From assembly GCA_028820845.1 (NCBI GenBank), contig JAPPII010000112.1, positions 1 through 45,835 on the forward strand: DNA of 45,835 nt, given 5' to 3'. Under the pieces are notes generated by a model, which was given only the letters and a program-made list of their open reading frames with translations, did not search any database and was not told the DNA's origin. This DNA comes from Candidatus Poribacteria bacterium. GTDB taxonomy: Bacteria; Poribacteria; WGA-4E; WGA-3G. Positions 1-45,835 of this stretch are shown in pieces; the stretch's first letter is position 1; every line of letters begins with the position of its first letter. A program made the position numbers and the translations under genes.

Positions 1-29
1 TACCAAAACCTAACAAAAATGTCAATAAC

Positions 30-734
30 TTACACAATGTAAACACTACCTACTAATTCAGCAATTTCTTCATGAGAGAACCTGTCTAATAAATACCTTC
101 CCATCATCATACTCTCTTCAGATGAAAGGAGAGATAGCAAATCATCTAACTGGCTTACGATGGCTTTCAGCAAATTTCTTGTCCGCGCTAATCTATGTTC
201 AACCGATTTGAATGTTGTGTTCATTAACGCCGCTATTTTTTTTTGCCTCCAATCATAAAAATAATAGTATTGCATAATTTGCCGGTCTTTCTCTGGTAGC
301 AAATGGATTAAGCGTCTTAACACAACCTCCCGCTCGCTATTTACCTGAGATTGGCCAAAGGCTCTATAGGCATTAATTGCTGCGATATCACCTGTAAGTA
401 GCATTGTCTGTTCTTCGACAGAAGATTCCTCGTAGACCAGTAATTCCGTACCGGCTAATCGCCGATCTTCATCACGCTGCCGATTCAGCGCGAGATTTCG
501 TGCAATAGTATATAACCATCTTAGCAATTTTGCCGGATCCCTGAGATTTTCCATCTTGCGGAATGCGCGGGAAAAAGTATCATTAGCAATTTCCTCAGCA
601 TCTTCGTAGTTTCTCAAAAATTTAAGAGTATAACGGAACACTTTTTCATAGTACTTTTGAAAAATCAGATGGTATGCTTCCTGATCATCAGTATCTTTTA
701 GTAATCGCTGAATTAATTCAGCGTCATTAGTCAT
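30..734 (-). CDS. ECF-type sigma-70 family RNA polymerase sigma factor
   Basis: A 234-residue sigma factor that would direct RNA polymerase to a dedicated promoter set. Region 2 lies at about residues 20-90, with the typical DAEEIANDTFSRAF stretch (45-58) and the RWLYTIARN helix (72-80). A region 4 helix-turn-helix lies at about 139-192 (LLPEKDRQIM, then KKIAALMNTTFKSVEHRLARTR). About 40 residues follow region 4, more than in a minimal ECF factor. No anti-sigma gene adjoins it, and the downstream side is the window edge. Its start has no strong ribosome binding site. The group within the ECF class cannot be assigned from sequence alone. Confidence 0.9.
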   Translation of the reverse strand: MTNDAELIQRLLKDTDDQEAYHLIFQKYYEKVFRYTLKFLRNYEDAEEIANDTFSRAFRKMENLRDPAKLLRWLYTIARNLALNRQRDEDRRLAGTELLVYEESSVEEQTMLLTGDIAAINAYRAFGQSQVNSEREVVLRRLIHLLPEKDRQIMQYYYFYDWRQKKIAALMNTTFKSVEHRLARTRNLLKAIVSQLDDLLSLLSSEESMMMGRYLLDRFSHEEIAELVGSVYIV

Positions 735-1164
735 GCTATTTTACAGTTTGGTAATAGGGAACAATTTTTAGTCAGTCGTATTACTTTCACCTCACTAAAG
801 CCTAAGTAACAGTCTGCTAATTACCCTTTGTTATTAATTGACACCAGTTTTAACAAAATCCCCGCAAAAAAATTTAATATGGAAAGTTTGTGCCATTAAC
901 CATTTCAAATCACTCGATCTCTTGTAGGAGGCCGACCTTTTAAAATTAAAGACACCAGTTTGCAGGTGAAAGGGTGCATAAATACCAAAAAAATCTGTGT
1001 TTACGCTTAAATTGTAAAAGTGAACCTTAGGTTCGTCCTTTTCGTATTTATGATTTTATTACTAACAGTCTAATTTTATTTTCTTTTTCACATTTATTAA
1101 AGTTTGGACAATTTGTGCAAATTTTATGTTAAGTTTCCGAGTATTCTTGTATTTTGTATCCTTC
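735..1164. other. AT-rich intergenic region
   Basis: Divergent intergenic space between the sigma factor and the GH32 gene. I see no credible gene. It holds a small perfect dyad, GAACCT-T-AGGTTC, at 1022-1034, and an ATTTG-tg-CAAAT dyad near 1106. A partial copy of a GTAGGAGG-type hairpin repeat (CTTGTAGGAGGCCGACC) lies near 921-937. Regulatory sites for either flanking gene could lie here. Confidence 0.4.
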
Positions 1165-1273
1165 AAGACTTACGCAAATTGAGCAAATATCGGACATTAA
1201 GGACGCAAAAAGCAGTAATTTCTGTCTTGTAATCCCTTATCAGGGGGGCTTTAAGACGGAATGCGTAGGTCCT
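1165..1273. mobile_element. MITE-like element with imperfect terminal inverted repeats
   Basis: A 109-bp segment is bounded by AAGACTTACGCA (1165-1176) and TGCGTAGGTCCT (1262-1273). The second is the reverse complement of AGGACCTACGCA, so the ends match at 10 of 12 positions. The ACTTACGCA end resembles terminal repeats of small transposon derivatives in some bacteria. No transposase and no clear target-site duplication are visible. It lies just upstream of the GH32 promoter. Confidence 0.35.
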
Positions 1274-1294
1274 ATTGTGGATAAACAAGCATCC

Positions 1295-1322
1295 TTGACA
1301 AAATCGAGCATCTGTATAGAAT
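1295..1322 (+). promoter_or_regulatory. sigma-70 promoter of the GH32 gene
   Basis: TTGACA (1295-1300), a 16-bp spacer, then TAGAAT (1317-1322). The predicted transcription start is about 55 bp before the ATG at 1385. A ribosome binding site, GGAAAGGA, lies just upstream of that ATG. Confidence 0.6.
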
Positions 1323-1384
1323 AATAGGCAAAGTAGTAGGCATACGCCGTTATGCCGTCCACCTGATGGAAAGGATACAATTTC

Positions 1385-2731
1385 ATGATCCAGACAGCTT
1401 ATAAAGAAACCTATCGTCCGCAGTTCCATTTCACACCCAAAACCAACTGGACGAACGACCCAAACGGTCTCATCTACTATAAAGGCGAGTATCATCTCTT
1501 TTTTCAGCACAACCCATTCGGCATCGACTGGGGCAACATGACGTGGGGACATGCAATCAGCACAGACCTCGTCCACTGGAAGCAGCTTCCACATGCCCTG
1601 CATCCCGATGAACTCGGCACAATCTTCTCGGGTTCGGGGGTCGTAGATTGGAACAATACCGGTGGTTTCCAAACAGGGGACGAGTCAGTGCTCGTCAATT
1701 TTTATACATCTGCGGGTAGCCATGCTCCCAAGGAGGTGCCGTTTACCCAAAGCATCGCCTATAGCAACGATCGCGGACGGAGTTGGACGAAATATGAGGG
1801 CAACCCTGTCATTGCGCATATCGTCAGAGACAATCGTGACCCGAAAGTAATCTGGCATGAACCCACGCAAAAATGGGTGATGGCACTCTATCTCGACCAA
1901 AACGACTATGCCTTGTTCGGATCGACAAACCTTAAGGAATGGACTCGGTTGTCCGACCTCCAGATTCCCGATACAGAATGTCCAGATATTTTTGAACTCC
2001 CTGTGGATGGTGATCCCGATAATACCAAATGGGTTTTCTGGGGTGCGGCGGGGAGGTATTACGTCGGTAGTTTCGATGGAACAACCTTTACGCCCGAAGA
2101 CGAAGCACATCGCGCCGACTACGGTGCCAACTTTTATGCAGCGCAGACGTGGAGCGATGTCCCAGAATCCGATGGCAGACGCATCCAAATCGCTTGGATG
2201 AGCGGCAGTAAACCCCCGGATATGCCGTTCAATCAGCAGATGAGTTTTCCGTGTGCTTTAACCCTGCGGACGACTTCGGAGGGGATTCGTCTACATCGAG
2301 AACCGGTAGCCGAGATAGAAAATATCCACGCCTACACGCACGCGTGGAGTGATCTCGCCTTGAAACCGGGTGAAAATCTGCTTGCTGGATTGACAGGTGA
2401 GTTATTCGATATCCGCGCTGAAATAGCACTCAACGACGCTGCTGCCGTAGGGTTCAACATTCGTGGAGAGGACGTTCGCTACGACGTGGCGAAACAGCAA
2501 CTCACATTTCTTGAAAGGAGTGGTCCACTTGCGCCACAAGGTGGAAAAATCAGTTTGCAGATTTTGGTGGATCGTATCTCTATTGAGGCGTTTGGCAATG
2601 CTGGCGAACTCTCAATGACCTCCTATTTCCTACCCGATCTCAATAATGTGGACATCGGAATTTATGCCGATGGTGGGACTGCGAGGTTAGTCTCGCTGAA
2701 GGTACATGAGTTAAGGTCATCGTGGGTATAG
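1385..2731 (+). CDS. glycoside hydrolase family 32 (levanase / fructan beta-fructosidase / sucrose-6-phosphate hydrolase type)
   Basis: A retaining fructosyl hydrolase of 448 residues that cleaves sucrose, fructans or levan. The N-terminal five-bladed propeller carries the family motifs in order. WTNDPNG is at 22-28, with the nucleophile Asp25. RDP is at 151-153, with the transition-state Asp152. ECPD is at 198-201, with the acid/base Glu198. The C-terminal beta sandwich spans about 315-448 (SIEAFGNAGELSMT). There is no signal peptide, so it is probably cytoplasmic. It has its own promoter and no adjacent transporter. Exact substrate preference cannot be read from the sequence. Family assignment is very secure. 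Confidence 0.95.
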   Translation: MIQTAYKETYRPQFHFTPKTNWTNDPNGLIYYKGEYHLFFQHNPFGIDWGNMTWGHAISTDLVHWKQLPHALHPDELGTIFSGSGVVDWNNTGGFQTGDESVLVNFYTSAGSHAPKEVPFTQSIAYSNDRGRSWTKYEGNPVIAHIVRDNRDPKVIWHEPTQKWVMALYLDQNDYALFGSTNLKEWTRLSDLQIPDTECPDIFELPVDGDPDNTKWVFWGAAGRYYVGSFDGTTFTPEDEAHRADYGANFYAAQTWSDVPESDGRRIQIAWMSGSKPPDMPFNQQMSFPCALTLRTTSEGIRLHREPVAEIENIHAYTHAWSDLALKPGENLLAGLTGELFDIRAEIALNDAAAVGFNIRGEDVRYDVAKQQLTFLERSGPLAPQGGKISLQILVDRISIEAFGNAGELSMTSYFLPDLNNVDIGIYADGGTARLVSLKVHELRSSWV

Positions 2732-2743
2732 TGCTTTAGTCTT

Positions 2744-2773
2744 GTAGGAGGGGTTTGTAACCCCGATACCTAC
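2744..2773. repeat. GTAGG-tagged hairpin repeat between convergent genes
   Basis: A perfect stem GGGGTT-tgt-AACCCC (2750-2764) is enclosed by GTAGG (2744-2748) and CCTAC (2769-2773). It sits between two convergent genes and overlaps the last base of the yjbQ stop codon, so it may act as a bidirectional terminator. It belongs to the hairpin repeat family seen elsewhere in the window. Confidence 0.6.
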
Positions 2774-3183
2774 TAAAAATAAAGCGTCGCCGTGAGGTTC
2801 CGCCTGCCACCTCTATTTCGGAATTCGCAGAGATAAATCCCTTGCCAGATGCCTAAGTTGAGGCGGTGGTCGGTAATCGGAACGGAGACGGTAAAACCCA
2901 CGAGTGATGCTTTGATATGCGCCGGCATATCGTCATCGCCTTCTATCGTGTGTCGGTAGAAGGGTTCTCGTTCCTTGACAAGCCGGTCGAAACTGTTCGC
3001 AAAATCTTCGCGTACAGTCGGATCATCGTTCTCGTTGATGGTCAGTCCGGCTGAGGTGTGTTTGATGAAGAGATGTAGGATGCCTTCTTTTGGCAGTTCA
3101 CCGAGTGATTTCATAATCTCATCTGTAACGAGATGAAAGCCACGTGGATATTCGGGCAAAGTTATTTCGATATGTTGAATCAC
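2773..3183 (-). CDS. yjbQ: YjbQ family protein (UPF0047, secondary thiamine-phosphate synthase type)
   Basis: A 136-residue single-domain protein, the usual length for UPF0047. Visible signatures are KHTSAGLTINEND (41-53, His42), DDMPAHIKASL (84-94, His89) and the C-terminal GIWQGIYLCEFR (111-122) followed by RR. E. coli YjbQ shows weak thiamine-phosphate synthase activity; the physiological role of the family is not settled. The gene is convergent with GH32 and divergent from the TIM-barrel gene, with 55 bp between the two starts. Family assignment is secure; function is not. Confidence 0.9.
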   Translation of the reverse strand: MIQHIEITLPEYPRGFHLVTDEIMKSLGELPKEGILHLFIKHTSAGLTINENDDPTVREDFANSFDRLVKEREPFYRHTIEGDDDMPAHIKASLVGFTVSVPITDHRLNLGIWQGIYLCEFRNRGGRRNLTATLYF

Positions 3184-3238
3184 TTTTCAATGGACTCCTT
3201 GGTTTTCTAATTAATTTGAAAGGATATAGGAAAATTTT

Positions 3239-4033
3239 ATGGATATTATCTGTGCTTCTATCTGTTACCGAGGCTACGCTGAAGACGAGGTAGCCGCAAC
3301 TTTGGAATATGCGCCACAGATTGGCTATCGTCTCATGGAAATCCATGGACCCCTTATCTGGAGCGTGGATGCCGCGCTTGCCTTTGATATAGACGGTATG
3401 AAGGCGAAAATTGATGCCGCTGGCATGAAGTGTGCAGGACTCTATCCTCCGGGTTGGGGTGGACAGGACACTGCCGATGTTGACGCACGCGCAGGCGCAA
3501 TCGCCAAATGCGTTGAAATCGCCGAGGGACTCGGCGCAACCCATCTAACAACAAGCGGCGCACAACGCAGGACGGAACCCGGGGCGTTGGACAGAGTTAT
3601 TGCCTGTGTCCGTGAGGTATTGCAACGCATACCTGCAGAGAGTCAAATCAAATTGACACTTGAACCCCATCACGGGAACGTTCTTGAGCAAGCCTCGGAT
3701 TTCCAAACCATTCTGGATGCGATTCCAGACGAACGGGTCGGTGTCTGTATAGATACAGGACATTTCCATTCATCCGGTGTTGATACACTTGCTGCGATTC
3801 GTCAATTCGCATCGCGTCTGTATGCAGTGCATCTCAAAGATCATCTCGGCACTGTGTCTGTCGGCATCGGACGCGGGGATCTCAATCTCAAAGAGATTAT
3901 TGAGGCACTCCAAGCGGTAGACTATCAAGGCGACCTGACCTTGGAATTAGAAGTCGAAGATCCAGAAAATCTCCCTCGCTATACAGAAGAGGCTTACTTC
4001 TATCTGAAGGGAATGCTCGGTTTACCGCTATAG
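3239..4033 (+). CDS. sugar phosphate isomerase/epimerase family (xylose isomerase-like TIM barrel)
   Basis: A 264-residue AP-endonuclease-2/xylose-isomerase-like TIM barrel. Candidate metal ligands are Glu142 (LTLEPH), Asp172 (CIDTGH), His198 (AVHLKDH) and Glu236 or Glu238 (LTLELEVED). The family includes inosose dehydratases, tagatose and psicose epimerases and hydroxypyruvate isomerases, and this member cannot be assigned to one reaction. AAAGGATATAGG upstream is a fair ribosome binding site. Its 3' end overlaps the convergent dioxygenase gene by six bases. The neighbouring oxidoreductases suggest catabolism of an unusual sugar or polyol; this is inference. Confidence 0.88.
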   Translation: MDIICASICYRGYAEDEVAATLEYAPQIGYRLMEIHGPLIWSVDAALAFDIDGMKAKIDAAGMKCAGLYPPGWGGQDTADVDARAGAIAKCVEIAEGLGATHLTTSGAQRRTEPGALDRVIACVREVLQRIPAESQIKLTLEPHHGNVLEQASDFQTILDAIPDERVGVCIDTGHFHSSGVDTLAAIRQFASRLYAVHLKDHLGTVSVGIGRGDLNLKEIIEALQAVDYQGDLTLELEVEDPENLPRYTEEAYFYLKGMLGLPL

Positions 4034-5251
4034 ACCCCACGTTTCAATAAAATCCGCAACACCGAAATTAGCAGGCATCTCGTTGAAATAGTAGTGCATC
4101 GGACCCGATTGAAAACCCGGTAGATACAACTCTTCGTCGGTTTTCAAAAGCGCGTCAAGTGGCTTGAAACGTTCCCATAGGAGAGATGCCTCCTCCTTCG
4201 TAAACCGATCTTCAGCGAAGGAGGGTCCCCAGTTCAGCGTGATGGCGTGAGGTCCCTTGCCGCGGTTCTTGAGCTCATCGGGAATATCTTCGAGTTCACA
4301 ACCGTGTGTAAACGCCACAAAGCACGCAGCTTTACACAAAAAGACGGTGGAGAGTATCTTCCCTTTCTTACCTCTGTCCGGATGCAGTTTTTCCAAAGCG
4401 GCGTGATAGGCATTTGCATCCTTTTTGATAGCAGCTCGGAGTGCTTCTTCACACCATACTTTCATCTGATTGCTGCGCACATTCCACCGGTCAAACATCC
4501 CTTGTACTTCCGGCGACAGATACTCTATATAATCAGATGTCGGATAGTGGGTGTAGTTTGAGAAACCACCATGGATCGTGCGTCGCATTTTTCTGCTGTA
4601 GTTGCTGCCCCAGTGCAAAATTGGCAGAATGTAAACGACTCCGTCGCCGGCATTAAGATGTGTTTGAAGGGCACTGAGTAACGGCACCTTCGGATCTGTC
4701 AACAACTGCTCATTTTCCGCCTCGGTATTTACCCGTAAGTGGCTGCCGGGCAGCACCCATAGCACGCTATCATCATAAAGCGAGAGATTCCACTGAACGT
4801 AGCGCGGTCCGGTCTCCACAATATCGTCGATATAGCCCAGTAAGGGTGCTGTATCAATGGGGTGATGGTCTCGATGCCAAGTCGCAGGTCCACAGTCTCG
4901 GACCGGATTACACATAAGCATCATCTCGGTAACACCGGCGTCCGCTGCGCCGAGGAGTTCACTGCTAATCCCTTGCATATTTTCATGCGCCCAAATTTCG
5001 ATAGCACTGGCAGTTTTCTCATCGACGTGCCCCGCGAGTGGGTCGCGTCCAAGCAGGAGACGCGGTTGTGCGGAAGTCTCCCATACGCCGCCGGGTGGGT
5101 CGTTTGGTGACCGTTCTCGTGACCAGATTTCTCGCTGACGCGATACCATCAATTCATAACTTTCCCGAAGCGCGTCGAGTTCTTCTGGCGGTATTACCTC
5201 TCGAACAACGAGATAACCTTCCTCCATGAATTGCGTCCGATTCACTTTCAT
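4028..5251 (-). CDS. phytanoyl-CoA dioxygenase (PhyH) family protein
   Basis: A 407-residue non-haem Fe(II)/2-oxoglutarate oxygenase. The N-terminus (FMEEGYLVVREVIPPEELD) is typical of PhyH proteins. The facial triad is probably His126 and Asp128 (WHRDHH) plus the distal His213 (ILHWGSNYS). Arg223 or Arg224 is a candidate 2-oxoglutarate anchor. At 407 residues it is longer than most PhyH proteins, with about 150 residues of alpha-rich tail. The substrate is unknown; the family hydroxylates lipids, ectoine and many natural products. An SDR gene lies directly upstream on the same strand, 36 bp away, suggesting a two-gene operon. Confidence 0.88.
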   Translation of the reverse strand: MKVNRTQFMEEGYLVVREVIPPEELDALRESYELMVSRQREIWSRERSPNDPPGGVWETSAQPRLLLGRDPLAGHVDEKTASAIEIWAHENMQGISSELLGAADAGVTEMMLMCNPVRDCGPATWHRDHHPIDTAPLLGYIDDIVETGPRYVQWNLSLYDDSVLWVLPGSHLRVNTEAENEQLLTDPKVPLLSALQTHLNAGDGVVYILPILHWGSNYSRKMRRTIHGGFSNYTHYPTSDYIEYLSPEVQGMFDRWNVRSNQMKVWCEEALRAAIKKDANAYHAALEKLHPDRGKKGKILSTVFLCKAACFVAFTHGCELEDIPDELKNRGKGPHAITLNWGPSFAEDRFTKEEASLLWERFKPLDALLKTDEELYLPGFQSGPMHYYFNEMPANFGVADFIETWGL

Positions 5252-5287
5252 AATGTGCCTCCGACTACGTGCCGATAAGCACGAGTA

Positions 5288-6019
5288 TTAGCCACGTCCG
5301 ACATAGAGTTGACCAATAGGTAAGACGGTCGCTTCTAACATATTAATGTTTGGCGGGAGGGTTGCCATTAAAACAGCCGCTTGTGCCAGATCGTCAACGT
5401 CCATCATCGGTTCACTCGGTGGCTCTGCACGATTTTGATGACGTTCTACATAGGTGTTCCCGGGTTGTAAACAACTCGCCGTGATCCCGTGTGGTCTTCC
5501 CTCTAACGCCGTTACCTGTGTCAAACCCCAGATGCCGAATTTACTCGCACTGTAAGGCGCAGTCCGAGGACGAACCCGATGTGCCGAGATACTCCCGACG
5601 TTGATGATACGACCCCCGTCACCTTGCGCCTTCATAATTGCGAACGCCTCGCGTGTACAGATAAACGGTGCCCGGAGATTCACATTAATAACCCAGTCCC
5701 AATCCTCTGTTGCGAGTTCACCTATGGGACCTCCGTTAAATGCCCCAGCGTTATTGACAAGGATATCCAAACGTCCGTATTCGTCCATCGATTTTGCAAA
5801 GAGTGCTTTGATCTGTTCTTCATCTGTTACGTCTGTCGCAACAGTTAGCACCTTTGTGCCATTTGCCCGAAATTCGTCAGCGGTTTCCTCGAGGAGTTTG
5901 GCATCCCTTGCAGCGATGGTTAGCGTCGCGCCTTCCGCTGCAAGTCCTCTCGCAATCCCCCTTCCGATTCCGCGGTTTCCACCCGTTACAATCGCAAATT
6001 TTCCGTCTAATTGTCCCAT
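5288..6019 (-). CDS. SDR family oxidoreductase
   Basis: A classical short-chain dehydrogenase of 243 residues using NAD(P)H. The Rossmann glycine motif TGGNRGIG is at 12-19 and NNAG at 89-92. The catalytic set is Ser143, Tyr156 and Lys160 (YSASK). The substrate loop and C-terminus carry no diagnostic feature, so the alcohol or ketone substrate is unknown. It precedes the PhyH dioxygenase in transcription order, so hydroxylation and oxidation of one compound may be linked. The ATG is preceded by AACAGGAGAAAATA, a good ribosome binding site. Confidence 0.9.
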   Translation of the reverse strand: MGQLDGKFAIVTGGNRGIGRGIARGLAAEGATLTIAARDAKLLEETADEFRANGTKVLTVATDVTDEEQIKALFAKSMDEYGRLDILVNNAGAFNGGPIGELATEDWDWVINVNLRAPFICTREAFAIMKAQGDGGRIINVGSISAHRVRPRTAPYSASKFGIWGLTQVTALEGRPHGITASCLQPGNTYVERHQNRAEPPSEPMMDVDDLAQAAVLMATLPPNINMLEATVLPIGQLYVGRG

Positions 6020-6090
6020 TATTTTCTCCTGTTCTTTTTTGCCTGTAGTCGAAACTGTATGAGAATGAAAAAATAGATTAGATAATTGAC

Positions 6091-6148
6091 GGGCAATGAA
6101 TTGCCCTACTACAAACAGAGCGGTTCGTAGTAGTGCGATTTATCGCAC
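6091..6148. repeat. paired-hairpin repeat, outward-facing arrangement
   Basis: Two perfect 7-bp hairpins with 2-nt loops, GGGCAAT-ga-ATTGCCC (6091-6106) and GTGCGAT-tt-ATCGCAC (6133-6148). Between them lie TACTACAAAC (6107-6116) and GTTCGTAGTA (6123-6132), which are near-complementary. The same modules occur at 44025-44093 in the opposite order. Confidence 0.75.
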
Positions 6149-6157
6149 GTTGAGAAA

Positions 6158-6886
6158 TTACCGATTTAGATTCTTAATCTCCATTGGGTGTGTAATCTTT
6201 GAAAATAATTCCGTCAATAGAGATTCTGTTCTAACGGCTTGCACCGTTCCGCCGGCGAGTCGCGTCGCCGATATGTGCGCATACAAAAACGCCAAATCTT
6301 CAGCCGTATCTATGTCATACCATGGGGGTAGAAGTCCCACCGTCGCCTTTACTGAACGAATACGCGCCAGCGTTTGTTGAAAAACGCTCGCTGTGCTCCA
6401 GGCGATGTTCTCAAATACAAACGGTACTGTTGTTTCCACACTCCGCTCGGAAAAGCCGATGAGGTAATAGCCCCCATCCGTACTTGGTCCGATAGTGATG
6501 TCCCGCGAGTCAAGTTGTGTAAGTGCCTCTGAGATGTATGAAATCGGTAACGTCGGACTGTCCGAACCGACGAGTAAAATTTTTGTGTATCTGTGTTCCA
6601 CTGCCCACTGTGTCGCTGAAGTCAATCGTTCCCCGAGATCAGTTCCCGTCTGCGGGATATAGATGGCATTGTCTCCGATGAGTGCTTGTAAATCGGGTTT
6701 CGCATCTACGGGTGTATAAGCAACAATTAAGTCCACACCGGAAAGTTGGGCAAGCGTTTCACACCAATCTCTGAGGAACGCCGTATATAATGTCGCCGCT
6801 TGTTCCGGTGAAAACGTTGGGACAAGCCGAGTTTTGACCTGATTCGGCACCGGATTCTTAGCAAAAACAATGACACAGGTTTTCAT
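6158..6886 (-). CDS. TIGR04282/DUF2064 family transferase (glycosyltransferase A-like)
   Basis: A 242-residue nucleotidyl/glycosyltransferase-A fold protein. The N-terminus has FAKNPVPNQVKTRL (8-21). GSDSP (107-111) is the metal and nucleotide-binding acidic motif. GPSTDGGYYLIG (133-144) is the family hallmark. Some relatives are named for arsenosugar biosynthesis, but the family is broad and the donor and acceptor are unknown here. No arsenic genes are nearby. It is followed downstream by a paired-hairpin repeat, which could limit readthrough into the SDR gene. Confidence 0.85.
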   Translation of the reverse strand: MKTCVIVFAKNPVPNQVKTRLVPTFSPEQAATLYTAFLRDWCETLAQLSGVDLIVAYTPVDAKPDLQALIGDNAIYIPQTGTDLGERLTSATQWAVEHRYTKILLVGSDSPTLPISYISEALTQLDSRDITIGPSTDGGYYLIGFSERSVETTVPFVFENIAWSTASVFQQTLARIRSVKATVGLLPPWYDIDTAEDLAFLYAHISATRLAGGTVQAVRTESLLTELFSKITHPMEIKNLNR

Positions 6887-6921
6887 GATTTTACGTCTGT
6901 AGTTTTACAAATACTCTGATG

Positions 6922-7173
6922 CTATAGATGGAATGCTTGGCGAAGACGTGCCCAGAAACTCCCTGCAGCATGCTTTTGTGGTGGGTTCTCTGATTCCTCC
7001 AGAACTTCTATGTAGAGATCTACTACGTCTTCAAAGGCAACGCGCAGCTCAGCGTCAGTGTCCCCGTGAAAACCAACAATGTGATCAATATTAACAACGT
7101 GCCCAACAAAGCATTCATCTTCGTCACTATAGATAATTTTAGCAGTATAGCCTCTATATGTCATTGTTTTCAT
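6922..7173 (-). CDS. hicB: HicB family antitoxin
   Basis: An 83-residue protein with the HicB partial RNase-H-like fold: YTAKIIYSDEDECFVGHVV, then a GFHGDTDAELRVAFEDVVDLY segment. It lacks the long C-terminal DNA-binding domain of larger HicB proteins, ending instead in a short basic helix. The start codon overlaps the hicA stop (ATGA, 7170-7173), so the two are translationally coupled, with TAGGAA upstream as ribosome binding site. It should neutralise HicA and may repress the promoter upstream of hicA. Confidence 0.85.
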   Translation of the reverse strand: MKTMTYRGYTAKIIYSDEDECFVGHVVNIDHIVGFHGDTDAELRVAFEDVVDLYIEVLEESENPPQKHAAGSFWARLRQAFHL

Positions 7174-7436
7174 GGTGTTATTCCTACTCGTTTTAGAAAG
7201 TCTCGGGCATCACGAACTTGATATTTGCTTGCCTCTTTTCGAGGATGGGGTCGATGAAATGTGACAGGCTCTCCCTTCAGTTTGAAAGTCACAGAAGATC
7301 CGCGTCCTTCCTTTTTTGTAGCACCGAGTGCTATGAAAAGCGATTCAATCCGCCGCCATTGTAGTGTAGCGGAGGTTCGTGTGCTAAAAATAGCCTCTAA
7401 TGTCCTTTGGTGTCTTTTGTTTAAGTGTACATTCAT
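7170..7436 (-). CDS. hicA: HicA family toxin (type II toxin-antitoxin)
   Basis: An 88-residue double-stranded-RNA-binding-fold mRNA interferase of the variant HicA group. TLQWRRIESLFIALGA (24-39) leads into GRGSSVTFKLKGEPVTF and FHRPHPRKE (60-68). In classical HicA the active histidine sits in a G-S-H motif. Here that position reads G-S-S (46-48) and the histidines are in FHRPHP. This form is common in one HicA subgroup, so it need not mean inactivity. The toxin gene precedes the antitoxin gene, the usual hicAB order, with a promoter at 7467-7495. Confidence 0.85.
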   Translation of the reverse strand: MNVHLNKRHQRTLEAIFSTRTSATLQWRRIESLFIALGATKKEGRGSSVTFKLKGEPVTFHRPHPRKEASKYQVRDARDFLKRVGITP

Positions 7437-7466
7437 ACTGTAACCGTGGATGTGCTTTAACTCTTA

Positions 7467-7495
7467 ACCTTACCATATACCGCTTGAAGTGTCAA
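7467..7495 (-). promoter_or_regulatory. promoter of hicAB
   Basis: Read on the minus strand: TTGACA (7490-7495), a 17-bp spacer, then TAAGGT (7467-7472), about 30 bp before the hicA ATG. About 40 bp around it recur upstream of the large membrane protein gene (9583-9626), suggesting a shared control sequence. Confidence 0.5.
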
Positions 7496-7513
7496 TCTAA
7501 AAACAAAATGACT

Positions 7514-9442
7514 CTAATACCAAACCCGATACACCGGTATCTCGAACACGGCACCCACTAAACTCCAAAACGTTCCGACCAGAAAATCGCCCAGAATCAC
7601 ACCAACAAAGAATGGTGCTGCCTTTCGATAGAGTCGCAAGCCTCCGAATTTGAGCAGAACCGCTTTGATGACCCAACTCACACAGACCGCACTCCAGACC
7701 CAAACCATGCCCGCAGATAAGCCGAGTGCGTAACCCGCCGGATGAAAAGGAAACCAGATAAACTGTCTTCTCAGAAACATTAATCCCAACGTGAACAGCG
7801 ATGCAAACGCCGAGAAACTTAATCCTGTGCTATCTGTAGCATGCGATTGTTGCAACCACGGCAGCAGCAAACGTTCAAAGGTCTCAAAGCCTATACCGAT
7901 AATATAACCTTCAGTTCGCGCCGCACCGTGTTGATAGATGAGATGCAAATACGCCCAGAACGAAGCAGGGATCGCGACCAATAGCGCAACGATCATCGCA
8001 ATCGCCATCTTTTTCTGTGAAACCGAGGCGCGCTCCGAGATTTTGAATCCCTCTAACTGACTCGGCATCGGGTGCGAGACGTTATCCCGAACATAAGGAT
8101 ACAAAAAAGAGAAAAGCGTCAAGTTCGCTGCACCAATCCGTCGCACGCCTAAAACTGAGACCAGCATCAGGGGTGGATGTGTCCAAATCACTTCATGATA
8201 AGGTACACCAACCGCCGCCCTCGCATAAGTTATGGCAATTGACATAAGGAAGTAGAGACACAGAAAGGCAAGAAGAATCCCAACAGACATACCCGCCTGT
8301 TGAAAAATAAAAACCAGAATCGCTGTGCCTACCAAGATGCCGAGCAGGGCAGTCCGATACTGGAAAGGTTCGTTTGTGGGAGTTGAAGGTTTTAAAGCCG
8401 TAGAAAACACTGTTTTGAGGTGCTTGCGACTGACCCATAAGATTAAGATACCGAGCGTCAACCACGCACCAACCCCTTGTTGGTTGTAATAAGGAAACCC
8501 CGGTAGCGATTTCCACCCACCCATGCTCCCTAAAATCAACTGAAATTTTGTGAACAGAAAGAAGAACCAGACCGAAAACGAGAGGTCAAGCGGCACAAAG
8601 AACGTCAAACCGATGACCCACGGATAAAAGAAGAGTGGCAGCCATCCGATAGTGCTCCATGGTTTTGTTGTAAAAATTTTCGCACCGAAGTCGGGGATTT
8701 TAAGAGGGATACCGGGAACAGGTGGATAGAGAGAATGAAGCCCGTTAAGGAGTTCTACTGCTGCACAGATGCTAATTCCAAGCCATAGCAACCGTCTTGA
8801 GAAAAAACGTGGGGTCGTCATCTCTATCGGGAGTTGTGCAATCGGATAACTGAGGCGTTCCCGTTCACTCCACTGTACACGTTGGATGCTATTGAAGCAC
8901 ATCAAGATAAAGAAAAGAACAAATGTAACAAACGACCAAAGCAGTGTGGGACCTATCCATGCTGATAGGTGTCTTGCTGTGTATAGGGTCGAATTGCCCT
9001 CAAAGAAACCTGTGAGCGCGCCTTTATCTTGAACTGTGAACCAAGATGGAATATATCTGTGGAACAGCGTTGCGTATTCGTTTTCAAAGGTAGCGAACCA
9101 GAACGGATGCGCCAGAATCCCCAAGATAAAGTCCATCGGGTTGTGTCCAGAGACGACACACAGCATAACCAACATCTGATAGACCAAGAGAAGTTGGGCA
9201 CGACTCAAAGCGAGTTGTGGACGGATCCGTTTTAGGAGTATGTTGAATAGTACCCCGAAAAAGAGATTGACAACCGGAGCTATGAACAGGGAAGCGTAGG
9301 CAGGATTCAGGGAGTGGTAGATACCGCTGACCAAGGCAATCCAATAGGAGTTGAGTAAAATTAGGACCACACCGATGGTGAGGGGCGGAAGAAGTGAAGT
9401 TGTTTCAGTTCCGATGTGGGGTTGATGTCTCTCTTCTGACAT
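7514..9442 (-). CDS. large multispanning membrane protein, DUF6785/DUF6784-like
   Basis: About 642 residues with roughly a dozen hydrophobic spans spread over the whole length. It resembles a family of uncharacterised integral membrane proteins common in Poribacteria and Planctomycetes. I chose the ATG at 9442 (MSEERHQPH). It is preceded by GGAAAG, whereas the longer frame from 9526 adds 28 Arg/His-rich residues with no ribosome binding site. The first span follows soon after (PPLTIGVVLILLNSYWIALV). No catalytic motif is recognised, and transport or lipid/polymer handling are only guesses. The gene ends 77 bp before the hicA start, in the same direction. Confidence 0.7.
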   Translation of the reverse strand: MSEERHQPHIGTETTSLLPPLTIGVVLILLNSYWIALVSGIYHSLNPAYASLFIAPVVNLFFGVLFNILLKRIRPQLALSRAQLLLVYQMLVMLCVVSGHNPMDFILGILAHPFWFATFENEYATLFHRYIPSWFTVQDKGALTGFFEGNSTLYTARHLSAWIGPTLLWSFVTFVLFFILMCFNSIQRVQWSERERLSYPIAQLPIEMTTPRFFSRRLLWLGISICAAVELLNGLHSLYPPVPGIPLKIPDFGAKIFTTKPWSTIGWLPLFFYPWVIGLTFFVPLDLSFSVWFFFLFTKFQLILGSMGGWKSLPGFPYYNQQGVGAWLTLGILILWVSRKHLKTVFSTALKPSTPTNEPFQYRTALLGILVGTAILVFIFQQAGMSVGILLAFLCLYFLMSIAITYARAAVGVPYHEVIWTHPPLMLVSVLGVRRIGAANLTLFSFLYPYVRDNVSHPMPSQLEGFKISERASVSQKKMAIAMIVALLVAIPASFWAYLHLIYQHGAARTEGYIIGIGFETFERLLLPWLQQSHATDSTGLSFSAFASLFTLGLMFLRRQFIWFPFHPAGYALGLSAGMVWVWSAVCVSWVIKAVLLKFGGLRLYRKAAPFFVGVILGDFLVGTFWSLVGAVFEIPVYRVWY

Positions 9443-9590
9443 GACAACTTTCCGCGCACAAGCATCACTTCTGACTGAATGGTGTTGGGGATGACCGCGT
9501 CTTAACCTAATTCGACAGTGCCCCATTTTCGCTGCTAAAATTCGTTCTTATCAGCATATACCTTAAGCGCAACCCCTTTTTCAACTCTTA

Positions 9591-9619
9591 ACTTTACCAT
9601 ATACCAGTTGAAACGTCAA
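9591..9619 (-). promoter_or_regulatory. promoter of the large membrane protein gene
   Basis: Read on the minus strand: TTGACG (9614-9619), a 17-bp spacer, then TAAAGT (9591-9596). The surrounding 40 bp closely match the hicAB promoter region. Confidence 0.45.
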
Positions 9620-9671
9620 CTAAATATTTACACACCCTATTACAAACCACTTATCATCACGGAGAATCCTG

Positions 9672-10475
9672 ATGAAAAAAGACGATGCTCAGCTGATTCA
9701 CAGTGTCCTGTCAGGTGACGATACGGCATTCAGTACCTTAGTTCAAAAGTACCAAAAGACTGTTCACGCCCTTGCGTGGCAGAAGATCGGCGATTTCCAC
9801 CATGCTGAGGAAATTACACAAGACACTTTCCTACAAGCATATCAGAAACTCGCAACGCTCAGGGATCCCGATCTTTTTGCAAGATGGCTCTGTGTCATCG
9901 CTAACCGGTTCTGCATTGATTGGCTGCGCAAGCAAAAACCTGCGATGCAATCGCTGGATGACACGCGTATGGATATGGTCGAGGAAATCTCTTATACACG
10001 TTATATAGCCGAGCAGCACGAGACAAAATCCATAGAAGATTATTGTGAAATCGTCGATACTCTTTTGCAAAAACTCCCGGAAAGAGAACGCGTGGTTATG
10101 ACACTCTACTATCTTGATGAAATGACAACCAGAGAGATTGGTCGTTTTTTGGGAATCTCGGTGAACACGATTCAAAGTTGGCTCCATCGCGCACGGAAAC
10201 GTTTACAAGGGGAAGCGTTTATCGGGACACAAGAAGCTGGTGAGGAACTTAAGCGAACGGATGTAGAATTAATTCTGAAAGATATTGTGCCTAAAATGCT
10301 GAGTACCATAGAGAAAAAGATTTACGCCGAATTCCAGGCACAACTGGGAAAAAGTATTCACGAGACAGAGATGAGCGAAGATATGATCAAACAAGTGTCC
10401 GAAAAGATGGCGAGTGATATTAGGGAAAAAATAAGGGCAGAACTTCAGAAAAAATTTGAAAAAGAATGTGTTTGA
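9672..10475 (+). CDS. ECF-type sigma-70 family sigma factor with C-terminal extension
   Basis: A 267-residue sigma factor. Region 2 covers about 20-88 (HHAEEITQDTFLQAY, then RWLCVIANRFCIDWLR). Region 4 covers about 130-180 (LPERERVVMTLYYL, then TTREIGRFLGISVNTIQSWLHRARKRL). A charged, helix-prone tail of about 85 residues follows, rich in Glu and Lys. Such tails in ECF factors can act as built-in regulatory domains. No anti-sigma gene is next to it. The ATG is preceded by CGGAG at a suitable distance. The gene stands alone between oppositely oriented neighbours. Confidence 0.9.
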   Translation: MKKDDAQLIHSVLSGDDTAFSTLVQKYQKTVHALAWQKIGDFHHAEEITQDTFLQAYQKLATLRDPDLFARWLCVIANRFCIDWLRKQKPAMQSLDDTRMDMVEEISYTRYIAEQHETKSIEDYCEIVDTLLQKLPERERVVMTLYYLDEMTTREIGRFLGISVNTIQSWLHRARKRLQGEAFIGTQEAGEELKRTDVELILKDIVPKMLSTIEKKIYAEFQAQLGKSIHETEMSEDMIKQVSEKMASDIREKIRAELQKKFEKECV

Positions 10476-10634
10476 AAAAGTATAATACATTTCAGGAAAG
10501 AAATCAATCCGTTTCTGTTTTCTGAAAATCTGCGTAATCTGTGATTCAGACAAAAAGCATATCACAACAAACACTCTTGAAAATCCTATTATCCTGCAAA
10601 TCCTGATTCAGACAATTGACAAAATTTTTACATT

Positions 10635-11663
10635 CTACCGATCCTCAATCATCTCACGAACCGGCGGTGTCTGTGGCTCTACCGGTTCCGGACGCTGACT
10701 CAACCACCACGCAAACACAACGACAAGACACGCAAGCACAATCCCACTCAGTGCCATCGGAATACCCGTCGATTTTCCATCACTCGCATCAATCTGATAT
10801 TTCGCAACAACCGCCGATGCAACTGCCACGACAGCCATCACAAGGTTGACAAGCCAAGGTACTTGAAAAAGCACCGCAATCAGCGAAACCACTGCGACAG
10901 TCAAACTCAATTGCGCAAGCGGGTGGTAAGGCGGTCCATCAAATTCCTCAGCATCGGAGGTGCCGCCATGTCTGTGAGAAGCTGGGATTGGCGCGCCCTC
11001 TTGATACGTCATCTCGATGAGCCGGATGAATTCTGCCAGCATCTTTTCCTCTTGAATCCATTCAAAGAGATCCGGGTATTCGTGACGGAGAAGGATTACA
11101 AACTCTTGACGCTGCGCACTGAAATCTGTGAATTCTTCCCAATCCCTTTCTGCCACAGTGACGTACGGCTCAGGACCGACACGGAGTTCATAACCTTGCC
11201 CGGTAACGTAGACGACACTGCCGACCCCTTCGCGTTCGGAGATGAGTAGTTCTGTTGGATCGTCAGGATCTACCTGTTGATTGTTATCTTCTTGGACAAC
11301 AGCCATATCGCGTTGTTTGAGTGCTTCCGCTGTTTCCTCGGCGCGCATTGTCATTTCGTTATCCGTAACGGCTACACCGATACGACTTACCAATTCCATA
11401 GCTTCCACTTCATGTTCGGGTGCCACGAGGAGCGCAGTTTGGCGTTCCGGCTTTAATTCGATCGGTCTACATCGGATCTGTTGCGCACTCAGGGTGGCTT
11501 GAATCAACTTCACCTCCCATTCATCATTAGTTCGGTGAATCTCAATCCACTCGTCAGTGTTACCAACGCCTTCGCCAAACAACCGAGATACTTGCCGCAG
11601 TTGTCCTTGGCTCGCTTGTCCACCCTGCGGTGAGCTGGTTGTTTTTTTTCTATCTCCATCCAT
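10635..11663 (-). CDS. DUF2007-like signal-transducing domain plus C-terminal membrane domain
   Basis: A 342-residue protein of unknown function. Residues about 37-97 (WIEIHRTNDEWEVKLIQATL, ending VEAMELVSRIG) resemble the DUF2007 putative signal-transducing domain. A middle acidic region of about 110-245 contains a YVTGQGYELRVG segment. The C-terminus has hydrophobic segments near 251-287 and 303-321 in the style of DUF4190 (HPLAQLSLTVAVVSLIAV), so it is probably anchored in the inner membrane with its soluble part in the cytoplasm. AAAGGAATT precedes the ATG. A GT4 glycosyltransferase gene lies 18 bp upstream in the same direction. Confidence 0.65.
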   Translation of the reverse strand: MDGDRKKTTSSPQGGQASQGQLRQVSRLFGEGVGNTDEWIEIHRTNDEWEVKLIQATLSAQQIRCRPIELKPERQTALLVAPEHEVEAMELVSRIGVAVTDNEMTMRAEETAEALKQRDMAVVQEDNNQQVDPDDPTELLISEREGVGSVVYVTGQGYELRVGPEPYVTVAERDWEEFTDFSAQRQEFVILLRHEYPDLFEWIQEEKMLAEFIRLIEMTYQEGAPIPASHRHGGTSDAEEFDGPPYHPLAQLSLTVAVVSLIAVLFQVPWLVNLVMAVVAVASAVVAKYQIDASDGKSTGIPMALSGIVLACLVVVFAWWLSQRPEPVEPQTPPVREMIEDR

Positions 11664-11681
11664 AATAATTCCTTTGGTGTA

Positions 11682-12857
11682 TTAAGATGCCGTTAGCAGT
11701 TCCGTATAGACTGCCTCCGTCAAAGCGGTGTTTTTTTGACTACTGAATAGCTGCACAGCACGTGTGCGAGCGGCTTCTCCCATTGTTCTCAATCTTTCTC
11801 GGTCAGTTGCAAGGGCTACTACAGCCTTCGCAATTGCTGGCGCATCTTCGGGTGGCACTAAAATTCCTGTTTCAGACGTGACGAGTTCTTTACTACCACC
11901 CAACGGCGTAGCGATCACCGGTTTACCGACCGCCATCGCCTCAATAATCGTACGCGGACAGGCTTCTGGGATAATAGATGGCACCAATACAATGTCCAGT
12001 AAACTCATTACGATACGCGTGTCCGATAGAAATCCCGTGAAGATGACGGAATCTTCAACACCCAAATCCGCAACCTCCCGTTTGAGGGAATCCATATAAT
12101 CAACGTCTTTTTGGAAATAGGGACCCCCGACAATCAGGAGCTTAATAGGCGTTTTTCCCTTAAGTTCCGCCATCGCGCGGACTAAGAAATGAATACCTTT
12201 TTCGGGTGTAATCCGAGTCACGACCCCGGCGAGTAATGACGCGTCAGCGGCATCGGGAAAAAGTTCTCTCCGAAGGGTTTCTACCTCCTCTGGCGATGCC
12301 TGAAAAGCGTCTAAATCTACACCGTTATAGATTAATGTCTGCTTTGCCGTAGGCGCAAAGTCCCAACGCGTCGCCTCTGACACCAGAATCACGCGTTGGA
12401 GAAGCCTTTCGCAGAGTCGGTCTAAAATGCCATACGAGGTTGCATAACGTTTGTGCATCAGGATCGGAATGCGATTTATCCTTGCAACAATCCCGCCGAG
12501 GAGTGCCACTGAAAGTGAGTTTGCGTGTATAAGATCTATCGCGTGTCGTTTTACGGCTCGGTGGAGTTGAAGGACGACCTGGAATTGCTGAAAGTCTGCC
12601 AACAGATCACGAAATGTAAACCGTTTCACCTTATCCGTTTTATTGTGCGCCGCGGGTAGAGACAGTGGAACGATCTTCGCTTCTGTCTTTGCGACTTCCG
12701 CTGCGAAAGCACTATCACCGAGACATCCGACAAAAGGGGTCCAGTGATTCCTATCTAAGAGGCTTAGCAGCAGTAGAAGACTCCGTTGACCGCCGCCGAT
12801 ACCTGAACCGCTATCGAGGTATAGGATGTTGGATTTCGATGTGTCGGATATTTTCAT
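11682..12857 (-). CDS. glycosyltransferase family 4 protein
   Basis: A 391-residue GT-B fold retaining glycosyltransferase. The N-terminal domain has the glycine-rich acceptor loop GIGGGQRSL (19-27). The C-terminal domain begins near 208 (GVVTRITPEKGIHFLVRAM). The EX7E motif is Glu298 and Glu306 (PEACPRTIIEAMAVGKPVIA), contacting the sugar-nucleotide donor. It probably adds a hexose to a cell-envelope polysaccharide or lipid. Its start lies 47 bp inside tsaE, with no clear ribosome binding site, suggesting coupling to tsaE translation or a later start. Confidence 0.88.
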   Translation of the reverse strand: MKISDTSKSNILYLDSGSGIGGGQRSLLLLLSLLDRNHWTPFVGCLGDSAFAAEVAKTEAKIVPLSLPAAHNKTDKVKRFTFRDLLADFQQFQVVLQLHRAVKRHAIDLIHANSLSVALLGGIVARINRIPILMHKRYATSYGILDRLCERLLQRVILVSEATRWDFAPTAKQTLIYNGVDLDAFQASPEEVETLRRELFPDAADASLLAGVVTRITPEKGIHFLVRAMAELKGKTPIKLLIVGGPYFQKDVDYMDSLKREVADLGVEDSVIFTGFLSDTRIVMSLLDIVLVPSIIPEACPRTIIEAMAVGKPVIATPLGGSKELVTSETGILVPPEDAPAIAKAVVALATDRERLRTMGEAARTRAVQLFSSQKNTALTEAVYTELLTAS

Positions 12858-13338
12858 CTACAGGACTCTGTGATATTGACGCGTCTGCTTCGTTATAGTT
12901 ATCTGAGATGTTTGTCTCTTCAACCGTTATGTGAATCTTTATACAGGTATCAGGCAAGGCATCTGCCATCCGCTCTGCCCATTCAATGATACAAATCCCG
13001 TCGCCTTCTACATATTCGCTGAGTCCGAGTTCAGCAATCTCTTCGCTGTTTTCAAGTCGGTACAGATCAATGTGGTAGATCGGCACCGTTCCATTATATT
13101 CGTTAATCAGGATATACGAGGGGCTGCTGACAATCTCGTTGGGTGCGATACCTACACCCCGCGCGATGCCTTGGGTTAAACAGGTCTTGCCAGTTCCGAG
13201 GTCACCAATAAGTGCGATGACATCTCCTTGTTTGAGCGTTTGACCGAGTTTCTCACCGAGTGCTTGTGTCTCACGAGGACTTTCTGTTGTAAAGATTTCG
13301 TTTCTATTTTCCATCTGTTGTTTAAGTTCCAGCCGCAC
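12811..13338 (-). CDS. tsaE: tRNA threonylcarbamoyladenosine biosynthesis ATPase TsaE
   Basis: The P-loop ATPase of the t6A complex, acting with TsaB and TsaD on tRNAs that read ANN codons. Walker A is GDLGTGKT (45-52). VSSPSY (70-75), HIDLYR (89-94) and IIEW (117-120) are family hallmarks. The frame from 13338 has AGGAAG about 10 bp upstream inside the ABC gene. A second start, MENRNE at 13314, would avoid the 17-bp overlap but has a weaker site. The C-terminal 30 residues are polar and overlap the next gene. tsaB is 14 kb away in this window; tsaD is not present. Confidence 0.92.
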   Translation of the reverse strand: MRLELKQQMENRNEIFTTESPRETQALGEKLGQTLKQGDVIALIGDLGTGKTCLTQGIARGVGIAPNEIVSSPSYILINEYNGTVPIYHIDLYRLENSEEIAELGLSEYVEGDGICIIEWAERMADALPDTCIKIHITVEETNISDNYNEADASISQSPVDENIRHIEIQHPIPR

Positions 13339-14923
13339 ATCTTAAGATGTCTTCCTGCGTTAGATTCTCGTTGGTAAATTCACCCATAATTTTGCCTTCA
13401 TGTAGCACCAGAACCCGGTCGCTCATGCCTAAAATCTCCGGTAATTCAGACGATACGAACACAATCGCAACATCCTCTCGCGCCAGTTGCGCCATGAGTG
13501 CGTGGATTTCCGTTTTCGCACCAACATCAATACCGCGAGTCGGTTCATCAAGAAACAACACTTTTGGATGCGTCATCAGCCATTTCCCCAGAACCACTTT
13601 CTGTTGATTTCCGCCACTCAGGTGGTTCACGGGAACATCAAGTGAGGTCGTCTTAATCTGAAGAGAATCCACATAACGTCCACTTTTTTCAGATGCCACA
13701 TCGTCATCAATTATACCGTGCGATACAATATCCGACGAGGCATTGAGACTCGCGAGCGTCATGTTGCGGACAACATCTACATCCAGAAGTAGTCCGTAAC
13801 GCTTCCTGTCCTCACTGACCAGTCCCAACCCATGCGCTATCGCCTGATGTGGCGCGTGGATTTCGACGGGTGTGCCGTCTATAAGAACTTTACCCTCCCA
13901 TTTCCCAGAATAAGCCCCGAAAATAGTGCTAATCAGTTCTGTTCTACCAGCACCCATCAAACCTGCAATGCCGAGGATTTCCCCGCGCCGCACCTCAAAA
14001 CTAACGTCTTCCAGCTGCGGCGGTTCCGAAGGGTAAGTGCTTAAGTTTTCTATTCGGAGTGCTACTTCTTGATTCGATGCATCTTCAGAAGTCGGGCGGG
14101 CGTGTCGTTTCGGAAAGAGTGTGGTTAGTTCCCTACCGACCATTTCTGAAATGAGTAATTCTTCCGTGCATTCGCGAGATTCAACAGCGTGCGTGGCTAC
14201 CGTTTTGCCATCCCGTAACACCGTCACCCGATCAGCACTTTGAAAAATCTCCTTAAGTTTGTGGGTAATGTAAATACACGCCACACCTTTTTCCCGGAGT
14301 TGCATCAAAATACGCCGGAGAATCTCCACTTCGCTTTCCGTCAAGGCAGCCGTCGGTTCATCAAGCACCAGTAGGGGCAGGGTTTCCCTGCCCGTTGCCT
14401 CTGCCCGTAGGAAACCATCGGGTTGGGAGACCCAACCCCTACTACGTTCTAAGGCTTTTGCTATCTCTACGAGTTGTTGCTGACCGATACCGAGTTCATA
14501 AACCGGACGATCTAAGGGGAGTGTCAACCCGAATTGCGACAAAAGTTGTCCAGCGTCGTGATAAAGCCGTTGTTTGTCGATAATGCCAAATCGCTCAGGT
14601 TCCTTACCGAGATAGATGTTCTCGGCAACCGTCATCTCTGGAATGAGTGCCAATTCCTGATGAATAACAGCGATTCCAGCGCGTTCTGCGTCACGCACAG
14701 TGTGAAATTGCTGTTTGAGCCCATCAATACGTAGCTGTCCATCATAAGTTCCGAAGGGATAGACACCCCCGAGGATCTTAATCAGTGTTGATTTACCCGC
14801 ACCATTTTCTCCACAGAGGGCGTGGATTTCGCCACGATTTATTTCAAAAGAGACAGCGTCTAAAGCGCGCACACCCGGGAAGTCTTTGGTAATCGCCTGC
14901 ATGTGGAGAAGTGGGGCTATCAC
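13322..14923 (-). CDS. sugar ABC transporter ATP-binding protein (RbsA/XylG/MglA type) with in-frame repeat insertion
   Basis: A tandem-ATPase subunit of a CUT2-class sugar importer, 533 residues. The first domain has Walker A GENGAGKST (38-46), signature ELGIGQQQLVEIAKAL (143-158) and Walker B LLVLDEPTAAL (184-194). The second has GLMGAGRTE, LSGGNQQKVVLGKWL and LFLDEPTRGID. About 22-25 residues at 161-183 (GWVSQPDGFLRAEATGRE and flanks) sit between the signature and Walker B of domain one. Relatives have only a few residues there. The extra DNA is a palindromic repeat. No permease or binding-protein gene adjoins it; tsaE follows with a 17-bp overlap. The repeat may impair or be tolerated by the protein. 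Confidence 0.9.
   Translation of the reverse strand: MIAPLLHMQAITKDFPGVRALDAVSFEINRGEIHALCGENGAGKSTLIKILGGVYPFGTYDGQLRIDGLKQQFHTVRDAERAGIAVIHQELALIPEMTVAENIYLGKEPERFGIIDKQRLYHDAGQLLSQFGLTLPLDRPVYELGIGQQQLVEIAKALERSRGWVSQPDGFLRAEATGRETLPLLVLDEPTAALTESEVEILRRILMQLREKGVACIYITHKLKEIFQSADRVTVLRDGKTVATHAVESRECTEELLISEMVGRELTTLFPKRHARPTSEDASNQEVALRIENLSTYPSEPPQLEDVSFEVRRGEILGIAGLMGAGRTELISTIFGAYSGKWEGKVLIDGTPVEIHAPHQAIAHGLGLVSEDRKRYGLLLDVDVVRNMTLASLNASSDIVSHGIIDDDVASEKSGRYVDSLQIKTTSLDVPVNHLSGGNQQKVVLGKWLMTHPKVLFLDEPTRGIDVGAKTEIHALMAQLAREDVAIVFVSSELPEILGMSDRVLVLHEGKIMGEFTNENLTQEDILRCAAGT
14370..14444. repeat. paired-hairpin repeat inserted in frame within the ABC ATPase gene
   Basis: Two perfect 8-bp stems with 3-nt loops, GGGCAGGG-ttt-CCCTGCCC (14375-14393) and GGGTTGGG-aga-CCCAACCC (14420-14438). 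They are enclosed by AGTAGGGG (14370-14377) and CCCCTACT (14436-14443). The block adds about 25 codons without a stop or frame change. Confidence 0.8.
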
Positions 14924-15234
14924 GGTTCGTCAGTCCTTTGGTACGCAATTTTCTGTTATTATAGCAGCCTTAGCAGTAGAAATCAAGTTTTTCATTGGAA
15001 TCAGAATTGTATTTTAACGGGGATTTTCACGGAGGTTTCACGGAGCTGTTTGGGAACCCTTGATTTCACTGGGTTTCTGAACTTAGAATTGTGCGTTCTC
15101 CGTGAAAGTGGTTTTTAGTTATATTTTATTTAACGAATAGATGTTTTTATAATAGTTGTTGGCTGTTAGGACCGCTGGCAAGGTTTCCTAACCTCGCCAG
15201 CAAGAATGCGACATAAGTTCTATAAAAAATTAAC
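14924..15234. repeat. intergenic region with CACGGAG repeats and a GCTGGC hairpin
   Basis: No gene is seen. TTTCACGGAG occurs twice (15025-15034, 15036-15045), and its complement CTCCGTGAAA at 15098-15107 is followed by GTTTTTAG, so long-range pairing or termination is possible. A 12-bp hairpin GCTGGCAAGGTT-tcct-AACCTCGCCAGC with one mismatch lies at 15174-15201. A degenerate copy of the latter recurs at about 16203-16228, on the other side of the next gene. Confidence 0.6.
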
Positions 15235-15263
15235 TTGATTTTTTTTATTAAATATGTTATCAT
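15235..15263 (+). promoter_or_regulatory. sigma-70 promoter of the 15329 gene
   Basis: TTGATT (15235-15240), a 17-bp AT-rich spacer, TATCAT (15258-15263). The AT-rich surroundings suit a strong promoter. Ribosome binding site GGGAGG is at 15317-15322, before the ATG at 15329. Confidence 0.55.
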
Positions 15264-15328
15264 ATATATTGTAGTAACAACTTTTTTCAAAAAATATAAA
15301 CCCCTAAAGTCGCTTCTGGGAGGATGTC

Positions 15329-16174
15329 ATGGCTGAAGAAAAAAAGGACGAAATGGTTCCAGTTACTGCCGAATACGAGGTCGTTGATCAGGTGGATGAT
15401 CAGGCTATTATTGAGTTGATGACAGGTCAGACGATTCAGGATTACGTCTATTCTTTTAAACAAGGTGGACGTACGGTGGAAGGGTTGACGTTAGCTGGTA
15501 TTAACGAGGCTGCCAACCGCCGCGGCGGCATCCAGATCGAAGAGGTCAAATACGAAGAACGCGATCACTCTTGGATTGCGACCGCCAAAGCAGTTGATAC
15601 AATTACCGGTTCGTCTCGCTATGGGGCGTATGAGCAACCGAAAATGGCTGGGAGTCGGCAGGATCCATTCGCTTTCACCAAAGCAATCCATAAAGCGCAA
15701 CGTAATGCAATAAAACAATTGATACCTGTTCCGGTTATCCGTGAGGTGTTAAACTTTTATCTCCATCGGAAGACCCACAACGCGAATGCAGCACCACAAC
15801 CGCAATTGCCACAGACGGGGGGTAATATTGCCAATGCCCAAAAAGCCGCTTTCGCTATCGCAAACAATCTCGCAGCTCCCCTTGAAAAGAAAGGCGTTAC
15901 GAAAGAAGATCTCTGGAACTACATCAAACGTAAATACAGTGTAGAGTCCCGGAACGACATGACCGAGATGCAATGGACGCAGCTCTCCGCTGAACTCAAA
16001 GCCGCGGAAACATCGTCCAAATTGCTCGATGAACTCTGTGAGCGGATTAAGCAACTAACCGCAGCTTCTCAAGAGAGTGAAGTCCCAACCGCGGAGGAGT
16101 CCGCAGACTCAGGAAACGCAGCTCCCAGTGGCACGCAGCCGGAAACCGCACAGGCACAAGAAGATCCTTTTTAG
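15329..16174 (+). CDS. hypothetical protein resembling phage single-strand annealing proteins
   Basis: A 281-residue soluble protein I cannot name firmly. Residues about 48-145 have a mixed alpha/beta core with GLTLAGINEAANRRGG and DPFAFTKAIHKAQRNAIKQL followed by IP. Conserved stretches of that kind (KAQRNA, then LIP) recall single-strand annealing or Rad52-like proteins of phages and archaeal viruses. Residues about 170-220 (AFAIANNLAAPLEKKG, then TEMQWTQLSAELKAAE) look like the small helical C-terminal module of such proteins. The last 40 residues are acidic and low complexity, ending in DPF, which could be a protein-docking tail as in SSB. It has a good promoter and ribosome binding site, and no phage genes adjoin it. 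Confidence 0.5.
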   Translation: MAEEKKDEMVPVTAEYEVVDQVDDQAIIELMTGQTIQDYVYSFKQGGRTVEGLTLAGINEAANRRGGIQIEEVKYEERDHSWIATAKAVDTITGSSRYGAYEQPKMAGSRQDPFAFTKAIHKAQRNAIKQLIPVPVIREVLNFYLHRKTHNANAAPQPQLPQTGGNIANAQKAAFAIANNLAAPLEKKGVTKEDLWNYIKRKYSVESRNDMTEMQWTQLSAELKAAETSSKLLDELCERIKQLTAASQESEVPTAEESADSGNAAPSGTQPETAQAQEDPF

Positions 16175-16199
16175 TCCATTCCGTTGACTCGTGATAACC

Positions 16200-16260
16200 G
16201 CTGCTGACGAGGTTTCCTAATCTCGCCGACTCACCCAAAAAGCGATTATTCGGGGTGAGG
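16200..16260 (+). promoter_or_regulatory. repeat copy and hairpin overlapping the ribosome binding site
   Basis: A degenerate copy of the GAGGTTTCCTAA hairpin repeat lies at about 16203-16228. CTCACCC (16230-16236) can pair with GGGTGAG (16253-16259), which contains most of the ribosome binding site GTGAGG of the gene starting at 16266. Folding would hide that site. Confidence 0.4.
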
Positions 16261-16265
16261 CAATT

Positions 16266-18368
16266 ATGCAGGCGCGTCGATTCTCTATCCAGCACATCGT
16301 CGTGATTGTACTACTGGTGATACATATTTTACCAGTTTGGCTGTTCAAGTACACCGCCACCCAAGACGGACCTGCCCATGTCCACAACGCCCACGTCTTG
16401 AAGGTATATCACAATCACGAAAACTACATCTTGCGGGAAGTCTACGAGCGCAACCCGACGCTTTTTCCGAATTGGACTTCCCATGTCGTTATGGCAGGGC
16501 TGATGTTTGTCTTTCCGCCACTTGTATGCGAAAAGATATTCTTTAGCCTTTGCATAGGACTCCTACCGCTCTCCCTCCTCTATCTCTTGAACAGTGTTCA
16601 AAAAGGCAAACCCCTTTTCTGCTTAGTCGGTTTCATTTTTGCCTATAACTACCTGCTACACATGGGTTTCTATAACTTCGCCTTAAGTGTCTCCCTATTT
16701 TTCTTCGCACTCGGTGGCTGGTGGCGATGCAAGGATAAACTCAGTGTGAAGGCGTTCGTTACGGTTTATGTGTGGCTCACCGTCGTTTACCTCACACATT
16801 TCCAATCTTACGCCCTCCTCACAGTATCTCTGACGGTCTGCGGCGTTTTCTTATATATTTATGAAGCCTTAGAATCGCCTCGCGCCCGTTTAATCGCGCA
16901 GCTGAAATCTATCTTCCTCTTTTTAGGGACTATGCTCCCCGCATACATAATCCTGCTAACCTACTATCTTGTGAAACGGGAAGGGGGCGGCTTCCATCGA
17001 AGTTTTGAAGGGTTGATGCAGTACTTTCTCTCCGTCGGTTCCATCATCTCTTTTCGGGATGCACATAGTCTAATAGGCAACCTTCTCCTTGCTGTGTTTG
17101 CCAGTGCCTTTTTGCTCACCGTAATCGATAGGGTTCGCAAAGTCTATGCACAACGTAACGCCTCGGAATCCAAAAACAGGGGTTATCGAGGTGCTACTGC
17201 AATTTTGAATCAGGGGGACGTGTTTTTGCTGGTCGCCATCATACTGACCTTTCTCTACTTCAGATCGCCATGGAGTTTGCGTTCTGGTGGTATGTGGATC
17301 AGCGATCGGATACATATCTACATTTTACTCGCGCTGCTTCCGTTCTTTACCTTTAACTTTCATCGGTTCGTTGACTACGCCTTTAGCAGTATCCTGATTG
17401 TTTTAGCGTTATGGCATCTCGGTTATCACGTTCAAACCTACTATCTGATGGACAGAGACGCGAAAGAGGCACTCTCGTCTGCGGAGATGATTGAGCCGCA
17501 CACTGTCTTGGCAAGCCGTCCAGGTTCATGGGGAGGGACACCAGATTCGGCGAATTGGGATTTCAAATACGTCCTTCCGTTTGAGCATATAGAGGGCTAT
17601 CTATCGTTAGAGAATGGTGTCGCCTATCTCCAGAACTATGAACCGAGTACGGATCATTTTCCGCTCCGCTACAAGAACAGGGAAATGACCCCAGACTATG
17701 TCCTCGTTTGGCGCACGGAGTATGATGGTGTCGGCGACCTCGTCCAAGATTATGAAGTGATTCATTCAACAAACTATAATCGACTTTATCGGCGTAAGAA
17801 AGCGGTACCCGATGCGCAATTATGGAAGGATACAACAACGCGCACTTTCGACATGCAGCCCGCCGATGGCGAGAGTGCCGCTGGACATATCGCTGTATAC
17901 AAGGACACAGGTTATATCGACGGAAGGTATGGCTGGCTGTCTAAATCTATTCAGGATGAATTTAAAACCGGCGGCGGAGGTTTTGAACTCAAATATTGGC
18001 ATACAGAAGACACGCAACCTACACCAGACATCCGCGATATCTTGGGAGAAGATGAATCGCATCTCCTTCTGTATCAGGATAACCTTTGGGGTGAAGCGGA
18101 CGGCGTTTTCAGAATCGCACTCCCCAATGGCAGTTATGAAGTAACATGCTATTTCCACGCCGGTGTTATCGCACCCGTGGAAATTAACCTTATTGCAAAC
18201 GGCGAAAAGAGATTCCAGGAACTACGTCTCACTTCCGCAGATGCGTCTGCGGAAAGACAATACACTATCACGATCACCGACGAACATCTGACTCAGATAA
18301 TCTATACACAGAAGAAACGTTGGACGTGGAGTGGTTTTACGGTTAAACAGTTGTCAAAGGGAGATTAA
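16266..18368 (+). CDS. large membrane protein, putative GT-C type glycosyltransferase
   Basis: A 700-residue protein. Residues 1-400 contain about ten hydrophobic spans and 410-700 are soluble. The loop after the first span holds TATQDGPAHVHNAH, whose acidic residue Asp34 fits the catalytic loop position of GT-C enzymes that use lipid-linked sugars. The soluble C-terminal part, presumably periplasmic, includes a beta-rich segment near 590-690. No known family is firmly recognised. Alternatives are a mannosyl- or arabinosyltransferase-like enzyme or a polymer-export component. The ATG at 16266 has GTGAGG six bases upstream within a possible hairpin. Confidence 0.6.
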   Translation: MQARRFSIQHIVVIVLLVIHILPVWLFKYTATQDGPAHVHNAHVLKVYHNHENYILREVYERNPTLFPNWTSHVVMAGLMFVFPPLVCEKIFFSLCIGLLPLSLLYLLNSVQKGKPLFCLVGFIFAYNYLLHMGFYNFALSVSLFFFALGGWWRCKDKLSVKAFVTVYVWLTVVYLTHFQSYALLTVSLTVCGVFLYIYEALESPRARLIAQLKSIFLFLGTMLPAYIILLTYYLVKREGGGFHRSFEGLMQYFLSVGSIISFRDAHSLIGNLLLAVFASAFLLTVIDRVRKVYAQRNASESKNRGYRGATAILNQGDVFLLVAIILTFLYFRSPWSLRSGGMWISDRIHIYILLALLPFFTFNFHRFVDYAFSSILIVLALWHLGYHVQTYYLMDRDAKEALSSAEMIEPHTVLASRPGSWGGTPDSANWDFKYVLPFEHIEGYLSLENGVAYLQNYEPSTDHFPLRYKNREMTPDYVLVWRTEYDGVGDLVQDYEVIHSTNYNRLYRRKKAVPDAQLWKDTTTRTFDMQPADGESAAGHIAVYKDTGYIDGRYGWLSKSIQDEFKTGGGGFELKYWHTEDTQPTPDIRDILGEDESHLLLYQDNLWGEADGVFRIALPNGSYEVTCYFHAGVIAPVEINLIANGEKRFQELRLTSADASAERQYTITITDEHLTQIIYTQKKRWTWSGFTVKQLSKGD

Positions 18369-18409
18369 AAATGAAAACGAGTTCTGGTTGGGGCGATGTA
18401 GGTTTGGTC

Positions 18410-19297
18410 CTAACAGCTAAGCAGATATTCTCGGCTCCGTACAGCATCTTGCAGCGAATGTGCAGTCGGTGTGTTCTCAAGAAGTAGATCGCCAGTATAT
18501 TGCCGCGTTTTCAGGTGTTCGGCAATTGCTTGGAAGTCCACAAATCCATCACCTACCTCTGAGAGAACACCGGCTTCCGTTTTCTGTTTGAAATGCACGG
18601 ATGTGAGGTCTGGCATCTCGACAGCACTCCAGAATTCGTCCGGCGGATTCACCGTTGTACCATCAGCGAGATACGTATTGGTCTCATCATACGTAAGTTT
18701 CGCGCCACCAGCGACTGCTAACTTCAAGGTTAACGTGGCAGTTTGTCGCGCATTCTCTACGGCAAAAATCATCGGATAATCTGGTAGCAGTGCCTTGTAA
18801 TGTTTGAGATTGGCGATAGCCGCTGCCTCGTCAATATCGCCTTCAGTTTCGAGATCGACAAGTCGGAGTCGCGCTCGCGCCGGGCAAAGCAGATACGCCA
18901 ATTTCTTCGCACTCACGATCTGCTGTGTATCTGTCTCCCTATCTTTTGGGGCGGAAAACCACGGGTGCGACATAGCGTAACTCAAAGTAAGTTCGGATGC
19001 TTTTTCGACGAAGGACGCAACCGCTTCAAAAAGCGAGGGGTGCTTCGTTTCGTGAGTCTTTCCCATCCAAACAGCGTCGCAGATCATTTTGAATTCGGCA
19101 TCGGTGTATGCAGACATCGCTGCTTCGAGTTGTCCAATGAGTTCGCCGAATTCGGAGTTACGGAGGTAATCGCCTTCCCGCACCTCCATATCCTTAAACC
19201 CATTCGCACCGAATTCTACCATCAGTTCATCGAAGCGCGCACCCTTTTCTATTTCTTCAGACCAGATATTGGTTACAATTCCGAGTTTTTCAAACAT
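18410..19297 (-). CDS. sugar phosphate isomerase/epimerase family TIM barrel
   Basis: A 295-residue xylose-isomerase-like TIM barrel, clearly different in sequence from the one at 3.2 kb. Candidate metal ligands are Glu181 (FAVENAR), Asp204 (LTYDETN), His235 (SVHFKQK) and Glu274 (LLLENTP). The reaction is unknown. AAAGGATGTCAAA precedes the ATG. The promoter is TTGAAA (19361-19366), 16 bp, TATAAT (19339-19344), on the minus strand and divergent from the TenA gene. The 3' end faces the GT-C gene with no overlap. Confidence 0.82.
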   Translation of the reverse strand: MFEKLGIVTNIWSEEIEKGARFDELMVEFGANGFKDMEVREGDYLRNSEFGELIGQLEAAMSAYTDAEFKMICDAVWMGKTHETKHPSLFEAVASFVEKASELTLSYAMSHPWFSAPKDRETDTQQIVSAKKLAYLLCPARARLRLVDLETEGDIDEAAAIANLKHYKALLPDYPMIFAVENARQTATLTLKLAVAGGAKLTYDETNTYLADGTTVNPPDEFWSAVEMPDLTSVHFKQKTEAGVLSEVGDGFVDFQAIAEHLKTRQYTGDLLLENTPTAHSLQDAVRSREYLLSC

Positions 19298-19298
19298 T

Positions 19299-19366
19299 TT
19301 GACATCCTTTTCTTTTTCGGGTATGATATATAGCAGAGATTATAGCATACTTATAGGGAGTTTCAA
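19299..19366. promoter_or_regulatory. interleaved divergent promoters
   Basis: On the plus strand TTGACA (19299-19304), 17 bp, TATGAT (19322-19327) drives the TenA gene. On the minus strand TTGAAA (19361-19366), 16 bp, TATAAT (19339-19344) drives the TIM-barrel gene. The transcription units overlap by about 30 bp, so the two promoters should interfere. Confidence 0.6.
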
Positions 19367-19374
19367 CAGTACCT

Positions 19375-20052
19375 ATGGCACAAACCGAAAAATTTACCGA
19401 TGAACTCAGACGCGCTGCGGCACCAATTTGGGAAGCCGACCTTAAACATCCTTTCGTTCGCGGTATTGCCGATGGCACGCTACCGACAGAGAAGTTCAAG
19501 TTCTATCTCATTCAAGATTATCTTTTCCTATTAGACTATAGTCGCGTGTTCGCGCACGGTGTTATAAAGGCTCACGATGAAGCGACAATGGCGATGTTTG
19601 CGGAGCTCCTCAACGAGACGCTGAACACCGAGATGGATTTGCATCGCGGGTATTGCGAGAAATTTGGTATCTCTGCCACTGAGATGGAGGCTGCACCCAT
19701 CGCACCTACAACACATGCTTATACCCGACATATCCTCAATATTGCGGAAGCCGGCACTTTGGCTGAGCTCGTCGCCGGTGTCCTACCGTGTCAGTGGGGT
19801 TATGCCGAAATCGGAACAACGCTTGCTGAACAAGGGGGTTCACCAGCACCGCTCTATCAGGAATGGATTGATATGTACGCCTCACCTGAATTCCTCGCGT
19901 TAGGTAAGTCGCTACGGGGTCTACTCAACGGTCTTACAGCCGAGCACAGCCCTTCAGCAAAAGAACGAATTAAAAACTGCTTCTTGATGAGTAGTCGTTA
20001 TGAGTATCTCTTTTGGGAGATGGCTTATACGCGAGAAGAATGGAAAATTTAG
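19375..20052 (+). CDS. tenA: TenA family protein (aminopyrimidine aminohydrolase / thiaminase II type)
   Basis: A 225-residue all-helical TenA protein, the usual length. Cys139 (VLPCQWGY) is the expected nucleophile. Asp48 (LIQDYLFLLDYSR) and Glu210/Glu215 (RYEYLFWEMAY) match the active-site acids. TenA-C proteins hydrolyse aminomethyl-pyrimidine in thiamine salvage. Other thiamine genes are absent from the window, apart from the YjbQ homologue at 2.8 kb. It has a good promoter but a weak ribosome binding site (TAGGGAG is 20 bp away). It overlaps the convergent kinase gene by four bases. Confidence 0.9.
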   Translation: MAQTEKFTDELRRAAAPIWEADLKHPFVRGIADGTLPTEKFKFYLIQDYLFLLDYSRVFAHGVIKAHDEATMAMFAELLNETLNTEMDLHRGYCEKFGISATEMEAAPIAPTTHAYTRHILNIAEAGTLAELVAGVLPCQWGYAEIGTTLAEQGGSPAPLYQEWIDMYASPEFLALGKSLRGLLNGLTAEHSPSAKERIKNCFLMSSRYEYLFWEMAYTREEWKI

Positions 20053-21878
20053 CCTTGCAACGGCACAGCGACATGGAAGACGCTACCTTGTCCTAAAATG
20101 CTGTCCAGCCATATCCTGCCCCTATGACGAAGCACAATATGCTTGACAATAGCCAGACCTAACCCGGTGCCGCCCATCTCTTGGGCGCGTCCCTTGTCTA
20201 CTCGGTAGAACCGCTCAAACACGCGAGATTGCGATTCCAGCGGGATGCCGATCCCTGTGTCTTGGACATGCACGAGGACTTCTTCCGAGGTTATATTGAG
20301 TCCTTCAAGGACGTTACTCGTGTCAGTTTCTGCCGAAATCGTAATTGTTCCACCATCTGGCGTGTATTTAATCGCGTTGTCAATCAGATTTACGAAAACC
20401 TGCATGAAAAGTTGTTGGTCCACGTTAACCTTCGGAAGTTCTTCAGGGATCTCCCATTTTAGAACCAGTCTGGACTCTTCTAATAGCGGTTCAAACAAGT
20501 CTAAAATTGGTTCATAGAAAGCATTGAGATGACAAGGTGAGCGTCTCAATTCTCTGTCACCCAACTCCAGTCGAGAGAGTTCCAGCAGCTCGGAAACTAA
20601 TTTTGAGAGGCGAGCGGAGTGATTGAGAATTTTCACGAGAAACTGTTCACCCGTCTTTGTCCGAACGGTATCTTCACTCAGTAACGTTTCGGCGTACCCT
20701 CGGATTGTTGTGAGGGGTGTGCGAAGTTCATGCGACACATTCGCTACAAAGTCAGCACGGATACGTTCCAATTGCCGTTCCTTCGTAACATCATGGATAA
20801 CGATGATGTACTCTTGACCGGCGGAAACAGGCACAACCGTTACCTCTGCTTCCGGTTCATATAGGTTACCGAGTTGGATTTCTGCAAACGCTACAGTTTC
20901 TGTCTGTTCTGCTTTTTTCAGGAGGGCTTGTAGTTCGGGGATACGGTTGATTTCAATCAATGCTTTGCCAATATAGTCGTCTGGGAGTTCCAGCATAGTG
21001 ACAGCCATTGTGTTAGCGTAGGTAATCTCGGATGCCCCATCCACGAGTAGCACACCTTCGCCCATGTTCGTTAGGATGGTCTCGGAGCGTCGGTGTTCTT
21101 CAGAAATTTTGTCGATCTGTTCCTGTACCCTATCTGCCATCACGTTAAAATTCTCCGTGAGCTGTCCCAATTCGTTTTGTGAATCGACGGGAACACGCGA
21201 ATTTATGTTGCCAGCAGCGAGGGATTTTGTCATCTGCGTTAGTTTCTCAATCGGCTTTATAATGGCACCCGTGCTAAAAACACTGAATACAATTGCAAGA
21301 ACCAATCCCGCCACGCTCGCGATGAGTGCCGTTCGTCGGAGGTTACCGATTGCTGTGTTGACGGCTTCCATCGGAAGTGCGACGCGACAAATACCAATCA
21401 AGGAAACTTCTCCATTTGAAGCGTTTTCAGTGTGAGTATTGCGATATATTGGCATCGCGAAATAACGAAATTCTGTCTGTGTTGTGTCGCTGTATCGATC
21501 CAGAATGCCTCTTCCATTTTTAAGTGCGTCTTGGACCTCTGGACGTGCGAGATGGTTGTCCATCCCTCGTAACGCTTGTCCATCTCGTTCTGTATCGCCC
21601 CAGACAGTTCCATCTACGCCGATGAAGGTTACTCGTGCTTTACCCGTCTTTCCGAGTCTATCCACGAGGGGGTCTATCGCATCATAAGTAAAGTCACCCT
21701 CAGCAGGAAGTTTTTCGATGAAAAATTCCCGGGTTAATGCTGCTTGAACTTCCAATTCACTGGTAATTCGATCGCTCATGGAATCCTTGAGCATCGTTCC
21801 AAGAAAGATATATATAGCGAGCAACACTAAAAGCATAATACCTATGTACCTGAGTGTCAATTGTGTACGGATGTTCAT
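20049..21878 (-). CDS. sensor histidine kinase (PhoR-like: TM-periplasmic-TM-HAMP-PAS-HisKA-HATPase)
   Basis: A 609-residue membrane kinase. TM1 is at about 12-29, a periplasmic sensor at 30-180, TM2 at 184-204, HAMP at 205-258 and PAS at 265-365. The HisKA dimerisation helix has phospho-acceptor His383 (VANVSHELRTPLTTIRGY). The ATPase domain has N-box Asn497/Asn501 (NLIDNAIKYTPDGG), DTGIG (540-544) and GTGLGLAIVKH (570-580). It would sense an envelope signal and phosphorylate a response regulator. No regulator gene is next to it: upstream is a divergent lyase gene and downstream the convergent TenA gene. The ribosome binding site is weak. Confidence 0.93.
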   Translation of the reverse strand: MNIRTQLTLRYIGIMLLVLLAIYIFLGTMLKDSMSDRITSELEVQAALTREFFIEKLPAEGDFTYDAIDPLVDRLGKTGKARVTFIGVDGTVWGDTERDGQALRGMDNHLARPEVQDALKNGRGILDRYSDTTQTEFRYFAMPIYRNTHTENASNGEVSLIGICRVALPMEAVNTAIGNLRRTALIASVAGLVLAIVFSVFSTGAIIKPIEKLTQMTKSLAAGNINSRVPVDSQNELGQLTENFNVMADRVQEQIDKISEEHRRSETILTNMGEGVLLVDGASEITYANTMAVTMLELPDDYIGKALIEINRIPELQALLKKAEQTETVAFAEIQLGNLYEPEAEVTVVPVSAGQEYIIVIHDVTKERQLERIRADFVANVSHELRTPLTTIRGYAETLLSEDTVRTKTGEQFLVKILNHSARLSKLVSELLELSRLELGDRELRRSPCHLNAFYEPILDLFEPLLEESRLVLKWEIPEELPKVNVDQQLFMQVFVNLIDNAIKYTPDGGTITISAETDTSNVLEGLNITSEEVLVHVQDTGIGIPLESQSRVFERFYRVDKGRAQEMGGTGLGLAIVKHIVLRHRGRIWLDSILGQGSVFHVAVPLQG

Positions 21879-22040
21879 TTGCTGTCTTTTTAGTACTTCT
21901 GTACAACCTGTCTTCTATATCCGATTTGGGTCTTTTAGAGGAACATGCAAGCCGATATTAGAGGGTCAAGTTTTGATACAATCATAGCACATTTCAGTGC
22001 ACCTTGCAAATCCAAACTTGATGTGTAAACCGAATGCTCC

Positions 22041-22069
22041 TTGACATCTAAATCAAATTCTGCTAAACT
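22041..22069 (+). promoter_or_regulatory. sigma-70 promoter of the lyase-aroA operon
   Basis: TTGACA (22041-22046), 17 bp, TAAACT (22064-22069). A strong ribosome binding site, AGGAGG (22144-22149), precedes the ATG at 22155. Confidence 0.5.
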
Positions 22070-22154
22070 GAAACTTAAGTCTGACAAAAGATTTATGGGG
22101 CATCCCTCGCCAGTCCACGCCAACAAGAAAGACTTGCAACCATAGGAGGCATTC

Positions 22155-23054
22155 ATGAGCATCCGATTTGAAGGCATTTTTTCACCGACAATAACCCCGC
22201 TTGATGAAAAAGAGCGTGTTGATGAACTCGGATTTGTTAACCAATTGAACCGTTTGATTGACAACGGTGTTCACGGCATCTATCTATTGGGCACTTCCGG
22301 CGAATTTACAACATTGACGAATACCGAGCGCGAGCGCGCAATGGACATCGCCACCAAAGCCGTTGGCGGTCGTGTCCCGATTATCTGTGGTGTCATGGAC
22401 ACAAGCACCCAGCGCGTCATCGAAAATATTGAAACCGCCACACAGTTTGGGGTCGATGCAGTTGCCGCGACACCCGGTTACTACTACCCTTCTACCGACG
22501 ACGCAGACCTGATTCAATTCTATCAAACCGTTGCTGGCAGCACCGAACTCCCCGTTTTCATTTACAATATCCCTTCAACCGTTAAAACCGCAATCAAACC
22601 GCAGGTAGTTGCTGAACTTGCAGATGCGTGTGATAACATCGTCGGTATTAAAGACAGTTCCGGCGATTGGACAAACTGTCTCAATCTTCTCGCTTTACTC
22701 GGAGACCGAACGGATTTCGCTGTTATGCTCGGTTCACATACCGCAATCGGCGCGGCTGTGCTATTCGGTGCCGACGGTGGTGTTGTCTCCATTTCAAATG
22801 TCGCCCCAAAAGAATCCGTCGCGCTCTATAACGCTGCAAAGGCACGCGATATCGACGAAGTCCATCGGTTACAGAAGTTGCTGCTCCAGCTCAGCAAAAT
22901 GTATACTTACGGTCAAGGGGTCAGCGGCATGAAAGCGTGTCTGGAAATCTTGGGGGTCTGCAACGCTTACACCACAAGTCCGTTGCTCCCGATTAGCGAC
23001 GCTGCGAAAGCCGAACTGCGAGAATTGCTAACGGAGTTGGAGATCCTTGAATGA
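22155..23054 (+). CDS. dihydrodipicolinate synthase / N-acetylneuraminate lyase family protein
   Basis: A class I aldolase TIM barrel of 299 residues. Signatures are GTSGEFTTLT (46-55), Tyr137 (FIYNIPST) and the Schiff-base Lys166 (VGIKDSSGDWTN). Family members act as DapA in lysine synthesis, as sialic acid lyase, or as lyases for other 2-keto acids. The residue that binds the substrate carboxylate in true DapA is not clear here, so I leave the symbol blank. It overlaps aroA by four bases (ATGA), so the pair is translationally coupled. Confidence 0.9.
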   Translation: MSIRFEGIFSPTITPLDEKERVDELGFVNQLNRLIDNGVHGIYLLGTSGEFTTLTNTERERAMDIATKAVGGRVPIICGVMDTSTQRVIENIETATQFGVDAVAATPGYYYPSTDDADLIQFYQTVAGSTELPVFIYNIPSTVKTAIKPQVVAELADACDNIVGIKDSSGDWTNCLNLLALLGDRTDFAVMLGSHTAIGAAVLFGADGGVVSISNVAPKESVALYNAAKARDIDEVHRLQKLLLQLSKMYTYGQGVSGMKACLEILGVCNAYTTSPLLPISDAAKAELRELLTELEILE

Positions 23055-24322
23055 TTGAAGTCCAACCGATTCGTAAACCGATTGATGCCGTCATAGAGGT
23101 TCCGGGTTCCAAAAGTTATACCAATCGCGCACTATTGGTTGCCGCCATGGCGAATGGCGTTTCAAAGCTGACCGGTGCCCTCTTCAGCGATGATACCCAC
23201 TATATGTCTGCATCGTTGCGAAAACTCGGTGTCCACATTGATGCCGATGAAAAGCGGGCGACATTTGAGGTCCATGGAAACGGCGGGAACATCCCAGTTT
23301 CAAGCGGGGATCTCTATATCGGAAACTCAGGCACCACTTCACGTTCTCTTACCGCCTACGTTTCGTTAGGTCACGGAAAATTCGTCATTGATGGCGATGA
23401 ACCGATGCGGCGGGGCCGTCCCATCTCGGATTTACTGGATTCACTAACGCAAATTGGGGTATCAGCACGCTCGCAATTTGACAACGGACATCTGCCTGTT
23501 ATTGTTGAAGCAGATGGACTTGCGGGTGGAAGAACCCGACTTGATGTTAGTAAGAGCAGTCAATTCTTAACCGCACTGCTCCTCATCGCACCGTACGCAA
23601 AGAACGGCATGGAGATAGAGGTTATCGGTAAACGCGAAATGCCCTACATTGACATTACGTTGGCAGTCATGGAGGCGTTTGGTGTACAGGTCCTTAACGA
23701 AGACTATCGGTATTTTCGGATTGAAGGCGGGCAGCAGTATCAGCCGCAGATCTATAACATTGAACCCGATGCCTCCAACGCCTCTTACTTCTTTGCCGCT
23801 GCTGCCCTCACTGGTGGCCGTGTCACCGTCCAACATCTACACTCGGATTCAGCACAAGGCGACCTTCAGTTTGTGCAAATCTTGAAGCAGATGGGGTGTC
23901 AAGTTGCCTTTTCCGACACGGGCATCACCGTCACCGGACCGCGCCAATTAAAGGGAATTGATGTAGACATGCGAACGATTTCGGATACCTCCCTAACCCT
24001 CGCAGCGATTGCCCCCTTTGCCGATAGCAAAGTAACCATCCGAAGCATTGAACACACGCGCTGGCAAGAGACTGATCGGATTCATGCGATGGTGACAGAA
24101 CTCCGAAAATTGGGCGTGCCTGTTGTTGAGCACCGAGACGGACTCGAAATTTCACCCTCCCCTATTACCCCTGCAGCGATTGATACCTACGAAGACCATC
24201 GAGTAGCAATGGCATTTTCGCTTGTCGGTCTGAAAGTTCCCGGCATCCGAATCAATGATCCAGAATGTGTCGCTAAGACGTTCCCTCATTATTTTCTGGT
24301 GTTTGAGGGGTTATACGTTTGA
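23051..24322 (+). CDS. aroA: 3-phosphoshikimate 1-carboxyvinyltransferase (EPSP synthase)
   Basis: A 423-residue enzyme of the shikimate pathway that joins shikimate-3-phosphate and phosphoenolpyruvate. Motifs are PGSKSYTNRALL (18-29, Lys21), GNSGTTSRSL (91-100), DGDEPMRRGRP (114-124), catalytic Asp312 in ISDTSLTLA (310-318), QETDRI (339-344) and YEDHRVAM (380-387). GNSGTTSR replaces the more usual GNAGTAMR, so it is a divergent class. It is coupled by a four-base overlap to the upstream lyase, an unusual pairing. Confidence 0.95.
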   Translation: MIEVQPIRKPIDAVIEVPGSKSYTNRALLVAAMANGVSKLTGALFSDDTHYMSASLRKLGVHIDADEKRATFEVHGNGGNIPVSSGDLYIGNSGTTSRSLTAYVSLGHGKFVIDGDEPMRRGRPISDLLDSLTQIGVSARSQFDNGHLPVIVEADGLAGGRTRLDVSKSSQFLTALLLIAPYAKNGMEIEVIGKREMPYIDITLAVMEAFGVQVLNEDYRYFRIEGGQQYQPQIYNIEPDASNASYFFAAAALTGGRVTVQHLHSDSAQGDLQFVQILKQMGCQVAFSDTGITVTGPRQLKGIDVDMRTISDTSLTLAAIAPFADSKVTIRSIEHTRWQETDRIHAMVTELRKLGVPVVEHRDGLEISPSPITPAAIDTYEDHRVAMAFSLVGLKVPGIRINDPECVAKTFPHYFLVFEGLYV

Positions 24323-24351
24323 GAGCGACTTTTTTCTTTTTTCCGTAAAAG

Positions 24352-24381
24352 TTGATAGTTAACACATTTTTGTGGTATTCT
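24352..24381 (+). promoter_or_regulatory. possible promoter of the TPR-UPF0175/DUF3368 operon
   Basis: TTGATA (24352-24357), 18 bp, TATTCT (24376-24381), in an AT-rich stretch after aroA. The preceding T-rich run may end aroA transcription. Confidence 0.35.
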
Positions 24382-24467
24382 TAAAAGACTGAAGCGGGAT
24401 TGGGTTGGTGCTTCAACATTCGTGGGAGAGGTTTGCAGCTCCGACTCTTTATTGGGAGTGGTGGGTA

Positions 24468-25415
24468 ATGAATACGTTTAAACGAGACAGAAACAGAAAA
24501 ATCATCGATCCCTATCTTCACTGCGGGTTTGCTCCCAGTCATCGTACTGAAAGCATGCCGAAGCCGGCACACTCGCGTCTCGCTGAGGCAGAAGTGTACA
24601 ACGCTCACGGTATCGTCTACAGCGAAAATGGTGAACACGACAGGGCAACGGAGGTTTTTGACAAAGCGATTGAACTGCAACCGGATTATATCAATGCCCA
24701 TTACAATCGCGGTTTGGCTTATATGAGGGCAGGCGAAGTGGACAAGGCTCTTGCTGATTATAGTGGGGCAATCCAGTTTAAACCTAATTATGCTGAAGCG
24801 TATAGCAATCGCGGTATCGCTTACCACAAGAAAGGTGAAGCGATCTATGCTATCCAAGACTATAGCACAGCGATAGGTTTGAATCCTGAACTCGCTGAGC
24901 CTTACGCCAATCGCGGGAGCCTCTATCTCAGCAGATTAGATATTCACCGTGCGGTTTCTGACTGTACCCAGGCACTCAGGTTGAATCCGGACGCGGGCGT
25001 AGCTTACGGAACGTGCGGTGTGGCTTGGTTACATTATGGGCATTGGAAAAAGGCGAAAGCCGATTTCACTGTTGCCACTATCTTGCGTGTGGATGTCAGT
25101 GTGCTGTTTCATCATTTCTATGAGAGTCCTAAAGATTTTGTACAAAAAACAGACATTCAGATACCAGCAGATGTCGCCGCTATGCTAATTCCCCAAGCGG
25201 AACTTCCTGAATTTGAGGAGAACGCACGACTAAAGTTAGCCTTAAAGGCTTACGACAACGAAGAACTTAGCACAGGGCTGTCTGCTCGGTTTGCCGGTAT
25301 GTCTCGCGAGGAGTTTATCTATACGATGGGAAAATATGGACTCTCTCCCATTAGGCTCACAGCTGAGGAGCTCCGAAAGGACGTTGAGAGTGCCAGAAAA
25401 GCCAGTCATCAGTAA
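24468..25415 (+). CDS. TPR repeat protein fused to UPF0175 antitoxin domain
   Basis: About 315 residues from the ATG at 24468 (GGGAG nine bases upstream). The reading frame also extends back to a TTG at 24405. Residues about 42-205 are five tetratricopeptide repeats (YNAHGIVYSENGEHDRATEV; NRGLAYMRAGEVDKALADY; similar units follow). Residues about 229-312 match UPF0175: IQIPADVAAML, SARFAGMSREEF, and an EELRKDVESA end. UPF0175 proteins are usually 80-100 residues and stand alone as antitoxins for DUF3368 PIN-like toxins. The next gene encodes exactly such a toxin and overlaps by 26 bp. A TPR fusion is unusual and may add a sensing or partner-binding function. Confidence 0.8.
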   Translation: MNTFKRDRNRKIIDPYLHCGFAPSHRTESMPKPAHSRLAEAEVYNAHGIVYSENGEHDRATEVFDKAIELQPDYINAHYNRGLAYMRAGEVDKALADYSGAIQFKPNYAEAYSNRGIAYHKKGEAIYAIQDYSTAIGLNPELAEPYANRGSLYLSRLDIHRAVSDCTQALRLNPDAGVAYGTCGVAWLHYGHWKKAKADFTVATILRVDVSVLFHHFYESPKDFVQKTDIQIPADVAAMLIPQAELPEFEENARLKLALKAYDNEELSTGLSARFAGMSREEFIYTMGKYGLSPIRLTAEELRKDVESARKASHQ

Positions 25416-25881
25416 TACGAGTCCCCTTGTCGGTCTTTGGACTCTCAATCTTTTCCCCCTATTGCGGGAACTCTACACTGAAGTATTAATTCCAGAAGAA
25501 GTTCGAGGTGAATTTTTCGCGATCGAAACGGAAGTTCGCGAGGCAGCACTTAAAAGTGCGCCGTGGATTAGAACTGTCCGTTTGCGTAATCCAGAAAACA
25601 TAGCAACGCATGCGGAAGTTGATCTGGGTGAAGCTGCAGTTTTTGTCCTTGCCCAAGAGCGCGATGCACGTCTCGTGATTCTTGATGATCGGGATGCCCG
25701 ACAATACGCCGAACGCATAGGATTGCCCTTTACTGGCACGGTTGGTCTTTTGCTGGAAGCAAAGGAAAGTGGGTTTATTGATGCGGTTGCACCACTTTTA
25801 GACGTGTTACTGGAGAATGGGGTACGTCTAAGCCCATCACTCATCAGGGATGCATTACAACAAGCCGGGGAAACGTCTTGA
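25390..25881 (+). CDS. DUF3368 PIN-like toxin
   Basis: 163 residues from a GTG at 25390, preceded by GAAAGGACG. The open frame reaches back to 25291, but that extra part lies inside the TPR gene and lacks a ribosome binding site. The N-terminus VISNTSPLVGL (6-16) carries the family SNTSPL motif. DLGEAAVFVLA and RLVILDDRDARQYAE supply further acidic residues of the PIN-like nuclease site. It is the toxin partner of the upstream UPF0175 domain, in antitoxin-first order, with overlapping frames that imply coupled translation. The target RNA is unknown. Confidence 0.82.
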   Translation: MPEKPVISNTSPLVGLWTLNLFPLLRELYTEVLIPEEVRGEFFAIETEVREAALKSAPWIRTVRLRNPENIATHAEVDLGEAAVFVLAQERDARLVILDDRDARQYAERIGLPFTGTVGLLLEAKESGFIDAVAPLLDVLLENGVRLSPSLIRDALQQAGETS

Positions 25882-25908
25882 TATCCTCAACTTTTTTAAG
25901 GGAACCTA

Positions 25909-26124
25909 ATGAAATTACTTGATACCGTTGCCCTTGTAGAAGACATGCCAACTCTCAACTTATACCGCGGACAGGTCGGTACCATTGTTGAGGAATATGA
26001 ATCCGGCGTATTTGAAGTTGAGTTTAGCGATTTGGAAGGCAGGACGTATGCGTTAGAGACACTACAGGCATCGCAACTCATGCTTCTACAGTATGAACGC
26101 CTTGACGAGCGAAAATCCACTTAA
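25909..26124 (+). CDS. DUF4926 domain protein
   Basis: A 71-residue protein with the DUF4926 pattern: LLDTVALVEDMPTLNLYRGQ, then VGTIVEEYESGVFEVEFSDL and GRTYALETL. It is predicted to be a small SH3-like beta barrel. DUF4926 genes often sit near toxin-antitoxin pairs, and this one starts 27 bp after the DUF3368 toxin in the same direction, so it may belong to the module. A TTTTTTAAGGGAACC segment gives the ribosome binding site. It overlaps the convergent flippase gene by four bases. Confidence 0.8.
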   Translation: MKLLDTVALVEDMPTLNLYRGQVGTIVEEYESGVFEVEFSDLEGRTYALETLQASQLMLLQYERLDERKST

Positions 26125-27551
26125 TCAAACTGAAATCTTGACCGAAGCTCCCCAAAAATAGCAATTCCCGCACCGTAAAACACCACCGCCAACGGAATCA
26201 ATACCCAAATGGACAGAAACCCTTTCAAGAGGGTCAAACCGATACCCATCACACCACAGAGAAAGACTGCCTTTAAAAGCGTCGGCAGTATGAGAGGCGT
26301 TTCACCGAATCTGACAATATTTCTTGAAATATAGCCAATCCCAACGACAAGCAGATATCCTTCACTGATAACCATCGCCATCGCCGCACCGACATGACTG
26401 AAACGCGGGATTAGAAATAAATTAAGACAGATGTTCAGAAGTGCCGTGGTCCCCATGAGAACCGAGAACGCACGGCGTTTATCCGTCGCCCGAAGCACCG
26501 ACTGGACCGCCGTTGTTACGAAAATAAGTCCACCCGACCAACTGAGCCATTGGAGTGCCTTTGATACTTTGCCTATTTCGTCCGGTGTATAGGTTGGAAA
26601 CAGTACCCCCGTAATTTCTGAAGATAGTGTTGACAGCCCAACTGCGAACGGGAGTCCGGTCAGCACCATCCATCGCATACCAAACGTCCATGCCCCCGGA
26701 AACCTCCCTTTTTCTCGCTCCCATGCCCGCGATAACACAGGGAACATTGCCCCCATCATGAATGCCCCAGGTAGAATCGTAAAGGCGTTGACAATCGTAT
26801 ACGCCAAGCCGTACCATGTGTTGGCATCCACGCCGTCCGAACTCAGTTTCGACACCAGAATCGCATCCACTCGGAAATAGAGTAGATTGAAAAGGTTACC
26901 GATGGCAAACGGTAATGCCTGCTGCATCAACACTGTCACAATCTCTCGACTCGGTTGAAAGGCGAGTGGTGTGAAACGAAATCGAGTCAGTCCAACGCTC
27001 AAAATCAGGTTCATACAACCCGCTACCAACATGGCGTGACAGACAGTCATGAGTCCATAGTTAAACAGAATCGCGCCGCCACCGATTAAAAGAAACACGC
27101 CACGCTCGGCTATCACAGTGAGCGCTTCATATTTCATCTTTTCGTGGGCGCGAAAGACACACCGATACAACTGCGCTAAGGAATTCGCAATCTCTGCCAG
27201 TCCTAAGAAGACTATCATCTCTACGATTATCGGGGTATAGAGGAATATACCACTAACAATCATGATGGCGTAAGCAATGATTGACAGCATGCAGCGAACA
27301 ATCAGTGCGTTGCCGAGGTAATGCCGCGTCTGTTGCAAATGGAGCGTCATTTCTCGTATGAGCGGGTTTTGCATGCCGAGTTCCGTTAGACTTGCAATCA
27401 GGTTCGTGAGTGCAATTGCAACAAAATAGCCGCCAAGTTCACTTTCTGAGAAATAACGGGGCATAAGCCATATCGTTATTACGAGTGAACCCAGGCGACT
27501 GATAAGATGCGCACTAAAGAGACTCGACGTGTTTTTAAAAATACGATTCAC
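26121..27551 (-). CDS. polysaccharide flippase (MOP superfamily, Wzx/RfbX-like)
   Basis: A 476-residue inner-membrane protein with about 12-14 hydrophobic spans and no soluble domain. The opening (FKNTSSLFSAHLISRLGSLV) is typical of lipid-linked oligosaccharide flippases. Charged residues lie in the loops (GRFPGAWTFGMRW, ATDKRRAF). It would move undecaprenyl-linked repeat units outward for O-antigen, capsule or exopolysaccharide. No other wz genes adjoin it, although glycosyltransferases occur elsewhere in the window. No strong ribosome binding site precedes the ATG. Confidence 0.88.
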   Translation of the reverse strand: MNRIFKNTSSLFSAHLISRLGSLVITIWLMPRYFSESELGGYFVAIALTNLIASLTELGMQNPLIREMTLHLQQTRHYLGNALIVRCMLSIIAYAIMIVSGIFLYTPIIVEMIVFLGLAEIANSLAQLYRCVFRAHEKMKYEALTVIAERGVFLLIGGGAILFNYGLMTVCHAMLVAGCMNLILSVGLTRFRFTPLAFQPSREIVTVLMQQALPFAIGNLFNLLYFRVDAILVSKLSSDGVDANTWYGLAYTIVNAFTILPGAFMMGAMFPVLSRAWEREKGRFPGAWTFGMRWMVLTGLPFAVGLSTLSSEITGVLFPTYTPDEIGKVSKALQWLSWSGGLIFVTTAVQSVLRATDKRRAFSVLMGTTALLNICLNLFLIPRFSHVGAAMAMVISEGYLLVVGIGYISRNIVRFGETPLILPTLLKAVFLCGVMGIGLTLLKGFLSIWVLIPLAVVFYGAGIAIFGELRSRFQFD

Positions 27552-27647
27552 TGTTTCTAATTGACGTGAGTTTGATGCAACAATCCATCATTCTCACCTG
27601 TCAAACACATTCCCTATTGCTGATCGCTGACTGCTGATAGCCAATGA

Positions 27648-28328
27648 CTAATACAATCCAACTCTAACGTAGTTCGGTACCAAAGTCCAATAACTATCAG
27701 TATCTCCATTCTTTAAAAGTTCCTGACCGAGATGCGCAATTGTTGCCCCGCGTGGGACATTGAAAATCGCATCTGCAAAGTGCACCCGTTCACCGAGGTT
27801 TTCCCGAACGACATTCCCATAGGTCTCCAACCCATCCCCAACAAAGTTGATAGTGTAATCGGGTATAGTATCTGCTTTGATACGTTCCAAGAAGGCATCT
27901 ATCGGCAAGCAGAGGTCCTCGCTGAGGCGTTGCCATTTCGTGTTTCCTTTGAAAATGGCACCGTAGATTTCACTACGCCGCGCATCGAGTAGTGGGCAGA
28001 TGATACTATTTGACCATCGCAGATTGTAAGCGATTGCCTCTAAGGTTGAGACACCGATGATCGGTTTGTCAACAGCATAGCAGATAGATTTGACTGTCGC
28101 GACACCGATACGGATACCTGTGAACGATCCAGGTCCAATACCGACAGCACATCCATCTAAATCGTCCGCTGTAATGTTGCCCCATTTCAGGACGCTATCA
28201 ATCGCAGGCATCAATCTGGAGGAGTGTGCTTGGACGATATCGAGCGTATGCTCCGCCACTAAATTATCGCTATCTATTAAAGCAACACTCCCAATTGGAG
28301 TCGAGGTATCAACACCTAAAATTTTCAT
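27648..28328 (-). CDS. tsaB: tRNA threonylcarbamoyladenosine biosynthesis protein TsaB
   Basis: A 226-residue ASKHA-fold protein that scaffolds TsaD in t6A synthesis. Motifs are MKILGVDTSTPIGSVAL (1-17), QAHSSRLMPAI, and GIGPGSFTGIRIGVATVKS with the conserved GPGSFTG. It starts inside the last codons of the CfrBI-like gene (ATGA overlap 28325-28328) with no ribosome binding site of its own. Its expression therefore appears tied to translation of the restriction gene. This is an odd arrangement for a gene usually needed for growth. Confidence 0.93.
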   Translation of the reverse strand: MKILGVDTSTPIGSVALIDSDNLVAEHTLDIVQAHSSRLMPAIDSVLKWGNITADDLDGCAVGIGPGSFTGIRIGVATVKSICYAVDKPIIGVSTLEAIAYNLRWSNSIICPLLDARRSEIYGAIFKGNTKWQRLSEDLCLPIDAFLERIKADTIPDYTINFVGDGLETYGNVVRENLGERVHFADAIFNVPRGATIAHLGQELLKNGDTDSYWTLVPNYVRVGLY

Positions 28329-29317
28329 TCAAGTTCAACCAGTAATTGTGAGCCAGAATCGTTATCTTGCTCGCTTTCGATTAAAACCACCTCAGGCGTT
28401 ACAGAGTCTTGGACATCATCAGACAGAATGACAGGCAAAATTTTATCTAACGCTTCTTGAAGGTTTCCAGTAAAAGGTTTGTAAGGGATAGACAAGGTCT
28501 TTAGGACTTCTTCAAAACGTCTATATCCATTTTCAATCTGGAGTTCAACCCAGAGAATATTCTCTGAATCCATCTGTTGTTTATTGGTATCAGAAAGTTT
28601 ATTGGCTACAAGAACTCGGCCGCTGCGGGCAAATACTGCGTCAGCACTTTCAGGATTACCTTTTCCCATTAATTTCACTTCACAAGGATAATCTTTGCCT
28701 GTGTCATCAAACAGGTAAAAATCGGATTCACGTTCTGATTCTGGAAGATTTCTCTGATCGAAGTATTTTTTCGGTACTTGAAAGAGAGCGCAAAGAGCGA
28801 TCATCAAAGGTTTTTCAACTTGTTTTCCAGCAGTACTCCATAATCCGCCCCGAAGTGCTGAACGTTTCACAGCGAGTGTATTGATTACAATCAAACTCTC
28901 GTTGATGTTCAAATCGACACTCACATCCCGAAATTTTATTGTGAGAGCAACATCCATACTACCTTGTTCAGTCAAACTGTTAATGGCATCGTAGAGTGCA
29001 TCGTAGTGCTCTAAGGATGCTTCCAACACAATTTTCTTGCGAGTTGAATTATACATATTTGAGATTGTTTTCATGTTCAGACCTGAGTGAACTGCAACTT
29101 CCTCTTTGGTGAGTGAATCTGAACAGAGGAGTTCTTTTTTGTACCAATCAACTGTTATATTTTTATTTTCCAACTTAGCACAAGCAACGCGTTTAAAAAA
29201 GTCAACAACGTATTGCAAGAACTCAGCATCGATCAGAGTCAAGACTTCGGACCGGTAATCCTGTCCTGCAAGGAGTTTTCGGATAATGTTCTTAATAACA
29301 GCACCAGTAACGGTCAT
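28325..29317 (-). CDS. CfrBI-like type II restriction endonuclease
   Basis: A 330-residue protein matching the CfrBI family. The core includes SALRGGLWSTAGKQVEKPLM (153-172). The nuclease site is a PD-(D/E)xK variant: Asp199 in ESDFYLF, then Glu213 and Lys215 in YPCEVKLMG. CfrBI itself cuts CCWWGG; whether this protein has the same specificity is inference. The N-terminal 100 residues hold a helix-turn-helix-like stretch (TKEEVAVHSGLNMKTISNMY). AAAGGAACC precedes the ATG, which overlaps the methyltransferase stop by four bases. Transcription order is methyltransferase, nuclease, tsaB. Confidence 0.8.
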   Translation of the reverse strand: MTVTGAVIKNIIRKLLAGQDYRSEVLTLIDAEFLQYVVDFFKRVACAKLENKNITVDWYKKELLCSDSLTKEEVAVHSGLNMKTISNMYNSTRKKIVLEASLEHYDALYDAINSLTEQGSMDVALTIKFRDVSVDLNINESLIVINTLAVKRSALRGGLWSTAGKQVEKPLMIALCALFQVPKKYFDQRNLPESERESDFYLFDDTGKDYPCEVKLMGKGNPESADAVFARSGRVLVANKLSDTNKQQMDSENILWVELQIENGYRRFEEVLKTLSIPYKPFTGNLQEALDKILPVILSDDVQDSVTPEVVLIESEQDNDSGSQLLVELE

Positions 29318-30720
29318 GAATTTTGGTTCCTTTCAGTAAGCTGAGACTTTAATTCTGTAAGTAATAGAGACCGAGGCTTTGCATCAGTAAACAAGTTGAC
29401 ATCAAACAGTTGTTTGGCACGTTCAACATATTCGGCTTCCTTTTCACAGAGGAGAAAATACCTTTCATGAGTGAGCGCAACGTATCCGACTGTTCCACTA
29501 CCACCAAATGGATCAAAGACAAGGTCTCCTTTAAAGGAATAAAATCGCACAATACGCGTTGCTAATTCAGGTGGGAAAACTGCCGGATGAACTTTGTCTG
29601 TTGCCGGATTAATATGCCATAGGTTCGTTTTTTCATACTCCCCCATAACTTTGCTCGCCTCAACTATTTCTTTGTCGTATTGCCGAATATTCCAATCGAT
29701 GAGTTTGTTTGTTTTCTTTCGATACACCATAACGCTTTCAGTGACAGAATTCGCCTTGTAACCAAGGGGCTTACGATGTTGGAAAAATCCTCCGTTTCGG
29801 TTTTTGGAGGCATAGTCAGGTTTTGTCCAAACAATATCGTCTATAAACTCCCATCCCATGTCAGTAAGGCGCGGGTGCATATCGTAAGGGATAGCATATC
29901 TCTTACTTGAATGTGCTCGACTAATGCGCGGCACGATAACAGGTGATGTATTAAGAACAAAAAAACGTCCTTCTTTGGTAATACGATGCGTTTCCTTAAA
30001 AACAGCGGTTAGGAAGTCAAGATATGCCTCGTAGCTTTGATAAATTGTGTAGTCGCGGGCATTGTAATAAGGGGGTGATGTGAAGGTGAGATGGATTGAC
30101 TCGTCTGGAATCACTTTTAATGCCTTCTGCACGTCGGCGTGAACAATCGCATTTTTAAGAGCATCCGGACTGGATGGATGTGAAGGGTCTTTTTTGGCAT
30201 TTTGTGAGCGTGCACTTTTGTCCTTCACTTCGCTAGCAAGGTGTTCTCGGATGAGTTCATTTGGATGTTCATGTAGCGAGTCTAATGCCTTTTGGACTTC
30301 GGGTTTTTCCTTGAAGTAGAGTAGCCCGCGCAGTGCTTGTAGGATGACCTTTGGATCTGCGTCTGCAAGATGCTGCATCAAAACTGGAATTGCCTTTTCA
30401 TGCCTCATACGTCCGATTGCAGAAATTGCCTCGCGACGGGCGAGTGTGTTTTTTTCAGTGGAGGCGAGTTGGGAGAGTTCGCGTAAAAATCTGGAGTTTT
30501 TGAGTTTTCCTACGTTTTTTGCGGCGAGCGTGCGAATTTTAGGGTTCGTATGTGTGAGTAGAGGGACGAAAAGTTCACCATTGAATCCTGCTGGTAATTT
30601 ACCGAGATTATCAAGTAGAGACAAAAGAGTTGGTTCATCGCAAGTTGGTGCGAGAGCATTCTTAAAAAATTGTGAATCTGGATTTAATTTTTCTGCGTCG
30701 ATTTGGACTTTGGCAAACAT
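29314..30720 (-). CDS. DNA methyltransferase (beta class, N4-cytosine type) with N-terminal HEAT repeats
   Basis: A 468-residue fusion. Residues about 30-165 are HEAT-like helical repeats (PLLTHTNPKIRTLAAKNVGK; ARREAISAIGRMRHEKAIPV; LADADPKVILQALRGLL). Residues about 190-445 are the methyltransferase. Catalytic TSPPYYNARDY (214-224) comes first and the AdoMet motif DPFGGSGT (403-410) later, the beta-class order. The SPPY form is typical of N4-cytosine enzymes, in line with the CfrBI partner. The HEAT part is not part of the usual M.CfrBI-type enzyme and may bind DNA or a partner protein. GGAGGAAAAG precedes the ATG. Confidence 0.85.
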   Translation of the reverse strand: MFAKVQIDAEKLNPDSQFFKNALAPTCDEPTLLSLLDNLGKLPAGFNGELFVPLLTHTNPKIRTLAAKNVGKLKNSRFLRELSQLASTEKNTLARREAISAIGRMRHEKAIPVLMQHLADADPKVILQALRGLLYFKEKPEVQKALDSLHEHPNELIREHLASEVKDKSARSQNAKKDPSHPSSPDALKNAIVHADVQKALKVIPDESIHLTFTSPPYYNARDYTIYQSYEAYLDFLTAVFKETHRITKEGRFFVLNTSPVIVPRISRAHSSKRYAIPYDMHPRLTDMGWEFIDDIVWTKPDYASKNRNGGFFQHRKPLGYKANSVTESVMVYRKKTNKLIDWNIRQYDKEIVEASKVMGEYEKTNLWHINPATDKVHPAVFPPELATRIVRFYSFKGDLVFDPFGGSGTVGYVALTHERYFLLCEKEAEYVERAKQLFDVNLFTDAKPRSLLLTELKSQLTERNQNS

Positions 30721-30797
30721 GTTCTTCTCTTTTCCTCCGATCTGTATTATTTCCGTTCCTTAGTGAGCAGATCCTAAGCCCGCTACTACAGCGAGTT

Positions 30798-31634
30798 TTA
30801 ATTCAACCGCGAAAGTAGTTTATGAAGATGCTGTATGTCCCGTTCAATTGCCGCCGCATCTGGTGGCGATTCTGCGATTTGAAGGTATTTCTCAAAAGCT
30901 GCAATACCTTCACCGTAGGCGTGGTTTTTGTAATGCAGATAACCGAGCAGACGATAATCGGTTGCTGCATGAGGCAGCAACCACGTGATGCGTTCCGCCG
31001 CGATGAGTGCTTTATCGTAACGCTCAAGCAGCGTATAGGCACGCACCAAATTCCGTAGAATACGCGCTAAAATCTCCCGATCCGAGGCTTCCGCTAACAT
31101 GCGAGGTTCTAATGGCACCGATTTCCCGACCACTTCCTTGAGTTTTGCCTGAAGCAGGTCTTCACACATGAAGCGTCCCGCTTTAAAGACATCAAGGTGA
31201 ATATCTAAATGCTCACACTGGTATTTGACTAAGAAATGCCCCGGAAAATTAACACCGACAAGCGGCAACCCCGCACGCCTACCCACTTCGATGTAGACGA
31301 CGCCTAACGTGATCGGAATTCCTGTTTTGTTGTCAAGCACAGCATTCAGAAAGTTGTTCCCCAAAGCGTAGTAGTTCTCGGTATTTCCTGTAAATCCGTT
31401 TTCCTCAAAAAGGTAACGGTTCAACGCAGCGATATGGTGTTCAGCGAGCGTCGTGTCCTGAATCCGTTCTTGAACAACACTCGCCATTTCGTCTAACCGG
31501 CAGAGATAGTCCTCAATCTTAAGCGAAATGTACTCGCTTTGTGCGATGAGGAGCGCGCCCGTTGCGAGTTGCATCTCGGCATCCTCACGTTTGGCAAAGG
31601 AAAAAAATGGATCGGTTTGCTGATTTTTCGCCAT
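30798..31634 (-). CDS. SirB1 family protein (transglutaminase-like core plus TPR)
   Basis: A 278-residue SirB1-type protein. Residues about 15-170 form the transglutaminase-like core: ALNRYLFEENGFTGNTENYY, then NKTGIPITLGVVYIEVGRRAG, and GVNFPGHFLVKY with the conserved Pro-Gly-His. Residues about 195-270 carry two TPR-like units (RAYTLLERYDKALIAAERI; GYLHYKNHAYGEGIAAFEKY). The catalytic cysteine of true transglutaminases is not evident, as in other SirB1 proteins, so enzymatic activity is doubtful. It is divergent from tRNA-Ala, with a weak ribosome binding site. Confidence 0.88.
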   Translation of the reverse strand: MAKNQQTDPFFSFAKREDAEMQLATGALLIAQSEYISLKIEDYLCRLDEMASVVQERIQDTTLAEHHIAALNRYLFEENGFTGNTENYYALGNNFLNAVLDNKTGIPITLGVVYIEVGRRAGLPLVGVNFPGHFLVKYQCEHLDIHLDVFKAGRFMCEDLLQAKLKEVVGKSVPLEPRMLAEASDREILARILRNLVRAYTLLERYDKALIAAERITWLLPHAATDYRLLGYLHYKNHAYGEGIAAFEKYLQIAESPPDAAAIERDIQHLHKLLSRLN

Positions 31635-31657
31635 TTTTCTAAAGAAGCAATTTTTTC

Positions 31658-31686
31658 TTGCATTCCCTGAAGATGTATGATATAAT
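31658..31686 (+). promoter_or_regulatory. promoter of tRNA-Ala
   Basis: TTGCAT (31658-31663), 17 bp, consensus TATAAT (31681-31686), ending 18 bp before the tRNA. Confidence 0.65.
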
Positions 31687-31704
31687 TAAAGGCAATAGTC
31701 AAGT

Positions 31705-31777
<73 letters not shown>

Positions 31778-31783
31778 CCTTTT

Positions 31784-32293
31784 TTATTGCGTCTCTTGCT
31801 CCAGAGAGGGTGCAGCGTTTTCGTCTGTTTTCTGACCGCTTTGCGATCTCGCCATTTTCCGCGGGATACCATTGTCCAGGACCCCTAAAACCGTCAGATG
31901 GAGTTGTGCCCGAGTAGGCAACGTCTGAATCAGTCCTTCCTCAGTTTCGTCAATCCGTTTTTGCATCTCCTTACGTTTTACGCGGAACTCATCCAACTTT
32001 TCTTGAATTTCCACATCTGCGGCAAGCGAATCCCTTACGAGCCGGTTCAACGTCTTCAAATCAGCGACTGCCTGAATCTGTTTCTGGCGTTTGAGTTCCC
32101 AGAGTGCTTCGATTTGGGTTTTCTGCGCTTCTGACACGCCGAGATCAGCCAAGGTGACACCTTTCTGGTTTTCGTTGTTATTGTTTTGTGCCCACGCGAT
32201 AACACTGAAAAGCGCGACACACACCAGGATCCCAAAGAGACCTTTCCACCAAGGAGATCTGTGTTGCCTTTGTATCTGCTCAACATCTTGCAT
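31784..32293 (-). CDS. small secreted or anchored Spy/CpxP-like protein
   Basis: 169 residues from the ATG at 32293, with GGAGG eight bases upstream. A GTG five codons earlier overlaps that site and is less likely. A hydrophobic segment at about 16-34 (KGLFGILVCVALFSVIAWA) acts as signal peptide or anchor. Residues about 48-125 form a charged helical region (LADLGVSEAQKTQIEALWEL; RVKRKEMQKRIDETEEGL) with the LTEAQKxQI-like pattern of Spy/CpxP periplasmic proteins. Function is unproven, perhaps periplasmic chaperone or metal-stress sensing. It is convergent with tRNA-Ala. Confidence 0.6.
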   Translation of the reverse strand: MQDVEQIQRQHRSPWWKGLFGILVCVALFSVIAWAQNNNNENQKGVTLADLGVSEAQKTQIEALWELKRQKQIQAVADLKTLNRLVRDSLAADVEIQEKLDEFRVKRKEMQKRIDETEEGLIQTLPTRAQLHLTVLGVLDNGIPRKMARSQSGQKTDENAAPSLEQETQ

Positions 32294-32401
32294 AATTTGT
32301 ACCTCCACCTCCGGTAGCGGGTTTCAGACGTTCTCATACTTAATAGTAACACGGAGTATAGCGGATGTCAAGGGTAAACGGAGCGAAGCCCAGAAATACC
32401 C

Positions 32402-32430
32402 TTGACAAAAAATACCCTGTCTATTACAAT
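32402..32430 (+). promoter_or_regulatory. promoter of the Ski2-like helicase gene
   Basis: TTGACA (32402-32407), 17 bp, TACAAT (32425-32430). GGAGAG lies about 10 bases before the ATG at 32505. Confidence 0.6.
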
Positions 32431-32504
32431 TACTTTAGAGTAATATCACATCTCAGACTGCATAAGGTTATGCAAAGAGGGATTAGCGTGCAAAGGAGAG
32501 TTGA

Positions 32505-34964
32505 ATGCTTTATAAGGGCTTACAACTTGATCGATTTCAAGAAGAAGCGATCGAGGCAATTGACCGCGATGCTTCAGTCATTGTCACCGCTCCGACAGGT
32601 GCGGGCAAAACTGTCATCGCTGAATATGCTGTCGAAAAGTGCATCGAAGAAAACCGCCGCGTTATCTACACCGCCCCAATCAAAGCCCTCAGTAATCAGA
32701 AATATCGGGATTTTTACGCTGAATACGGAGACAAAATCGGTATTGTTACCGGCGATGTGGTCCTAAATCCTTATGCGCAAGTGCTATTGATGACCACTGA
32801 GATTTTCCGAAATACTATTTTTGATGATATTGAACGCTTACAAGATGTTTCTTACGTCATCTTCGACGAAATCCACTATATTAACGATACTGAACGTGGT
32901 ACCGTCTGGGAAGAGAGTCTCATCTTTGCACCCCAACATATCAAGTTTGTCTGTCTGAGTGCTACAATTCCAAACATTGACTCTTTCACAGAGTGGATGC
33001 AGAGCGTGCGGGATATAGATATTGAAATGGTCGAGGAATTGAACCGTCCCGTGCCTTTAGAGCATCATCTCTATTTTCAAGATTACGGTATCGGGAATCT
33101 AAAGCATATTCCGCACATCCGTAGCATGGCACAACGTAAGGCACGTAAACGAAAATACGACGCTGATGATGAGCCCGCACCCGCTCTGCCGTCTGACTTT
33201 ATAGAAACAAGACTTATCCCACATCTGCGCCGTGAAAAGCAATTACCGTGTCTCTATTTCTGTTTTAGTCGGAAGGGCTGTGAGGAAAACGCCAACGCAC
33301 TCGTCTATGGATCGCACCTGCAGCTACTTAGTAAAAGACAGCAAACCCAGATTTTGGAACAATTTGATGCACTCTGCGTCCAATTTGACATTGTAGACGA
33401 AAAGAAAATTAATGATTTTCGCAGGTTAATTAGTCGCGGTATCGCCTATCACCATGCAGGTATGTTACCGACACTCAAAGAGGTCGTAGAGAGGTTGTTT
33501 ACGTCTGGGCTGATCCAACTCCTTTTTACCACTGAAACGTTCGCTGTCGGTATTAATATGCCAGCCTGCACTGTGGTCTTTGATAGTCTTGAAAAATATG
33601 ATGGGATCGGGTTCCGTCATCTCAAGGCGCGTGAATATCACCAAATGGCGGGGCGCGCTGGAAGACGTGGTATTGATACCATCGGTTATGTCTATTCCCA
33701 AATTATACCTGCTTATGCTGATTCAAAAGAGATTCGAGACGTTATTGCTAATAAAATAGAACCTATTGAGAGCCAGTTTAATCTCTCCTATTCCAGTATT
33801 CTTAATCTGTATCAGAAGTATGGAGATGACATTTACGATGTTTACACCATGAGTTTGAGCAACCATCAAAACTACGTTCGCGTCGCTGAACTCAACGCAC
33901 AGATTAAGGCTAACACTCAGAAACTCCAAACACTGCCTGAACCTGAGTGCATCCATGAAGGAATTGACGGCAGCACACAGATTGAACACTACAATCGCCT
34001 GAACCGAGAGCGGGAAAAAAATCTCCAGCGTTTATATGCTGAGAGATCGCAAATCAAATCCCAAACTCGAGGGAAAAAACGAAAAAAAGAGCGAGTTAAA
34101 AGATTAAACGTTGTTCAACGCAAGATACAGCGTTTTCAGACAAAAAGTGAACGCAGTCTTTGTGACGAATGTCAGCATTTTAGCACATGCAGCGGAAGGT
34201 ACAAAGCCATCCGTCGGGAAGAAAACCGGATCCAAAAACTCAAAAAGCGGACAACACGTATTGAGAACAGCCCCAGAGAGCAAATTGCAGCACGTCTAAG
34301 GGTGCTTGAAGAACTCGGCTACATTGAAGCGCAAACGCTTCTCCCGCGCGGAAGGACCGCTGCACATATCTACGGATATGAACTCCAATTGACCCAATTG
34401 CTCTTTGGCGGGTTTTTTGAAAGACTCACAGAAGATGAGATTAACTGTCTCATGGTCGCGATTATTTCTGAACCCCGTAAGGATGGATATTTTAAACCTC
34501 TCAAAGACGAACGCTTGTTGGAAATACTCTATACAGTCAGTAACGAGATTTCACTTATCCAGTATTTAGAGGTTGAGCACGAGGTTACGGAAACCACACC
34601 CTTTTTGGAACTTCGGCTTTGCACTGCGATGCTCGCTTGGAGCCGCGGTTGTGACTTTGACAAACTTGAAAGATATGCGCGGGTCGATCCCGGTGATTTT
34701 GTCCGAACTTTTCGACTTGTTATTGATCAACTCCGCCAAATTCGTCGCGCCATGAGTCAACACACCGCCCTCGTTGAGAAACTCAATCGGTGTATCGAAA
34801 AAATCAATAGAGATGTCGTTGATGCAGAACGGCAATTGCGGATTGGACAGGAGAATCTTGATGACGCAGCCAGAAAGGACGTTGTGGCTACTGAGATACC
34901 ACTGCCGACGAACTCTGAGCACACAGACGGTGTTGTAATTGAGAATGAAACGCCACGTTCCTAA
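32505..34964 (+). CDS. Ski2-like DEAD/DEAH-box RNA helicase (HelY type)
   Basis: An 819-residue superfamily 2 helicase. Motif I is APTGAGKT (29-36), motif II DEIH (121-124), motif III SAT (152-154) and motif VI MAGRAGRRG (381-389). Long charged coiled-coil-like segments cover about 455-590 and include three close cysteines, Cys553, Cys556 and Cys562 (CDECQHFSTC). These may bind zinc, with Cys482 as a possible fourth ligand. The C-terminal 180 residues fit the helical DSHCT-like domain of Ski2/Mtr4/HelY proteins. It probably unwinds structured RNA for decay or ribosome work. It is monocistronic with a good promoter. Confidence 0.9.
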   Translation: MLYKGLQLDRFQEEAIEAIDRDASVIVTAPTGAGKTVIAEYAVEKCIEENRRVIYTAPIKALSNQKYRDFYAEYGDKIGIVTGDVVLNPYAQVLLMTTEIFRNTIFDDIERLQDVSYVIFDEIHYINDTERGTVWEESLIFAPQHIKFVCLSATIPNIDSFTEWMQSVRDIDIEMVEELNRPVPLEHHLYFQDYGIGNLKHIPHIRSMAQRKARKRKYDADDEPAPALPSDFIETRLIPHLRREKQLPCLYFCFSRKGCEENANALVYGSHLQLLSKRQQTQILEQFDALCVQFDIVDEKKINDFRRLISRGIAYHHAGMLPTLKEVVERLFTSGLIQLLFTTETFAVGINMPACTVVFDSLEKYDGIGFRHLKAREYHQMAGRAGRRGIDTIGYVYSQIIPAYADSKEIRDVIANKIEPIESQFNLSYSSILNLYQKYGDDIYDVYTMSLSNHQNYVRVAELNAQIKANTQKLQTLPEPECIHEGIDGSTQIEHYNRLNREREKNLQRLYAERSQIKSQTRGKKRKKERVKRLNVVQRKIQRFQTKSERSLCDECQHFSTCSGRYKAIRREENRIQKLKKRTTRIENSPREQIAARLRVLEELGYIEAQTLLPRGRTAAHIYGYELQLTQLLFGGFFERLTEDEINCLMVAIISEPRKDGYFKPLKDERLLEILYTVSNEISLIQYLEVEHEVTETTPFLELRLCTAMLAWSRGCDFDKLERYARVDPGDFVRTFRLVIDQLRQIRRAMSQHTALVEKLNRCIEKINRDVVDAERQLRIGQENLDDAARKDVVATEIPLPTNSEHTDGVVIENETPRS

Positions 34965-35125
34965 GGAAGGGCATTTCAACGCCAACGCTCGAAAGAAAGT
35001 CGTTGTAATGAGAAATTAATTGTATTACAATAATTAGGACTTAGTCACCGCGCGGTGAGTTGTTCCCAAAAAACCCTCTTAACTTATAACTTATAACTAA
35101 GAACCAATTACAAAGGAGACGGTCT
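34965..35125. promoter_or_regulatory. intergenic region with two dyads
   Basis: Between the helicase and GNAT genes. A perfect 14-bp palindrome TCACCGC/GCGGTGA is at 35045-35058, and the dyad ATTGTA-T-TACAAT at 35019-35031. Either could be an operator or terminator for the downstream operon. Two tandem TTATAAC units follow near 35083. AAGGAGA precedes the GNAT start. Confidence 0.35.
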
Positions 35126-35716
35126 ATGGCAAATCAAGATTTCAACTTAATCGGAGCTATTAAAGTACGATCGGCTGCAGAAAATGATGCAGTGAATTTG
35201 CACGCATATTGTTTTCCTGAAAAAACCATAGAGCAGGTTACCGAAGAATTAAAAACCGATCTGGAAGCCGAAAGTGGCACGTATCGGCTCGTCGCCGAAG
35301 CCAGCGGATACCCGATCGGACAAATCACTGTCAAGAAAGATGCCGTCAATTCGGAAATCGCCCAGGTCGGAAGTCTTGCAGTCGCGGGACCCTTTAGACA
35401 GTTAGGTGTCGCCGATTACCTTATGGAAGCGGCTGAGGCAACTGCAACTGAGAATGGTGTGAAGTCCCTTGAAATAGAGTTAAGCCCTTCAGAAACGAGC
35501 GTCATTCAGAGATATAAGGCATGGGGGTTCGCCGAGAAACCCGTTGTCATCCTCCAAAAAGTACTTGGTGAAGCAGAAGCTGCAGCAGAAACTGCAGAGG
35601 AGAAAATAGAAGTGGAGGCGGATGATGCCGATGAAGACACGGAACAAGTAGAGGCATCTGAAACAGGTGATGAACAAGGCAACCTCCTTGATAGATACTT
35701 AGGGGATACACAATGA
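35126..35716 (+). CDS. GNAT family N-acetyltransferase with acidic tail
   Basis: A 196-residue protein. Residues 10-148 form a GNAT fold. The acetyl-CoA loop is GPFRQLGVADYLM (88-100), where the second glycine of the R-x-x-G-x-G motif is Ala96, a common variation. RYKAWGFAEKP (129-139) is the usual motif B end. Residues 150-196 are a Glu/Asp-rich low-complexity tail of uncertain role. Substrate is unknown. It overlaps the lipoprotein gene by four bases (ATGA), so the two are coupled. Confidence 0.85.
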   Translation: MANQDFNLIGAIKVRSAAENDAVNLHAYCFPEKTIEQVTEELKTDLEAESGTYRLVAEASGYPIGQITVKKDAVNSEIAQVGSLAVAGPFRQLGVADYLMEAAEATATENGVKSLEIELSPSETSVIQRYKAWGFAEKPVVILQKVLGEAEAAAETAEEKIEVEADDADEDTEQVEASETGDEQGNLLDRYLGDTQ

Positions 35717-36597
35717 AGAAACTCTCGCTCGCCTTCGTACTCGCCCTGTTTGTGATGGGGTGCGGCACTCAGAACGAGAACCTCGCTAAGGGCAAGGAAT
35801 TAATTAAATCGGATAAACGCCGGAAAGAGGAGCGCGCTGTCCGAGAATTTAAGCTCGCACTCCAACAACCGACCGATACTGCCGAAGCACACTATCTCCT
35901 TGGGTTTTACAATTCACAGGAATTTTATGAACCCAACACCCCTGATTGGGAGGGGGCATCAATCGCCGAGCGCGGCAGACACATGTTCCTCGCATACAAG
36001 GAAGAGCCCCGTAAATATCTTGAAAGACTGATTTTTGAGACCCTGCGCGATGACGATTTAGATATTCAGAACGCTGCACTTGACGCGCTAAGACATATAT
36101 ACAAACAAGGCGACCAGAAACGGCTCATCAGTCAACTCCAAAAGGCGATTAAATCCGGGGATAATCGCGATAGACACAGCGCACATTGGGTCTTTGGAAA
36201 CCTCGGTAAAGACGACCCCGTAACACTTGTACCTATTTTGGTGAAACTGCTTGATCACCGACGAGAGGAAACCCGATTGAACGCAGTCAAAGCACTTGGG
36301 GAGATTGGAAGTGAAGACGCAATTCCTGCGCTCGCTGCGATCATCGAATCTGGCTCTGCCAGATGGAAACGCGACCGAGAGAAACCCGAAGTCCGTCAAC
36401 TCGCTGTAGAGGCTCTCGGAAAAATTGGTGGTGCTGCTGTTCCGGAACTCATCAAAATTGTTGAGAACAAAGGATCGTCTCTACGCGTTGACGCTATACG
36501 CGCATTAGCGACACTCGGCGATGAAAAGGTGGTTGAGCCGCTCTTAAATGCTTTGAGAGAGCAGAGCAGTCGAGATGTCCCTATCCCTCTTAATTGA
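35713..36597 (+). CDS. HEAT-repeat lipoprotein
   Basis: A 294-residue protein with a lipoprotein signal. MKKLSLAFVLALFVMGC places the lipobox cysteine at 17. Residues about 25-90 are TPR-like (AVREFKLALQQPTDTAEAHY). Residues about 105-290 contain HEAT/PBS-lyase-like repeats (ETRLNAVKALGEIGSEDAIP; VRQLAVEALGKIGGAAVPEL; LRVDAIRALATLGDEKVVEP). It is probably tethered to the inner or outer membrane facing the periplasm as a binding scaffold. It is coupled to the GNAT gene and followed 73 bp later by a PDZ-HEAT protein. Confidence 0.85.
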   Translation: MKKLSLAFVLALFVMGCGTQNENLAKGKELIKSDKRRKEERAVREFKLALQQPTDTAEAHYLLGFYNSQEFYEPNTPDWEGASIAERGRHMFLAYKEEPRKYLERLIFETLRDDDLDIQNAALDALRHIYKQGDQKRLISQLQKAIKSGDNRDRHSAHWVFGNLGKDDPVTLVPILVKLLDHRREETRLNAVKALGEIGSEDAIPALAAIIESGSARWKRDREKPEVRQLAVEALGKIGGAAVPELIKIVENKGSSLRVDAIRALATLGDEKVVEPLLNALREQSSRDVPIPLN

Positions 36598-36670
36598 ATT
36601 GTAAATCGGGATAGCATTTTTCGACGCACCTCATAAGCTGAGACGTACTATTGGATGGAAAGGATTTAGC

Positions 36671-38116
36671 ATGCTACAAAAAATAACACGATTGGAAAAC
36701 ATAGCCCGTTACGCATTTATCCTGCCGCTCTTTACACTGGCACTCGGACTTGGATGCGATAATCGGCATTACGATGAACGCTTAAAGATGGAAGTTCAAC
36801 AGTTAGATAGCGACCTTATGAATCGTTGGGCAACAAGTGGCGTCGTCGTTTTAAATACGCAACCCAATGGACCCGCGCACAACGCAGAACTTGAAACCGG
36901 CGAACTCATCTCTTATATCATCGTAGAATACCCAATCGGAAGTGCTGGGGACTTTAAAAGTGCAATGAAGGAGGCACTTGATGAGGATAATAACCTCATC
37001 CTTCATTTGAAAGATAAGCCTCCAATTCGTATCGCGCTTCGTAGACGCGGTGATAAAGTAGGGTTCACCGTTGAAGGGAACGGCAGTGTACGTGTGAATC
37101 AGATTCAACTGGGAACACCCGCCGCAAATGCCGATATTCAAGTGGGAGACATCGTTGAAAAGATCGTTGATGAGCGTAATATTTATAGCCTTGGGGATTA
37201 CAAGAAAACGGTCGGAAAACTCGCCAAACACAACGTCGTCTTCCGAACCTCTGAATTAATAGGTGTGAAAATTGCCGCTGTCAGTGCCCTCGGCGATTTA
37301 GGGGACGCACGGGCGATTGAGCCACTCGTAGACCTCTTCAAAAATAGCACGGAATTTTCACTTCGCAAAGCTGCTATTACCAGTCTCCAACGCCTCGTTG
37401 AATTAAGCGTACTCAATGACCTCTTCCAAGAATTTCAAAAGGCGGATGTGAACCAGCTCCCTGCCGATAGCCTTCAAGCGAACCAACTTGAATCCGCCTC
37501 AATCCTCGGTTTGCTGACTGTTGATAGAACCGAAAATACTGCTACGCTCAAAGCACCTTTCGGAACACAATTCAGACACAAATCCGAGGCACTCTATCAG
37601 AAAATCAACGAGGGACAGCTCGCTGAACTTGCACAACAATACATTCAGATTCAGGTAGAACCCGAACAGGAGATTCGGCGTGCGTGTCTCGCGATACTCG
37701 GCATTCTCAAACCCATTTCGGCAATTGATGATCTCGTCACTGTTCTCGAAAACGCAACAGAAATCCCCGGCATCCGTTTCCAGGCAGGACTTGCACTGAG
37801 TCAAATTGGTGAGCCCGCTGTTGATGCGCTTATCGCTGCTTTTGGGACGGAAGATACCAGCACCAAAGACATAGCCGCTTCTGCACTGGGGGGTATTGGC
37901 GGGACTAAGGCACGGGATCAACTGATTAATGCACTCGATACCGCAGACGAACCCGCAATCCGGCTTACGCTTGTTGATGCTATCGCTAAGATTGGCGATG
38001 CCCCTTCGATACGGGCACTTGAGCGACAACGTGAAAGATACCAACAAGACCCTGACAGCGGCATCCGTATCTTTTTGGATGAACTCTTTAGAAACTTAGA
38101 TAAAAAATCGATGTAG
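36671..38116 (+). CDS. PDZ and HEAT-repeat lipoprotein
   Basis: A 481-residue protein. A long N-region and hydrophobic segment end in LGLGCDN, so Cys29 is the probable lipid anchor. Residues about 50-190 contain two PDZ-like modules (SGVVVLNTQPNGPAHNAELE; NQIQLGTPAANADIQVGDIV). From about 195 onward HEAT repeats dominate (VKIAAVSALGDLGDARAIEP; ASALGGIGGTKARDQLINAL). PDZ modules that bind C-terminal peptides joined to HEAT scaffolds suggest an envelope assembly or quality-control role. No protease domain is present. GGAAAGGAT precedes the ATG. Confidence 0.82.
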   Translation: MLQKITRLENIARYAFILPLFTLALGLGCDNRHYDERLKMEVQQLDSDLMNRWATSGVVVLNTQPNGPAHNAELETGELISYIIVEYPIGSAGDFKSAMKEALDEDNNLILHLKDKPPIRIALRRRGDKVGFTVEGNGSVRVNQIQLGTPAANADIQVGDIVEKIVDERNIYSLGDYKKTVGKLAKHNVVFRTSELIGVKIAAVSALGDLGDARAIEPLVDLFKNSTEFSLRKAAITSLQRLVELSVLNDLFQEFQKADVNQLPADSLQANQLESASILGLLTVDRTENTATLKAPFGTQFRHKSEALYQKINEGQLAELAQQYIQIQVEPEQEIRRACLAILGILKPISAIDDLVTVLENATEIPGIRFQAGLALSQIGEPAVDALIAAFGTEDTSTKDIAASALGGIGGTKARDQLINALDTADEPAIRLTLVDAIAKIGDAPSIRALERQRERYQQDPDSGIRIFLDELFRNLDKKSM

Positions 38117-38155
38117 TCCAACGGAGGGCTTCGCGCAGTCGGGTGTCGGATACCA

Positions 38156-38992
38156 ATGAAAATTGGACTCGTTTCGGACTTACATATAGATGTCACGGCC
38201 CTGAACAAAGCACTCATTCCACATCTCCTTGAGGCTGTAAAGACGGCGGAACTTGACGTTTTGGTGATTGCTGGGGATCTCGCACGACATCTCGTGCAAC
38301 TTTCTGAAACCCTCAACGCTTTTCAACTCGCAGATTTGGCGTGTGAAAAATTGTTCGTTCCGGGTAATCATGACATCTGGGCAATTGAGACACCCGACGT
38401 TACAAGCGAGCAGAAATGCGACATTATTTCAAAGCTCTGTTATGAGTGTGGGTTTCACCCACTTATGGATGCGCCTTTCATCACTGAGAAGATTGCTTTC
38501 TGCGGGACTATCGGTTGGTACGATTACACTTTCGCACCAGACGGTTACGATTTCTCCGAAGCACAATATGCGAAAAAAGAATTGATGGGGGCAGTCTGGA
38601 ATGACAAGCGATACGCGAAATGGTCGGATACGGATCGCAATGTCACTCAGCGTTTTGAAGTCGCACTTGAGGCGCAAATTGCCAGCGTCCGCGATGCGGT
38701 ATCCCGCATTATTGTCGTTACGCATCATGTCCCGTTCCGTGAGTGCCTCCAATACCGAGGCGAATTGCCGTGGGACTTCTTTCGAGCATTTATGGGGAGT
38801 AAACACTTTGGGGACTGCTGCTTGCGGGAACCCCTTGTCACGCACGCACTTTTCGGGCATGTCCATCAATCTATTGATATGCAGCTTCGGAGTGTACGCG
38901 CTATCTGCGCCCCTGTCGGCTATCTATATGAAGAACCTAAGATTGGGTTAGAAGCGTATGCCTCACGATGTTTGGCTTGTTTCGAGGTGTAA
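38156..38992 (+). CDS. metallophosphoesterase
   Basis: A 278-residue calcineurin-like phosphoesterase. Metal-binding motifs appear in order: DLH (8-10), GDL (40-42, Asp41), GNHD (70-73), VVTHHVPF and FGHVH. The insert regions give no hint of substrate, which could be a phosphomonoester, cyclic nucleotide or UDP-sugar. The start has only a weak site (TCGGAT). It follows the PDZ-HEAT gene by 39 bp and may be co-transcribed. Confidence 0.9.
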   Translation: MKIGLVSDLHIDVTALNKALIPHLLEAVKTAELDVLVIAGDLARHLVQLSETLNAFQLADLACEKLFVPGNHDIWAIETPDVTSEQKCDIISKLCYECGFHPLMDAPFITEKIAFCGTIGWYDYTFAPDGYDFSEAQYAKKELMGAVWNDKRYAKWSDTDRNVTQRFEVALEAQIASVRDAVSRIIVVTHHVPFRECLQYRGELPWDFFRAFMGSKHFGDCCLREPLVTHALFGHVHQSIDMQLRSVRAICAPVGYLYEEPKIGLEAYASRCLACFEV

Positions 38993-39033
38993 TTGAATAT
39001 CGTAGTATAAACTGTAATCCTAATTCACCCAGG

Positions 39034-39130
39034 CCCGGTAGGTGCGGTTTTGCGGCGTACTCGCCCCGGGGAATGCCATCAGGCATTCATACCGTTGATT
39101 TATGCGACGTGCATTCCTAACCGCACCGGA
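39034..39130. repeat. nested palindromic repeat
   Basis: Outer arms GGTGCGGTT (39041-39049) and AACCGCACC (39119-39127) enclose a perfect hairpin GAATGCC-atca-GGCATTC (39071-39088). A CCGG tetramer lies at each outer edge. It occupies most of the space between the phosphoesterase and cupin genes. Confidence 0.65.
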
Positions 39131-39183
39131 CATTACCGATTTATTTTCTTAAACTTCATTCTCACGTTAGAAAGGAAATTGCT

Positions 39184-39540
39184 ATGGAGATAACCTTAAC
39201 CAATAGTAATGACGCGGGTGCCCTCGAATTCCCGTGGGGCGCAATTAAATGGCTCTGCAACGATCAAATTGACCCAGAGGCTGAGATGACCTTCGGCGTT
39301 GTCTATATTAACGCTGGCGAAAGCAATCCTGTCCACTATCACCCGAACTGTGAGGAGCTCATTTATGTCCTCTCCGGTGAATGCGATCATAGTTTGGGTG
39401 ATGAAGTCATCCCGCTCAAACCTGGGATGATGTTGCGCATCCCTCGGAATGTCAAACACAATGCTGTCAACACCGGTTGGCAACCTGTGACAATGATTAT
39501 CTGTTATTCCGATGCCGACAGGCAAACCGTGTTTATGTAG
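39184..39540 (+). CDS. cupin domain protein
   Basis: A 118-residue single cupin. Motif 1 supplies His51, His53 and Glu58 (VHYHPNCEELIYVLSG), and motif 2 supplies His92 (IPRNVKHNAVN). This is a complete metal site. Such small cupins bind metal or sugar or act as dioxygenases or isomerases; which one is not clear. AAAGGAAATT precedes the ATG. It stands alone between two palindromic repeats. Confidence 0.88.
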   Translation: MEITLTNSNDAGALEFPWGAIKWLCNDQIDPEAEMTFGVVYINAGESNPVHYHPNCEELIYVLSGECDHSLGDEVIPLKPGMMLRIPRNVKHNAVNTGWQPVTMIICYSDADRQTVFM

Positions 39541-39574
39541 CGCGTGCCTTTTGCTTTTAATGATAGATCAGTAA

Positions 39575-39596
39575 GGACGGGTTTCTGTGCCCGTCC
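39575..39596. repeat. hairpin repeat after the cupin gene
   Basis: GGACGGG (39575-39581), an 8-nt loop, CCCGTCC (39590-39596). No T run follows, so it is more likely a dispersed repeat than a classical terminator. Confidence 0.55.
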
Positions 39597-39721
39597 ATTC
39601 TCTGAACACAAACGATTCCCCGAAAGGCGGCATCGACTTTATTAAAAAAACTTGAAATATCCCAAGATTTTAAGGTGTCATTAACCACGCCTAAGATAAA
39701 ATTTGCAAAAAAGGTACCACA

Positions 39722-40174
39722 ATGAACTTAAGAAAAAAAGCTGAAGCTCTACCAAAAGCATTACGGCGAAAAATCATCATGGATTATCAGGAAACGGATT
39801 GGCATACGTTTCTTAAAGAATTGTTCCAAGCAATGCAGCCAGATTACACCGTTGAAATCACTCACGGTCCACAGGAATTTGGTAAAGATCTCGTTATCCT
39901 TAAGGTTGATAATTTTACTAAAGAGGTTATTGGTGTAGTAGTCAAGCGCGGGCGTATAAACGGTAAGACGCTCGGTGATGTTGATGATTTGAAATCGAGA
40001 ACTGAAATTGTACTGTCAAAGGGTGCCGAGAAAACACTTCGGGAAATTAAGAGCCAGATCGAACAAGCCTTAGCACATCCTACCGAAACAAAGTCAATCC
40101 TTGAAGATCTACCTGTTTCCAAAGTTTTCGTTGTGTTAGCGGTGATTTTAGTAAAAATGCGCGAAGAAGATTAA
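39722..40174 (+). CDS. Mrr-like restriction-endonuclease-fold domain, N-terminal part of a frameshifted NACHT gene
   Basis: 150 residues, interrupted at its end. DYTVEITHGPQEFGKDLVIL (41-60) and GVVVKRGRI (71-79) fit a PD-(D/E)xK Mrr-like fold with Glu45, Asp56 and Lys75. The usual Glu/Gln two residues before the lysine is Val73, so cleavage activity is uncertain. The reading frame loses sense after about 40130. The adjacent frame then continues with VSGDFSKNARRRL, a segment expected next in this protein family. I read this as the N-terminal part of one 799-residue protein with the following frame. Confidence 0.75.
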   Translation: MNLRKKAEALPKALRRKIIMDYQETDWHTFLKELFQAMQPDYTVEITHGPQEFGKDLVILKVDNFTKEVIGVVVKRGRINGKTLGDVDDLKSRTEIVLSKGAEKTLREIKSQIEQALAHPTETKSILEDLPVSKVFVVLAVILVKMREED

Positions 40175-42120
40175 CAAGTGAAATCGCCTCAGAAATTGAG
40201 GTTTTCGATATAGAGTGGCTCATCAACAATTTTACTGAGTTTTATCCTCAGATTTTCTTTGAAGGACAAGTTGCGGATTTCTTACAAAAGAAGACCAACG
40301 AACTTGAGGAGAGCCATCGGCGAGGGGAATCGGGTAACAATTTATCTGAGTACTTCGTTGCTCCTTTAATTAGACCGCTTAGTGCTCCTCTTGAATTTGA
40401 CGAAAAGACTATAAAAGCAATTTGGAAAAAAAGAAAATTTTCCTTCTCATATCTACGAAAAATTTCTTCTGAGCATCAGAAAAAATTGATTTTATTAGGC
40501 GACCCGGGGACCGGCAAAACGGGCGCGATGACGAAATTAGCAATTGATATGTATCAGGATGCTTACAAACGACTGTTAAAAAAACCAGGTGGATCTGATG
40601 AAGGTATATCTGTCCCTGTGTTTGTTACCGCAAGGGAATTCTTAGAAGTAAAATCAGCAGAAGACTTTTTGACTGCATACTTCCAGTCTGAAGAAACTAA
40701 AAACCGTTTCAAGGTAGGTACTATGATCGTTGATGGGTTAGACGAAATCGACTCCGACCACCGAACGGGTTTCATTGATGAATTGGATCGATTCTCGGAC
40801 GCAATTGAGTGTTCCTATATCCTTACTAGCCGAAAAATTGATATTCTTAATACATTACCTCATAAATATGAGAAGTATGAGTTGCTCCCATTTGAATTCA
40901 GTCAGGCCCTAAAAATGGTTTCCAAATTGATAGTTGATCGTAACACTTTAGAGGCTATGAAAGAGAGTCTTGAAAAGATACAGGCACAGATTCTCTTGGT
41001 GCCGCTCTCTTTAATGCTACTTGTCGAGTTGGTCGAGGAACATAAGGAAGTTCCTGCTTCGGTAACCGAACTCTATGATCGATTTTTTGACATGGTACTC
41101 GGTAGGGAAGATAAAGATAGAGGAATTGGAGTTTTGTTTGATTACCTCATCAAAAAGAAATTTCTCGGTATCCTTGCTTATCGCGAGTTTAGAAGCAAAA
41201 ACAGATTGGCGATGCCTCGCGAGGAGTTTGAAAGCTTTCTCAGTTCTTACACAGCGGAGTACCAATGGAGCCCAGAAACAGTTGAGGGTTTTGTACGAGA
41301 AATAGAGCGGGCGGGTATCCTGAATGGACGTGCCGAAGTGATTTTCAAACATAGGTCTTTCTTGGATTACTTCACCGCATTCTATATTCACGAAAATAGA
41401 GAAGACATTGAAAATTTGAACGACGTGATTGTGAACACTTATTTCGATGATATTTGGGGAGAGGTTGCGTTTTTTTATATCGGTTTACGTAGAGAAATAA
41501 GTCAAGAGTTATTGGAGAGGATTTATTCATATTCCAATGAGGAACTAATAACGGACTTGGGAGCACAACTCCCTCCTACCGAAGATCTTTGTAAACTTCT
41601 TGGAGGACGGTTGTTGCAGGCTGGATGGCACTCACCAGCCCAACGCCATCTTTACGGTATTGAAAAGGCGGTTCGTTCCGCGCCGCGAGTGCGTGATAAA
41701 TTCCAAGAACTCATAAATTCCTCAGATTCTAATATCCCTAGCATCGTGTCTGACTTTGTTGCACTAACCTTAAGTGATCTCTCTTTTAACAGCGGTTTTT
41801 TGCAGGAACATGCCAAGAGCGTGCTGAAACAGCTAGTTAGTTCCAAATCTGAAGATGAAATCTATATGGGGGTTATGTTGTCTTGGTCACTGCGCCGTTT
41901 TCTTAAACCTGATGAGGTGGATGCAAATATAGATGCAATTCTTGAGCGGTTGGTTGGGGTGCCGGAAAAATCACAGGCCCGGATGCTACTCTTGTTGGCC
42001 TTGATAGGGGAAGATAAGGAAACCCGGAAACTGATTAGACGGCAAATAAATCGGTTGAAAAAGAGAGCTCCCGAAGTTTTTAAGCCACTATTACCTGCCA
42101 AACGAAAGGGTTTCCGATAA
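40135..42120 (+). CDS. NACHT P-loop NTPase, C-terminal part of a frameshifted gene
   Basis: The frame is open from about 40135 with no ATG before the NTPase; the first bacterial-type start is a TTG at 40486, directly at the P-loop. Counted from 40486, Walker A is GDPGTGKT (5-12) and Walker B is TMIVDGLDEID (79-89). RKIDILNTLP and a winged-helix-like region follow (FKHRSFLDYFTAFYIHE). The last 200 residues are helical, HEAT/ARM-like. NACHT proteins with an N-terminal nuclease-like domain act in anti-phage defence (STAND ATPases related to Avs systems). Restoring one base near 40131-40137 fuses both parts into a 799-residue protein. Confidence 0.8.
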   Translation, partial: VSGDFSKNARRRLTSEIASEIEVFDIEWLINNFTEFYPQIFFEGQVADFLQKKTNELEESHRRGESGNNLSEYFVAPLIRPLSAPLEFDEKTIKAIWKKRKFSFSYLRKISSEHQKKLILLGDPGTGKTGAMTKLAIDMYQDAYKRLLKKPGGSDEGISVPVFVTAREFLEVKSAEDFLTAYFQSEETKNRFKVGTMIVDGLDEIDSDHRTGFIDELDRFSDAIECSYILTSRKIDILNTLPHKYEKYELLPFEFSQALKMVSKLIVDRNTLEAMKESLEKIQAQILLVPLSLMLLVELVEEHKEVPASVTELYDRFFDMVLGREDKDRGIGVLFDYLIKKKFLGILAYREFRSKNRLAMPREEFESFLSSYTAEYQWSPETVEGFVREIERAGILNGRAEVIFKHRSFLDYFTAFYIHENREDIENLNDVIVNTYFDDIWGEVAFFYIGLRREISQELLERIYSYSNEELITDLGAQLPPTEDLCKLLGGRLLQAGWHSPAQRHLYGIEKAVRSAPRVRDKFQELINSSDSNIPSIVSDFVALTLSDLSFNSGFLQEHAKSVLKQLVSSKSEDEIYMGVMLSWSLRRFLKPDEVDANIDAILERLVGVPEKSQARMLLLLALIGEDKETRKLIRRQINRLKKRAPEVFKPLLPAKRKGFR

Positions 42121-42131
42121 GTATTATAGAT

Positions 42132-42839
42132 ATGCAAAGATCCAAATTTAATACCCCAGAATCCCGCTGCAGCGTTAAAATCTGCGGTATTACCTCTATC
42201 CACGACGCTCGCCTCGCTGCCGATGCGGGGGCGAACTACGTCGGCATGTTAGTTGATGTTGCCGTATCAGAACGGACGCGTTCTACCACGCAAACCTCCG
42301 AAATCGCAAACGGGAGCCCTATCCCGACTGTCCTTCTACTATACAACCGCACAACGTCCGATATTCAGGAAATTGTCTCACAAGTTCAGCCGTTTGCCGT
42401 GCAACTCCTTGGGCAGGAGCCACCGCAACAGGTGGAAGAGCTTAAAAACACCGTGGCATGTCAGCTCTGGAAGTCTGTCTATCTGCCTGCGGGAAGCCCG
42501 GAAAATGTAGATATGCCTACTGTCCGAACGGAGATGCAGGCTTATCAAGAGGCTGGTGCCGATTTCCTACTCTTTGATAGTGTTGATATAAGTCTGGAAA
42601 AACCCCGATACGGTGGCACAGGGAAAACTTGCGATTGGAATGTCGCTGCTGAGCTTATTGCGGAAAGCCCGCTGCCGGTCTTTTTCGCCGGTGGTATCCG
42701 TCCAGAAAATGTTAAAGCCGCCATTGAGACAATCCGTCCACACGGGATTGACCTCTGTTCCGGCGTTGAGGCATCAAAGGGTATCAAGGATCCACGTAAA
42801 CTCGAACAACTGATGGAACAGGTTAATCAAGCAAATTAA
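42132..42839 (+). CDS. trpF: phosphoribosylanthranilate isomerase
   Basis: A 235-residue TIM barrel of tryptophan synthesis. KICGI (16-20) includes the general-base Cys18, Asp149 (LLFDS) is the general acid, and GGTG (161-164), GGIRPENV (187-194) and CSGVE (209-213) bind the phosphate. The usual SPR motif after the second strand is altered to SERTRS (46-51), so this is a divergent member. No other trp gene is near. The ATG is preceded only by a weak site. It begins 11 bp after the NACHT stop. Confidence 0.9.
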   Translation: MQRSKFNTPESRCSVKICGITSIHDARLAADAGANYVGMLVDVAVSERTRSTTQTSEIANGSPIPTVLLLYNRTTSDIQEIVSQVQPFAVQLLGQEPPQQVEELKNTVACQLWKSVYLPAGSPENVDMPTVRTEMQAYQEAGADFLLFDSVDISLEKPRYGGTGKTCDWNVAAELIAESPLPVFFAGGIRPENVKAAIETIRPHGIDLCSGVEASKGIKDPRKLEQLMEQVNQAN

Positions 42840-42852
42840 AAAGGAGCCTTTT

Positions 42853-43593
42853 ATGAAGAACTGTCTTGTCTACCATGCACAGATGTTCAATAATCTATTT
42901 CGGTTAACCACTGTTGTAGTCCTAATTTGTATGTTATCTTTTGTGAGTTTCTCGACTGCCTTCGCTGATGCGCATGAAACTGAAGGTGAGGCAATGGAAG
43001 AAAAACCCAAAATTACCGGATGGTTTCAAATTGATGTTGATAGTTTGGGTACCTATTTCTTGGTTGGTGCGAGTCATCCGCTCAGTGGTGGCATTTCATT
43101 TGATTCTAATATCTATGTTAATGATCATTTGGGCGAGTTTGATATGGGGATTTCATTCCCTGTGATCGCGAATGATAGCATGGCACTGTTGCTAACACCG
43201 ATGCTCGGCGTTGGGTTCAACTATACCAGTCCAGATGGTCCCTATGCCTTATATCCGCAAATCTTTGCGATCCTACCGGCTGGTAAAATCTTCGGTTTCC
43301 ATTGGACGATCAGTACAATTTCTTCCATATTTGATGACCAAAGCCTAAACGAACTCTACAATCGTACGTATTTCACTTATGCTCTTAATGACACCGTCGC
43401 TATCGGTCCGCAGTTTGAATCTGTGCTCGGTCTTGGTGATGGTGGTGGATTGTGGGCTTTAAATTTCGGTGGGCGTATAAATATCGGCTATGGTGAGAAT
43501 AACACGCTTGGCATATACGTTGGGTATGAGACCCAAAAGGGCGAAGATGAAACCGGACTTACGGGTCGAATGAATTTTACACGTAGATGGTAG
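42853..43593 (+). CDS. secreted beta-rich protein, possible outer-membrane barrel
   Basis: A 246-residue protein with a signal peptide: hydrophobic core about 19-36, probable cleavage after AFA (38). After an acidic linker (HETEGEAMEEK) the mature part is made of alternating strands rich in Gly, Tyr and Phe (GWFQIDVDSLGTYFLVGAS; NFGGRINIGYGENNTLGIYV) and ends in an aromatic residue, RMNFTRRW. This pattern fits a small outer-membrane beta barrel. I do not recognise a named family. AAAAAGGAG lies before the ATG, 13 bp after trpF. Confidence 0.75.
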   Translation: MKNCLVYHAQMFNNLFRLTTVVVLICMLSFVSFSTAFADAHETEGEAMEEKPKITGWFQIDVDSLGTYFLVGASHPLSGGISFDSNIYVNDHLGEFDMGISFPVIANDSMALLLTPMLGVGFNYTSPDGPYALYPQIFAILPAGKIFGFHWTISTISSIFDDQSLNELYNRTYFTYALNDTVAIGPQFESVLGLGDGGGLWALNFGGRINIGYGENNTLGIYVGYETQKGEDETGLTGRMNFTRRW

Positions 43594-43706
43594 GTTACCG
43601 TAAAACCGAAAAATGTGAACCCGTTAATATTAGGTACTTATTTCCTCAAACCCTCTGTCCCCGCGGCGGTGCTCCTGGAGAAACCTCCAGAATATGTTGC
43701 TTCCTA

Positions 43707-43728
43707 TTCTGATACATATGTATCAGAA
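43707..43728. promoter_or_regulatory. perfect 22-bp palindrome, operator-like
   Basis: The half-site TTCTGATACAT is followed directly by its exact reverse complement. A dyad of this length without a loop is typical of a binding site for a dimeric repressor rather than of an RNA hairpin. No regulator gene is nearby. Confidence 0.5.
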
Positions 43729-44024
43729 CTGCAAAACCTTCAACTTCAGACAGCTGCCATGGGGTGTCTAACGAGAACGCTTGTAGGCGCAGGATGTCTA
43801 ATGATTTCTTTGACAACCAGTGCGGCATATTCATATTGATATCTTCACACTTGAAATACCAGAGTCTACTATACCCTCGTATGGTAATTGGGCGAGGCGG
43901 GACAAGAACGGTATGAGGGATCTCTATCTCATCAATTTACCGAAAACCCTCGAAACTAAAACGATGTTCGTTGTCCAGTAAGTGAAACGAGTAGTCGTTC
44001 AATATTGAGTTTATAGGGGATCCT

Positions 44025-44093
44025 GTTTGTAGTAGGGCAATTCATTACCCGTTATTGACTTGTGGACGTGCGATAAATCGCACTACTACGAAC
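44025..44093. repeat. paired-hairpin repeat, inward-facing arrangement
   Basis: GTTTGTAGTA (44025-44034) leads into the hairpin GGGCAAT-tc-ATTaCCC. After a spacer comes GTGCGAT-aa-ATCGCAC (44068-44083), then TACTACGAAC (44084-44093). The outer tags pair with one mismatch. The modules are the same as at 6091-6148 but in opposite order. Confidence 0.75.
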
Positions 44094-44135
44094 CATCCCT
44101 CAAGTTCAAAGTTGAAGGACTACGAGGAGGTTTTT

Positions 44136-44441
44136 ATGTATTGGAAAATTGTGAGAGTATTTCTTTTTTTACTTTTGGGTGTTGTTTTTTATGCGTATAA
44201 TGAATGGGCATCAAATGACAATCCAGTACCCCCGCCTCCGCGGCCTGAGGAAGTATGGCAAAAGTGGGTTGAGAAACAGCATGGTTTGGGGAACAAAGTG
44301 CTGAATGTTCTAGAATCAGAGGCGTGGATAGAAAAATATAGGGACGAAATAGATATCCCGAATCAAATTGCGTTCGGGAAACCCTATACTATATCAGAGT
44401 TTCCTTTGAGTTTACTATCTGAAGTCTTGGCACTCAGATAG
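44136..44441 (+). CDS. small membrane-anchored hypothetical protein, probably frameshifted
   Basis: 101 residues from the ATG at 44136, chosen because AGGAGG precedes it; the longer frame from 44055 runs through a palindromic repeat. A membrane segment at about 5-21 (IVRVFLFLLLGVVFYAY) is followed by a proline-rich stretch (PVPPPPRPEEVW) and a soluble part. The frame ends abruptly in EVLALR. The frame one base back continues with LGTQIAVDPKGRYRLVLRSD, so this is likely the first half of one 221-residue protein. No family recognised. Confidence 0.55.
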   Translation: MYWKIVRVFLFLLLGVVFYAYNEWASNDNPVPPPPRPEEVWQKWVEKQHGLGNKVLNVLESEAWIEKYRDEIDIPNQIAFGKPYTISEFPLSLLSEVLALR

Positions 44442-44800
44442 CGGTTGATCCGAAAGGTAGGTATCGCTTGGTTTTGCGATCTGATCAGGCGGTTGATCTG
44501 AATGGCAAAGCCAGGGAATTGCCTCCAAAGCCACCGCCTCCCGATGAAGTTTTGAAGGTTGGCGACAAGTTCTGGTATACAGGAACAATGGGAGGAGTTA
44601 CTCAAGACTCTAAAGGCGTAATCGTAATAGAGGGAGGTGAAAAGCGTGAGAATACATCTGGAAGTTTGGATATTAAAGGGGGAACTGTACTCTGGAATAA
44701 TAATTATATCTATAAGGCTTTAGAACCTACAGAAATTCATTTGGATTTAGACGATAAAATCCTTAAAATCAAAGGTAAAGTTACTTGCACACCCCGATAA
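44423..44800 (+). CDS. C-terminal part of the probable frameshifted hypothetical protein
   Basis: The frame is open from 44423, just after a stop. The first start-like codon is a TTG at 44468, without a good ribosome binding site. It contains LGTQIAVDPKGRYRLVLRSD, a proline stretch (ELPPKPPPPDEVLKVGDKFW) and beta-rich sequence (KGVIVIEGGEKRENTSGSLD). Restoring one missing base near 44415-44425 joins it to the upstream frame. Both halves carry a similar PPPP-x-EEV/DEV motif, consistent with one protein or an internal repeat. Function unknown. Confidence 0.45.
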   Translation, partial: SLGTQIAVDPKGRYRLVLRSDQAVDLNGKARELPPKPPPPDEVLKVGDKFWYTGTMGGVTQDSKGVIVIEGGEKRENTSGSLDIKGGTVLWNNNYIYKALEPTEIHLDLDDKILKIKGKVTCTPR

Positions 44801-44839
44801 AATAACAAAAAGTTAACTGGCAGAAGTCGTTATTTCTAA

Positions 44840-45124
44840 CCTCTTTTGTCAAGAAAAATAAAGGAGCAGTGTTTCCGACTCCGTCGTTTGTTTGGCGAAG
44901 GTTTCCGAAGAAAACCGTTACTATCTGCCACTTCTACCATTTTGGTACCCTTTGCAACAAGTGGCGAAGGGTACCGTTTGGACAGCGAAGCCGTCCAAAC
45001 TTGCCAAAATGGAGTTTGCTGGCAGATTTTGCCACTTTTGCTTGCCAAGGTTTCCAAGCAAAAGGTCTCGTTTCAGAGCCGTTCGCCTCTGAAACTGGCA
45101 AAATCCTGAGGCTTGCCAAAGAGG
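44840..45124. repeat. nested inverted-repeat (multi-cruciform) element
   Basis: First fold: ATCTGCCA (44923) pairs with TGGCAGAT (45020), and CCATTTTGG (44937) with CCAAAATGG (45004). These enclose hairpins GGTACCCTTTGC/GCGAAGGGTACC (44944-44975) and GTTTGGACAGC-gaa-GCCGTCCAAAC (44976-45000). Second fold: GATTTTGCCA (45025) pairs with TGGCAAAATC (45096), enclosing CTTTTGCTTG/CAAGCAAAAG (45035-45064) and GTTTCAGAG/CTCTGAAAC (45070-45095). CCTCTTT (44840) and AAAGAGG (45118) may close the whole. The core about 44937-45057 has no stop in any of six frames. Confidence 0.8.
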
Positions 45125-45159
45125 AAAAGACAGGGGTTTGCACACCGAGAATATAAGAG

Positions 45160-45777
45160 ATGAAAAGGTTCTTGTTCTTCGGGCTTTGTGTTTTTCTGGC
45201 AGCGTGTTTGCTGCTGATACATTATCAACAGAGCTCAAAAGTGAGCCGACGGAAGCCACCCTTCAAGGTTCAGCGAGTGAAGCCACGTCCACCGGAAATA
45301 CCTCAGAAGTCACCTGTCGCTTCACAGAAGTCGCGACCTGATATACCTCCGCTGTTTATTCCGTATAAGAACACAACTGATTTTCTGAGAGGGGAGAACG
45401 CAAAGCGTTGGTTAGAACAAAAGGAGTATACAGTAAAACGACAGGGCAATAGCAAGTTTTACTTTCTCTATGAGGACGATCGACTCGTCACTCATGGACA
45501 TCAAGTGACCTATTATCAGAATGCGCTGTGGATTGCGGCTCTCAAACCGGAATACGATTCGGATAAAATGGATCAAACATCTTGGAAAAAGAGGATACAG
45601 GGTTGGAGGGACGAGGGATATACGCAGAAAAGTGCAGATTGGCTAAAAACGCGTCCAGATATTGACATCAATCCAGAAAACGTTGAAAAAAGAGCAATAA
45701 TTATGCCGCCCAACAACAACGTAATAATCACTAAGGATGATAACGGTACTTTGATCGTCTTTTTCAAAAGTCGATAG
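45160..45777 (+). CDS. hypothetical anchored protein, possible lipoprotein
   Basis: 205 residues. MKRFLFFGLCVFLAAC shows a hydrophobic start with LAAC at 13-16, which could be a lipobox, although a second hydrophobic stretch (LLLIHY) follows and a simple signal anchor is equally possible. A basic proline-rich linker spans about 25-65. The remainder is a soluble mixed alpha/beta region (ENAKRWLEQKEYTVKRQG; KKRIQGWRDEGYTQKSADW). No family recognised. Only a weak ribosome binding site is seen. Its N-terminal layout of short anchor plus Pro-rich linker resembles the split gene at 44.1 kb. Confidence 0.7.
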   Translation: MKRFLFFGLCVFLAACLLLIHYQQSSKVSRRKPPFKVQRVKPRPPEIPQKSPVASQKSRPDIPPLFIPYKNTTDFLRGENAKRWLEQKEYTVKRQGNSKFYFLYEDDRLVTHGHQVTYYQNALWIAALKPEYDSDKMDQTSWKKRIQGWRDEGYTQKSADWLKTRPDIDINPENVEKRAIIMPPNNNVIITKDDNGTLIVFFKSR

Positions 45778-45835
45778 TGTTTAGGTAGTGTTTACATTTT
45801 TTTAGCAGTAATGAGTATAGCTGCGAAATGCACGA

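Follow-up and report, generated by a model that had tools for sequence, protein, structure and literature searches.

The nest of inverted repeats at positions 44840–45124 of the window, by which we mean the whole stretch of 45,835 nucleotides analysed (the entire contig C112 of a 5.7-Mb genome from a sponge-associated Candidatus Poribacteria), is likely to represent a family of mobile palindromic elements nested in a left end (LE) of IS200/IS605 type. If this reading is right, members of one palindromic element family nest in IS200/IS605 ends and can enter coding sequence without target duplication, the absence of which would suggest that hairpin loops are entered by single-stranded DNA. The finding would also bear on the way in which short palindromic repeats such as REPs and Rickettsia palindromic elements move.

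Fold and stop-free core of the nest

A sequence-only reading of the window had described two adjoining three-way junctions, and every arm of both was found where it had been placed. The first junction comprises an 8-bp stem (ATCTGCCA/TGGCAGAT, 44923–44930/45020–45027) and a 9-bp stem (CCATTTTGG/CCAAAATGG, 44937–44945/45004–45012) surrounding two hairpins. The perfect 10-bp outer stem of the second (GATTTTGCCA/TGGCAAAATC, 45025–45034/45096–45105) surrounds hairpins of 10 and 9 perfect bp, and the bases GAT at 45025–45027 are common to both junctions. The order beyond chance proposed for this layout was confirmed by RNA folding of 44840–45124, which lay far below dinucleotide shuffles on both strands (plus strand: −106.9 kcal/mol, z −5.57; minus strand: −111.3 kcal/mol, z −6.58). 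In either case none of 200 shuffles folded as well, and the counter-evidence named in advance, a fold no better than that of shuffled sequence, was not encountered. The nest is the strongest GC-corrected fold within the window, and the segment 44863–45160 gave a z of −4.98 with DNA parameters.

The limits 44840–45124 contain the junctions as claimed, but the unit is larger and the left limit reaches into upstream leader sequence. An extra stem, TTTGGC(G)AAG/CTTGCCAAA (44891–44900/45112–45120), encloses both junctions, as does a leader hairpin spanning 44867–45147; the RNA fold of 44863–45160 recovers the LE stems, the extra stem and both junctions within. The claim of a core lacking stop codons in all six frames also held, its length being 139 bases from 44934, slightly above the 'about 120' first given. 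This stretch is the longest of its kind in the window (the next measures 92 bases), and such a length was reached by approximately 0.15% of 2000 shuffles. A 112-aa minus-strand ORF across the nest was rejected as a coding gene, since it exists only because the hairpins are free of stops.

A protein encoded on the contig has its nearest relatives in Candidatus Poribacteria. In a second assembly of the same species the region is 99% identical, and two of the differences fall within the nest (BLAST; contig G083:C61). BLAST of the entire element against its own genome, 40 relatives and 85 genomes of the phylum returned this copy and pieces, and nothing else; the window nest is known from one species and two genomes. 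The objection that other copies might be lacking holds in part, the remaining copies all being diverged modules. An accidental clustering of inverted repeats, or an artefact of assembly, would agree with the location near a contig end and with the lack of a close copy elsewhere in the same genome (BLAST). Such an origin is nevertheless hardly credible given the shuffling results, the presence of the nest in an independent assembly and the homologous modules found elsewhere.

The hairpin framing the nest

The edges of the nest, AAAGGAGCAGTGTTTCC (44860–44876) and AAGACAGGGGTTTGCACACCGAGAATATAAGAGATGAAAAG (from about 45127), match the two halves of one hairpin that is uninterrupted in many Poribacteria, the halves 44860–44876 and 45126–45166 being adjacent in relatives. 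The upstream flank CTTTTGTCAAGAAAAATAAAGGAG (44840–44866) resembles the flank of other left ends, which in intact copies carries a promoter-like TTGACA directed into the element. It is followed on the minus strand by the inner arm of a basal stem P1, CAGTGT (44867–44872), which pairs with ACACCG at 45142–45147 with one mismatch, and by a degenerate arm GACTCCGTC of an apical stem P2 (44877–44885), whose partner GACAGGGGT at 45129–45137 was assigned from the fold and from alignments to L126 and L169. On the far side of the nest, the outer LE part (45129–45159, minus strand) consists of GACAGGGG (P2), ACACCG (P1) and a 12-nt terminal tail AGAATATAAGAG. It adjoins the target motif TTCAT (45160–45164, minus strand), i.e. 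the ATGAA start of the host gene. This ORF (45160–45777, plus strand) encodes 205 aa with a hydrophobic N-terminus; it has no Pfam match, and no relative was found among 60 Poribacteria and related genomes.

This framing structure is read, from sequence comparison, as the left end of an IS200/IS605-superfamily element because its hairpin is shared with tnpB and isrB elements and has a fixed ATGA flank. In one setting, the uninterrupted hairpin lies 5' of an intact tnpB and is directed away from it (L140, L144), the L140 gene being confirmed by PF07282 and PF01385; TnpB loci with the hairpin also occur in the genome of the window (L099/L170 and L101/L172). The second setting is the 3' end of isrB-type genes (L132, L136) that have an RRXRR domain and no match to an HNH model. 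This reversal between TnpB and IscB/IsrB elements is to be expected of a hairpin that marks the target-side transposon end: the TAM stands before the target with TnpB (PMC8612924) and after it with IsrB (PMC9581776). DtIsrB has an NTGA TAM and cuts ATGA and TTGA targets (PMC9581776); insertion of IS200/IS605 elements takes place on the 3' side of a short target, which is not duplicated (PMC8612924).

The motif ATGA (TCAT on the element strand) was found within 12 nt after 20 of 23 left-end hairpins, and it also adjoins the hairpin of the window. With a search pattern lacking ATGA, every distinct LE-type copy still adjoined this motif; the other matches of the same pattern, located in coding sequence, are not LE hairpins. 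The ATG beside the LE often opens a long reading frame, which places the element exactly at a start codon. TTCAT being the complement of ATGAA, the terminal hairpin becomes the leader of the host gene, and IS200/IS605-type elements with this target thereby bring the hairpin right up against the start codons of host genes. Left ends directly before ATGA were observed in L005, L109, L111, L115, L118, L123 and L125–L137, and at 45160 of the window.

The window thus shows two features of an IS200/IS605 left end, conservation of the hairpin with TnpB or IscB/IsrB-type elements and the adjoining target motif. No tnpB, isrB, transposase or right end was recognised beside the site in the window, so that the term 'left end' is based on homology of the end itself, and the window LE is probably a solo or decayed end. 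The four Y1 transposase loci of the same genome contain no recognisable copy of it.

Several additional features were observed around related left ends. The isrB-type genes of L132 (652–1497) and L136 (469–1497), of about 342 aa, overlap the terminal hairpin with their 3' end (...SGVSSPE before the stop), and genes of this kind occur in several near-identical copies in G047 and relatives. Weak matches to HEARO, the IscB omega-RNA, were detected just upstream of left ends in L116 (1669–1893, minus strand) and L109 (1337–1510, plus strand); no iscB was seen adjoining them, and they are possibly stand-alone omega-RNAs. They lie upstream of some LEs and not in the nest, and were discarded as its identity. 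L005 contains, at about 1470–1850, an apparent short ends-only element with a left-end hairpin and a right-end-like hairpin CCCCTGACTTTAGTCAGCGGG, and without tnpB.

Modules of the insert and their relatives

A 240-bp insert (44886–45125), delimited by alignment to the uninterrupted LEs L126 (another species) and L169 (own genome), replaces the apical TAAA loop of the LE hairpin and holds three modules, M0, M1 and M2. A module is a three-way junction of about 80–96 bp composed of an outer stem, a hairpin A, a 5-nt linker and a hairpin B. Its family consensus shows an outer stem TAGGAAAATCGGG/CCCGATTTTCCTA, a core of the hairpin A loop that is usually GCAACGAAGTGGC, and GTAAC or GTTAC as linker. 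The first relative, L138, is a similar nest in another LE detected by a weak BLAST match, and a search with L138 led to L140, L141 and L142. The covariance model R1 was built from these four sequences only, the window sequence being excluded. Among 98 loci, it matched only those retrieved with R1 itself and gave no spurious match in the approximately 80 others.

M0 (44891–45120, plus strand), being split by M1 and M2, was assigned by its sequence match to L138 and by fold rather than with R1. It is made of the outer stem TTTGGC(G)AAG (44891–44900) and CTTGCCAAA (45112–45120), a degenerate hairpin B (44900–44916), the linker GTTAC (44917–44921) and hairpin A (44923–45027). Its sequence AAAACCGTTACTATCTGCCACTT matches L138 (BLAST, E 0.005) and is also present in L182/L184. 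Once M1 and M2 are removed, the insert reads hairpin B, GTTAC, ATCTGCCACTTC...GTTTGC..GGCAGAT, which is near to L182 and L184 (ACCGTTACCATCTGCCACTTCGTTGCAGAT).

Both remaining modules show the outer stem, hairpin A, 5-nt linker and hairpin B of R1 with a significant score, all E-values being rough owing to a quick calibration. M1 (44937–45012, plus strand) lies within the loop of M0 hairpin A. It is closed by the stem CCATTTTGG/CCAAAATGG, contains hairpins at 44944–44975 (loop GCAACAAGTGGC) and 44976–45000, and was matched by R1 at 44942–45007 with a modest 25 bits (E 6.3e-5 on the window, 0.008 genome-wide). M2 (45025–45105, minus strand) lies beside M0 hairpin A in opposite orientation, closed by GATTTTGCCA/TGGCAAAATC, with hairpin B at 45035–45064, then the linker, then hairpin A at 45070–45095; R1 matched it at 45023–45108 on the minus strand with 36 bits (E 3.6e-8). 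M2 is closest in likeness to modules of other species. Between the arms of its hairpin B (CTTTTGCTTG/CAAGCAAAAG) and their counterparts in L140 and L141 (CTTTTGTTTG/CAAACAAAAG), a single compensated pair is changed.

Covariation in homologous regions, which the sequence-only reading had called for, was present: 12 of 32 stem pairs were changed on both sides in the alignment of L138, L140, L141 and L142, a figure that describes relatives of the modules and not the window locus, since the window nest occurs in one species only. In this alignment 98% of cells pair, as against 41–52% with 0–1 changed pairs when partners were slid by 1–3 columns. The covariation was taken from these four sequences alone; in an eight-sequence MAFFT set, L183 and L189 were out of register.

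R1 matches occurred in 7 of 85 genomes, copy numbers being lower bounds because this search missed both window modules and a run on the window's own genome recovered only M1. Phage and plasmid collections gave no match, and the long exact outer-stem pattern was absent from viral contigs. A 20-nt match in a vWA-like gene (L002, L134) belongs to conserved coding sequence and was taken as chance, as was a weak R1 match in L181. The viral 17-mer match L188, in a coding, tape-measure-like gene, was rejected while L189 was retained. L180 was treated as a decayed copy. No description of this family in Poribacteria was found in the open literature.

Modules at unrelated sites

The foldback mobile element, one of three options offered by the sequence-only reading, is the one supported by the data, as related modules were found at unrelated sites, with clean empty sites for one of them; the location inside an IS200/IS605-type terminal hairpin had been missed. 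Uninterrupted LEs (L143, L145) contrast with the module-filled L138, L140 and L141. In L138, L140, L141 and L142 the module occupies one common LE position, and these modules probably descend from one insertion. L138-type insertions are situated at the junction of two LE stems and not at the apex.

The most precise case is that of G006, where a 96-bp module lies in frame within an ORF of about 1000 aa (L179/L190). Empty sites were found in two relatives, L195 and L208, which read CHVDAATVENIQTFP and CHVDAATPESIQEFP where the filled copy reads CHVDAETV[...]QEFP. Comparison of L190 with both revealed no target duplication (GTT[96 bp]GAA, with at most 1 ambiguous base), and more homologues of this ORF also align without the module. 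It is the one in-gene case with empty sites found. The idea that scarcity of stops would allow entry into genes is borne out for this relative, not for the window copy. In this protein family (L190–L209), many homologues have a longer, different insert there, consisting of about 79 aa of ordinary protein sequence.

Other modules lie elsewhere. In G012 (L183), the module is placed between the stop codon of a phage-like gene and a cluster of capsid-type genes, functions being assigned from sequence only, and these surroundings appear to be a prophage-like region. On a phage contig (L189), it precedes a radC-like ORF. In G047 several copies, some of them with a single hairpin, are embedded in a dispersed repeat about 160 bp long (L182, L184–L187), which might be what carries the module around this genome. 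The repeat ends with GCCTGC/GCAGGC around one or two module hairpins.

These occurrences bear on two further explanations of the nest. It could be the elaborated LE of a single IS200/IS605 lineage, grown by local hairpin duplication and template switching, with modules that are not mobile. The four filled LEs indeed share one insertion position, hairpins within the module look interchangeable (L182–L187), and for Halanaerobium, inserts with hairpins have been reported both in tnpB genes and in IS605 ends (PMC7290912). However, the same module, loop and linker are found outside LEs, in the ORF with empty sites, the prophage-like region and the phage contig, and M2 is inverted relative to M0 and resembles modules of other species, which makes local growth unlikely.

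Alternatively, the nest could serve gene 45160 as a structured, regulatory 5'-leader RNA and owe its retention to the RNA fold. It immediately precedes the start codon, 44863–45160 folds stably as RNA (z −3.8), the LE hairpin precedes the start codons of many genes, and the stems of the module family covary. Yet folding is stronger on the minus strand, modules are found in either orientation and in unrelated settings, among them coding sequence, the prophage-like region and the phage contig, and any palindromic DNA maintained through self-complementarity should show covariation. Moreover, the nest matches no family of Rfam 15 even at relaxed thresholds, and gene 45160 is without relatives in which a conserved leader could show. 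A structured RNA, also among the options of the sequence-only reading, was neither demonstrated nor dismissed by these data; as an account of the nest, a regulatory leader seems rather improbable.

A possible route of insertion

For a mobile palindromic family in a transposon left end, the following scenario can be proposed. An LE would have inserted 3' of TTCAT on the minus strand, hence exactly at the ATGAA start of gene 45160, and a small non-autonomous palindromic DNA element would then have invaded its terminal hairpin. M0 would have taken the place of the hairpin loop, after which M1 would have entered the loop of M0 hairpin A and M2 settled beside it in reverse; this order, LE, M0, then M1 and M2, is suggested by the nesting. 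The module probably moves as single-stranded DNA: it would settle in exposed hairpin loops, leaving the target unduplicated, with a Y1 HUH transposase acting in trans. Such a route is suggested by the lack of target duplication at the in-gene site, by the nature of the window sites, which are hairpin loops (LE loop and hairpin A loop), and by the hosts, IS200/IS605 elements whose Y1 transposases act on single-stranded DNA hairpins. A preference for loops can at most be hypothesised, the G006 site lying in coding sequence and L138-type sites at a stem junction.

A broader reading, conceivable rather than probable, can be put forward tentatively: the modules would constitute an undescribed class of non-autonomous mobile DNA, present in Poribacteria and at least one phage, that lands in hairpin loops of other mobile DNA, including those of its own copies. 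Nests would thereby grow within transposon ends, and the class could enter genes in frame as well.

Comparison with known elements

IS200/IS605 ends resemble the frame of the window in having a terminal hairpin by a short target, in the absence of duplication, and in being common to tnpB and isrB elements; ends-only derivatives are known as PATEs (PMC7290912). The nearest precedent among the literature found is the IS605 of Halanaerobium hydrogeniformans, which contains hairpin inserts of 28 and 64–67 nt in an end and in tnpB, the tnpB inserts not being found outside that gene (PMC7290912). In contrast, the family described here forms three-way junctions, occurs outside IS200/IS605 elements as well and nests within its own copies.

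Rickettsia palindromic elements (RPEs) are short palindromic repeats of about 150 bp inserted in frame in genes (PMC10969869). They belong to another phylum than Poribacteria and are likened to the modules by behaviour alone, in-frame insertion being seen in one case (L179, G006) and not in the window copy. To our knowledge, RPEs display neither a conserved three-way junction nor nesting in transposon ends.

REPs, hairpins of 20–40 bp tagged with GTAG or CGTC, are presumably mobilised by a Y1 transposase (RAYT) (PMC3733652). REPs and BIMEs are, like the modules, short hairpin elements often paired in opposite orientation, whereas the modules measure 80–96 bp, form a three-way junction and have no constant tag at their ends, where flanks differ; identity with tagged REPs was rejected on size and tag. 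Double-hairpin or repetitive hairpin-forming elements from fungal, algal and sponge mitochondria are mobile, clustered and also found in genes (PMC2800124), but they are organellar, structurally different and without IS200/IS605 association. Classical MITEs and foldback elements are small, non-autonomous and provided with inverted repeats, as here. Classical MITE identity was rejected, the sole site with clean empty counterparts showing no target-site duplication.

Other observations in the window

The final 50 or so bases of the contig (45784–45835) diverge from the otherwise near-identical same-species contig G083:C61. Upstream of the nest, a separate palindromic repeat at 43990–44100 (GTAGTAGGGCAATTCATTACCC ... 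GTGCGATAAATCGCACTACTAC) has an unusually low folding energy and is unrelated to it. Two short consecutive ORFs at 44055–44800, without Pfam match, resemble one membrane-anchored gene split by a frameshift. Further upstream, at 39722–42120, a weak Mrr-like restriction domain, just below the cut-off, adjoins a weak NACHT/STAND-like ATPase, and the two are possible defence genes.
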